Positions 1 through 38,474 of a stretch of DNA of 38,474 nt are shown here, in pieces. Each line of letters starts with the position of its first letter. The first letter of the stretch is position 1. The DNA is from Phycisphaerae bacterium (GTDB lineage Bacteria > Planctomycetota > Phycisphaerae > UBA1845): positions 1 through 38,474 of the forward strand of contig JAJDDT010000107.1 in assembly GCA_029260165.1 (NCBI GenBank), given 5' to 3'. The position numbers and the translations under genes were made by a program. The notes under the pieces are model-generated. The model saw nothing but the letters and a program-made list of their open reading frames with translations. It was not told where the DNA came from and made no database searches.

Positions 1-113
1 CGCGGCAACGCTCGTCCCACCTTGCGAATCTGTCCGACATCCATGCTCTTGCTCCTGCCAGGAATCCAAACTCTTCTCCTGACAGAAGTTATCGATCCAC
101 GCCCCCGATTCGC

Positions 114-821
114 TTGAGCTTACTTTGCGCTGTACTGTTAGGGGGCGTGTCCGGCGAAATCCCAGGGTCATCAAGGTCGGAGCGGCTACTGCTGCAACAG
201 GAATTGTCGAAGCGAGTATTCGATCGACAAACAAACATCGAATTGGCCACACACTTCCTCGACCAACGCCGCGATCACAACGCATTCTCGATTGCCGGTC
301 GTGATTTTTTTGCGAAACACCTGGGAACGTCAGCAATCCCGGAACGCTTGATCGGCAGATACTACCGAGAACTCTTCGCACTCAGCCTCGTTGTCCGGAG
401 CGAATCACGCACGCCAGACACGATCCCCGTTCAACTGGAAAGCAAGTGTCGGTCAGGGTCTCAAATGAATAGTGCCTACGCACTATTCGGTGGCTACTAT
501 GTCAACGGCGATTCACAGCCACATCACCGCGCCAATCGAATACGAATGCTGCCGGTACACACTGGTTTCCTGGAAGCTCCCGGATCAAATCATATGACCT
601 CCGCCGGGCTTCGCCCGTCAATCCCCGTTCTTCATCTCGAAAACACGAGCCGCGAAATCCACGTCAGGGCTGTCGCCTGGCTCATCGTCACAAGGAACCA
701 ATTGCCTCTGCCCTACCCCGAAATCCAATGGAACCCCGACGGCACGCCCGTCATCCCGCCCAACGCCCTCTGGCACGAACGCATCGAACTCCAAAAAACC
801 ATCAAAGTCGCCCCGGATTAA
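114..821 (+). CDS. hypothetical protein (235 aa, TTG start, possibly 5'-partial)
   Basis: I do not recognise this protein. The frame reads as a plausible globular protein: an Arg- and Leu-rich amphipathic first half, and a C-terminal part (residues ~175-235) rich in Pro and aromatic residues that looks like an extracellular beta domain. The start is uncertain. TTG at 114 gives a short hydrophobic N-terminus, but the frame is open to the left edge of the window, so the gene may begin further upstream. A separate short frame (ATG 43 to TGA 117) overlaps the TTG start and could be the end of another reading frame. No strong ribosome binding site is visible before 114. No partner gene helps; the next gene lies 175 bases downstream. 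Confidence 0.5.
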   Translation: MSLLCAVLLGGVSGEIPGSSRSERLLLQQELSKRVFDRQTNIELATHFLDQRRDHNAFSIAGRDFFAKHLGTSAIPERLIGRYYRELFALSLVVRSESRTPDTIPVQLESKCRSGSQMNSAYALFGGYYVNGDSQPHHRANRIRMLPVHTGFLEAPGSNHMTSAGLRPSIPVLHLENTSREIHVRAVAWLIVTRNQLPLPYPEIQWNPDGTPVIPPNALWHERIELQKTIKVAPD

Positions 822-925
822 CGCCGTCGCCCACTTGCCACGCCTTGCCACCCTCGCTAAACTCCAGCGTTTACGCGAGAGGTATGAGAGCGTCTCACAA
901 TAGTGGCTACAACAAAAACACTGGT

Positions 926-939
926 GCATTCGCGAATGC
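926..939. promoter_or_regulatory. 14-bp perfect palindrome upstream of the TPR/alpha-CTD gene
   Basis: GCATTCGCGAATGC is a perfect 14-bp inverted repeat in the 175-base gap between the first two genes, about 57 bases before the TTG start at 997. Its size and symmetry fit a binding site for a dimeric regulator. No convincing -35/-10 pair could be fixed beside it, so the operator role is inference. A smaller repeat, TGAGA-GCG-TCTCA, lies just upstream near 887-899. Confidence 0.3.
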
Positions 940-996
940 GCGGCGCGAACCGACACCCGTTTCGATAACACACACAACCCCTTCCAAGGACGATGC

Positions 997-1971
997 TTGT
1001 CGATGACCACAACCCTTGAACACATTCACGACCTTATCCAACGTGGCGATGTCTCCAAAGCGGAAAACGAACTCAACTCCGCGACAAACGATGTCGTCGA
1101 CGCCATTGATCGACGACTCTATCACGCCATCATCCTCGAGAAACAATGCCGATGGCACGAAGCCGTCCAGGCCTACGAACGCGTTCTCGAGCAGGACCCC
1201 CAGCACACCGAAGCCGCCTTCAAGCTCGCCGTCCTGGCTGACCGATTCGGCGAAGACGAACGCGCCATCGAACTCTACGAAATCGTCACCTCCGAACCCC
1301 CCACGCACGTCAACGCCCTGCTGAATCTCGCCGTGCTCTACGAGGACGACGAGCGATATCGGGACGCACTGACCTGCATCGACCGCATTCTCGCAGAATA
1401 CCCGAACCACTCGCGAGCCGGTTCCTACCTGAAGGACATCGAATCATCCCTCGATATGTACTACGACGAAGACCGCGAACGATATCGTGAAAAACGAAAC
1501 GCCCTGCTCGAAACCCCCATCTCAGACTTCGAGCTGGGCGTCCGCAGTCGCAACTGCCTCAAACAAATGGACATCAACAACCTCGGCGACCTCCTGCGAA
1601 CCACCGCCTCCGAGCTTCTGAGCTACAAGAACTTCGGCGAAACCTCTCTGCACGAAATCGAGACCATGCTCACGCAAAAAAACCTGCGACTGGGACAGCT
1701 CCTCGATGAGAAGGAAGGCGACTGGAATCCGTCCATCGGAAACCTGACCGGCAGCACCTCCGGACAAAGCAACCTCCTCAACCGCTCCGTCGCGGAAATG
1801 GAACTATCCGTCCGAGCGCGAAAGTGCCTGATGAGACTGGGTGTTGCCTCCATCGGAGAACTGGTACAACACAGCGAAGCCGAGCTGCTGGCCATCAAAA
1901 ATTTCGGCGGAACGTCGCTCTCAGAAATCAAGCGACGCCTCACCGAATTGGGGCTGGACCTCAAAGCCTGA
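997..1971 (+). CDS. TPR protein with two RNA polymerase alpha C-terminal domains
   Basis: This is a 324-residue two-part protein. Residues ~8-140 are TPR-like helix pairs (for example AVQAYERVLEQDP and AIELYEIV). Two copies of the RNA polymerase alpha C-terminal domain follow, at ~173-232 and ~264-323. Both match E. coli alpha: VRSRNCLK and VRARKCLM against VRSANCLK, and KNFGETSLHEI and KNFGGTSLSEI against NLGKKSLTEI. The DNA-contacting Arg equivalent to E. coli R265 is present in both (R183 and R273). The Asn equivalent to N268 is kept only in the first copy and is Lys in the second. There is no alpha N-terminal domain, so this is not rpoA. A role as a DNA- or polymerase-binding adaptor is inferred. 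TTG at 997 lies 6 bases after AAGGA (986-990); ATG at 1003 is the alternative. Confidence 0.88.
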   Translation: MSMTTTLEHIHDLIQRGDVSKAENELNSATNDVVDAIDRRLYHAIILEKQCRWHEAVQAYERVLEQDPQHTEAAFKLAVLADRFGEDERAIELYEIVTSEPPTHVNALLNLAVLYEDDERYRDALTCIDRILAEYPNHSRAGSYLKDIESSLDMYYDEDRERYREKRNALLETPISDFELGVRSRNCLKQMDINNLGDLLRTTASELLSYKNFGETSLHEIETMLTQKNLRLGQLLDEKEGDWNPSIGNLTGSTSGQSNLLNRSVAEMELSVRARKCLMRLGVASIGELVQHSEAELLAIKNFGGTSLSEIKRRLTELGLDLKA

Positions 1972-2005
1972 TTTCACCCGACCGTCGCCGGTGGGAGTTG
2001 TTCCC

Positions 2006-3268
2006 ATGATCCGTCATCCAGGCCATGCGCTGTTCGCCGTCGCCCTGATCCTGATCATTCAGCCCGCGTGCCGAAAACGGGTCATCACCCACACCACCAG
2101 CACCGACACAAACGTCAGCAACGTCGTGATTCGCGATGTGCGTGTACTCATCGCCACCCAGCGCGACGATATTCGCGTCCGACTGCGAACCCCGTTCACC
2201 ATCCGAAGAGTCAACGGCCCGGACATCATCCGTCAGGACCAGTGCGATTGGACCATTATCTCAGCCGACCCCGATGGCAGCATCCATTTTGGTCAAACCA
2301 ACCTCGGAACAGGTCCATTCGACATCGTCCCTGCCAAAGGAGGCATGACCGATTTTTCGAGGCTGACCAGAAACAAATGGTCCCCAACGCGATACTATCC
2401 AGGCTTCCTCCGCCTCTCGATTGACCCGCGACAGAACAAAAGGATCATAAACTATGTCGATATAGAGAGTTACGTCGCCTGCGTCCTGCCCGGCGAGGTG
2501 TTTCCAGATTTCCACCGTGAAGCCTACCGCGTCCAGGCCGTCGCAGCCCGCACCTACGCGCTTTATCAGATGTGTTTCAGTGCTTCCCGGTCCTACGACG
2601 TCACCGCCACCGAAGCCTCACAGGTCTATCAGGGGGTCACTCGTTCGGGAGCAGCCGACCGCGCCCGCGATGCCACCGCCCACACCCGTGGCATCGTCGC
2701 AACCTGGTCCGCTCCACAGGGCGAACAAATCTTCTGCACCTATTACAGTTCGTGCTGTGGTGGCAGAACCCAAAAAGCCCGAAACAGTATGATCGACGCT
2801 CCCGAAATCCCACCCCTTGCCGGCGGAGTCAGTTGCGACGACGCGACGGCTGCCCCCGCCCGAGCACTTCGCTGGGGGCCTTTGAAAATCTCGAAATCCC
2901 AACTCACCTCAAAACTCGTTCAACGCGACAGGAAACTCACCAGGTTGGGCCGAGTCGAACGCATCGAAATCGCCGAACAGGATAAATGGGGCAGGCTCGC
3001 AAGAATCCGACTTGTTGGCCAAAGCGGGCGAAAAGCCGAAATAACCGCCGAAGCCTTCCGCCTCGCCATCGGAAGTCGCGACCTCCGCAGCACACGGTTC
3101 CAAATTGAAACCCGATCCGAGTCGTTCGTTTTTTCGAAAGGCCGGGGCTTCGGGCACGGCGTGGGGCTTTGCCAATGGGGCATGCAGGCCATGGCCCTGA
3201 AGAATCAGCGAGCAGCCGACATTCTCAAGCACTACTATCCCACCATGCATCTCACCCGCGCTTACTGA
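2006..3268 (+). CDS. SpoIID/LytB-domain peptidoglycan-acting protein
   Basis: This is a 420-residue exported protein of the SpoIID/LytB family. Members of the family in sporulating bacteria are lytic transglycosylases that cleave denuded glycan strands. The N-terminus is a signal peptide with a weak lipobox (QPAC, Cys22). The family core is clear: ESYVACVLPGEVFP, with the Glu (about E164) that aligns with the catalytic Glu of SpoIID, then AYRVQAVAARTYAL, and near the end GRGFGHGVGLCQWGMQAMA and ILKHYYP. There are no other sporulation genes here, so a vegetative cell-wall role is inferred. ATG 2006 is chosen because GGGAG (1993-1997) precedes it by 8 bases and a signal peptide follows directly. 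The longer open frame from 1841 overlaps the upstream gene and is rejected. The start is 34 bases after the TPR/alpha-CTD stop, so co-transcription is likely. Confidence 0.88.
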   Translation: MIRHPGHALFAVALILIIQPACRKRVITHTTSTDTNVSNVVIRDVRVLIATQRDDIRVRLRTPFTIRRVNGPDIIRQDQCDWTIISADPDGSIHFGQTNLGTGPFDIVPAKGGMTDFSRLTRNKWSPTRYYPGFLRLSIDPRQNKRIINYVDIESYVACVLPGEVFPDFHREAYRVQAVAARTYALYQMCFSASRSYDVTATEASQVYQGVTRSGAADRARDATAHTRGIVATWSAPQGEQIFCTYYSSCCGGRTQKARNSMIDAPEIPPLAGGVSCDDATAAPARALRWGPLKISKSQLTSKLVQRDRKLTRLGRVERIEIAEQDKWGRLARIRLVGQSGRKAEITAEAFRLAIGSRDLRSTRFQIETRSESFVFSKGRGFGHGVGLCQWGMQAMALKNQRAADILKHYYPTMHLTRAY

Positions 3269-3347
3269 TCCATCCGAACCCCCAGGATTTCCCAGGCTCC
3301 CACCCCACTCTACCTAAACACTCACGCTTGTTTTTATCAATTATCCC

Positions 3348-3376
3348 TTGCATAGGCATCTGTTTTCCAGTATGAT
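3348..3376 (+). promoter_or_regulatory. sigma70-type promoter, distal, upstream of mdh
   Basis: TTGCAT (3348-3353), a 17-base spacer and TATGAT (3371-3376) form a near-consensus promoter with predicted transcription start near 3383. It would give mdh a leader of about 205 bases holding three hairpins, or it could drive a separate small RNA. Confidence 0.6.
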
Positions 3377-3382
3377 TCTGAC

Positions 3383-3505
3383 TGTTAAAGCGTGAATGAC
3401 GCGCCTCTCAAAAGGAGGCGCGAGCAATCGAGGACCTTCTCTCCCTCCCAGGCTTGGGCTATTCAAACGAGTAGTTCAAGCCTCTTGCGTGCGCGCGGAC
3501 CACGC
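3383..3505 (+). ncRNA. candidate structured leader or small RNA upstream of mdh
   Basis: Three stem-loops follow the distal promoter. The first is GCGCCTC (3401-3407) with GAGGCGC (3415-3421), loop TCAAAAG. The second is AGGCTTG with CAAGCCT, starting near 3450, with an inner CTATT/AGTAG stem containing one G-U pair and a 6-base loop. The third is GCGTG (3487-3491) with CACGC (3501-3505). None is followed by a run of T, so they do not look like an intrinsic terminator. I do not match the arrangement to a known riboswitch, 6S RNA or SRP RNA. A leader of mdh or a stand-alone RNA are both possible. Confidence 0.35.
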
Positions 3506-3533
3506 TTGGCATGATTTGGGTTGCCCTTATACT
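3506..3533 (+). promoter_or_regulatory. sigma70-type promoter, proximal, of mdh
   Basis: TTGGCA (3506-3511), a 16-base spacer and TATACT (3528-3533). The predicted start near 3540 leaves a leader of about 48 bases before ATG 3588. It lies directly after the third hairpin of the region upstream, so mdh appears to have two tandem promoters. Confidence 0.62.
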
Positions 3534-3587
3534 TGCGACCACGGCACGACACATGTTCCACCAATTGCAAAAACAGGAGTTTGTCAG

Positions 3588-4532
3588 ATGAAACGGGCGA
3601 AGATTTCGGTGATCGGAGCGGGGAACGTCGGGGCGAGTTGCGCGGTTTGGGCTGCTTCAAAGGAGCTGGGGGATGTCGTTCTTCTGGACATTCCACAAGC
3701 GGCGGACAAGACGAAGGGGAAAGCGTTGGATTTGGCCCAGTGCGGTCCGGTCGAGCGGTTTGATGCGAACATCGTGGGCACGTCGGATTACACCGAGACA
3801 GCCAACAGCGACGTTGTGGTGATCACGGCGGGTTTGCCACGCAAACCAGGGATGAGTCGCGACGATCTGGTGCAGACGAACGTGAAAATCGTCGGTTCGG
3901 TGGCGGAGGAGGTAGCCAGGCATTCGCCTGACGCGGTTTTGGTGGTTGTCTCGAATCCGTTGGACGCGATGGTTTACACAGCCTGGAAGAAAAGCGGATT
4001 TCCCCCTCAGCGGGTCGTGGGTCAGGCTGGCTGTCTGGACATCGCACGGTATCGCACGTTTATTGCGATGGAGGTGGGTTGCAGTGTCGAGGACATTTCG
4101 GCGCTCCTGATGGGTGGCCATGGGGACGACATGGTTCCGCTGCCTCGGTACACGTCGATTTCGGGGATTCCGGTGACGCAGTTTATTCCAGCCGAACGAC
4201 TCAACGAGATTATCGGACGTGCGAAAATGGGTGGCGGGGAGCTGGTCAAGCTGATGGGGACGAGCGCTTATTATGCACCGGCGTCGGGATCGATTCAGAT
4301 GGTCGAAGCCATCGTGAAGGACAAGCGGCGGATTCTGCCGTGTGCCGCCTATTGCGACAAGGAGTATGGTGTTGGTGGGTACTATGTGGGTGTGCCGACG
4401 ATGCTGGGTCGCAATGGGGTGGAAAGGGTCATCGAGGTCGAGCTGGACGCGGGCGAGCGGGATTTGTTCGACTCGAGCGTGGAGCATGTGAAGGAACTCG
4501 TCACTTTGGCGGAGGGTTTTCTGAACGGGTAG
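3588..4532 (+). CDS. mdh: malate dehydrogenase (LDH-like, NAD-dependent)
   Basis: This cytoplasmic TCA-cycle enzyme interconverts malate and oxaloacetate with NAD. It is 314 residues, the usual length for the LDH-like MDH group. The Rossmann motif GAGNVG is at 10-15. The substrate loop GLPRKPGMSRDDL carries the Arg typical of malate rather than lactate specificity (R85) and a second Arg (R91). The catalytic Asp-His pair is in CLDIARY (D151) and GGHGDDMVP (H178). ATG 3588 follows AGGAG (3575-3579) by 8 bases and starts with the conserved KISVIGAGNVG. A longer open frame back to 3396 would cover both the promoter and the hairpins and is not used. The gene stands alone, with its own tandem promoters. 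Confidence 0.96.
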   Translation: MKRAKISVIGAGNVGASCAVWAASKELGDVVLLDIPQAADKTKGKALDLAQCGPVERFDANIVGTSDYTETANSDVVVITAGLPRKPGMSRDDLVQTNVKIVGSVAEEVARHSPDAVLVVVSNPLDAMVYTAWKKSGFPPQRVVGQAGCLDIARYRTFIAMEVGCSVEDISALLMGGHGDDMVPLPRYTSISGIPVTQFIPAERLNEIIGRAKMGGGELVKLMGTSAYYAPASGSIQMVEAIVKDKRRILPCAAYCDKEYGVGGYYVGVPTMLGRNGVERVIEVELDAGERDLFDSSVEHVKELVTLAEGFLNG

Positions 4533-4604
4533 TCGCCGGTGCCTGTGCCTGCTGCGTTAAAACCGCGTCTTTATCGGTCGATCGACATCACCTGAGGCCT
4601 GCAT

Positions 4605-6479
4605 TTGGTCGATAATTGGGTGATGTCCAGCGTATTCACGCGAAAACTGAAGCGGATCTACGATCTGGTCGCAAAGTCGCCAGGCAGTGCGGTCGATCTC
4701 GCATTTGTGTCGGCGCTTCCGGAACTGGAGGAGCCGTTGCAGGTGGAGGCCCTTGATCGCCTGATTGTTCGGGCGCGTCGGGAAGGGTTGCAGCCTCTTG
4801 TCACGCAATACGCCTCGTTTGACGCCCCGCTCCGCCGACTGATTCTCGGGCATGTCGATCATTTGTTCGAGTCGATTCGCAGAGCAGCATCCTCCGAACT
4901 GGAACGCGACCGCCTCGGTTGCGTTCAGATCATCGCGGATAGTCGCAACCACAAGCTTGCGTATCTCCTGTCGGGGATGCTGTCCCGACGATGTGCAAAC
5001 ACGATGACTGCGTCTGCCAGGGCGCTGCTGGAGATGGCTGACAACGCGTTGACCGCTCATGAACGCGTGATCGAGCGTGGCGACAGTGTTTGCCAGACAC
5101 GCAGGCAGGTCGCTGACGTGGCTGAGGCGATTGAACACGCGCTCGAATCCTGGCATGCCCATTTTCGCGTTGAGGTGCTGACGGGTGCGCTGTGGCTTTG
5201 CGAGTTCACGGAGGGGACTCTTTTCAGGCAGTCCTCGTCGGCCCGGACCAAACTGGCGCGGGCGATTGGCGGGACCATTCAGGGTTCGTTTTCGCCGCGG
5301 ATGGCGGGCTTTGCAATTCGAGCGCTGGGACAGCCCGAACTACGTCCGGTGGCTGCAAGGGCGATCGGGATCAACAGTAGCGGTGAGTTCATCAGCAGCC
5401 TGATGGGCAGCATGTGGGTCGCGCTCGAACGGTCGATCGGAAAGGCCTGTCTCTGGGTAAAGGACGCGGGTTGGTGCGAGCAGAATTTCGATCTGATCAG
5501 TGCATTTGACGATCGTTGTGCTGCCCATGCGGTTCGGTTCCTTGCCGGCAGCGGTATTCCCAGGGACACAAAACTGGGGATTTACAAGCGGATGTTGCGG
5601 TTGCAGCGTGGTTATTTGAGCGAGGCTGCGTTGTGGCAGGTTGTTGAGATGGAGGGTGAGGAGTCGACGCGGGTGTTGCAGGAGGTGTCGCGGTGGACGG
5701 ATCTGACGTTGTCGAAAATCGCGGAGGTGGAGTTGCTGCGCCGATCGGCTTCGGTGCCCGACCTCGCGCCATTGGAGACGGATGCGGACGAGGGCGACAA
5801 ACAAGTGGCTGACTCGTTCAATGAACTGTGGCAGCGATTCGACATGCTCGACCATTCGGAAAGGCAACGGGAGCTGGAAGAGTTGTCGAAATCGTCCGTG
5901 AAGGTCCAGAGTTGGGTACGCGAGCGACTGGGGGCGGACGAATCCGAGGATCGACTTCGCGCGCTGGGGCTTGTGAAGTCTCTGGGGGTGGTCGAGCCGT
6001 TCGAGGAGCGTATTTATTCGTTGAGTCATGACAGCAGCACCTGCGTGCGGAGTGCAGCCATCGCGCTATTGGCGGACGTCCGCAACAACATCGCTGCGCG
6101 CATTCTGAGACAGGCGTTGAATGATCCCGATCGTCGTGTTCGGGCGAACGCCGTTGAATCCGTCGAGGGTGCGAGCAGTGGGGAGTGGATCGATGAGCTG
6201 AAGGCCCGTCTTGAAGACGTGGACAATCGTGTTCGGGCCAACGCGATCAAGGCGCTGCTTCCGTTACAGGTTCGCGAGGCGGCTGTGGCGTTGTTGGAAA
6301 TGCTCGACAGTGCGGACGCATTGAATCGCATGAGCGCGCTGTGGGTGGTGGATCAACTCAATCTGACGACCATGGCGAGTCGGATCCGGTTCATGGCGTT
6401 GGATGACCCCGATGATCGAATCAGGGATCGGGCGCGTCAGATTCTCGCGAACCACGCGCGTCCGCAATCGTCGGTATAG
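4605..6479 (+). CDS. HEAT-repeat protein
   Basis: This 624-residue, almost wholly alpha-helical protein has no signal peptide. The C-terminal ~150 residues contain clear HEAT repeats of the PBS-lyase type: VRSAAIALLADV, DPDRRVRANAVESVEG, DVDNRVRANAIKALL and DPDDRIRDRARQIL. The N-terminal two thirds are helical and may hold divergent repeats. HEAT arrays are protein-binding scaffolds; no catalytic motif is visible. TTG 4605 has GAGG 7 bases upstream; ATG 4623 is an alternative without a good ribosome binding site. The next gene, for a small membrane protein, starts 26 bases after the stop, so the two are probably one operon and may work together. The actual function is unknown. Confidence 0.82.
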   Translation: MVDNWVMSSVFTRKLKRIYDLVAKSPGSAVDLAFVSALPELEEPLQVEALDRLIVRARREGLQPLVTQYASFDAPLRRLILGHVDHLFESIRRAASSELERDRLGCVQIIADSRNHKLAYLLSGMLSRRCANTMTASARALLEMADNALTAHERVIERGDSVCQTRRQVADVAEAIEHALESWHAHFRVEVLTGALWLCEFTEGTLFRQSSSARTKLARAIGGTIQGSFSPRMAGFAIRALGQPELRPVAARAIGINSSGEFISSLMGSMWVALERSIGKACLWVKDAGWCEQNFDLISAFDDRCAAHAVRFLAGSGIPRDTKLGIYKRMLRLQRGYLSEAALWQVVEMEGEESTRVLQEVSRWTDLTLSKIAEVELLRRSASVPDLAPLETDADEGDKQVADSFNELWQRFDMLDHSERQRELEELSKSSVKVQSWVRERLGADESEDRLRALGLVKSLGVVEPFEERIYSLSHDSSTCVRSAAIALLADVRNNIAARILRQALNDPDRRVRANAVESVEGASSGEWIDELKARLEDVDNRVRANAIKALLPLQVREAAVALLEMLDSADALNRMSALWVVDQLNLTTMASRIRFMALDDPDDRIRDRARQILANHARPQSSV

Positions 6480-6505
6480 AAATCGATAAATCCGGGGAGC
6501 CAGGC

Positions 6506-6934
6506 ATGGACGAAACACGACTGAGACATCCAACGGAGTACATTCACGAGCACTTTCAGAAGGGCGGCAATATTCAGGAGGTCCTGCTCGTTCTCGTGGG
6601 TATTGCGATTATCTTCGCGTTGTTGACGGTGGCCCATCGATTACAGCGAGGCGGGACACAATCCGCGACGCCCAACAGTCCCGCCAAACTTTTCAAATCA
6701 GTCGTCCGCGAGCTTGAGCTGACCGTTCGGCAGCGGGACATTCTTGGTAAGATCGCGCTGCAGACAGGGATGCGTCATCCGACCGTTATTCTGCTTGGTC
6801 CGACATTTTTTGATCGACAGGTTGACCGCTGGTGGGGGATGAATTCCCGTCTCATCGGGCGTACGAAGAGCCGAACCGAGCAAACAATCGCGTCGCTGCG
6901 CATGACGCTGTTCGACGATGCGCCGAAAACGTAG
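6506..6934 (+). CDS. small single-pass membrane protein (142 aa)
   Basis: I do not recognise this protein. It has one transmembrane segment at about residues 24-43 (EVLLVLVGIAIIFALLTVAH), then a cytosolic-looking domain of ~95 residues with the helical stretch ELELTVRQRDILGKIALQTG and a core reading PTVILLGPTFFDRQVDRWWG. The start is well supported: GGGGAG (6494-6499) lies 6 bases before ATG 6506. It follows the HEAT-repeat gene by 26 bases, which suggests a membrane partner for that scaffold (inference). Confidence 0.75.
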   Translation: MDETRLRHPTEYIHEHFQKGGNIQEVLLVLVGIAIIFALLTVAHRLQRGGTQSATPNSPAKLFKSVVRELELTVRQRDILGKIALQTGMRHPTVILLGPTFFDRQVDRWWGMNSRLIGRTKSRTEQTIASLRMTLFDDAPKT

Positions 6935-7013
6935 CAGTTCCGCGTATCCCCGAATCCCCAAACCGGCGCGGATCGATCGTGGCCAACGAACCAGGGGCCA
7001 ATCAGCACGACGA

Positions 7014-7190
7014 TCAGACCATGATGCCCAGGAACGGTGCCAACAAAGCCGTAATGATCGCCGTGAAAAAGTTGGTCAGGAAGGTGGCGAGCGGAAGGAG
7101 AAATTCCGTGCTCGTCACAAAACCCTGGAACCCGTCACCAACCTGGGCCAATACAATCGGCATTGCGAAATCACTTCCCAACGATGTCAT
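7014..7190 (-). CDS. unlisted 58-aa small membrane protein
   Basis: This frame is below usual ORF length cut-offs. It runs from ATG at 7190 to TGA at 7014-7016 and encodes 58 residues beginning MTSLGSDFAMPIVLAQVGDG. Residues ~30-57 form one long hydrophobic segment (LLPLATFLTNFFTAIITALL and on), so a single-pass membrane protein is predicted. The initiation region is unusually good: GAGGAG (7200-7205) lies 9 bases upstream of the start. A TACAAT box lies further upstream on the same strand but has no convincing -35. It is 99 bases downstream of the LemA gene on the same strand, with no terminator visible between them, so read-through from that operon is possible. I know no homologue. Confidence 0.6.
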   Translation of the reverse strand: MTSLGSDFAMPIVLAQVGDGFQGFVTSTEFLLPLATFLTNFFTAIITALLAPFLGIMV

Positions 7191-7289
7191 CGATTTCTAC
7201 TCCTCATGATACCAAACCAATACCTCGCAACATTGTACGCGCGTTGGTGATGGACGAACACAACCGAGGCAGATTCCCCCACCCGACCG

Positions 7290-7994
7290 TTATCCATCGT
7301 CGCTGGAAAAATCGACCTTTGGTGCAGTGCGGGCTTCGTCGCTGATTTCGAAATACTCCGCTTTTTCAACATCTGCCCAGCCGCAGTACAGACTGCCCGT
7401 GATACCTCGGCAGAAGGAGTTCAGGTGTTTGACCCTGTCGTTGTATCGCTTTCGCTCGACAGCCAACCTGTTTTCGGTGCCTTCCAGTTGTGATTGCAAA
7501 TTGAGAAACGACTGGTTGGATTTCAGTTCGGGGTACGATTCCTTTAACACGAGCAAACGTGACAGAGCGGACTCGAACGAACCAGCCGCAGCCGCTTTTT
7601 GGGCAGGTGTCGAGGCTTTGAAATACGATTCGCGCGATTTGGCGATACCCAGGAAAATCTTTTCCTCCTGACCAGCCACACCCTTGACCGTTGCGATGAG
7701 GTTCGGGATCAACTCGAATCGGCGTTGGAGTTGATTCTCCACCTGTGCCCACCCCTCTTCCACATCCTCGTCAAATGCAATGGCTTTGTGGTATCCCTTG
7801 TATCCACATCCACCCACGACAAGTGCTCCCAGGGCGAGCACGCCGAGAATAACCAATAATGCCTTGCCGAATCCCATTGCCGTTCCTCCACTCGCGTTTG
7901 GAGCAGTTTTCAAAGATTGGCCACACGATTTGCAGAACTGCGCGTCGCGGACGTTGACCGTTGCACACGATGGGCACGCGTTACCAGCTTCCAC
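7290..7994 (-). CDS. zinc-ribbon LemA-family membrane protein
   Basis: LemA-family proteins have one N-terminal membrane helix and a long alpha-helical domain; their biochemical role is unclear. This 234-residue version adds a zinc ribbon at its N-terminus (CPSC at 7-10, CKSC at 21-24). A transmembrane helix follows at ~45-64 (LLVILGVLALGALVVGG). The LemA core is then clear: EGWAQVENQLQRRFELIPNL, IATVKGVAGQEEKIF, and ERKRYNDRVKHLNSF near the C-terminus. The start is GTG 7994, with GGAGG (8003-8007) 8 bases upstream. The longer frame to 8126 merely reads the Gly-rich tail of the upstream gene in another frame. It overlaps the TPM gene by 14 bases, so translational coupling is expected. Confidence 0.9.
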   Translation of the reverse strand: MEAGNACPSCATVNVRDAQFCKSCGQSLKTAPNASGGTAMGFGKALLVILGVLALGALVVGGCGYKGYHKAIAFDEDVEEGWAQVENQLQRRFELIPNLIATVKGVAGQEEKIFLGIAKSRESYFKASTPAQKAAAAGSFESALSRLLVLKESYPELKSNQSFLNLQSQLEGTENRLAVERKRYNDRVKHLNSFCRGITGSLYCGWADVEKAEYFEISDEARTAPKVDFSSDDG

Positions 7995-8838
7995 CTGCAC
8001 CACCTCCACCAAATCCACCGCCACCACCAAAAGATCCGCCACCAAACCCGCCGCCGAATCCGCCTCCGAAACCTCCACCACCGCCTCCGCCGAACCCACC
8101 ACCCCAGTGCGAGTGACGACTTCCACTGCTGAGGATGCTGCCTATGAGCAGACCCTGCAACAACCCGCCACCGAGACCGCGTCCGCCCCAGGCGCCGTAG
8201 TGGCGACCTCGCCGACCCATCGAACTGATCACGATCATCAGAATGATAAACGGAGACAGTCCGCAGCCGCAGAGCGCACCGCCGCCGGGGCGACGTCGTC
8301 CCCTCGTTTGCTGAGACCCATATTGTGACGTCGGCACGCCCGACAGTTGGACATTCGCGTCTGCAGCAATCTTATTTGCGATCGCGACGACCAGATCACG
8401 CAGCCCCGGTCCGTATTGCCGCTGCTTGAATCTTGGGAAAACCAATTGGTCGAGTGCTTGTCGGCACCAACCGTCCGGCAACGACCCTTCCAAACCGTAT
8501 CCGGTGTGGATGAATGCATTTCTCGGATCCAGCGTCACGACGATCAGGGCACCGTTGTCCTTGCCGACCCGACCGAGCTTCCACGCCTCCGCATGCCGAA
8601 GACCGAACCCAAACGCGTCCTCGCCATCGGTTGTTTTGACGGTCAGTACTTTTACCTGCACCGTTGTTTTCTGCTCAAGCTCCCGAACCCAACCCTCGAT
8701 CTGCCGCTCGGTGCCGCTGTCGATGATGCCCGCGTCGTCGGCGACGAACGCACGCCTCGCGTTGATCGTCACCTCGCCCATGGCAGCGGTGACAACCAGT
8801 GTCGACAAGAAAAGGATCATCGCGGAATTAAAGCGCAT
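7981..8838 (-). CDS. TPM-domain secreted/membrane protein with Gly-rich tail
   Basis: This is a 285-residue protein of the TPM (TPM_phosphatase, YgcG-like) family. It has a signal peptide (~1-21, MILFLSTLVVTAAMG), then a TPM domain at ~28-165 (VADDAGIIDSGTERQIEGWV, VTLDPRNAFIHTGYGLEG). A membrane segment lies near 195-215 (LSPFIILMIVISSMG). The long tail is almost only Gly, Phe and Ser and ends GGSW. Known TPM proteins are often found beside LemA, as here. ATG 8838 has GGAG 7 bases upstream and overlaps the end of the preceding gene by 11 bases. A longer frame to 8922 would remove the signal peptide from the N-terminus and is rejected. The tail makes GC-rich simple-sequence DNA at ~7981-8110. 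Confidence 0.9.
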   Translation of the reverse strand: MRFNSAMILFLSTLVVTAAMGEVTINARRAFVADDAGIIDSGTERQIEGWVRELEQKTTVQVKVLTVKTTDGEDAFGFGLRHAEAWKLGRVGKDNGALIVVTLDPRNAFIHTGYGLEGSLPDGWCRQALDQLVFPRFKQRQYGPGLRDLVVAIANKIAADANVQLSGVPTSQYGSQQTRGRRRPGGGALCGCGLSPFIILMIVISSMGRRGRHYGAWGGRGLGGGLLQGLLIGSILSSGSRHSHWGGGFGGGGGGGFGGGFGGGFGGGSFGGGGGFGGGGAGGSW

Positions 8839-9553
8839 CGGCGATCTCCGCGAGGGCTTCGACGTCGGCGTACAGGCTTTGAAAAGCGTTCCAGTCGTGC
8901 CTGGCTGATGCCGACATCGCATCTCGAATTCCGCCCAGCTTGCGATCGAATCGTTTCTCCGCGGCGGACACCACCTCGATCGGTGGGTTCGCGTCTTTCT
9001 CGCCCTTTAGCCACAACATGCCGCGGAGTGTGCGAACCAGCCCTTCGCCCGCATCAACCTCGACGGCTTCGAGAACGTTGTCGCGACCTGCGGCTGCCAG
9101 CAATCCCTGCCGCAAACCGATCAGGATGGCCTTCAGGTCTCGCTCGCATTGGAGCCTGACGTGATCATCTGCAAATTCGAGCTTGGTGAACGGATCGTCG
9201 CCGAAGACGGTGACGTGCGTTTGGGAAATGTCGATCAATTCCAGCGGAAATGTGTCTCGTGAAGCGTTGATGTAATCCCGCGTCATGACCAGCGGTGCGG
9301 AAATACGCAGCTTGCCGAGTCGGGCACCGTGGAGCGACAACGCCCGGACCATTTCAAGATCGACGCGGTCCATTTCCAGCACGTTGCGCGCGACGTGCAT
9401 CTTTGGCACGAACCGGCTTGTCGCGGCTGCTCCGAACAGTGTTAGCGATCGAACCGAGTCGCCGCCGATTTTTCGGATCAGTTCGGCATACTCGCCAATC
9501 GGGGTTCGAAGTTCCTCGGCGAGACGATCAAGATGCAGATCGATGTCGGTCAT
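8828..9553 (-). CDS. nucleotidyltransferase-like protein with degenerate active site
   Basis: This 241-residue soluble protein is the first gene of the TPM/LemA operon. It resembles, from memory of the family, a nucleotidyltransferase-like protein found beside LemA/TPM genes. Typical members have a GSA...SD-x-N motif and then a block like PLxxT...DxFPxExxDI...hxVLxGxDPF. The later block is clear here (APLVMTRDYINASRDTFPLE, LIDISQTHVTVFGDDPF, LRQGLL). The catalytic stretch instead reads LFGAAATSRFVPKMHVARNV, with no Ser-Asp pair, so transferase activity is doubtful. ATG 9553 has GGAG 8 bases upstream. A TATACT -10 box (9615-9620, - strand) lies upstream without a good -35. It overlaps the TPM gene by 11 bases. 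The family assignment should be tested by a structure search. Confidence 0.65.
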   Translation of the reverse strand: MTDIDLHLDRLAEELRTPIGEYAELIRKIGGDSVRSLTLFGAAATSRFVPKMHVARNVLEMDRVDLEMVRALSLHGARLGKLRISAPLVMTRDYINASRDTFPLELIDISQTHVTVFGDDPFTKLEFADDHVRLQCERDLKAILIGLRQGLLAAAGRDNVLEAVEVDAGEGLVRTLRGMLWLKGEKDANPPIEVVSAAEKRFDRKLGGIRDAMSASARHDWNAFQSLYADVEALAEIADAL

Positions 9554-9670
9554 GAATGTTCTCCGGGACGGTTTCGCATCGCGACAACGTAACCTCCGCG
9601 CCCGCTGGTCCGCAAGTATACAAAGCCGGAAAGTTTGGAATGGCCTACAGTTATGTACATCTTGCGGGCA

Positions 9671-9699
9671 TTTTCAACAGCCGTTGATCGCGATATGCT
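9671..9699 (+). promoter_or_regulatory. weak candidate selD promoter
   Basis: TTTTCA (9671-9676), a 17-base spacer and TATGCT (9694-9699), each 4 of 6 to consensus. The predicted start falls at about 9706, next to ATG 9707. This would give a leaderless selD mRNA and would explain why no ribosome binding site is visible. Confidence 0.3.
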
Positions 9700-9706
9700 C
9701 TCGTGC

Positions 9707-10756
9707 ATGACCGAATCGCGAAAAACACGGCTGACCAACTACGCCAGCTGCGCCGGGTGAGCGGGTAAGCTCCCGGTGGAGCTTACGACGCAGGTCGTGC
9801 GTCAACTGCAACCAGCCACACATCCCAACGTACTCGTCGGAACGGACCATTTCGACGACGCGGGAGTGTTTCGCATCAACGAAACCCAGGCGATCGTGCA
9901 AACCGTCGATTTTTTCCCGCCATTGGTGGACGATCCGTTCATATTCGGGCAGATCGCGGCGGCGAATAGTTTGTCGGACGTTTATGCGATGGGTGGAACA
10001 CCGATCACGGCGCTCAACATCGTCGGGTATCCGGACAAGGAGCTACCGGGCGAGATTCTGGTCGAGATTCTCAATGGGGGAAGCGAGCGGGCGAGGGCGG
10101 CGGGCGTAGCCATCATCGGTGGGCACAGCGTTCGTGACGGCGAGATCAAGTACGGGATGGCTGTCACGGGGTTGATCGATCCAAATCGGATCATCACCAA
10201 TGGCGGGGCGAAACCGGGTGACAAACTCGTCCTGACCAAACCGATTGGCAGCGGCGTGCTGACGAGCGCTGCCAAGGTGGGCAAAATTTCGGCGGGTGAA
10301 TTGCAACAGGCTATCGACGTGATGATCGAGTTGAATCGCGGTGGGGCAGACGCGATGTTGACCGTGGATGTGCACGCCGCCACCGATGTCACCGGCTTCG
10401 GGTTGTTGGGTCATGCTTTTGAGATGGCGACAGCGTCCGAGGTCACGATTGAGATCAACGCGTCATCGGTTCCACTTTTGGATCGAACGCTGGAATTCGC
10501 GAAACAGAATGTTGTTACGCGCGCCTACAAGGGCACACTCGCGCATCTCGGTGATCAGCTTGATATCAACAACGTGGATGAACATCTCGTCAACGTCCTG
10601 GCTGACGCGCAAACGTCGGGTGGTTTGCTGATCGCCGTCTCAGCCTCTGACGTTGACGCATTGATGGCTGCCTTGAAAACGGCAAAGATCAGCAGCGCTA
10701 CCGTTATCGGCGAGGTGGGCGGGGCAGGATCGAGCGCAATTGTCCTACGGCAATAA
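9707..10756 (+). CDS. selD: selenide, water dikinase SelD, a selenocysteine protein (UGA at 9758-9760)
   Basis: SelD makes selenophosphate from selenide and ATP; selenophosphate is the Se donor for selenocysteine tRNA and selenouridine. Read through an in-frame TGA at 9758-9760, the frame from ATG 9707 gives 349 residues (E. coli SelD has 347). It begins MTESRKTRLTNYASCAG, U18, AGKLP. The TGA sits exactly where the catalytic Cys17 of E. coli SelD lies, and the essential Lys follows three residues later (U18/K21 against C17/K20). Downstream are family blocks QTVDFFPPLVDDPFIFGQIA, ANSLSDVYAMGG, GGHSVRDGEIKYG, DVTGFGLLGHA and ADAQTSGGLL. Selenocysteine in SelD is known in some bacteria and archaea. 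A start at GTG 9776 would lose the catalytic residue. No selA, selB or selC lies in the window. Confidence 0.95.
9758..9760 (+). other. selD: UGA selenocysteine codon of selD
   Basis: In-frame TGA, codon 18 of selD, in the context AGC TGC GCC GGG TGA GCG GGT AAG. The frame is open on both sides with conserved SelD residues, and a SECIS-like hairpin begins four bases later. It should be annotated as Sec, not stop. Confidence 0.93.
9765..9786 (+). promoter_or_regulatory. bacterial SECIS-like stem-loop in selD
   Basis: GTAAGCTCC (9765-9773) pairs perfectly with GGAGCTTAC (9778-9786) around a CGGT loop (9774-9777): nine base pairs starting four bases after the UGA. Bacterial SECIS elements are hairpins just 3' of the UGA, within the coding sequence, with G near the start of the apical loop. 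All three points hold here. The apical loop is 14-17 bases after the UGA. Confidence 0.85.
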
Positions 10757-10813
10757 CAGCATCTGAATGGCATTTCGTTTCTTGTTTGCCCGGCAATGAG
10801 GTGGGCGGACCGC

Positions 10814-11683
10814 CTACAAATCGAGCTGTTTCGCGATGAACGGTTTGTTCTTCGCGAAATCAATGACGCCGCCACCGAGACGATGGTCGTGCGGGAATGC
10901 CAGCCAGGAACCGTGCTCACGCACGCGATCAAAAATGGTTTTCTTTTCCGCAATCGTTTTCAGCGGTTCGTTGTCGTAGGCCATCACCCACGGGACGCGA
11001 AGATGGCTCGCGGTCGGAATCGCGTCACCGGTCCAGATCAATTCGTGGTCACCGTCGAAGAAAACGGGCAACAATTGATACGGCGTGTGGCCACTGCTGA
11101 GCATGAACCGCACACCGGTCCAGGGCGTGGACGGATTGTCGCTTTCGACAAGGTGCAGCCGGCCTGTGGACTCGAGAATGTCAAAATCGCGTGGAATGAA
11201 CGAGGCGTGGTCTTTTTCGGTGGGGTTGTGGGCGTGGTGCCAATGGGCAGCGTGCAACCAGTGCGTCGCGTTGGGAAAAGCAAGCTTCGTTTTTCCTTCC
11301 GGCTCGTCTTCCCACTCGGTCAATCCCCCGTTGTGATCGAAATGCAAATGCGTCACGACGACGTCGGTGACATCAGATCGACGGATTCCCCAATGTTTTT
11401 CCAACGCGTTGTCGATCGCGTCGGGGTTATGCTGAATCGCAAACCGGGCGGCTTGCTTCTCATCCCATTTCGTGCCGTTGCCGGTGTCGACGAGGATGAC
11501 TGTCTTTCGATCCGATGACACAGCCACCAACGTTCGGGTGGCCAGCAGGATGCGGTTCTGGTCGTCAACGTCTTCATGCCCTTTCCAAAGCGCCTTGGGG
11601 ACGACGCCGAACATCGCCCCGCCATCGAGTCGAAACGTGCCGGTGGTCACAGAGACGATGTCGAACAGGCCTACGGTAATCAT
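10814..11683 (-). CDS. metallo-beta-lactamase-fold hydrolase
   Basis: This 289-residue cytoplasmic protein belongs to the metallo-beta-lactamase superfamily. The metal motif HxHxDH is THLHFDHNGG. Further metal ligands are expected at SSGHTPYQ and WTGDAIPT, and a C-terminal His lies in FPHDHRLGG. VILVDTGNGTKWDEKQAARF is the usual strand before the metal site. The layout resembles lactonase or alkyl-hydrolase-type members; the substrate cannot be told from sequence. It starts 23 bases after paaD and is the last gene of the paa cluster, so a role in handling a product or toxic intermediate of that pathway is possible (inference). ATG 11683 has no clear ribosome binding site. It converges on selD with 57 bases between them and no clear terminator. 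Confidence 0.85.
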   Translation of the reverse strand: MITVGLFDIVSVTTGTFRLDGGAMFGVVPKALWKGHEDVDDQNRILLATRTLVAVSSDRKTVILVDTGNGTKWDEKQAARFAIQHNPDAIDNALEKHWGIRRSDVTDVVVTHLHFDHNGGLTEWEDEPEGKTKLAFPNATHWLHAAHWHHAHNPTEKDHASFIPRDFDILESTGRLHLVESDNPSTPWTGVRFMLSSGHTPYQLLPVFFDGDHELIWTGDAIPTASHLRVPWVMAYDNEPLKTIAEKKTIFDRVREHGSWLAFPHDHRLGGGVIDFAKNKPFIAKQLDL

Positions 11684-11706
11684 TATATTTCTATATCCGT
11701 TTTGAA

Positions 11707-12261
11707 TTAACCCACGGGCTTGATGTGTTCAAACGTTTGCAAACAGTCGTTGCAGTAGTGAATGGACCGACAAAGCGCCGAGCCGAAGGGCGATTCCATG
11801 GTGGTGTTTTTGGATGAGCAAAACGGACAAGGCACGTCAACGAGCAGGCCTGCGTCCACCTCGCGGTTGTCCAATCTGCGTGGTGGTGCGAGGCCGAAGG
11901 CTTCGAGCTTGGCAAGACCGGTTTGCGTAATCCGATCGGTGGACCACGGTGGATCAAAAACAATGTTAACGAGAACATTTTTGAAACCGGCTGCGGTCAT
12001 CGCCTCACAAATATTCGATTTCATCAAATCAATAGCAGGACAGGCGGCAAACGTGGGTGTCATGCGAATGACGGTCTTTTCCGGGGTGCTCTCCACACCG
12101 GCGATCATGCCCATCTCCAAAACCGAGACAGCCGGTATCTCCGGATCCTTCACCTGATCGAGAACCTGCCGGATGCGTTCCAAATCGATTGGTTTTGTGC
12201 CGACCTGATCCATGAACTCACCATTTTCGATCGCGAACAAGCTCCCCAGGACGTCTACCAC
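11707..12261 (-). CDS. paaD: phenylacetyl-CoA epoxidase subunit PaaD-like (MIP18 family)
   Basis: PaaD is the MIP18/DUF59-type subunit thought to help metal-cofactor assembly of the phenylacetyl-CoA 1,2-epoxidase. The 184-residue frame shows the N-terminal block QVLDQVKDPEIPAVSVLEMG, the conserved Cys motif TPTFAACPAIDLM, and the PaaD C-terminal zinc-binding region CPFC, SPFGSALCRS, YCNDC. GTG 12261 overlaps the end of paaC by 7 bases and is used here. ATG 12213 is the alternative; it would start at MDQVGTKP, closer to the family's usual N-terminus. It is fourth in the paaABCD order. Confidence 0.9.
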   Translation of the reverse strand: MVDVLGSLFAIENGEFMDQVGTKPIDLERIRQVLDQVKDPEIPAVSVLEMGMIAGVESTPEKTVIRMTPTFAACPAIDLMKSNICEAMTAAGFKNVLVNIVFDPPWSTDRITQTGLAKLEAFGLAPPRRLDNREVDAGLLVDVPCPFCSSKNTTMESPFGSALCRSIHYCNDCLQTFEHIKPVG

Positions 12262-13043
12262 TGAGCCGTCGGCTCGAGACGGTAAACCTGCTGCATTTCA
12301 TCGAGCAACAACTGCAACTCGGGCAGATGCTGACCCCTGCGTCCACCGTGTTTTGGTGTCACATCACCGGGGATGGTCAGTCCCGCATGATCCAGCATCG
12401 AATGCACCTCGTCGCGCCACGTCTCGAAAAGGCCGGATTCGGTCGTACAAAAGCCATGGTCTGCGATGATTTGTTCAAACGGTGTCGGTTCAAAAAGCCC
12501 GAGGGCGTGCCCGTACAACGTATCCACGCTTCTTTGCATTCGCTCGCGACTTTCGTCCGTTGCGTCGCCAAGTCGTGACACCCACATGCGCGAGTGCATC
12601 ATGTGATACTTCTGCTCGCCGCGAACCTTTCGAGCCAACTGTGCGAGTGGTGCGTAGGTCCCATCCGAAAGCGACGCCAACCGATGCGTCTTGTACACGT
12701 CGTAAAAATACTGACGCACCGTACTGAACGCCCAATCGCCACGGTCCAACAATGTCAGCGAGGCACAACGGTAGTCCTGCGCACTGCGCGTGAACGCGAG
12801 CGTGTCCGGATCAGGCTCGCCCAAATCATGCAACAACCGGTAATACGCGACGGCTTGCCCAATCTCGTCCTGCGCCAGGGACGACATGGCGATGTCAGCC
12901 TCAAGGATCGGGGCCAATCCCGTCCACACCGAATTTCGATGGCCCAAAATCAGATCGTCATCCGCAAGGCGATAGATCAGATCGATCAACGCGTCTCGGG
13001 ATTCACCTGATACCGAATCGGGCGATGCGAACGTCTTCTTCAT
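12255..13043 (-). CDS. paaC: phenylacetyl-CoA epoxidase structural subunit PaaC
   Basis: PaaC is the non-catalytic ferritin-like subunit that pairs with PaaA in the epoxidase core. The 262-residue protein matches the family: LIYRLADDDLILGHRNSVWT, GLAPILEADIAMSSLAQDEI, GQAVAYYRLL and VRGEQKYHMMHSRMWV. Family members have lost most metal ligands, which fits the structural role. ATG 13043 overlaps the paaB stop by 4 bases (ATGA), so the two are translationally coupled. Confidence 0.93.
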   Translation of the reverse strand: MKKTFASPDSVSGESRDALIDLIYRLADDDLILGHRNSVWTGLAPILEADIAMSSLAQDEIGQAVAYYRLLHDLGEPDPDTLAFTRSAQDYRCASLTLLDRGDWAFSTVRQYFYDVYKTHRLASLSDGTYAPLAQLARKVRGEQKYHMMHSRMWVSRLGDATDESRERMQRSVDTLYGHALGLFEPTPFEQIIADHGFCTTESGLFETWRDEVHSMLDHAGLTIPGDVTPKHGGRRGQHLPELQLLLDEMQQVYRLEPTAQW

Positions 13044-13375
13044 GATTGCTCACCGGTTTCATTGGCCTCTCGCAACGATTTGGGGCGTTTTGTTGTTTGT
13101 GCGCGAACACGTTTGGTTGTTTGATAACCGTAGGCTTCGCGATAGGTCTTGTCTGTTCCGTGTTCAAAAATATCGACATCGTTGTAGCTGGTGCCGACAA
13201 TTGAATCCGACGGCACCACCCACAAGCTGACGCACGCCTGACGACGACCATATTGCTCCTTGGCCATCACGATCGCACTCTCGGAGTCCGGCGCATGAAT
13301 CGCCCCCACATGAACATGAGGCTCGCCTCGCGTCTGCTGATGAAACACCTCAAACACCCGCCATTGCGTATCCAT
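13040..13375 (-). CDS. paaB: phenylacetyl-CoA epoxidase subunit PaaB
   Basis: This small subunit bridges PaaAC units in the epoxidase. It is 111 residues, the normal size. The family core is present: WRVFEVFHQQTRGEPHVHVG, then AIHAPDSESAIVMAKEQYGR, ending in the WVVPS strand. The C-terminal tail is basic and Thr/Lys-rich. It lies 33 bases after paaA and overlaps paaC by 4 bases. Confidence 0.93.
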   Translation of the reverse strand: MDTQWRVFEVFHQQTRGEPHVHVGAIHAPDSESAIVMAKEQYGRRQACVSLWVVPSDSIVGTSYNDVDIFEHGTDKTYREAYGYQTTKRVRAQTTKRPKSLREANETGEQS

Positions 13376-13408
13376 AAATCGTCACCTCTTCGCTGATGAA
13401 TCGTCGGT

Positions 13409-14398
13409 CTAGTTCACGCTCACCGGCATGCGCTCATCACGGGCAGCCACTTCCAACGCCTCGCGAACCCACGCGCCTTCCACATGGGCCATCTTTCGTG
13501 TTCGCAATCGCAACGCACTGGCAGGACCGTTACCGCGAACAACGCTCAAAAATTCCGCCCAGTCGGGTTCGGTGTAGTGCCAATCGCCCGTGTCCTCGTC
13601 GAGTCGCAGATTCCATTCCTCGGGAATGGTCAATCCCAGTTCGTAAATCTTCGGGACATACTGCCGGAGAAACTCCTGACGCTGCTCGTCGTTGCTCTTC
13701 AGTTTAACCTGCCATTTCATCAGAATCTCGTTGTGTCTGGATTCTTTGTCCGACGGACCATGGAACATCATGATCGGCTTCCACCAGCGATTGAGCGCGT
13801 CCTGCAACATGTCATGCTGCTTTTTTGTTCCGCCGGCGAGCGTGATGCACATGTCATAACCATGCGTGAGATGAAACGCTTCCTCGTAGCAAATACGCTT
13901 GAGCGCCCGACCATACGGACCGTACGACCCCTCCGCCATCATCCGTTGATTAACGATCGCACCCGCGTCGATCAGCCAGGAAATCGTCGCGACATCCGCC
14001 CACGTCTCTGCGTGATAATGAAACACGTTGGAATACTTGGCTTTCCCGCTGATCAACTCTTCGACCATTTCTTCGCGTGATTTCCCAAGCGTCTCAGCTG
14101 CTCGGTATAGCAACTGTGCGTGACCGACCTCGTCCTGCACCTTGGCAATCAGCGCCAGTTTGCGCTTCAGATTCGGAGCATGCGGAATCCATCCACCCTC
14201 GGGCAATGCGCCACATATTTCGCTGTTGGCATGAACGTGGATCAGGCGAATCAATTGCCGGCGGTAGGCATCGGGCATCCAGTCCCCAGCCTCAACCTTG
14301 TCGCCATGCGCGATTCGGGCTTCAAAGGCAGCCAAGCTCTCCTCGTATCCCGGGTCGCCAAGCTTGTCATTTTGTACCACATGATTGCAACGAATCAT
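13409..14398 (-). CDS. paaA: phenylacetyl-CoA epoxidase catalytic subunit PaaA
   Basis: PaaA is the di-iron subunit that epoxidises the ring of phenylacetyl-CoA with O2. The protein is 329 residues. The ferritin-like iron ligands are recognisable: [15 protein letters not shown] and [14 protein letters not shown] in the first helix pair, and [14 protein letters not shown] in the second. The C-terminal family block [20 protein letters not shown] is also present. It starts 15 bases after the TetR gene and begins the run of paa structural genes. No paaE reductase lies in this cluster, so the electron donor must be encoded elsewhere or be different. Confidence 0.95.
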
Positions 14399-14412
14399 CA
14401 GAAACCTCGCTA

Positions 14413-15000
14413 TCAGCTCAACCGTCGACGCAAACCGTCGAAAATGTACTCCGCCATCATTTTGCCAAGCTCGTCGCCCGTCAGTTTTCCGTCAGGCTTG
14501 AACCATTGATAAACCCAGTTCAACGACGACAGCACAAACAACGACGCAAACACCTCGTCCGCGGTGGCCAACAATCGCTGCTCCATTCCCTCGCGAATCA
14601 AACCCCGAAACATCTGCTCATATTCATCGCGACGAGCCGCAAACAATGCTCGCCGTTCTGCTGACAAATGTCGCCACTCGGTCGAGTAGACAGCCGCTGC
14701 GTCGAGATCGTTCGTGATAACCCCCACATGCGCGATGATCGCCTGACGCAATCTCGGCATCACCGCCTGATCCTGCGCGAAAATCGGCGACAGCTTTTCA
14801 AAAAACCGGTCAGCCGAGTGATTGACAATGTCCCAGAGCAGGTCGTCCTTGCTGTTCACATGAGCGTAGAGGCTACCGCCCTGAATACCAACAGCCTCGG
14901 CAATGTCGCGAACCGACGTCCCCGCATATCCGCGATCACGAAAAAGCTTGACCGCCACACGGCGAATCTGCTCTTTTCGACTTTCGTCAATCGCCGCCAT
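14413..15000 (-). CDS. TetR-family regulator of the paa cluster (KstR2/PaaR-like)
   Basis: This 195-residue repressor has an N-terminal TetR helix-turn-helix (~10-57: [35 protein letters not shown]). Its ligand domain ends [19 protein letters not shown], similar to the C-terminal part of KstR2 (compare VSVRWYRPGGPLTAQQVG, from memory). Regulators of this group sense acyl-CoA thioesters. ATG 15000 has GAGGAG 9 bases upstream. It is the first gene of the paa operon, 15 bases before paaA. A palindrome matching the KstR2 consensus lies just downstream of its promoter's -10, so autorepression with release by a CoA thioester (perhaps phenylacetyl-CoA) is inferred. Confidence 0.9.
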
Positions 15001-15026
15001 TTGGTACCACTCCTCACAATAGCCAA

Positions 15027-15046
15027 CCTAACAAGCGCTTGGTATG
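15027..15046. promoter_or_regulatory. KstR2-like TetR operator of the paa operon
   Basis: The sequence CCTAACAAGCGCTTGGTATG is an inverted repeat, 8 of 10 positions symmetric, with a perfect 10-bp centre CAAGCGCTTG. The core AACAAGCGCTTGGT fits the published KstR2 pattern AnCAAGnnCTTGnT at every fixed position. It covers the predicted transcription start of the tetR-paa promoter and lies 27 bases before the tetR start codon. Confidence 0.75.
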
Positions 15047-15049
15047 GTC

Positions 15050-15078
15050 AGTATTGGCCGGAATTCACCTGCTGTCAA
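15050..15078 (-). promoter_or_regulatory. sigma70-type promoter of tetR-paaABCD
   Basis: On the - strand there is a perfect -35 TTGACA (15073-15078), a 17-base spacer and AATACT (15050-15055). The predicted start is about 15043-15044, inside the palindromic operator, which is the geometry expected for repression. Confidence 0.7.
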
Positions 15079-15098
15079 AAAACGTCGTCACTGCCGAC

Positions 15099-15128
15099 TC
15101 GACATTCGCAGCTGCGGGCGGGTAGTAT
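15099..15128 (+). promoter_or_regulatory. candidate lysA promoter
   Basis: TCGACA (15099-15104), an 18-base spacer and TAGTAT (15123-15128), predicted start near 15135 and about 29 bases of leader. It is back to back with the tetR promoter and over 50 bases from the operator, so lysA is probably not under the TetR protein. Confidence 0.4.
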
Positions 15129-15163
15129 TCGCGGCGATCGATAACCACGGAAAATCAGACATC

Positions 15164-16471
15164 ATGGATCACTTCAACTATCGCGACGGACAACTTTTTT
15201 GTGAGAACGTCCCTGTCGAGCGGATCGCCGACGAGTGCGGGACACCGACGTATGTCTATTCCCGACAAACGTTTACCGATCATTTCACGCGGATTCGCGA
15301 CGCGTTTGCGGAGCTGTCACCCATCATCTGTTATTCCATCAAGAGTTGCCATAACCTCAGCATTCTCAAAATATTAAAAGAAATCGGCAGTAGTTTTGAC
15401 GTCGTTAGTGGTGGCGAGTTGAAAAGGGCGATCGAAATCGGGGCTGACACCTCCCAAATCGTCTTCGCCGGTGTTGGCAAGACGGACGACGAGATCATAC
15501 AGGCGATCAACTCGGGGATTGGTTGGTTCAACGTTGAAAGCGAACAGGAGCTGGAGCAAATCGACCGAATCGCAGGCCAACTTGGAAAACCCGCGACGGC
15601 TGCCCTTCGGGTCAACCCCGACGTCGATCCGCAGACACACCGGTACACGACAACCGGCAGGAAGGAGACAAAATTCGGCGTGGATGTCGAACGTGCCCGT
15701 CGGGTTTTCAATGAATTTGGGAAGAATCGACACGTCGCGTTGACAGCCATCCACATCCATATCGGATCCCCCGTGAACAAGGTCGAACCCTATATCGCCT
15801 CGACGACGAAAGCCGTCGAACTCATTCGGTCGTTGCGAAAAGACGGGTTTGAGATCACTGCCTTGAACATCGGTGGTGGATTTGGTGCCAACTACGAGGG
15901 CAGTGAAGCACCACCCGCAAAGGCGTACGCGGAGGCCATCATCCCCATTCTTCGCGACGTCGGATTACAACTCATCCTCGAGCCGGGCAGATCGATCTCC
16001 GGCAACGCAGGGATCGTCGTGGGTCGCTGCATTTACACCAAGAGCAGTGGCGACAAGCAGTTTCTCATCAGCGATGTGAGCATGACGGAATTGCTGCGAC
16101 CCGCGCTTTACGAAGCCTATCATTTCGTCTGGCCTGTCAATCCCGAGACCGGATTCGTCCCCCCGCATCGCGGTCGCGATTTGAAAATGGACAGCACTGT
16201 TTTGATGGACGTTGTCGGACCGGTGTGTGAATCGGGGGACTTTATCGCGAAGGATCGCTGGTTGCCGCTGGTCGCGCGGGGTGACCTCATCGCCGCATTC
16301 ACGGCGGGTGCGTACGCGAGTGTGATGGCCAGCCACTACAATTCCCGTCCGCAGGCGCCTGAGGTTCTCGTCGAGGGCGACACGTTTCGCCTCATACGCA
16401 AGCGTGAAACCTACGATGATCTGGTCAACGCAGAGCGATCCTGCCTTTCCAATCTCAATCCTTCGGGATAG
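15164..16471 (+). CDS. lysA: diaminopimelate decarboxylase
   Basis: LysA is a PLP enzyme that decarboxylates meso-diaminopimelate to lysine in the cytoplasm. The protein is 435 residues. The PLP lysine is in CYSIKSCHN (K60; most relatives have YAxKAN). The glycine loop is LNIGGGFGANYEG, the phosphate-binding segment EPGRSISGNAG, the substrate motif SMTELLRPALYEAYH, and the catalytic Cys is in PVCESGDF (C355). These are DAP-type rather than arginine- or ornithine-type signatures. ATG 15164 is chosen because the protein then starts at the family N-terminus. The open frame back to 15044 would overlap the regulatory region. The ribosome binding site is weak. It is divergent from tetR-paa and probably a single-gene unit. 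Confidence 0.93.
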   Translation: MDHFNYRDGQLFCENVPVERIADECGTPTYVYSRQTFTDHFTRIRDAFAELSPIICYSIKSCHNLSILKILKEIGSSFDVVSGGELKRAIEIGADTSQIVFAGVGKTDDEIIQAINSGIGWFNVESEQELEQIDRIAGQLGKPATAALRVNPDVDPQTHRYTTTGRKETKFGVDVERARRVFNEFGKNRHVALTAIHIHIGSPVNKVEPYIASTTKAVELIRSLRKDGFEITALNIGGGFGANYEGSEAPPAKAYAEAIIPILRDVGLQLILEPGRSISGNAGIVVGRCIYTKSSGDKQFLISDVSMTELLRPALYEAYHFVWPVNPETGFVPPHRGRDLKMDSTVLMDVVGPVCESGDFIAKDRWLPLVARGDLIAAFTAGAYASVMASHYNSRPQAPEVLVEGDTFRLIRKRETYDDLVNAERSCLSNLNPSG

Positions 16472-16520
16472 CGACCATTCCAACGGGGCTGGTTCATAGG
16501 TCAATCAAAAAGAACCACGA

Positions 16521-17732
16521 CTATTTGAACGCGACAAATTCGAGCGTCGCCCTGCCCTGGGTAGCCATGTAGAAATTCAGGAAGGGGAATTCGGGAGCGA
16601 ATTGCAACGAATTGGTGGTATCTTCGTGGAAGTTGGGAAATTCCCCGACCGGGAAATTATCGAGAAGAACGCGCTCCTCGTCTGCGGCGAAGAAATCCAT
16701 GGCTTGTCTGTAGCCTGCCCAATCGTTTTCGTCGAGTGGTTCAGTGGCGAGGATGACCAACGCGATGCGGAAATGGTTGGGGGCTTCGTCGCACTCAGGG
16801 ATGCGCGGGCCGTTGAATTCGATGATGTCGTCGATCGTGATCAGTGGGGTCTGCTCCGCCAGCGCTTCGACAGACAGGACGTTACTGTCGTCGTCCAGGC
16901 AAATCTCCAAATCGTCATCGAATTCGACGCGAACATCGGCGGGGTGAATCGGAAGGGGATCGACCTCCGAAGGGGGAGCCAACCCCATCAAATACAACTC
17001 AGCCGGCGCGAAGGGCAACCGATTGGTATCCGACAGAAATGGAGCACTATCGAACGAAAACGCCTGATCGGGATCGCAGGTGTCGAATCCGATCCGTCCG
17101 CCGATCATGGCGCCGTCAACGAGGATGTTGTTCCAGTGATTGTTGTCTCGCGGGGAATTCAGGGTCAGCGTCGTGAATGGACTGGGTCTGACGGCTTCCG
17201 CAACCTCCGGCGGGCCCGTCAGGTAGACCGACCACGCGTGACCGATTTCGTGTAGTGAAGGACCCGCCACGATCTGTGCCGGTCCGGTGAGGAAAATGTA
17301 GCCTCGCAAACTGGGGGGGCCGACATCCTTCGATTCGAACTCGTCCACGCCGATCCCCAGATCAAACACGCGGATGCCGTGGTAGTGAATGGGTTGAAAG
17401 TCAGCCAGAATCGGTGGCACGAGGTCATTCAGCGAGGAATCGACCACGAACATGACGAAATCATAGTCGCCGGAGATGGTCGCGGGGACACTTAAGTCTA
17501 TCAGGCTCAGAAGGTTATCAATACCGCCGGTGGGGTTGATGGCGATGGCGAGCGCGATCTGTCCGATGCGGTTGCGATCGAGCACCAGCGCTACTGCTTT
17601 TCCATCGGGCGATGGTTGCGTATCGACAACGGCGTCAGCTACGACGGTGCGCAGGTCGGCGCAGCCAGGGACCGCTCCGACGGTGATACATCCGAGGCAC
17701 AGCAGGACGAGATTTCCGGGACGATTGGCCAT
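16521..17732 (-). CDS. secreted lipoprotein with HEIGH metallopeptidase motif
   Basis: This 403-residue protein has a signal peptide and lipobox (VGAVPGC, Cys24). A mixed alpha/beta body contains HEIGHAWSVYLTGP (residues 161-174). HExxH is the zinc-binding motif of gluzincin/metzincin peptidases, with Glu as general base. A third ligand cannot be fixed from sequence. The C-terminal half holds acidic stretches that could bind calcium (EFDDDLEICLDDDSN). I do not recognise the family. ATG 17732 is chosen because a signal peptide follows and AGGGGA lies just upstream; the frame back to 17912 overlaps the upstream gene. It lies 31 bases downstream of another lipoprotein gene, and the two may be co-transcribed. 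Confidence 0.75.
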   Translation of the reverse strand: MANRPGNLVLLCLGCITVGAVPGCADLRTVVADAVVDTQPSPDGKAVALVLDRNRIGQIALAIAINPTGGIDNLLSLIDLSVPATISGDYDFVMFVVDSSLNDLVPPILADFQPIHYHGIRVFDLGIGVDEFESKDVGPPSLRGYIFLTGPAQIVAGPSLHEIGHAWSVYLTGPPEVAEAVRPSPFTTLTLNSPRDNNHWNNILVDGAMIGGRIGFDTCDPDQAFSFDSAPFLSDTNRLPFAPAELYLMGLAPPSEVDPLPIHPADVRVEFDDDLEICLDDDSNVLSVEALAEQTPLITIDDIIEFNGPRIPECDEAPNHFRIALVILATEPLDENDWAGYRQAMDFFAADEERVLLDNFPVGEFPNFHEDTTNSLQFAPEFPFLNFYMATQGRATLEFVAFK

Positions 17733-17763
17733 GCTTCCCCTGAATGGTATCGGCTGCCTGCGA

Positions 17764-19083
17764 TCATTCCTGCAGAATCCTATACCCCAACCGTGTGTCC
17801 GTCCCGTTTCCGACCTTGAAAGCGACAACATTTCCGCCGGCCACCACGTCTGTCGCGCGGATACCCCTTTCAGACGGGTTGGCGGGGTCCTCGACGGTTT
17901 CAAAGCGACCACCGTCGCTGACCATGAGCATCTCAGCTACGTCGATCGCGGCGCGTCCCGCGATGTACCAGTCACCGCCGTCTGTGACCGCCATCGAGCT
18001 TCCGAACCCAAACAGGCCATCGTTCGTATCCCGGCGATTCACAAAATCATCCTCCACTGCAATGGCGGGGGTTTGTGCCGGCAACAATCCGATCACACTC
18101 TGTAGGACACCGTTTGGCCCGTCTGCGTTGGTTGAAAAATAACCGTATCTGGCGTTTTCGACGATTAAGGAACCCGCGGCGGGATTCCCTTCCAGTTCGA
18201 TGAATTCGCTGGTGCGCGTGTTCAACACAAAGGCTGTTGGGTTGTTGTCATCGGCGTGGAAAATGACGAATCCGTTATGCAATCCGATTTGCGTTTCGGC
18301 GATACCACCGAGACTCTCCGCGCTGAACAATTGTGGGGCCTGGTCCGGCGCATCGATGTCGTACAGAAACAGGTTGTCGCCGAGGATGGCTACGAGTTGT
18401 CTTTCATCAGCGTCGATTGCGAGCTGCGACGGGGGATTCGTGCCCGCGCCGGGGTTCACGTCAAAACTGATGATTGCGTTGGACGCACCTGGTCCGGTGA
18501 TGTTGATGACTTTCACGAAATTGCCATCGTCGGTGAAGTTGTTTCTGACGGCGACCAGGTTGCCGTCCGCCTGGAGATGTCCGGGGTCGTACAGGCCGTT
18601 CGGTACGCTGGCCAATCGAATGTCATCCGTCACCAGCGTGCGACTGCCCTGGGTAGCGGTGTCGAAAATGGTGACCTCGAACCCGTTAACCAGTGCGATT
18701 CTGCTACCCGCCACCGCAAACGCGTCAGCCACGAAGGTGCCACCATCGGGGATGCCACGTCCCTCGGTATCGCCGGCAGACGGTACAACATAGTCGACGC
18801 CGGTGTTTCCGCTGGTGCCAAAAACAATGATGCCGTCGCCAATTCCGATGCGGGCGAACTCGTGAACCGCGATGGACGTTCGGACCACAGAATCATCGTC
18901 CGTCATGCCGCCGCCGGACATGCCGCCCCCCATGTCCGTTCCGTCGCCCGTGCCCATCATGTCATCACCGGTCATTCCACCGGTGTCGTCGTTTGGCGTC
19001 ATGGGCCCGGCCGACGGGCAGCCCGCGATGAATACTGTCATGGTGAGCAGGATAAGAGTGCGAATTGTTGAGATGGACCGCAT
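17764..19083 (-). CDS. secreted lipoprotein, probable beta-propeller
   Basis: This is a 439-residue lipoprotein with signal peptide and lipobox FIAGC (Cys22), then a flexible linker of Gly, Met, Asp and Thr (~25-65). The rest is repeated beta-strand units in a propeller-like pattern: GSRIALVNGFEVTIFDT, GNLVAVRNNFTDDGNFVKVI, QLVAILGDNLFLYDID, GFVIFHADDNNPTAFVLN. No catalytic motif is visible. ATG 19083 has CAGGAG 8 bases upstream. It starts the two-gene lipoprotein unit. I know no characterised homologue; a surface binding role is a guess. Confidence 0.78.
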   Translation of the reverse strand: MRSISTIRTLILLTMTVFIAGCPSAGPMTPNDDTGGMTGDDMMGTGDGTDMGGGMSGGGMTDDDSVVRTSIAVHEFARIGIGDGIIVFGTSGNTGVDYVVPSAGDTEGRGIPDGGTFVADAFAVAGSRIALVNGFEVTIFDTATQGSRTLVTDDIRLASVPNGLYDPGHLQADGNLVAVRNNFTDDGNFVKVINITGPGASNAIISFDVNPGAGTNPPSQLAIDADERQLVAILGDNLFLYDIDAPDQAPQLFSAESLGGIAETQIGLHNGFVIFHADDNNPTAFVLNTRTSEFIELEGNPAAGSLIVENARYGYFSTNADGPNGVLQSVIGLLPAQTPAIAVEDDFVNRRDTNDGLFGFGSSMAVTDGGDWYIAGRAAIDVAEMLMVSDGGRFETVEDPANPSERGIRATDVVAGGNVVAFKVGNGTDTRLGYRILQE

Positions 19084-19128
19084 GGTTTGGACTCCTGTTG
19101 CTATTGTGCGAAACGGAAACCGCGGAAA

Positions 19129-19156
19129 AGTATGGCATAGACACGGCGAATTGCAA
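19129..19156 (-). promoter_or_regulatory. candidate promoter of the lipoprotein pair
   Basis: On the - strand TTGCAA (19151-19156), a 16-base spacer and CATACT (19129-19134). It lies just after the yceH stop and gives a leader of about 40 bases before ATG 19083. Confidence 0.4.
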
Positions 19157-19858
19157 TCAATCGGGTCGATCGTCCCGATTCGGGGACTGCTGAGCTTCCA
19201 ATTGAGCTTCCAGTATTGCCAATCGTTGTTCCAGTGCGACGACGCGTGATTCCAGATCAGTCAACGCGGATGGTGGTGGGGCCTGCGAACCCGAGGCAAT
19301 GGATGGCGCATCGGCGGGTATTTCATCGGCGGAGTAGAAGTTGTGTCGGTATCGGACAGCCGATTGCCCCGGCACTCGCTCCATTCGCGTGACGTACGGG
19401 GGGTCATTCGAGCCTAGTTCGTCAAGGATGGCCTGCGCGGTGGGAAGATCCTCGATGCGTGACATGCGGTCCGCCCGCGTGCGAATCTCGCCGACGGTTT
19501 GGGGACCGCGGATCATCAACTCCGCCAGGACAGCCTGCTCCTTCGGTGACCACGGGAAACGGCGTGTGACGGTGTGTTCGAACCTGTTCGCTCTCGATCC
19601 GGGGCCGACGTCGGCGTACCTGGCCAATTGTTTGTGGATCAACTCCTGGATCGCGTTGGTGATCTCGCCCTCCGCCAACTGCATGACAGGGTTGCGATTC
19701 GACTTCTGGTTACATCCTGACACCACGGCGTTCAGGGTGAGTGGATACTGATCGGGGGTTGTGCAGGCCTTTTCGATCAGCACGCCCAACACGCGACGCT
19801 GCACTTCGTTGAGTTCCAGTGACGGACCGTCGTGCTGAGAATTCGTCATATCGGACAT
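19157..19858 (-). CDS. yceH: YceH family protein (DUF480)
   Basis: This 233-residue protein is of the YceH/DUF480 family, which has two winged-helix domains; the function is not established. The signature start is LNEVQRRVLGVLIEKACTTP, followed by DQYPLTLNAVVSGCNQKSNR, NPVM. The second winged helix covers SPKEQAVLAELMIRGPQTVG. Residues ~200-228 are a predicted coiled coil (LESRVVALEQRLAILEAQLE). ATG 19858 has GGAGG 10 bases upstream. It is divergent from yhaM. Confidence 0.92.
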   Translation of the reverse strand: MSDMTNSQHDGPSLELNEVQRRVLGVLIEKACTTPDQYPLTLNAVVSGCNQKSNRNPVMQLAEGEITNAIQELIHKQLARYADVGPGSRANRFEHTVTRRFPWSPKEQAVLAELMIRGPQTVGEIRTRADRMSRIEDLPTAQAILDELGSNDPPYVTRMERVPGQSAVRYRHNFYSADEIPADAPSIASGSQAPPPSALTDLESRVVALEQRLAILEAQLEAQQSPNRDDRPD

Positions 19859-19920
19859 GGCTGATGAACCTCCGGGAAAGGGCTGGTAGCCGCATCTCCG
19901 GCTGTGAAATCGTCAGCAGA

Positions 19921-19948
19921 AGTGTAGCCAAATCGCCTGGTTGGTCCA
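19921..19948 (-). promoter_or_regulatory. candidate yceH promoter
   Basis: On the - strand TGGACC (19943-19948), a 16-base spacer and TACACT (19921-19926). It is next to, and divergent from, the yhaM promoter. Confidence 0.35.
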
Positions 19949-19961
19949 GCCGATGGTCTTG

Positions 19962-19990
19962 TTGCCGGAACGCTATCCGGGGTCTACATT
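19962..19990 (+). promoter_or_regulatory. candidate promoter of yhaM-gcvPA-gcvPB
   Basis: TTGCCG (19962-19967), a 17-base spacer and TACATT (19985-19990). The predicted start near 19997 gives a short leader to ATG 20020. No glycine-riboswitch-like sequence lies in the leader, so the gcvP genes downstream are not under such control from this promoter. Confidence 0.45.
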
Positions 19991-20019
19991 ACGCGGGTTT
20001 GACACCGATGGAGACATTC

Positions 20020-21003
20020 ATGGCCCGAAAATTTATTGCCGACCTGCAACCCGGGGAGCTTATCGACAATCAGACGTTTCTGATCGCCTCGAAAGACCTT
20101 CGCACAACGACGCAGGGATCGCTGTACATTCACGTTGTCCTTGCGGACAAGTCAGGGCAAATCCTCGGGCGTGTCTGGCAGGCGTCGGAGGCGATGTACA
20201 AGATTCTTCCAGAGGGCGGATTTGTCGATCTCAAGGGGCGGGTCGAGAGCTACAAAGGAAACCTGCAATTCATCATTGAAGCCATTCGACCGATCGAGGA
20301 AGCCGACGTCGATCTTGGCGAGTTTCTACCCCGGACCGAGGGCGATATTGACGCGATGTATGCGCGCGTTCTGGAGATTCTGTCAAAAATCAAGGATGCG
20401 AATGTGGCGGCGATTGTCAATGCATTCGTCGCGGACGAGGAGCGAATGTCGCTGTTCAGAACGGCTCCCGCTGCGGTATCGATGCACCACGCCTACATTG
20501 GTGGATTGCTCGAGCACACACTCAGCATGCTTGAGCTGGGGCTGCTCGTGGTGCCGCAATATCCCAAGCTGCATCTTGATCTCGTGCTGGGCGGTATTTT
20601 TCTGCACGACCTTGGAAAGACGGTCGAACTGCACCACCGCACGAATTTTCATTACAGCGATCCGGGGCAACTGCTGGGGCACATCGCCATTTGCACGGTC
20701 TGGATCGAGCAGAAGGCTGCGGAGGCGTCTAAAACGCTGGGCAAGCCTGTTTCCGAAAAGGTAAAGTGGGCGTTGCAACATATCGTGTTGAGTCACCACG
20801 CCAAGCCGGAGTTCGGCAGCCCGCGATTTCCATCGATCCCCGAGGCGCTTGCGGTTCATTACATCGACAACCTTGACGCCAAGCTCAACATGAGCGTCAG
20901 GGCGATCGAAAAAGACAAGGACCCCGCCTCAAACTGGACGTCGTATCAGCATGCGTTGGAAACGAAGCTCTACAAGGTAGACGTCCTGTCCGACAGTCAA
21001 TAG
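20020..21003 (+). CDS. yhaM: YhaM-like OB-fold/HD-domain 3'-5' exoribonuclease
   Basis: This 327-residue protein matches the YhaM family, which are metal-dependent 3'-to-5' exonucleases. The N-terminal OB fold (~15-95) reads YIHVVLADKSGQILGRVW and VDLKGRVESYKGNLQFIIE. The HD domain (~140-300) has MHHAYIGGLLEHTLSMLEL, the metal-binding GGIFLHDLGKTVE, GQLLGHIAICTVWIEQKAA, and VLSHHAKPEFGSPRFP. ATG 20020 follows GGAG by 6 bases; the alternative ATG 20008 adds only four residues. It is 10 bases before gcvPA and probably in one transcript with it. Confidence 0.92.
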   Translation: MARKFIADLQPGELIDNQTFLIASKDLRTTTQGSLYIHVVLADKSGQILGRVWQASEAMYKILPEGGFVDLKGRVESYKGNLQFIIEAIRPIEEADVDLGEFLPRTEGDIDAMYARVLEILSKIKDANVAAIVNAFVADEERMSLFRTAPAAVSMHHAYIGGLLEHTLSMLELGLLVVPQYPKLHLDLVLGGIFLHDLGKTVELHHRTNFHYSDPGQLLGHIAICTVWIEQKAAEASKTLGKPVSEKVKWALQHIVLSHHAKPEFGSPRFPSIPEALAVHYIDNLDAKLNMSVRAIEKDKDPASNWTSYQHALETKLYKVDVLSDSQ

Positions 21004-21013
21004 GGAGCATCCT

Positions 21014-22360
21014 ATGGATTACACACAAATCAGCACAGAGGACGCCTCACACATGCTGGCGACGATCGGTGTTGAATCGATTGACGACTTTTTCACCAAC
21101 GTCGGCGAGGAGTATCACCTGAAAAAGTTGCTCGATATCCCAATGGGTATCAGTGAACCGGAGTTGCTGGCTGACATTGCTGATCTCGCAGGCAGGAACA
21201 AGCCTGCGGCGGATGGGGAAATGGTGTGTTTCCTGGGGGGTGGCGTGTACGACCATTTCAGCCCCACCGTTGTCGATCATCTTGCGACGCAAAGCGAGTT
21301 TTTGACCGCGTACACACCCTATCAAGCCGAGGCGTCGCAGGGGGCGTTGCAGGCGTTCTATGAATATCAAACAATGATCAGCACGCTCACCGGCATGGAG
21401 GTCGCCAACGCGTCGCTCTATGAACAGGCGTCTGCGGTGGCGGAGGCGGTGTTGATGGCCGGCGCGATTACCAAACGCAACAAGGTTCTGTTCGCATCCG
21501 AGGCCGTTCATCCCGACACGCGTCAGGTCATTCGCACGCTCACCTATGAACAACCCGTCGAACCGATTCGTCTGCCCGCCAGGGATGGGCTGGTTGATTT
21601 GGATGCGTTGGCGGATGCGTTGGATGAGACCGTTGCATCGGTCGTGATTCAATCGCCGAACTTCTTTGGGTTAATCGAGCGTGTCGCAGACGTGGTGAAG
21701 TTGGCCCATGACGTTGGGGCGTTGGTCATACAATCCGTTGACCCGATTTCCTGCTCCCTTTTGAAGCGCCCAGGCCAACTGGACGTGGACATCGCCGTCG
21801 GAGAGGGGCAGTCACTTGGGATTCCGATGTCGTACGGGGGGCCATTCCTGGGGTTCTTCGCCTGCCGCGAAAAATACCTCCGCAAGATGCCCGGGCGTAT
21901 CGTCGGTATGGGTAAGGATGCGAACGGCAAACGGGGATTCTGTTTGGCATTACAAACGCGCGAGCAGCACATCAAACGTGAACGAGCGACGAGCAATGTC
22001 TGCACGAATCAGGGCCTGTTGGCGTTGCGAGCAGCCGTCCACATGGCTGCCATGGGCAGGACGGGGCTGCGGAAACAGGCGGAACTGTGCTTTGACAAAG
22101 CCCATTACGCAGCCAACCGCATTCAATCTTTGGACGGCTACGAATTGAAGTTCGACGGACCGTTTTTCCGCGAGTTTGTCGTGCAGGCCAAACATAACGT
22201 CGGCAAGCTGCTCGATCATTGTCGGTCGAGAAACATTCTCGCGGGTGTCCCGTTGGGACAATGGTTTGACGGGATGGATGACTGCTTCCTTCTGGCAGTC
22301 ACAGAGAAGCGTACAAAAGACGAGATCGACGCCCTCGCAGAAGCGCTCGAAACGGTGTGA
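21014..22360 (+). CDS. gcvPA: glycine dehydrogenase (decarboxylating) subunit 1
   Basis: This is the N-terminal half of the split glycine cleavage P protein. With GcvPB it decarboxylates glycine and passes aminomethyl to the lipoyl arm of the H protein. It is 448 residues, the usual size. Family blocks: CFLGGGVYDHFSPTVVDHL, FLTAYTPYQAEASQGALQAF, YEYQTMISTLTGMEVANASL, and GQSLGIPMSYGGPFLGFFAC. ATG 21014 follows GGGAG. Its stop is one base before the start of the zinc-ribbon gene that separates it from gcvPB. gcvT and gcvH are not in the window. Confidence 0.96.
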   Translation: MDYTQISTEDASHMLATIGVESIDDFFTNVGEEYHLKKLLDIPMGISEPELLADIADLAGRNKPAADGEMVCFLGGGVYDHFSPTVVDHLATQSEFLTAYTPYQAEASQGALQAFYEYQTMISTLTGMEVANASLYEQASAVAEAVLMAGAITKRNKVLFASEAVHPDTRQVIRTLTYEQPVEPIRLPARDGLVDLDALADALDETVASVVIQSPNFFGLIERVADVVKLAHDVGALVIQSVDPISCSLLKRPGQLDVDIAVGEGQSLGIPMSYGGPFLGFFACREKYLRKMPGRIVGMGKDANGKRGFCLALQTREQHIKRERATSNVCTNQGLLALRAAVHMAAMGRTGLRKQAELCFDKAHYAANRIQSLDGYELKFDGPFFREFVVQAKHNVGKLLDHCRSRNILAGVPLGQWFDGMDDCFLLAVTEKRTKDEIDALAEALETV

Positions 22361-22361
22361 G

Positions 22362-22649
22362 ATGGCTACGCCGGACTGGGTCGTGGGTGGTGTTTTTCTG
22401 CTGGTGGTGGTCACGACCGGTTTGGCATTGCTCGGGTTGGTCATGATTTGGCGAAATGGATATGTGAGAGGATGGCGGGCGTCGCAGACGTCCCCGCCGA
22501 TGTGTCCAAAATGCCATTACAATCTCAGCGGTCTGCGCGAGTGTCGGTGTCCCGAGTGTGGTTTTGAATTCGAGTTGGAGCAGGTTGCGATGTTCGTGCC
22601 CCGTCGCACACCAAAAAAGAATAGTTGCAGAGAAACGAGGGACTCGTGA
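22362..22649 (+). CDS. small zinc-ribbon membrane protein between gcvPA and gcvPB
   Basis: This 95-residue protein has a membrane segment at ~7-31 (VVGGVFLLVVVTTGLALLGL), then a zinc ribbon, CPKCHYNLSGLRECRCPECG, and a basic tail. Ribbons of this CxxCxYxLxGL...CPECG type are very common in planctomycetes, in proteins of unknown function. The start codon ATG 22362 comes one base after the gcvPA stop, and its own stop overlaps the proposed gcvPB start (GTGA). The three genes must therefore be co-transcribed. Whether it has any role in glycine cleavage is unknown. Confidence 0.85.
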   Translation: MATPDWVVGGVFLLVVVTTGLALLGLVMIWRNGYVRGWRASQTSPPMCPKCHYNLSGLRECRCPECGFEFELEQVAMFVPRRTPKKNSCRETRDS

Positions 22650-24139
22650 GCGTGGTTGCAATGGAAATTGAGACGCGATTACCACAGGATGAGGATCATC
22701 CACTTCTGTTCGAACAGGGTACGCATGGCGCGTCGGCAGCTTCGATGCCGGTTTCGGATGTGCCCGCGATTGACCGGGCGTCGGTCGTTGATCCAGAGTT
22801 GCTTTCAGGCAATCCACCGGAAATGCCCGAGATCGGTGAACTCGATTTGGTGCGTCATTACACCAGACTTGCCCATCGATTGTTCAGTGTCGACGCCAAT
22901 TTTTATCCGCTCGGCAGTTGTACGATGAAATACAACCCGCGCGTGAATGAAAAAGCAGCCGCCATGCCCGGGTTTGCAAGCCTGCATCCGTATCAGCGCG
23001 AATCCGACTGTCAGGGGACGCTCGAATTGCTCTACAGGCTTCGAAACTATCTCGAGGAAATTTCCGGGTTGGCTGAGGTAACATTGCAACCATCTGCCGG
23101 CGCGCAGGGCGAAATGACCGGGTTGATGATTATCAACGCTTATCATCGCAGTCGCGGTGAGACGCGAACGCAGGTGCTCACACCTGACTCCGCGCACGGC
23201 ACCAACCCTGCCTCGTGCACGATCTGCGGACAGCAATCCACGACCGTCAGGTCCAAACCCGACGGCAGGGTCGACCTCGACGATCTTCGATCCAAAGTCG
23301 GTACCAACACGGCTGCTTTGATGATCACAAATCCCAACACCGTCGGCGTCTTCGATGAGCAGATTTCGGAGATTGCGGAAATTGTCCACGGTTGCGGCGC
23401 ACAGCTCTACCTCGACGGGGCGAACATGAACGCCATGCTCGGTATCGCGCGTCCCGGTGATTTCGGTGTGGACGTGATGCACTTTAATACACACAAGACA
23501 TTCAGCACTCCGCACGGTTGCGGTGGACCGGGGGCGGGCCCCGTGGGCGTGGCTGAACACCTGCGCGATTTTCTTCCAGTTCCGCAGGTCACCAGGCGTG
23601 ACGACGGAACGTATGCCTGGTGCCACGATCGCGAAAAGAGCATTGGCAAGGTCCGCTCTTTCTACGGTCAATCCGGTGTGCTGGTCCGCGCGTATACCTA
23701 CATTCGTTCACTCGGTGCCGACGGTCTTTTGAACGTCTCGCAAAAGGCCGTCCTCGCAGCAAACTACCTCGCTGCCCGACTGCGCCACCGCTATCACTTG
23801 CCCTTCCCGCCGCCCTATGCCCATGAATTTATTCTGATCCCGAAATTCGACACGGGCAATGTGTCGGAGCTGGACATCGCCAAGAGGTTGATCGACCACG
23901 GTTTCCACCCGCCGACCATGAGTTGGCCTATCCAGCACTGCCTGATGATCGAACCGACCGAAACAGAATCACTGCCCACGCTCGACGCCTTCGCGGACGC
24001 ATTGCTCGCCATCGCGGACGAGATTGAAACCGACCCTGAAAAAATCAAATCGTCACCACATACGACCCCGATCACCAGAATGGACGAGGTCGGTGCCAAT
24101 CGCCGCCCCAACGTCCGATGGCAACCCAACGTCTCATAG
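22646..24139 (+). CDS. gcvPB: glycine dehydrogenase (decarboxylating) subunit 2
   Basis: This is the PLP-carrying half of the split P protein. With the start used here it is 497 residues. The PLP lysine is K284 in NTHKTFSTPHGCGGPGAGP. Other blocks: YPLGSCTMKYNPRVNEKAA, LHPYQRESDCQGTLELLYRL, PSAGAQGEMTGLMII, PDSAHGTNPAS and YLDGANMNAMLG. GTG 22646 overlaps the preceding stop by 4 bases; GTG 22652, with GAGGGA at 22637-22642 nine bases upstream, is equally possible, and ATG 22661 is a third choice. The residues at stake are few and not conserved. Confidence 0.95.
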   Translation: MSVVAMEIETRLPQDEDHPLLFEQGTHGASAASMPVSDVPAIDRASVVDPELLSGNPPEMPEIGELDLVRHYTRLAHRLFSVDANFYPLGSCTMKYNPRVNEKAAAMPGFASLHPYQRESDCQGTLELLYRLRNYLEEISGLAEVTLQPSAGAQGEMTGLMIINAYHRSRGETRTQVLTPDSAHGTNPASCTICGQQSTTVRSKPDGRVDLDDLRSKVGTNTAALMITNPNTVGVFDEQISEIAEIVHGCGAQLYLDGANMNAMLGIARPGDFGVDVMHFNTHKTFSTPHGCGGPGAGPVGVAEHLRDFLPVPQVTRRDDGTYAWCHDREKSIGKVRSFYGQSGVLVRAYTYIRSLGADGLLNVSQKAVLAANYLAARLRHRYHLPFPPPYAHEFILIPKFDTGNVSELDIAKRLIDHGFHPPTMSWPIQHCLMIEPTETESLPTLDAFADALLAIADEIETDPEKIKSSPHTTPITRMDEVGANRRPNVRWQPNVS

Positions 24140-24364
24140 AAACGCGATTGAGACTCTTATTGTAGCATTTAATTGACCTTTCCATTGCGTCTGGATACTC
24201 TCAGTAGGGCGTTCGCGCGCATCGTGCGGACTTCTGGTTCGGGGACGGTGGTTTCCTGGGCATGGGAATTGCGAGCGTCATATGCAGAGATGCGTCGGCT
24301 CGCGCGAGTATCGTGTTTGGGCGCGCACAGCCTTCAAGCTGTACCGCGCTGGTGGGGCGATCTT

Positions 24365-27300
24365 ATGCGGACAACATGGGCCGGCTTGACCATCCTTGTG
24401 ACGGTGATTGTGTTTTCGCTTCCGCTACGCGCGGGCGACAACACCCGCTGGTCCTTTGCAAAAATCGCGGACAGTAACACCACGCTTCCACAGGATAACG
24501 CAATCGGCTTGTTTCAATCATTCGGTACCGAACCGTCGTTCAGCCAGGGAACAGTGGTCTTCAGTCGCCGCGGTGCAACTGACTCGCGTGATGGCATTTA
24601 CGCCGCAACCGAAGGCGTCCTTCGCGCCGTAGCGGACCAGACCACACCTTCACCCGGCACCAACGGTTTGTTCCTGCAATTCGGAACAGCTCCACCCTCA
24701 ATCAGCGGTGGTGTCATCGTTTTCTCCGCCAACAACCCCGCCGGTGTCTACCAGCAACGCGACGGACAACCCATCACGGTCGTGGCAGATGCGAATACGT
24801 CGATCCCGGATGATCCCAACTTCTTCGCACCACCAATCAACGCGGCTGTCTCCAGCAGCAATGGCGACATCTCGTTCGTCGGCGGAAACGCATTTCTCCA
24901 GACAGGCGTGTACGCGATGATCGATGGACTGCTCCAGTCCGTTGCCCTTCCAAACGTGGAGAACAACGGTTTTCGTCTTCAGAGATTCGACGGCCCTGTC
25001 GTCAGCCGATCGAACAGCGAAACATCCGTCGCATTCTTCGCCTTCGATACCATCTCCGGGCAATCCGGTGTTTTCCTGGCCAACGGCGATCTTACCTCTG
25101 TTGCGAACAGCGCCACACCAATACCAGACGGTTCGGGAACATTTTCAGGCTTCGGATCACCACCGATCCCCGGTCCATCCATTGCAGGCAACAACGTCGC
25201 ATTTGTCGGTGAGGGCAGCGGAAACCAGCGCGGAATTTATCACACCGTGGATGGGTTAACGCGGGCGGCTGACCGAACCACGTCCATCCCCCAAGGAAAC
25301 GGGACGTTCCTGTCTTTCGAGAACCCTTCACTATCAGAAGGCCAACTTCTTTTCGTCGGCACGGGACAGAACGCGCAGCTCGGAATCTACTTCCAGTCAA
25401 CCGACTCAGCCTCGATTCCCACGAAGGTCATCGACGTATCCGACATGCTCGACGGAAGACAAGTCGCCGAGCTGAAAACTGGTCGCGAAGCGCTCGATGA
25501 TTTCGGAGCCAGGCGCTTCGCATTTTGGGCTCGTTTCGCCGACGGCTCAGAAGGCATATTCGTCGCATCCGAGCTGAATTGCACCATCACAGCGGAAAAC
25601 GAGATTCAATTCGACACCGACGGTCATGTGGCCACAGCACCGCAAGGGCCTGGCACCTACTCGTGGGCAATCACCGGAGGCATCATCGATTCGGGGCAAG
25701 GCACAAACGAGATCAGCTTCACCGCCGGCAGCGATGAGCAACTGATTCTCGACCTGACCATCGAAGACAACGGTGTGTCCGTCGAATGCCAAAAGATTAT
25801 CAACATTCGATTCGGTCCAACCGCCACCGCATCCAACAGCGGTCCTGTCTGCGACAGCGATGATGTGACGCTCATCGGAGGTCCGGACGATGGCGTGGCC
25901 TATTCATGGATCGGGCCTGCAGGTTTTTCATCCGATGCGAGAACCCCCGTCGTCTCCCCTGCCATCAGCGGCGAGTACACCCTGACCGTCACCGACGAAA
26001 ATGATTTGATGGATTCTGTCAGTACCGTTGTTATCGTTAACGACAACCCCGTCGCTGCGGCTGACAACAATGGTCCCGCCTGTGATGGATTTGACGTGAC
26101 TCTCATCGGCCAGCCTGACAACATGGCCACCTACCGTTGGACCGGTCCCGACGGTTTTACGTCCGAGCTGCAGAATCCCATCGTTCCCGCAGCCATCTCG
26201 GGAACTTACGAACTGACCGTCACCAACGACAATGCCTGTCAGGGTATGACAGAAACTGAGATCATCATCTTCGACAATCCCATCGCAACCGCTGACAACA
26301 ATGGGGCCGCGTGTCTCGGCAACGACGCCAACCTCACCGGTGGTCCCGACGACATGGCGAGCTACGAATGGACAGGCCCGGACGGATTCACATCCGACCA
26401 GCAACACCCGATCGTGTCGCCGGCTGTCGCGGGAGTATATGAATTGACTGTGACCGATGAAAACGGTTGCAAGGACTTGATCGCTACCGAACTCGTGGTC
26501 GATGATATCGACGTCACCCCGCCAAACATCATTTGTCCCGGAAACGCCGCTCGAATCTGCGGGGATTCAACGTCATCCGCGGCCACAGGATTAGCCACCG
26601 CAACCGACAACTGCCGGGGCGTCGTGACAATCACCTCAGATGATGCAGTGGAGGGTAATTGCCCGCGAACGATTACCCGCACATGGACCGCGACCGATGA
26701 AAACGGAAACGAGAGCACCTGCGACCAGACGATCACCCTCGCGGAAGTACCACCACCATCGGACGGTGGAGGCTCCGGTGGCGGTGGCGGATCGGGCGGA
26801 GGAGGAGGCGTCCCCACACCGGGCGACATGACGTCCGGCTCGGGCATTGTTGATGAGAACGGGAGTTTCCAGGCAAGCGCTTCGCTCGCTTCCGGCCGGA
26901 TTTTGGCCGGCGTCGAGATTTTACGAGCCAACCCGGGCGAATCGGTCACCTACGCCATCACAAGCGACGTTCCCGGACCAGACGATCAATCCTTCGACGG
27001 CCTGATCATTGGTCCGATTGCTGGTCGTATTTTCACCGTTGACACATCCGCGCCGGATGAGGAATTCATCGTTATCGTCAGTATCTTCCTGAATTCCGAC
27101 GAACTCGCGCCGCTCGACCTGGATCCCGAGTCGCTCCGGTTGGCAGTCCTCGACGAATCAGTGGAACCCAATGTATGGTCCGCTGCCGGAGACGATATCG
27201 GCATGTCGCCACCTACCAACGTTGTCGGTGAATCAGGATACGAACAGATCAGCGATGGTATTCGCTATTGGGCGGTTCGCGATCGTCTCAGTACGTTCGC

Positions 27301-27646
27301 CATTGGGGAGATTTCCGTCGAACCTGCCGAAATCGATCCACCGACCAACGATCCAAATCCGCCGGCTGAAGACGATACGGAGCCAACAGAACCGCCGGCG
27401 GAGCAACCCGTATCCGAAGATGCGGATGGCGACGGTGTGATCGACAGCCTCGACCAGTGCTCCGATACGCGCGTCGGCACGATGATTGACGACGTCGGCT
27501 GTCCGATTGTCGAAGAACCCAACATGCCCGATCCGGACATGCCCATTGGTTGCGGGTCAGCCCCCTGCGGAACGATGGGAACGATAGGCCTGGTCATGCT
27601 TCTCCTTGGTTTCGTTCCCATGCGCGCCATGCGACGACGGTTGTGA
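24365..27646 (+). CDS. large modular surface protein: propeller repeats, Ig-like, HYR-like, TSP3, Cys-TM-Arg tail
   Basis: This 1093-residue exported protein starts with a signal peptide (~1-22). Residues ~25-400 hold about six propeller-like repeats of the form SFGxPxxxGxxVxFxG...GIYxxxxGxLxxVA. Then come a beta domain, three tandem Ig-like domains of exactly 77 residues each, and a hyalin-repeat-like domain (TPPNIICPGNAARICGDST, ATDNCRGVVTITS). A Gly/Ser linker (26761-26811), a further beta domain and an acidic Pro-rich stretch follow. Near the end is a calcium-binding thrombospondin-3-like motif (DADGDGVIDSLDQC). The C-terminus is GCGSAPCG, a hydrophobic helix and RAMRRRL: a three-part sorting tail like MYXO-CTERM or related anchors. 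The frame is open back to 24173, but ATG 24365 is chosen for its signal peptide and GGGG 7 bases upstream. It lies between gcvPB and lipM. Confidence 0.88.
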   Translation: MRTTWAGLTILVTVIVFSLPLRAGDNTRWSFAKIADSNTTLPQDNAIGLFQSFGTEPSFSQGTVVFSRRGATDSRDGIYAATEGVLRAVADQTTPSPGTNGLFLQFGTAPPSISGGVIVFSANNPAGVYQQRDGQPITVVADANTSIPDDPNFFAPPINAAVSSSNGDISFVGGNAFLQTGVYAMIDGLLQSVALPNVENNGFRLQRFDGPVVSRSNSETSVAFFAFDTISGQSGVFLANGDLTSVANSATPIPDGSGTFSGFGSPPIPGPSIAGNNVAFVGEGSGNQRGIYHTVDGLTRAADRTTSIPQGNGTFLSFENPSLSEGQLLFVGTGQNAQLGIYFQSTDSASIPTKVIDVSDMLDGRQVAELKTGREALDDFGARRFAFWARFADGSEGIFVASELNCTITAENEIQFDTDGHVATAPQGPGTYSWAITGGIIDSGQGTNEISFTAGSDEQLILDLTIEDNGVSVECQKIINIRFGPTATASNSGPVCDSDDVTLIGGPDDGVAYSWIGPAGFSSDARTPVVSPAISGEYTLTVTDENDLMDSVSTVVIVNDNPVAAADNNGPACDGFDVTLIGQPDNMATYRWTGPDGFTSELQNPIVPAAISGTYELTVTNDNACQGMTETEIIIFDNPIATADNNGAACLGNDANLTGGPDDMASYEWTGPDGFTSDQQHPIVSPAVAGVYELTVTDENGCKDLIATELVVDDIDVTPPNIICPGNAARICGDSTSSAATGLATATDNCRGVVTITSDDAVEGNCPRTITRTWTATDENGNESTCDQTITLAEVPPPSDGGGSGGGGGSGGGGGVPTPGDMTSGSGIVDENGSFQASASLASGRILAGVEILRANPGESVTYAITSDVPGPDDQSFDGLIIGPIAGRIFTVDTSAPDEEFIVIVSIFLNSDELAPLDLDPESLRLAVLDESVEPNVWSAAGDDIGMSPPTNVVGESGYEQISDGIRYWAVRDRLSTFAIGEISVEPAEIDPPTNDPNPPAEDDTEPTEPPAEQPVSEDADGDGVIDSLDQCSDTRVGTMIDDVGCPIVEEPNMPDPDMPIGCGSAPCGTMGTIGLVMLLLGFVPMRAMRRRL
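25841..26510 (+). repeat. three tandem 231-bp Ig-like coding repeats
   Basis: Repeat units start near 25841, 26072 and 26303, exactly 231 bases apart. Each encodes a Cys, a DxTLxGxPDxMAxYxWxGPxGF-type core and an ExTVTxxN-type end. Units two and three are closest at DNA level, which suggests duplication inside the gene. Confidence 0.75.
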
Positions 27647-28392
27647 ACCAGTCCTGCGAAACACCAACCATTCGTTTGATCCAGGACGTCGCCCAGAAGG
27701 GCGTCATCAACATGGCCCGCGATGAATCTCTCCTGACGTTCGTTGGTGATGGCCAATCCCCCCCAACGCTCCGACTATACGAATGGTCCGAACCAACAAT
27801 ATCGCTGGGGTATTTTCAAAAATACGCGGAGTTTGATCGCCTATCTCCCCCTGCCGGCGACATGCCGGTCGTCCGACGACAAACAGGCGGCGGTGCAATC
27901 CTCCACGACCGCGAGCTAACCTACTCGCTTGTCCTGCCAACCGACTACCCACCGATTCGCAACAAACCAACGCATCTCTACGATATTGTGCACAGAGCGC
28001 TAATCGCCACACTTGAGAACTATGCAGTGTCAGCCGTTCTGTGTGGAACGAGTGACGACTCGGGACCAACAAGGGGACCGTTTTTCTGTTTCGCACGGCG
28101 GCACGCCCTCGACGTTGTTATTTCCGACGAGAAGTTGGCGGGCAGCGCTCAGCGACGGACAAGACACGCCGTCCTTCAACACGGATCCATCGTCGTCGAA
28201 AGACGATTCAAACAGCAACCCGCCGCGGTGACCGGTGTGTCTGTCGACACGTTGAGAAAACAGTTTCCAACCGAGATTTCAGATCCCCTGAACGTGGAAA
28301 TCAAATCTGGTGACTGGACCGCGAGCGAATTGGAAAATGCGGCCAAACTAACCGTCAAATACGCCGGAGATGAGTGGACCAGACGAACCTAA
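27643..28392 (+). CDS. LipM-like octanoyltransferase / lipoate-protein ligase A family
   Basis: This cytoplasmic enzyme transfers octanoyl or lipoyl groups to carrier proteins such as GcvH. It is 249 residues. The N-terminal block NMARDESLL and PTLRLYEWSEPTISLGYFQ is followed by the ligand-binding RRQTGGGAILHD (78-89). A Cys (C149) in GPFFCFARRHALDVV aligns with the catalytic Cys150 of B. subtilis LipM, and the conserved Lys is K164 in DEKLAGSAQRR, before LQHGSI. The Cys favours LipM over LplA. GTG 27643 overlaps the stop of the surface-protein gene (GTGA). Its presence downstream of gcvPA/gcvPB fits lipoylation of the H protein. Confidence 0.85.
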   Translation: MNQSCETPTIRLIQDVAQKGVINMARDESLLTFVGDGQSPPTLRLYEWSEPTISLGYFQKYAEFDRLSPPAGDMPVVRRQTGGGAILHDRELTYSLVLPTDYPPIRNKPTHLYDIVHRALIATLENYAVSAVLCGTSDDSGPTRGPFFCFARRHALDVVISDEKLAGSAQRRTRHAVLQHGSIVVERRFKQQPAAVTGVSVDTLRKQFPTEISDPLNVEIKSGDWTASELENAAKLTVKYAGDEWTRRT

Positions 28393-29165
28393 CGATCCGC
28401 GGTCAATGCCGGCGACGATTCACGTTCCACGTCAGCAGGCAATGATGCTGTCGGTCTACCCGTAGGCTTGTCCTGTTCGATGAGCGAACGAATGCACCGT
28501 CGAAAATTCTCACGAAACGATTCAAGGGCAATAAAATAGGGATCAATGTGTCGCCAATCCGTTTCGATACGACCATCCGGAGAAGGTGGGTAATCCTCCT
28601 CGTCCAGCGGAAGATTGACTTCAGATTCCGAGGTGATGGTCGCGAGAAGTCGGCCATCGAACGCCGAATACAGCGACCCGCGTATCTCGCATTGAGGGTT
28701 ATTCAGATCAATCGTGTAGATCAGACAAAGGTCGCCCCCGATGTCTCCCGCGCGAATAACGAAATCCGACGCGCGACCGGTATGCAGACGCGACCCCGGA
28801 TAGGCCAGGGGCATGACGTCTGCAATCTGCCAATAGTCATCGAAAAGCTCCATCCAATCGACGAATTCCTTCGTCGGTTGTTTCGCAAGCTGAACGATAC
28901 CGGTGTCGTCCTCAGTCACCCCGGAGTGCACCAGGCGTGCAATAACAATCGACGCGGGAAACAACCCATCCGTCGAGCCTGATGTGAGACTTATCGGACG
29001 ATGATCGGCTCCCCCGTATTCACCGGCCGCCGGACCAGGTATGCCAGCCCATCCGGGCGATGCCAGCGGCATTTCCGTCCACGGATACACCTCCTCTTTT
29101 GGTGCACAAGCGGCAGCCAACAGAGGCAATCCCAATCCCAACAACCATAGCATTTTGAATCGCAT
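28389..29165 (-). CDS. hypothetical lipoprotein
   Basis: This 258-residue protein has a signal peptide and strong lipobox LAAAC. The mature part has no recognisable motif; it looks like a mixed alpha/beta domain (PASIVIARLVHSGVTEDDTG, DLCLIYTIDLNNPQCEIRGS, LYSAFDGRLLATITSESEV). ATG 29165 is preferred because GAAGGA (29175-29180) lies 9 bases upstream; for ATG 29174 the same site would touch the start codon. It overlaps the end of the lipM gene tail to tail by 4 bases. Function unknown; it is likely anchored to a membrane facing the periplasm. Confidence 0.8.
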   Translation of the reverse strand: MRFKMLWLLGLGLPLLAAACAPKEEVYPWTEMPLASPGWAGIPGPAAGEYGGADHRPISLTSGSTDGLFPASIVIARLVHSGVTEDDTGIVQLAKQPTKEFVDWMELFDDYWQIADVMPLAYPGSRLHTGRASDFVIRAGDIGGDLCLIYTIDLNNPQCEIRGSLYSAFDGRLLATITSESEVNLPLDEEDYPPSPDGRIETDWRHIDPYFIALESFRENFRRCIRSLIEQDKPTGRPTASLPADVERESSPALTADR

Positions 29166-29346
29166 GCTCGACATTCCTTCTCAGAAAACGCGCGTCACCA
29201 GGGAAGCCATCGCCTCGTCCCGAATGCGAAACAACCCAGCATGGTTATCGGGTGGAAAGGCACGCGACTGACTATTTTTTTCTCGGACGTACCGCCAAAA
29301 CAGATATTCATCGATTCCCCTCCTTTTCATTATCGGCCCATGAATT

Positions 29347-29376
29347 CCCGGTACTCCGATACCCCGGATTACCGGG
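29347..29376. repeat. inverted repeat upstream of the sugar transferase gene
   Basis: CCCGGTA (29347-29353) and TACCGGG (29370-29376), 16 bases apart, lie about 100 bases before ATG 29476 in the 310-base divergent gap (29166-29475). It could be an operator or a leader stem. I see no other gene in the gap; its left part has a T7 run near 29272-29280 and no clear promoter pair. Confidence 0.3.
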
Positions 29377-29475
29377 CGTTACGCCAATTCGTGCAACGTG
29401 TTCGGACCTGCTTACCTTCCATGCCCGAAAATCCGATGCATCCATAAGACCCCCAATCGTTTGCAGGAGTATTCA

Positions 29476-30939
29476 ATGGCTTCACAGGCTGCCGTCGGTA
29501 CCAACGAAATCCTCCGTACCTCGCCGTTGAGCGGTTCTGCCGCAACGCCGATTCGATTCCCTGTTCTGGGGTACCTGGCCGCTGTCCTTCGGTCCTTCCC
29601 CATCGGATCCTGGGTTCTCCTTGACATGGGTATCCTCTTCGGGGGCATCGCGCTCGGCTTCGAGCTTTTCGTCAACGGGCAGATACTTCCCTACACACAC
29701 GTCTCGACCTGGCATGGCTGGGCAACCCTGGGAGGCACGTTTATTTTTGCCAGCCTGGTCTTTGGTTTGTACGAACGCGAGACCCTCTGGAGTCGATCCA
29801 GAATCCTCACCAGGCTCATGCTGACCTGTACCACCGCCCCCATCATTGCCTACGCGATTATTTACGCACTGATGTACACACAAATGAGCCGACGGGTCAC
29901 GGCCTTGGCGATTATCATGCAGATGATCGTTGGCGGCACCATCCGGCTGACCGCGTGTTGGGCACTCCATCGCGTCCCGCGAAACCTTATCCTCGTCGGC
30001 CCGGGTGTTATTTCAAACGCGCTTATTCGAGCCTTCCAGCAGGGCTTCCTGCATGAATACCAATTGGCAGGGTATGTCGACGACAAGCCCGCCACCTCGG
30101 ACACCATTTCCGGCAGCGCGTGGCTTGGAACCACCGAGGAACTTCCCGAAATCCGTGACCGCTACAACATTCAGGATATTGTCGTCGGGGCTGAAGCTGC
30201 CACCGACCAGACGGTCATGTCCACCGTACTCCCCTGCCTGCGACGGGGATGTCGCGTCACCAACGAAGCCACCTTCTTCGAGAAAGCAACCGGTCAAATC
30301 CTCGTGGACGAAATCACCCCGCACTGGTTCCTTTTTGCCGACCTTCAGGTCCATTGCCAACGCCGGCAGGCACTCAAACGCGCCTTCGACATCGTCACCG
30401 CGCTCATTGGTGTAGTCCTCGCTGTTCCGCTCGCACCGATCATCGCTTTGGCCATCAAACTCTGCGACGGCGGCCCGGCACTCTACTCCCAAACGCGGGT
30501 CGGACAGAATGGCCGATCATTCAAACTCTACAAATTCCGAACGATGAAAGTCGGCGCGGAAACGAACACGCCCGTATGGGCCGTACAAAACGATCCACGC
30601 GTCACATTCGTCGGCCGATTCCTCCGCAAATCAAGACTCGACGAACTTCCGCAGCTCTTCAACATCCTGCTGGGACAAATGTCCATTGTCGGACCACGTC
30701 CCGAACGCCCCAAGCTGGTAACCGAACTGACCAGACACATCCCCTATTACAACGAACGACATCTCGTCAAACCGGGACTGACCGGCTGGGCGCAGATAGG
30801 CTTTCGCTACGGCAGTTCCATCGAAGACGCGAAGCGAAAGCTGCAATTCGACCTGTATTATCTCAAGAACATTTCGATCGAACTGGACCTGATCATTCTT
30901 CTCCGAACAGTCGGCGTGTTCGTACGCGGAGCATGTTGA
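29476..30939 (+). CDS. polyprenyl-phosphate sugar-1-phosphate transferase (exopolysaccharide)
   Basis: This membrane enzyme moves a sugar phosphate from a nucleotide sugar to undecaprenyl phosphate, the first step of exopolysaccharide assembly. It is 487 residues. The N-terminal half has about four to five membrane helices. Next is a nucleotide-binding-like domain ([29 protein letters not shown]). The C-terminal bacterial sugar transferase domain follows: [39 protein letters not shown], the catalytic Asp-Glu in [24 protein letters not shown] and [10 protein letters not shown]. The layout resembles the sugar transferases linked to PEP-CTERM/EpsH systems. ATG 29476 follows AGGAG (29465-29469) by 6 bases. 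No other exopolysaccharide gene is adjacent. Confidence 0.92.
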
Positions 30940-30954
30940 CAAGCCGGCGTGCCA

Positions 30955-31644
30955 TCACGCCTGACGCGCGATATTTTCGAAATAAGCATCATCGACGTCC
31001 ATAATGCCCGCCTGATTCCACGCCCATTTCGTATCAAACGACCACCGTGCCACCGCCAACATCCCCGCCAACTCACAACTCGCCAAAACCAACGCATCAT
31101 CATCACTCGCCTCGGGCGATTGACCGAAGACCTTCACCGGAATCATCCGGGCCAGCTTCTCGATACCCGGGAATTCATCCTGATCGGAAAATCCAGGCTC
31201 GTGACGAAATCGCTGCTCGAAACGCAACGCCCACAAATGCCCTTCCAACTCGACCATTTTTACCTCGATCGCCGACTGACATCGTATCTCACCATCAGAC
31301 ACCCCCGCCAAAAAAACCCGCGACCGGCCCGGATCATCAAGCCCCCAAAGCCAGCAAAACAAACAGTACTGCCCCCAAACCTCGTGCAGCCGCAAATGAA
31401 TCTCCGCATCGGAATACCCCTTGATCACCCGCCAATCGATGAGCGCACCGCGACATTTCGCAATCGACCCCGGCGACGGAACCTGAATATCGTGCTCCGA
31501 CGCTGTACGACACGTCCGCTTGCACTCGGCGTTGCGAAACTGCACAACATTCGCCTGCACAACCGCCCCCATCGCAACGACGTCCTCAGCCAATCGGGGC
31601 GTCGGCTTGTTCGGATCAACCACGGTCAACGATTGGCCAGCCAC
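30955..31644 (-). CDS. hypothetical protein (229 aa)
   Basis: I do not recognise this protein. The - strand frame has normal protein composition: a core with WGQYCLFCWLWGLDDPGR, SRVFLAGVSDGEIRCQSAIE and VKMVELEGHLWALRFEQRF, and a Trp-rich C-terminus (ARWSFDTKWAWNQAGIMDVD). The opposite frame (30949-31704, +) is Arg/Pro/His-rich and is a shadow. GTG 31644 has GAGGGG 8 bases upstream, which supports the choice. There is no signal peptide. It is tail to tail with the sugar transferase (15-base gap) and divergent from the PHP gene. Confidence 0.7.
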   Translation of the reverse strand: MAGQSLTVVDPNKPTPRLAEDVVAMGAVVQANVVQFRNAECKRTCRTASEHDIQVPSPGSIAKCRGALIDWRVIKGYSDAEIHLRLHEVWGQYCLFCWLWGLDDPGRSRVFLAGVSDGEIRCQSAIEVKMVELEGHLWALRFEQRFRHEPGFSDQDEFPGIEKLARMIPVKVFGQSPEASDDDALVLASCELAGMLAVARWSFDTKWAWNQAGIMDVDDAYFENIARQA

Positions 31645-31752
31645 CTCGAACGCCCCTCAATCCAACACCAAAACATCGCGACGAAAAACACGCCGACACT
31701 ATAGACATTCGACGCCATCTTCGAAAGGATGCATGCCCAAGGAGCGTCTCTC

Positions 31753-32580
31753 ATGCAACTCTACGACCAGCATTTACACTCGAACCACTCGTTCGACTCG
31801 CAGGCGGACCCCGAAACCAACGTCCTCGCCGCCATCGACCGGGGTCTCGCGGGACTGACCTTCACCGAACACTACGACACCCACCCGACCGAACGAGAGG
31901 ACTGCGTCTACAGCGACGATGCCTACTCCGCCACAATCCGAAGCCTGCGCGACAAGTATGAATCAGACATACGGATCGGCAAGGGTATCGAGGTCTGCTT
32001 CCAAGCCGATCATCTAGACGAAATCGTCGCCTTCCTCGACAACCACACCTTCGACCTTGTCCTCGTCAGCGTCCATTGGTGCCAAGGCCGACCCATCCAC
32101 GTTGCCGACGTCTGGAAAGACCGCGACCCGTCCGAAGTCACCCGTTCGTATCTGACCGCCGTGCTCGAAGCCATGCAATCCTGCGAACGACTCCACCGCA
32201 ACCGTTCGCGCGTCTTCGATGTGCTCGCCCACATGGATTTCTGCAAACGCTACTCAAAACGCTTCGCCGATCGGATTTGCGTCGAGGAACACCCCGACAT
32301 CATCGACAATATTCTCACCTGCTGCCTTGAGGCTGACATCGTCCCCGAAATCAACACCTCCACCACGCGACAAGGCATAGGCCAATCCATGCCGGGTCCA
32401 AACGTGATCAAACAATACGCCGCACTGGGCGGACAAGCCATGTCCCTGGGCTCCGACGCCCATCGATCCGAAGATATCGGTGCCGACTTCGACGCCGAAG
32501 TCCAAAACCTCCGCAACGCCGGCATCAACCACACCGCCGTCTATCAACAACGCGAAAAACTGTCGCTACCGTTGGACTAA
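31753..32580 (+). CDS. PHP-domain phosphoesterase, histidinol-phosphatase-like
   Basis: This 275-residue protein has the PHP fold with its metal ligands in order: DQHLHSNHSFDSQADP, TFTEHYDTHP, GIEVCF, VSVHWCQGRPIH, VLAHMDFCKRY, and the final GSDAHRSEDIG. This is the layout of the HisJ/HisK-type histidinol phosphatases, which remove phosphate from histidinol phosphate, but other PHP phosphoesterases look alike. ATG 31753 has AAGGAG (31739-31744) 8 bases upstream; the earlier ATG 31729 has no usable spacing. No his genes are nearby. Confidence 0.88.
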   Translation: MQLYDQHLHSNHSFDSQADPETNVLAAIDRGLAGLTFTEHYDTHPTEREDCVYSDDAYSATIRSLRDKYESDIRIGKGIEVCFQADHLDEIVAFLDNHTFDLVLVSVHWCQGRPIHVADVWKDRDPSEVTRSYLTAVLEAMQSCERLHRNRSRVFDVLAHMDFCKRYSKRFADRICVEEHPDIIDNILTCCLEADIVPEINTSTTRQGIGQSMPGPNVIKQYAALGGQAMSLGSDAHRSEDIGADFDAEVQNLRNAGINHTAVYQQREKLSLPLD

Positions 32581-32604
32581 TATGACTATTCGTTATGATG
32601 TAGC

Positions 32605-32660
32605 GTCACCCCTTGTGGGTGGCGGGAAAACCAACAGGTGTCAGCCAGCCTGTCACCCCA
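32605..32660. terminator. candidate hairpin terminator region between PHP gene and uppP
   Basis: Two stem-loops lie between convergent genes: GTCACCC/GGGTGGC (32605-32623, one G-U pair), and GGTG..CA/TG..CACC around 32637-32657. Read on the - strand, the second is followed by a short T-rich stretch (TGTTGGTTTT), so it may end uppP transcripts. T tracts are poor, so confidence is low. Confidence 0.35.
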
Positions 32661-32677
32661 CTCAACTTGAAACGGAC

Positions 32678-33517
32678 CTAACCAGCCAAACCCCAACCAA
32701 TCACCACAACACTCAGCGCCCAACAGTACCACGCGAAATGATGAATCCGGTCGCGAGCGACAAGCCGAATCAAAATCTTCAACGCCCCGGTCCCGGCCAC
32801 GAACGCGACACCCGTGCCAACAAGAATAGGCCACCACGGAACCGTTCCCATTTGCCCGGTCGACATCTCCAGCGTCTCTTTCAACTTGATCAAACCAGCC
32901 CCGAGAATTACCGGCGCGGCGATGAAAAAACTGAACTGAGCAGCCCACGTCCGCTTGATTCCGCAAAACAACGCCGTGCAAATCGTCGCCCCACTCCGCG
33001 AAATGCCCGGCAAGATCGCCGCTCCCTGCGCGATCCCCACCAATATCGCCCGCCCAAAACCAATCCGCCGCCAACCCAGGCCAGGTCTCCGCACACGCCC
33101 AGTCAAAAAAAGCAGCGTCCCCGTAATCGCCAACCCCACCCCCGTGCTGAATGGATTGTCAAACGCCTGCTCAAAATCCTTTTGGAATCCGAACCCGATG
33201 ATCGCCGTCGGTACGCAAGCCGCCAACCCCAACAGAGCAATCAACCAACCCGTTCGCCTGCCGGAATACCCTTTCCTCGATTCGCGATACAACCGCCCAA
33301 GATAATCGCGAAACGTGGACGCAAAAACAATGAACACCGCGAGCAACGTTCCGATGTGCGACATCGCATCGAACAGCAACATCGTCGGCGAATCACCCTG
33401 CAACCCAAGAAGCCGCTGCGTGATGACCAGATGCCCACTGCTGCTGACGGGCAGAAACTCCGTCAGTCCCTGCACCACACCCAGCACGATCGCCTTGATG
33501 AAAGTTAATTCATTCAC
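32678..33517 (-). CDS. uppP: undecaprenyl-diphosphatase
   Basis: UppP (BacA) dephosphorylates undecaprenyl diphosphate to recycle the lipid carrier for peptidoglycan and polysaccharides; known forms also give bacitracin tolerance. It is 279 residues with about eight membrane helices. Both signature motifs are intact: QGLTEFLPVSSSGHL near the N-terminus and LPGISRSGAT in the middle. ATG 33517 overlaps the pgsA stop by 4 bases, so it is the last gene of the rimO-pgsA-uppP operon. Confidence 0.96.
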   Translation of the reverse strand: MNELTFIKAIVLGVVQGLTEFLPVSSSGHLVITQRLLGLQGDSPTMLLFDAMSHIGTLLAVFIVFASTFRDYLGRLYRESRKGYSGRRTGWLIALLGLAACVPTAIIGFGFQKDFEQAFDNPFSTGVGLAITGTLLFLTGRVRRPGLGWRRIGFGRAILVGIAQGAAILPGISRSGATICTALFCGIKRTWAAQFSFFIAAPVILGAGLIKLKETLEMSTGQMGTVPWWPILVGTGVAFVAGTGALKILIRLVARDRIHHFAWYCWALSVVVIGWGLAG

Positions 33518-34125
33518 TTGCCGATGTTATCGGTCAGGACCGCCCTGGATTTCATCAGATAGGTAACCAGAGAAGCCGCCGTCACCAAAACCATCATCCA
33601 CACGAAAATCGCCACCAGCATCTCCAATCCCGGACGAGATTCCAGCCCGCGACTCGCCACCGCCAACAGTATCACCCCGACAGTGATCGATTGAATCCAC
33701 ATCTTCACCTTGCCAACATACCCCGCCCCAAATTCAATACCACGCGACTCTGAAAACCCCCGCAATCCGGTCACCAGCAGCTCACGCCCCAAAATGACGA
33801 CCAGCATCCAGGGTCTGAGAAACGTGACATTGAATCCATTCGCGTCACAAAAGGCAGGCCCCGCCAAAAAAACAAACGCCCCGCACACCAGAACCTTGTC
33901 AACAAACGGATCCAGAATCCGCCCCAACGCCGTCACCTCATTCCGCTTTCGCGCCAGGTAGCCATCAAGATAATCCGTCGCCGCCGCAACCACAAAAACA
34001 CCCAGACCAACATACAAAATCCAGGACTGTGGCGATCGCTGCGAATACTGCCCCAGAAGGACCAGAAACACAATCGTCAGCACGAGTCGTGAAAGCGTGA
34101 TCTGTGTTGGAAGATTAACCGTCAT
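33514..34125 (-). CDS. pgsA: CDP-diacylglycerol--glycerol-3-phosphate 3-phosphatidyltransferase
   Basis: PgsA makes phosphatidylglycerol phosphate at the membrane from CDP-diacylglycerol and glycerol 3-phosphate. It is 203 residues with several membrane helices. The CDP-alcohol phosphatidyltransferase motif D-x2-DG-x2-AR-x8-G-x3-D-x3-D is complete, in TDYLDGYLARKRNEVTALG and RILDPFVDK. NLPTQITLSRL is the typical N-terminus. It overlaps rimO upstream and uppP downstream by 4 bases each. Confidence 0.95.
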   Translation of the reverse strand: MTVNLPTQITLSRLVLTIVFLVLLGQYSQRSPQSWILYVGLGVFVVAAATDYLDGYLARKRNEVTALGRILDPFVDKVLVCGAFVFLAGPAFCDANGFNVTFLRPWMLVVILGRELLVTGLRGFSESRGIEFGAGYVGKVKMWIQSITVGVILLAVASRGLESRPGLEMLVAIFVWMMVLVTAASLVTYLMKSRAVLTDNIGK

Positions 34126-35501
34126 GCCGAAGGTAGAACGCGTAACGGGACACGCACAGGCACTGCGACCAAATCATAGTCATCGCGACCGACGCACCGA
34201 ACCTGTACAAACTCACCGGGCGACGCCTCACAATTCCGCACATACGTCACACTGTCCACCTCCGGAGCCTGCCCCTGGTGTCTCGCCACAAGTATGCCGT
34301 CATCACCCACGCTGTCCACCAGAACATCAAACTCCCGACCACGCATCGCCTCCGCCAACCCGAACGCAACCTCCTGTTGCACCGTCATCAACCGATCCAC
34401 GCGGGCCTCCTTCACCTCACGCGAAAGCTGATTCTTCATCCTGCCCGCAGGTGTCTCAGGCTCCAGCGAATACGGAAACACGCCCAACGCGTCAAACTTG
34501 AATTCCCGCACGAAATCAACCAGCTCCTCGAACTCCGCCTCCGTCTCACCCGGAAATCCCGCGATCATCGTCGTCCGAATGCTCACCCCCGCAATCCGAT
34601 CACGAAGCCTCTCCAGCAACGCTTCCGTTTCCGACCGCGTCACACGCCGATGCATCGACTTCAAAACCCGATCGTTGATATGCTGCAACGGAATATCAAT
34701 ATACTTCACAACCTTGTCACACCCCGCAATGGCATCAATCATCGCGTCCGTGAATATCGACGGATAAACATACATCAACCGGATCCACGCCAACCCCTCA
34801 ACCCCATTCAAATCCCGCAATAGCTGCTCAAGCCCATATGCGTTCGCAAACTCCTCGCCATAGCTCGTTGTATCCTGCCCAATCAAATGCAACTCGACCG
34901 CCCCATCCGAAATCAATTCCCTCGCCTCGCGCAGAATCACCTCCGGCGGCTTGCAATGCATCGCCCCACGAATCGACGGAATCGTGCAAAACGTGCATTT
35001 CTGATTGCACCCCTCGCTGATCCGCAGAAAAGCATAATGCTGAGGCGTCAGGCGAAGCCGGGAAAAATCAAGCTGCACAAACGGATGATACTCGCTCAGG
35101 AAAACATCCGTCTCCCGATCACCAGCCTGACGATCGCTCAAAACCGCCGTCACCACGTCATCCCGATTGTTCACCCCGACCAGCGCGTCAATCCCGTCAA
35201 CCGCATCCAGCAACGACTGACGATCGCGCTGAACCAGACAGCCAGCCACCACCACCCGTCGGCAGTTCCCCGTCTCCTTCTGCGCGACGGCCTGACCAAT
35301 CACATCAACCGCTTCCTCGCGAGACGCCTCCAAAAATCCGCAGGTATTAATCACGATAACGTCCGCATCCGACGCATCGTTGGTCAGCGCGCACCCCGCC
35401 TCCGCCAATTGCCCAAGCATCTTCTCCGAATCGACAAGATTCTTGGCACACCCAAGCGAAACAAACGCCACCGTGGTTGGCTCGCGTGATTGAATCATCA
35501 T
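34122..35501 (-). CDS. rimO: ribosomal protein uS12 methylthiotransferase RimO
   Basis: RimO is a radical SAM enzyme that methylthiolates an Asp of ribosomal protein S12. It is 459 residues. The N-terminal UPF0004 domain holds the auxiliary Fe-S Cys residues (C18 in VSLGCAKNLVDSE, C54 in NTCGFL, C88 in AGCLVQR). The radical SAM motif CNQKCTFCTIP gives C165, C169 and C172. A TRAM-like domain ends the protein (EFDVLVDSVGDDGILVARHQ). VSLGCAKNLVDSE is typical of RimO rather than MiaB. ATG 35501 is preferred, 8 bases after AGGG; ATG 35498 is next. The frame to 35600 has no family support. Confidence 0.95.
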   Translation of the reverse strand: MMIQSREPTTVAFVSLGCAKNLVDSEKMLGQLAEAGCALTNDASDADVIVINTCGFLEASREEAVDVIGQAVAQKETGNCRRVVVAGCLVQRDRQSLLDAVDGIDALVGVNNRDDVVTAVLSDRQAGDRETDVFLSEYHPFVQLDFSRLRLTPQHYAFLRISEGCNQKCTFCTIPSIRGAMHCKPPEVILREARELISDGAVELHLIGQDTTSYGEEFANAYGLEQLLRDLNGVEGLAWIRLMYVYPSIFTDAMIDAIAGCDKVVKYIDIPLQHINDRVLKSMHRRVTRSETEALLERLRDRIAGVSIRTTMIAGFPGETEAEFEELVDFVREFKFDALGVFPYSLEPETPAGRMKNQLSREVKEARVDRLMTVQQEVAFGLAEAMRGREFDVLVDSVGDDGILVARHQGQAPEVDSVTYVRNCEASPGEFVQVRCVGRDDYDLVAVPVRVPLRVLPSA

Positions 35502-35586
35502 CCACAAAACCCTTGAAAAAACGTCCGCACAGTCTATCCGCAGAGCGCATGCCTTGAAACCCCAACCCATTCCTCCCGAAACCCCA

Positions 35587-35616
35587 TTGCCCCCAACCAT
35601 GAACGCGACTTATGAT
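35587..35616 (+). promoter_or_regulatory. candidate groES promoter
   Basis: TTGCCC (35587-35592), an 18-base spacer and TATGAT (35611-35616), predicted start near 35623. An inverted repeat CGGTC-CTGT-GACCG (35624-35637) lies right at that start. No CIRCE-type HrcA operator is present. Confidence 0.45.
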
Positions 35617-35658
35617 GCCCCGACGGTCCTGTGACCGACAACACGAAAAGGAATCACC

Positions 35659-35982
35659 ATGGCTCAGAAACCATCAACCCGACCCCAACAACTCGAAACC
35701 ATTGAACCCATGGGCAACCGCGTGCTCATCCGCAAGGACGCTGATAAAAAACGCACGAAGGGTGGCATCGAACTCCCCGATGCCGTCGAAATTCCGACCA
35801 TCACAGGGCGCGTCGTCGCCGTCTCCGCCCAAATCGAAAACGATTCCGACTATCCCATCCGCCAATACGACAAAATCCTGTTCAATCCCAAACATGCGGT
35901 CCCGGTCGATTTTGAAGCCGACAACCAACTCTTCGTCGTCCCGATTGACGACATCGTCGCCGTATTCCGAAAAGTGAAGTAA
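35659..35982 (+). CDS. groES: co-chaperonin GroES-family protein (orphan)
   Basis: GroES caps the GroEL folding chamber. This 107-residue protein has a 17-residue N-terminal extension before the usual start (IEPMGNRVLIRKD), then the mobile loop KKRTKGGIELPDAVEIPT, GRVVAVS, and a C-terminal strand (QLFVVPIDDIVAVFRKV). The central region is more divergent than in housekeeping GroES. ATG 35659 has AAAGGA 7 bases upstream. groEL is not downstream; instead a BtpA gene follows after 19 bases. It may be a secondary GroES paralogue. Confidence 0.88.
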   Translation: MAQKPSTRPQQLETIEPMGNRVLIRKDADKKRTKGGIELPDAVEIPTITGRVVAVSAQIENDSDYPIRQYDKILFNPKHAVPVDFEADNQLFVVPIDDIVAVFRKVK

Positions 35983-36001
35983 CCCAAAGAGGCCCAAACC
36001 C

Positions 36002-36787
36002 TTGCTTCAAATCAGCAAACCCTGCCTCATTGGCATGATCCACCTGCCACCACTCCCCGGCGGCCCACAGAACAACCCACCCTTGTCTGCATCACTAGCC
36101 CGCGCTCTCGACGACGCACGCATCCTTCAATCCGCCGGTTTCGACGCCCTCATGATCGAAAATTTCGGCGATACCCCCTTTTCAGCCACCCAAATCGACC
36201 CCGCCACCGTCGCCTCGATGGCCGTCATCACCGCCGCCATCAAAAACGAAGTCAACCTCCCCGTCGGCATCAACGCCCTTCGCAATGACTCCATATCCGC
36301 ACTTGGCATCGCCGCCGCCGTCGAGGCCTCCTTCATCCGCGTCAACGTGCTCATCGGCGTCGCCGCCACCGATCAGGGGTTCATCGAAGGCAACGCAGCC
36401 AATCTCCACCGATACCGCAAACAACTCGACGCCAACGTCGCCATCCTCGCCGACGTCCACGTCAAACACGCCCAACCCATAAGCCAACCCGACGTCGCCC
36501 TCGCAGCCGAGGAAACCGCCTACCGCGGCGGAGCAGACGCGCTCATCGTCTCAGGAACCACCACGGGTCGGCCCGCAGATATCGACGCCATCAAAAAAAT
36601 AAAATCAGCCGTCCCCGACCGCCCACTCCTGATCGGAAGCGGAGCGACGACCGACTCCATTCGCGAGATTCTCAAGATCGCCGACGGTGCCATCGTCGGC
36701 ACTTCGATCAAGATCGACGGAATCACCACCGCCCCGGTGGATCCCGACCGCGCCCGCGCACTCGTCTCAGCCGCCAAATCAGCATGA
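36002..36787 (+). CDS. BtpA/SgcQ-family protein
   Basis: This 261-residue TIM-barrel-type protein is of the BtpA family, named from a cyanobacterial protein needed for photosystem I stability; in other bacteria the role is unknown. Signature blocks: IGMIHLPPLPG, GFDALMIENFGDTPF, VGINALRNDSISALGIA, FIRVNVLIG, ILADVHVKHAQP, and GADALIVSGTTTGRPAD. TTG 36002 follows AGAGG by 9 bases. It overlaps the next gene by 4 bases (ATGA), so the two are coupled. No photosynthesis genes are nearby. Confidence 0.92.
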   Translation: MLQISKPCLIGMIHLPPLPGGPQNNPPLSASLARALDDARILQSAGFDALMIENFGDTPFSATQIDPATVASMAVITAAIKNEVNLPVGINALRNDSISALGIAAAVEASFIRVNVLIGVAATDQGFIEGNAANLHRYRKQLDANVAILADVHVKHAQPISQPDVALAAEETAYRGGADALIVSGTTTGRPADIDAIKKIKSAVPDRPLLIGSGATTDSIREILKIADGAIVGTSIKIDGITTAPVDPDRARALVSAAKSA

Positions 36788-37812
36788 GTCGTCCCCGCCG
36801 AAGCACGAAAACCATCCGACTCTGGAGCATCGCCGGCTCATGCCGACCGGTCATCGAATCGCTCGGTTTGCAATCGGGCAGCGAACTGATCCAATTCGTT
36901 CAGAACGCGTTTGGTGAAAACTACCGCGTGACAGCCGACGTTCGCACGCTCGAAGCCTCCGAAGATGATGACAAGGGCGGGAGAAACGACGACCTCCGTC
37001 GAGGACGCGAAATCGAAAGAACGTTATCGGACGACAAAATCGTTGCCGCCATCGCGATCCGTGGCGGCGCATGGCTAACCCGTGTTTTGCCAAAAATCGA
37101 CTTCGACACCCTCAAAACCCGCACCCGCCCGATCGCAATTTTGGGATTCAGCGAAATCACCGGACTTCTCAACATCACCGCCGGGTACCGAAAGACAATC
37201 GCCATCCATGACCTGTGCCCATCGTTCCTCCGCGCAACAAAAAAACGCCCATCCGAAAAGCAACTCAGAGATCAATTCACCAACTTTTTTTCGGACGTCG
37301 AACGCATGATCACAGGTCAACCAAGCCACCGAACCATCCAGGCTAGGCTAATCCAGGGCCAATTCTCCAATCCCAAAAACATCAGCATCGTCGGCGGCAA
37401 TCTGTCACTGCTAACCACACTCATCGGCACACCCTACGCCAAGTCCATCGCCCCGCGAAAACACTGCTGGCTTCTGCTCGAAGACGTACACGAACCCCCC
37501 TGGCGTATCGATCGCATGTTGGCACATTTCACGCTGGCGGGATGGCTTCAACGCTACGACGGGTTCATTCTTGGAAGATTCACAAACCACGGAGAGGACA
37601 TCACCAACGCCGTTCGTATCTGCCTGGAAAAACAACTCGCCCCGGCAATTTCGCCCATCATACTCGCAAACAACATAGGCCACGTCCTGCCAATGGCTCC
37701 GATTCCACTCGGAAAACGCGTCGTCACGCTGACCGTCGGCAACGACCGCAACGTCCGATTCGACATCGCGTGGCCCAAACCGTGCGTGACTTGCCGTCCG
37801 CACGGATTATGA
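36784..37812 (+). CDS. peptidase S66 (LD-carboxypeptidase) homologue
   Basis: S66 LD-carboxypeptidases remove the terminal D-Ala from murein tetrapeptides during wall recycling; relatives act on other peptides. This 342-residue protein is divergent but keeps the catalytic set: Ser in GFSEITGL (S123), Glu in LLEDVHEPPW (E233) and His in NNIGHV (H300). The family blocks RGGAWLTRVLPKID and IVGGNLSLLTTLIGTPY are present. The usual N-terminal APS motif is replaced by IAGSCRPV. There is no signal peptide, so it is cytoplasmic. Its ATG overlaps the BtpA stop. Confidence 0.82.
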   Translation: MSRPRRSTKTIRLWSIAGSCRPVIESLGLQSGSELIQFVQNAFGENYRVTADVRTLEASEDDDKGGRNDDLRRGREIERTLSDDKIVAAIAIRGGAWLTRVLPKIDFDTLKTRTRPIAILGFSEITGLLNITAGYRKTIAIHDLCPSFLRATKKRPSEKQLRDQFTNFFSDVERMITGQPSHRTIQARLIQGQFSNPKNISIVGGNLSLLTTLIGTPYAKSIAPRKHCWLLLEDVHEPPWRIDRMLAHFTLAGWLQRYDGFILGRFTNHGEDITNAVRICLEKQLAPAISPIILANNIGHVLPMAPIPLGKRVVTLTVGNDRNVRFDIAWPKPCVTCRPHGL

Positions 37813-37887
37813 TGGATGCAGGTCCAAGGCGACGACGATGTGGGTTGATCGTTCGGACAGAAACGCCTGAAAAAACGGAAAACAACG

Positions 37888-38352
37888 ATGCCCTTAGTTG
37901 AATGTCAATGCGGCGCGCAGTTTTCATATCCGGAACGGTTGGCGGGCCGACGCGTCAAATGCAAGCGTTGCGAACAACCAATCTCCCTGCCCGAAACAGA
38001 TTCATCCGCACCGGACGAAGGGGTATGGAGTGCGTTTGCCGATGAAGCAGCGAACGCCGCGACCCAGGCACGGGAACAATCCGAACAGCAACAACGACAG
38101 GCCCGGCAGCGTGAAGCTGCGGCGGCGGATGCTGACAATCAGCGAATAACGAGCGGCGGCGGTGACAGAACAGGTGATTTCGCTGCACGATGGGGCGTGT
38201 ATTGGAAGGATGTCATGGGCAGCCTGTTTCTTATCGCCAATCCCTCCAACCTGGGGACCGTGATTGTCCTTGGCGTGCTGGGCGGAGTTCAGCCATTGTT
38301 GCAATGGGGGGGGTGTATCGGGGCGATTGCGTCACTTAGGGCGCGCTCATAA
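37888..38352 (+). CDS. zinc-ribbon membrane protein, possibly truncated
   Basis: This 154-residue protein has an N-terminal zinc ribbon (C6, C8, C25, C28: ECQCGA, then LAGRRVKCKRC), a form frequent in planctomycetes. A low-complexity Gln/Ala/Arg region follows (~55-85), then a hydrophobic C-terminal part (SLFLIANPSNLGTVIVLGVL and GGCIGAI). It stops after only one or two membrane segments; relatives with this head often carry several more, so a shortened gene is possible. It lies 75 bases after the S66 gene. The ribosome binding site is weak (GGA 8-10 bases upstream). Confidence 0.65.
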   Translation: MPLVECQCGAQFSYPERLAGRRVKCKRCEQPISLPETDSSAPDEGVWSAFADEAANAATQAREQSEQQQRQARQREAAAADADNQRITSGGGDRTGDFAARWGVYWKDVMGSLFLIANPSNLGTVIVLGVLGGVQPLLQWGGCIGAIASLRARS

Positions 38353-38398
38353 ATAACATGAACGATTTTCTGTTGGGTTTTCTGTCGGAAGGTCGATG

Positions 38399-38474
38399 AT
38401 GTTGTTGGATGCAAGACACACAAACCATCAGTCGCATTCGATGCAAGTACCGTGCGCTTCGCGTGGAGATGGAC
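38399..38474 (+). CDS. possible start of a gene running off the window
   Basis: ATG 38399 (or 38396) has GGAAGG (38387-38392) 6 (or 3) bases upstream and the frame is open to the edge. Only 25 codons are visible and they show no recognisable motif. Confidence 0.2.
   Translation, partial: MLLDARHTNHQSHSMQVPCASRGDG

Follow-up and report, generated by a model that had tools for sequence, protein, structure and literature searches.

We analysed a stretch of 38,474 nucleotides (the window) from a Phycisphaerae bacterium, which is contig C10 of a 4.43 Mb genome in 119 contigs (estimated at 100% completeness and 1.71% contamination). The window contains a selD gene with an in-frame UGA codon near its start, and the following features were located on and around it:

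9694..9699, plus strand, -10-like hexamer TATGCT, starting 13 nt 5' of the ATG; Shine-Dalgarno-like motif absent
9707..10756, plus strand, selD (selenide, water dikinase), complete, 349 aa with UGA as Sec; TIGR00476, Pfam AIRS and AIRS_C
9758..9760, plus strand, UGA codon for the predicted Sec18, opposite Cys17 of E. coli SelD in the alignment
9765..9786, plus strand, second hairpin of 9 bp with loop CGGU, between the UGA and the putative SECIS; loop begins 13 nt past the UGA; role doubtful
9776..10756, plus strand, ORF given by the mechanical ORF list, GTG start, 326 aa, without residue 18
9787..9803, plus strand, putative bSECIS hairpin: stem 9787-9792/9798-9803 (6 bp), loop GGUCG at 9793-9797, 32 nt past the UGA, -7.9 kcal/mol

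Translation of selD with TGA as Sec gave 349 residues with a single recoded codon (U18) and zero further stops. The N-terminus reads MTESRKTRLTNYASCAGUAGKLP..., with U18 followed by K21. The whole protein reached 374 bits against the equivalog-level NCBIfam model TIGR00476 (selD), above the curated cut-off of 125, with a match along residues 8-314, and so the full-length SelD that the original prediction expected from reading through TGA 9758-9760 was recovered. With the TGA treated as a terminator, SelD is truncated and starts at GTG 9776, as the original prediction stated and as the mechanical ORF list has it.

A phmmer search against solved structures aligned SelD across residues 6-338 with 3u0o, which we take to be E. 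coli SelD. Residues 18 and 21 stood opposite Cys17 and Lys20 of 3u0o (residue numbers counted on the phmmer alignment), which is the placement that had been proposed, and the N-terminal Cys/Sec plus Lys pair of SelD is therefore present as U18/K21. Cys17 and Lys20 are presumably the catalytic residues of the E. coli enzyme, and Sec18 would, by family membership, have the catalytic role in selenophosphate synthesis. E. coli SelD has Cys where the planctomycete SelD has Sec, and a SECIS is thus unnecessary there.

The hairpin at 9787..9803 (GACGCA-GGUCG-UGCGUC), which was absent from the original prediction, is the actual cis-acting evidence. The bSECIS model of PMC13188914, of which part of the text was available, asks for a loop of 3-9 nt, a stem of 4-16 bp, a G in loop positions 1-2, a distance of 16-37 nt from the UGA and an MFE of at most -7.5 kcal/mol; the hairpin has a loop of 5, a stem of 6, GGU, 32 nt and -7.9 kcal/mol, respectively. 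The same model was also passed by 33 out of a set of 600 UGA stops from this genome (each ending a frame of 100 codons or more in the fetched stretches), so passing it proves little by itself. GGU was found at the loop position in 35 of the 41 Sec selD genes versus 8 of the 27 Cys genes. Over the 40 distinct sequences among those 41 Sec genes, 210 of 240 stem cells (87.5%) formed standard pairs. When synonymous codons were shuffled between the Sec genes, paired cells averaged 194.0 and never rose above 205 in 1000 shuffles; with synonymous resampling (1000 trials) the average was 152.3 and the highest count 171. In stem registers shifted by 1 to 3 positions, 14 to 66% of the cells were paired, the 66% coming from the -2 shift. 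In the 27 Cys genes, 55 of 162 cells were paired at the same stem, and 256 of 1000 of their own shuffles (mean 52.3) were as high. As pairing in the Sec genes exceeded every shuffle and the Cys genes stayed at shuffle level, the hairpin is selected beyond the protein, solely where the UGA is present. The SECIS of E. coli fdhF has the apical sequence GCAGGUCUGC, which resembles GCAGGUCGUGC of the planctomycete selD hairpin, and its distance to the UGA is shorter than in the planctomycete selD. The 32 nt between UGA and loop found here come close to the upper limit of the 16-37 nt range (PMC13188914). An Rfam scan of the window returned nothing at gathering score.

The second hairpin offers another reading, that Sec insertion is real and the functional SECIS is 9765-9786 (loop CGGU), not 9787-9803. 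Of the two helices it is the stronger one in the window, it carries a G within the first two loop positions, and it dominates the 40-nt fold around the UGA. The window's own fold there was only moderately better than that of shuffles (z -2.92 for 40 nt; z -1.82 for 61 nt). Pairing of 9765-9786 in the 40 Sec genes (161 of 360 cells) somewhat exceeded what synonymous resampling gave (mean 149.0, sd 5.5, maximum 166), but it equalled the shuffle level (mean 160.8) and did not exceed the pairing of registers slid 1-3 positions toward the 3' end, so strength in the window is not clearly matched by conservation beyond the protein. Its loop also begins 13 nt past the UGA, under the 16-37 nt range given in the available part of PMC13188914, and it is the hairpin at 9787-9803 that beats all 1000 shuffles. 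With pairing no higher than in synonymous shuffles, 9765-9786 was rejected as the likely element, and we regard a SECIS role for it as improbable.

We then examined the codon itself among relatives. The class sample comprised 198 genomes of Phycisphaerae, scored for SelD and selA above cut-off: SelD was detected in 68, selA in 69, and both in 66. Two genomes had SelD without selA (G175, 87% complete, and G178, 53% complete), three had selA without SelD, and 127 had neither gene. Codon 18 was readable in 68 selD genes from 67 genomes (G005 was left out, as its SelD match falls short of codon 18), and it was TGA in 41, including the gene of the window, TGC or TGT in 27, and nothing else; the in-frame UGA stands where homologues have Cys. 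Among relatives with named records, 79 out of 80 were readable at this codon (55 TGA and 24 Cys codons), and the planctomycete loci L021-L035 had TGA in 15 out of 15. The closest named relative was a Phycisphaerae metagenome-assembled genome (JANQQK010000086.1, 77% identity), and the following 14 closest loci were Phycisphaerae or other planctomycetes.

The peptide upstream of the UGA was conserved in relatives. The script located a start codon in 39 of the 40 Sec relatives, G151 being the exception. In 34 of these 39 (30 ATG and 4 GTG), as in the window, the start lay 17 codons 5' of the TGA. We looked in particular for relatives with a true stop and an unconserved upstream frame, a pattern that would speak against Sec-SelD, and found the TGA and the frame conserved.

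In the order of the window, the TGA form of selD was present in 33 of the 34 sampled genomes, one of which has an additional Cys copy. G012 alone of the 34 has no SelD above cut-off, and its selA match likewise falls short of the threshold, a sign that this genome may have lost the Sec trait. A quick tree of 129 SelD proteins (residue 18 masked, without bootstraps; G178, G188, G058, the planctomycete loci L021-L035, at least some of which are genomes already in the class sample, and L056, whose codon 18 was uncovered, were left out) placed the window inside a starred set whose 36 rows are all Sec, 31 from its own order and 5 from other families of the class. G112 (Sec) and the Cys copy of G065, both from the order, were placed elsewhere. 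This topology points to inheritance of Sec-SelD within the order, with exceptions.

The original prediction also implied that the genome carries selA, selB and selC, and their absence would have weighed against it. All three genes were present, with selB directly preceding selA on one contig (C5), and with selD, selBA and the tRNA-Sec gene each on separate contigs:

C5:17760-19640, selB, 361.3 bits summed over two parts
C5:19682-21040, selA, 541.6 bits
C64:75190-75284, tRNA-Sec (selC), the only one, 68.1 bits, above the Rfam cut-off

ARAGORN called the same gene on C64 as tRNA-SeC with anticodon TCA. The genome therefore holds the full set, selA, selB and selC, by which selenoprotein use is recognised. 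TGA is at the same time an ordinary terminator of other genes in this genome, including selB and selA.

Further selenoproteins, suggested as a possibility in the original prediction, were also found as candidates. At least six other genes contain one in-frame TGA at a CxxC-type, CxxU-type or GPx active-site position, all in thiol/peroxide redox families:

L171, membrane Prx-like protein, FYRGFWUTSC, AhpC-TSA match with one TGA
L173, TlpA/ResA-like protein, FFAHGUPPC, AhpC-TSA match with one TGA
L175, Prx-like protein, YRAFWUPFC, AhpC-TSA match with one TGA
L185, glutathione peroxidase, NVASKUGLT, below the AhpC-TSA cut-off, PF00255 115.8 bits
L233, SelW-like, the sole such match in the genome, MSIKYCMQU, one TGA; TIGR02174 above cut-off, NF041051 just below
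L234, CMD/AhpD, the sole such match in the genome, ECHYUTISH, one TGA; TIGR01926 159.1 bits

AhpC-TSA matches numbered 16 in the genome, 4 of them with one TGA. L185 aligned with phospholipid hydroperoxide glutathione peroxidases, its U opposite the Cys of NVASQCGLT, and the U of L234 aligned opposite the second Cys of the CxxC motif. None of the 9 thioredoxin matches (PF00085) had an internal stop. A Sec-FdhA was not found (TIGR01591 gave 8 matches, 0 above cut-off and 0 with an internal stop), and 2-selenouridine synthase (SelU) gave zero matches in the genome. Since five families were searched for TGA besides SelD (FdhA, AhpC-TSA, thioredoxin, Rdx and CMD), the list is a lower bound.

GGU-loop hairpins of at most -5 kcal/mol, a threshold picked after inspecting the seven Sec-UGAs, were found behind 5 of these 7 (SelD and 4 of the 6 others) versus 9 of the 600 UGA stops. 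When contiguous stems and the published -7.5 kcal/mol limit were required, 2 of the 7 passed (SelD and L173), against the 33 of 600 given above. The hairpin scan found no GGU hairpin after the UGA of L171 and L233. Finally, a genome search for the pattern TGA...GCAGGTNNTGC gave 25 forward and 10 reverse matches, with 10 and 12 for the reversed control. We read 22 distinct forward-strand placements in 30 loci, of which 8 were open on both sides, selD included, and by eye these forward-strand matches yielded no convincing gene besides selD. The idea that SelD is the sole selenoprotein, retained for selenouridine synthesis (discussed in PMC1794560, available in part), was rejected because a SelU match was absent and because of the six other TGA-containing redox genes.

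The remaining two explanations of the UGA fare much worse. It is very improbable that the UGA is a true stop (through decay or a sequencing error), with a short SelD made from GTG 9776 or the gene dead: the mechanical ORF list does contain such a frame (9776..10756), but TGA occupies the same codon in 41 of 68 selD genes of the class and in all 15 planctomycete loci, the upstream peptide, the start distance and the hairpin are conserved, and six other genes of the genome have TGA at a redox-active position. Reading of the UGA as Trp or Cys without selenium, by an altered code or a near-cognate tRNA, is just as implausible: nothing in its favour turned up, and against it stands that tRNA-Sec, selA and selB are all present, that TGA terminates normal genes and that the hairpin accompanies the UGA version of selD.

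The codon, the open frame, the hairpin, the machinery genes and the other TGA-containing genes are all there in the DNA. We consider it very likely (at a probability of roughly 0.97) that selD is a selenoprotein gene in which UGA 9758 is read as Sec through SelB bound to the GGU-loop hairpin 9787-9803. The ribosome would read the UGA with Sec-tRNA delivered by SelB sitting on that hairpin; Sec18 and Lys21 would then act in the synthesis of selenophosphate from selenide and ATP, as Cys17 and Lys20 do in E. coli SelD, and SelA would use the selenophosphate to form the Sec-tRNA needed both for SelD and for the other thiol/peroxide redox selenoproteins, at least six in number. By the known pathway this would make a loop, with SelD supplying the selenium donor from which its own Sec is made. 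Sec insertion, catalysis and this feedback of SelD on its own synthesis are predicted from the protein families concerned.

Upstream of selD, a consensus scan of 9450-10850 found no sigma-70 promoter. In 17 of 40 Sec genes a -10-like TANNNT began 10-19 nt 5' of the start, and in 16 of those the distance was 12-15 nt. Shuffling gave a mean of 3.2 and a maximum of 8; the 10-19 nt range was picked after looking at the data. A Shine-Dalgarno-like motif was missing from 16 of the 17 genes. The selD mRNA may be leaderless in this family. Elsewhere in the window, three genes on the minus strand (11707-14398) resemble the ring-oxidation part of phenylacetate degradation, with a PaaD-like zinc ribbon/FeS assembly protein and two proteins of the PaaA/PaaC family, next to a TetR regulator (14413-15000). 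We also noted two adjoining glycine dehydrogenase (P-protein) genes at 21014-24139, like the split GcvPA/GcvPB form.

The Cys-type SelDs of the class sample showed a different arrangement. With motifs chosen after some of the sequences had been read, 20 of the 27 had an N-terminal CxC...CPCD, 18 had a C-terminal CxPC, and 17 had both, while the same script flagged none of the 40 Sec relatives for either motif (the SelD sequences of G178 and G188 among them being truncated). The C-terminal part was CMD/AhpD by Pfam in the three examples examined (L148, L166 and L219), whose N-terminal segment had no Pfam or NCBIfam match at E up to 10. Cys-SelDs with AhpD/CMD plus a CxC...CPCD...CxC segment (L148, L166, L219, L205, L200 and others) come from other families of the class. 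A distinct case was L140:307-2529 (G065, of the window's family), which combines a NifS-type cysteine desulfurase and a Cys-SelD in one 741-aa frame; G065 also has a free-standing Sec-SelD (L195), and NifS-SelD fusions are already known (PMC2398784 and PMC4561486, both available in part).

The available text of PMC4561486 places all SelD extensions and fusions on the N-terminal side, so a C-terminal SelD-AhpD fusion looks new relative to that survey, and we met no mention of a SelD-AhpD/CMD fusion in the accessible parts of the literature on SelD and AhpD/carboxymuconolactone decarboxylase. This fusion is more unusual than Sec-SelD itself. As a speculative proposal that we hold to be rather unlikely, Phycisphaerae might use two alternative SelD designs, either a free-standing Sec enzyme or a Cys enzyme in one chain with the N-terminal CxC...CPCD...CxC segment and the C-terminal AhpD-type CxPC domain; in the latter, reduction or selenium hand-over, otherwise the task of Sec, would fall to the fused thiol domains. 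In the SelD tree, 22 of the 26 Cys rows fell in one starred clade, so the link between Cys and fusion may go back to one event in the phylogeny and does not prove compensation. If the proposal were true, the C-terminal fusion would be an exception to the all-N-terminal statement of PMC4561486.

Sec-containing SelD has long been known in bacteria: 38 were listed in PMC1794560 (2006), and 19% of the SelD genes detected in a 223-genome set carry Sec, always at the identical position (PMC4561486, 2015), as far as the available parts of both sources go. The window shares with these bacterial SPS-Sec the family, the Sec position, the existence of Cys homologues and selA/selB/selC, and differs only in lineage (an order of Phycisphaerae) and in the SECIS loop lying 32 nt from the UGA. 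The original prediction was right that Sec-SelD is known elsewhere; the novelty of the lineage was smaller than it suggested, since the accessible part of PMC4807772 already describes Sec machinery and selenoprotein genes for planctomycetes of other genera. Its planctomycete selenoproteomes P1 and P2 are of the same phylum and, like the genome of the window, have complete Sec machinery and several redox selenoproteins, but 2-selenouridine synthase occurs in both P1 and P2, and fdhA is a putative selenoprotein of P1; neither was found here. In the literature covered (main texts in part, supplements excluded) we met no report of Sec-SelD in Phycisphaerae. The planctomycete Sec-SelD is a further, well-supported case of a long-known bacterial enzyme.

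Within the families searched, the selenoproteome of this bacterium would be made up of redox enzymes and lack a Sec formate dehydrogenase. In 33 out of 34 sampled genomes of a little-studied planctomycete order, the enzyme that opens the selenium pathway is itself encoded with a Sec codon. Gene finders that halt at UGA would drop the active-site residue of SelD and break off six or more further genes of the genome at a redox-active residue.
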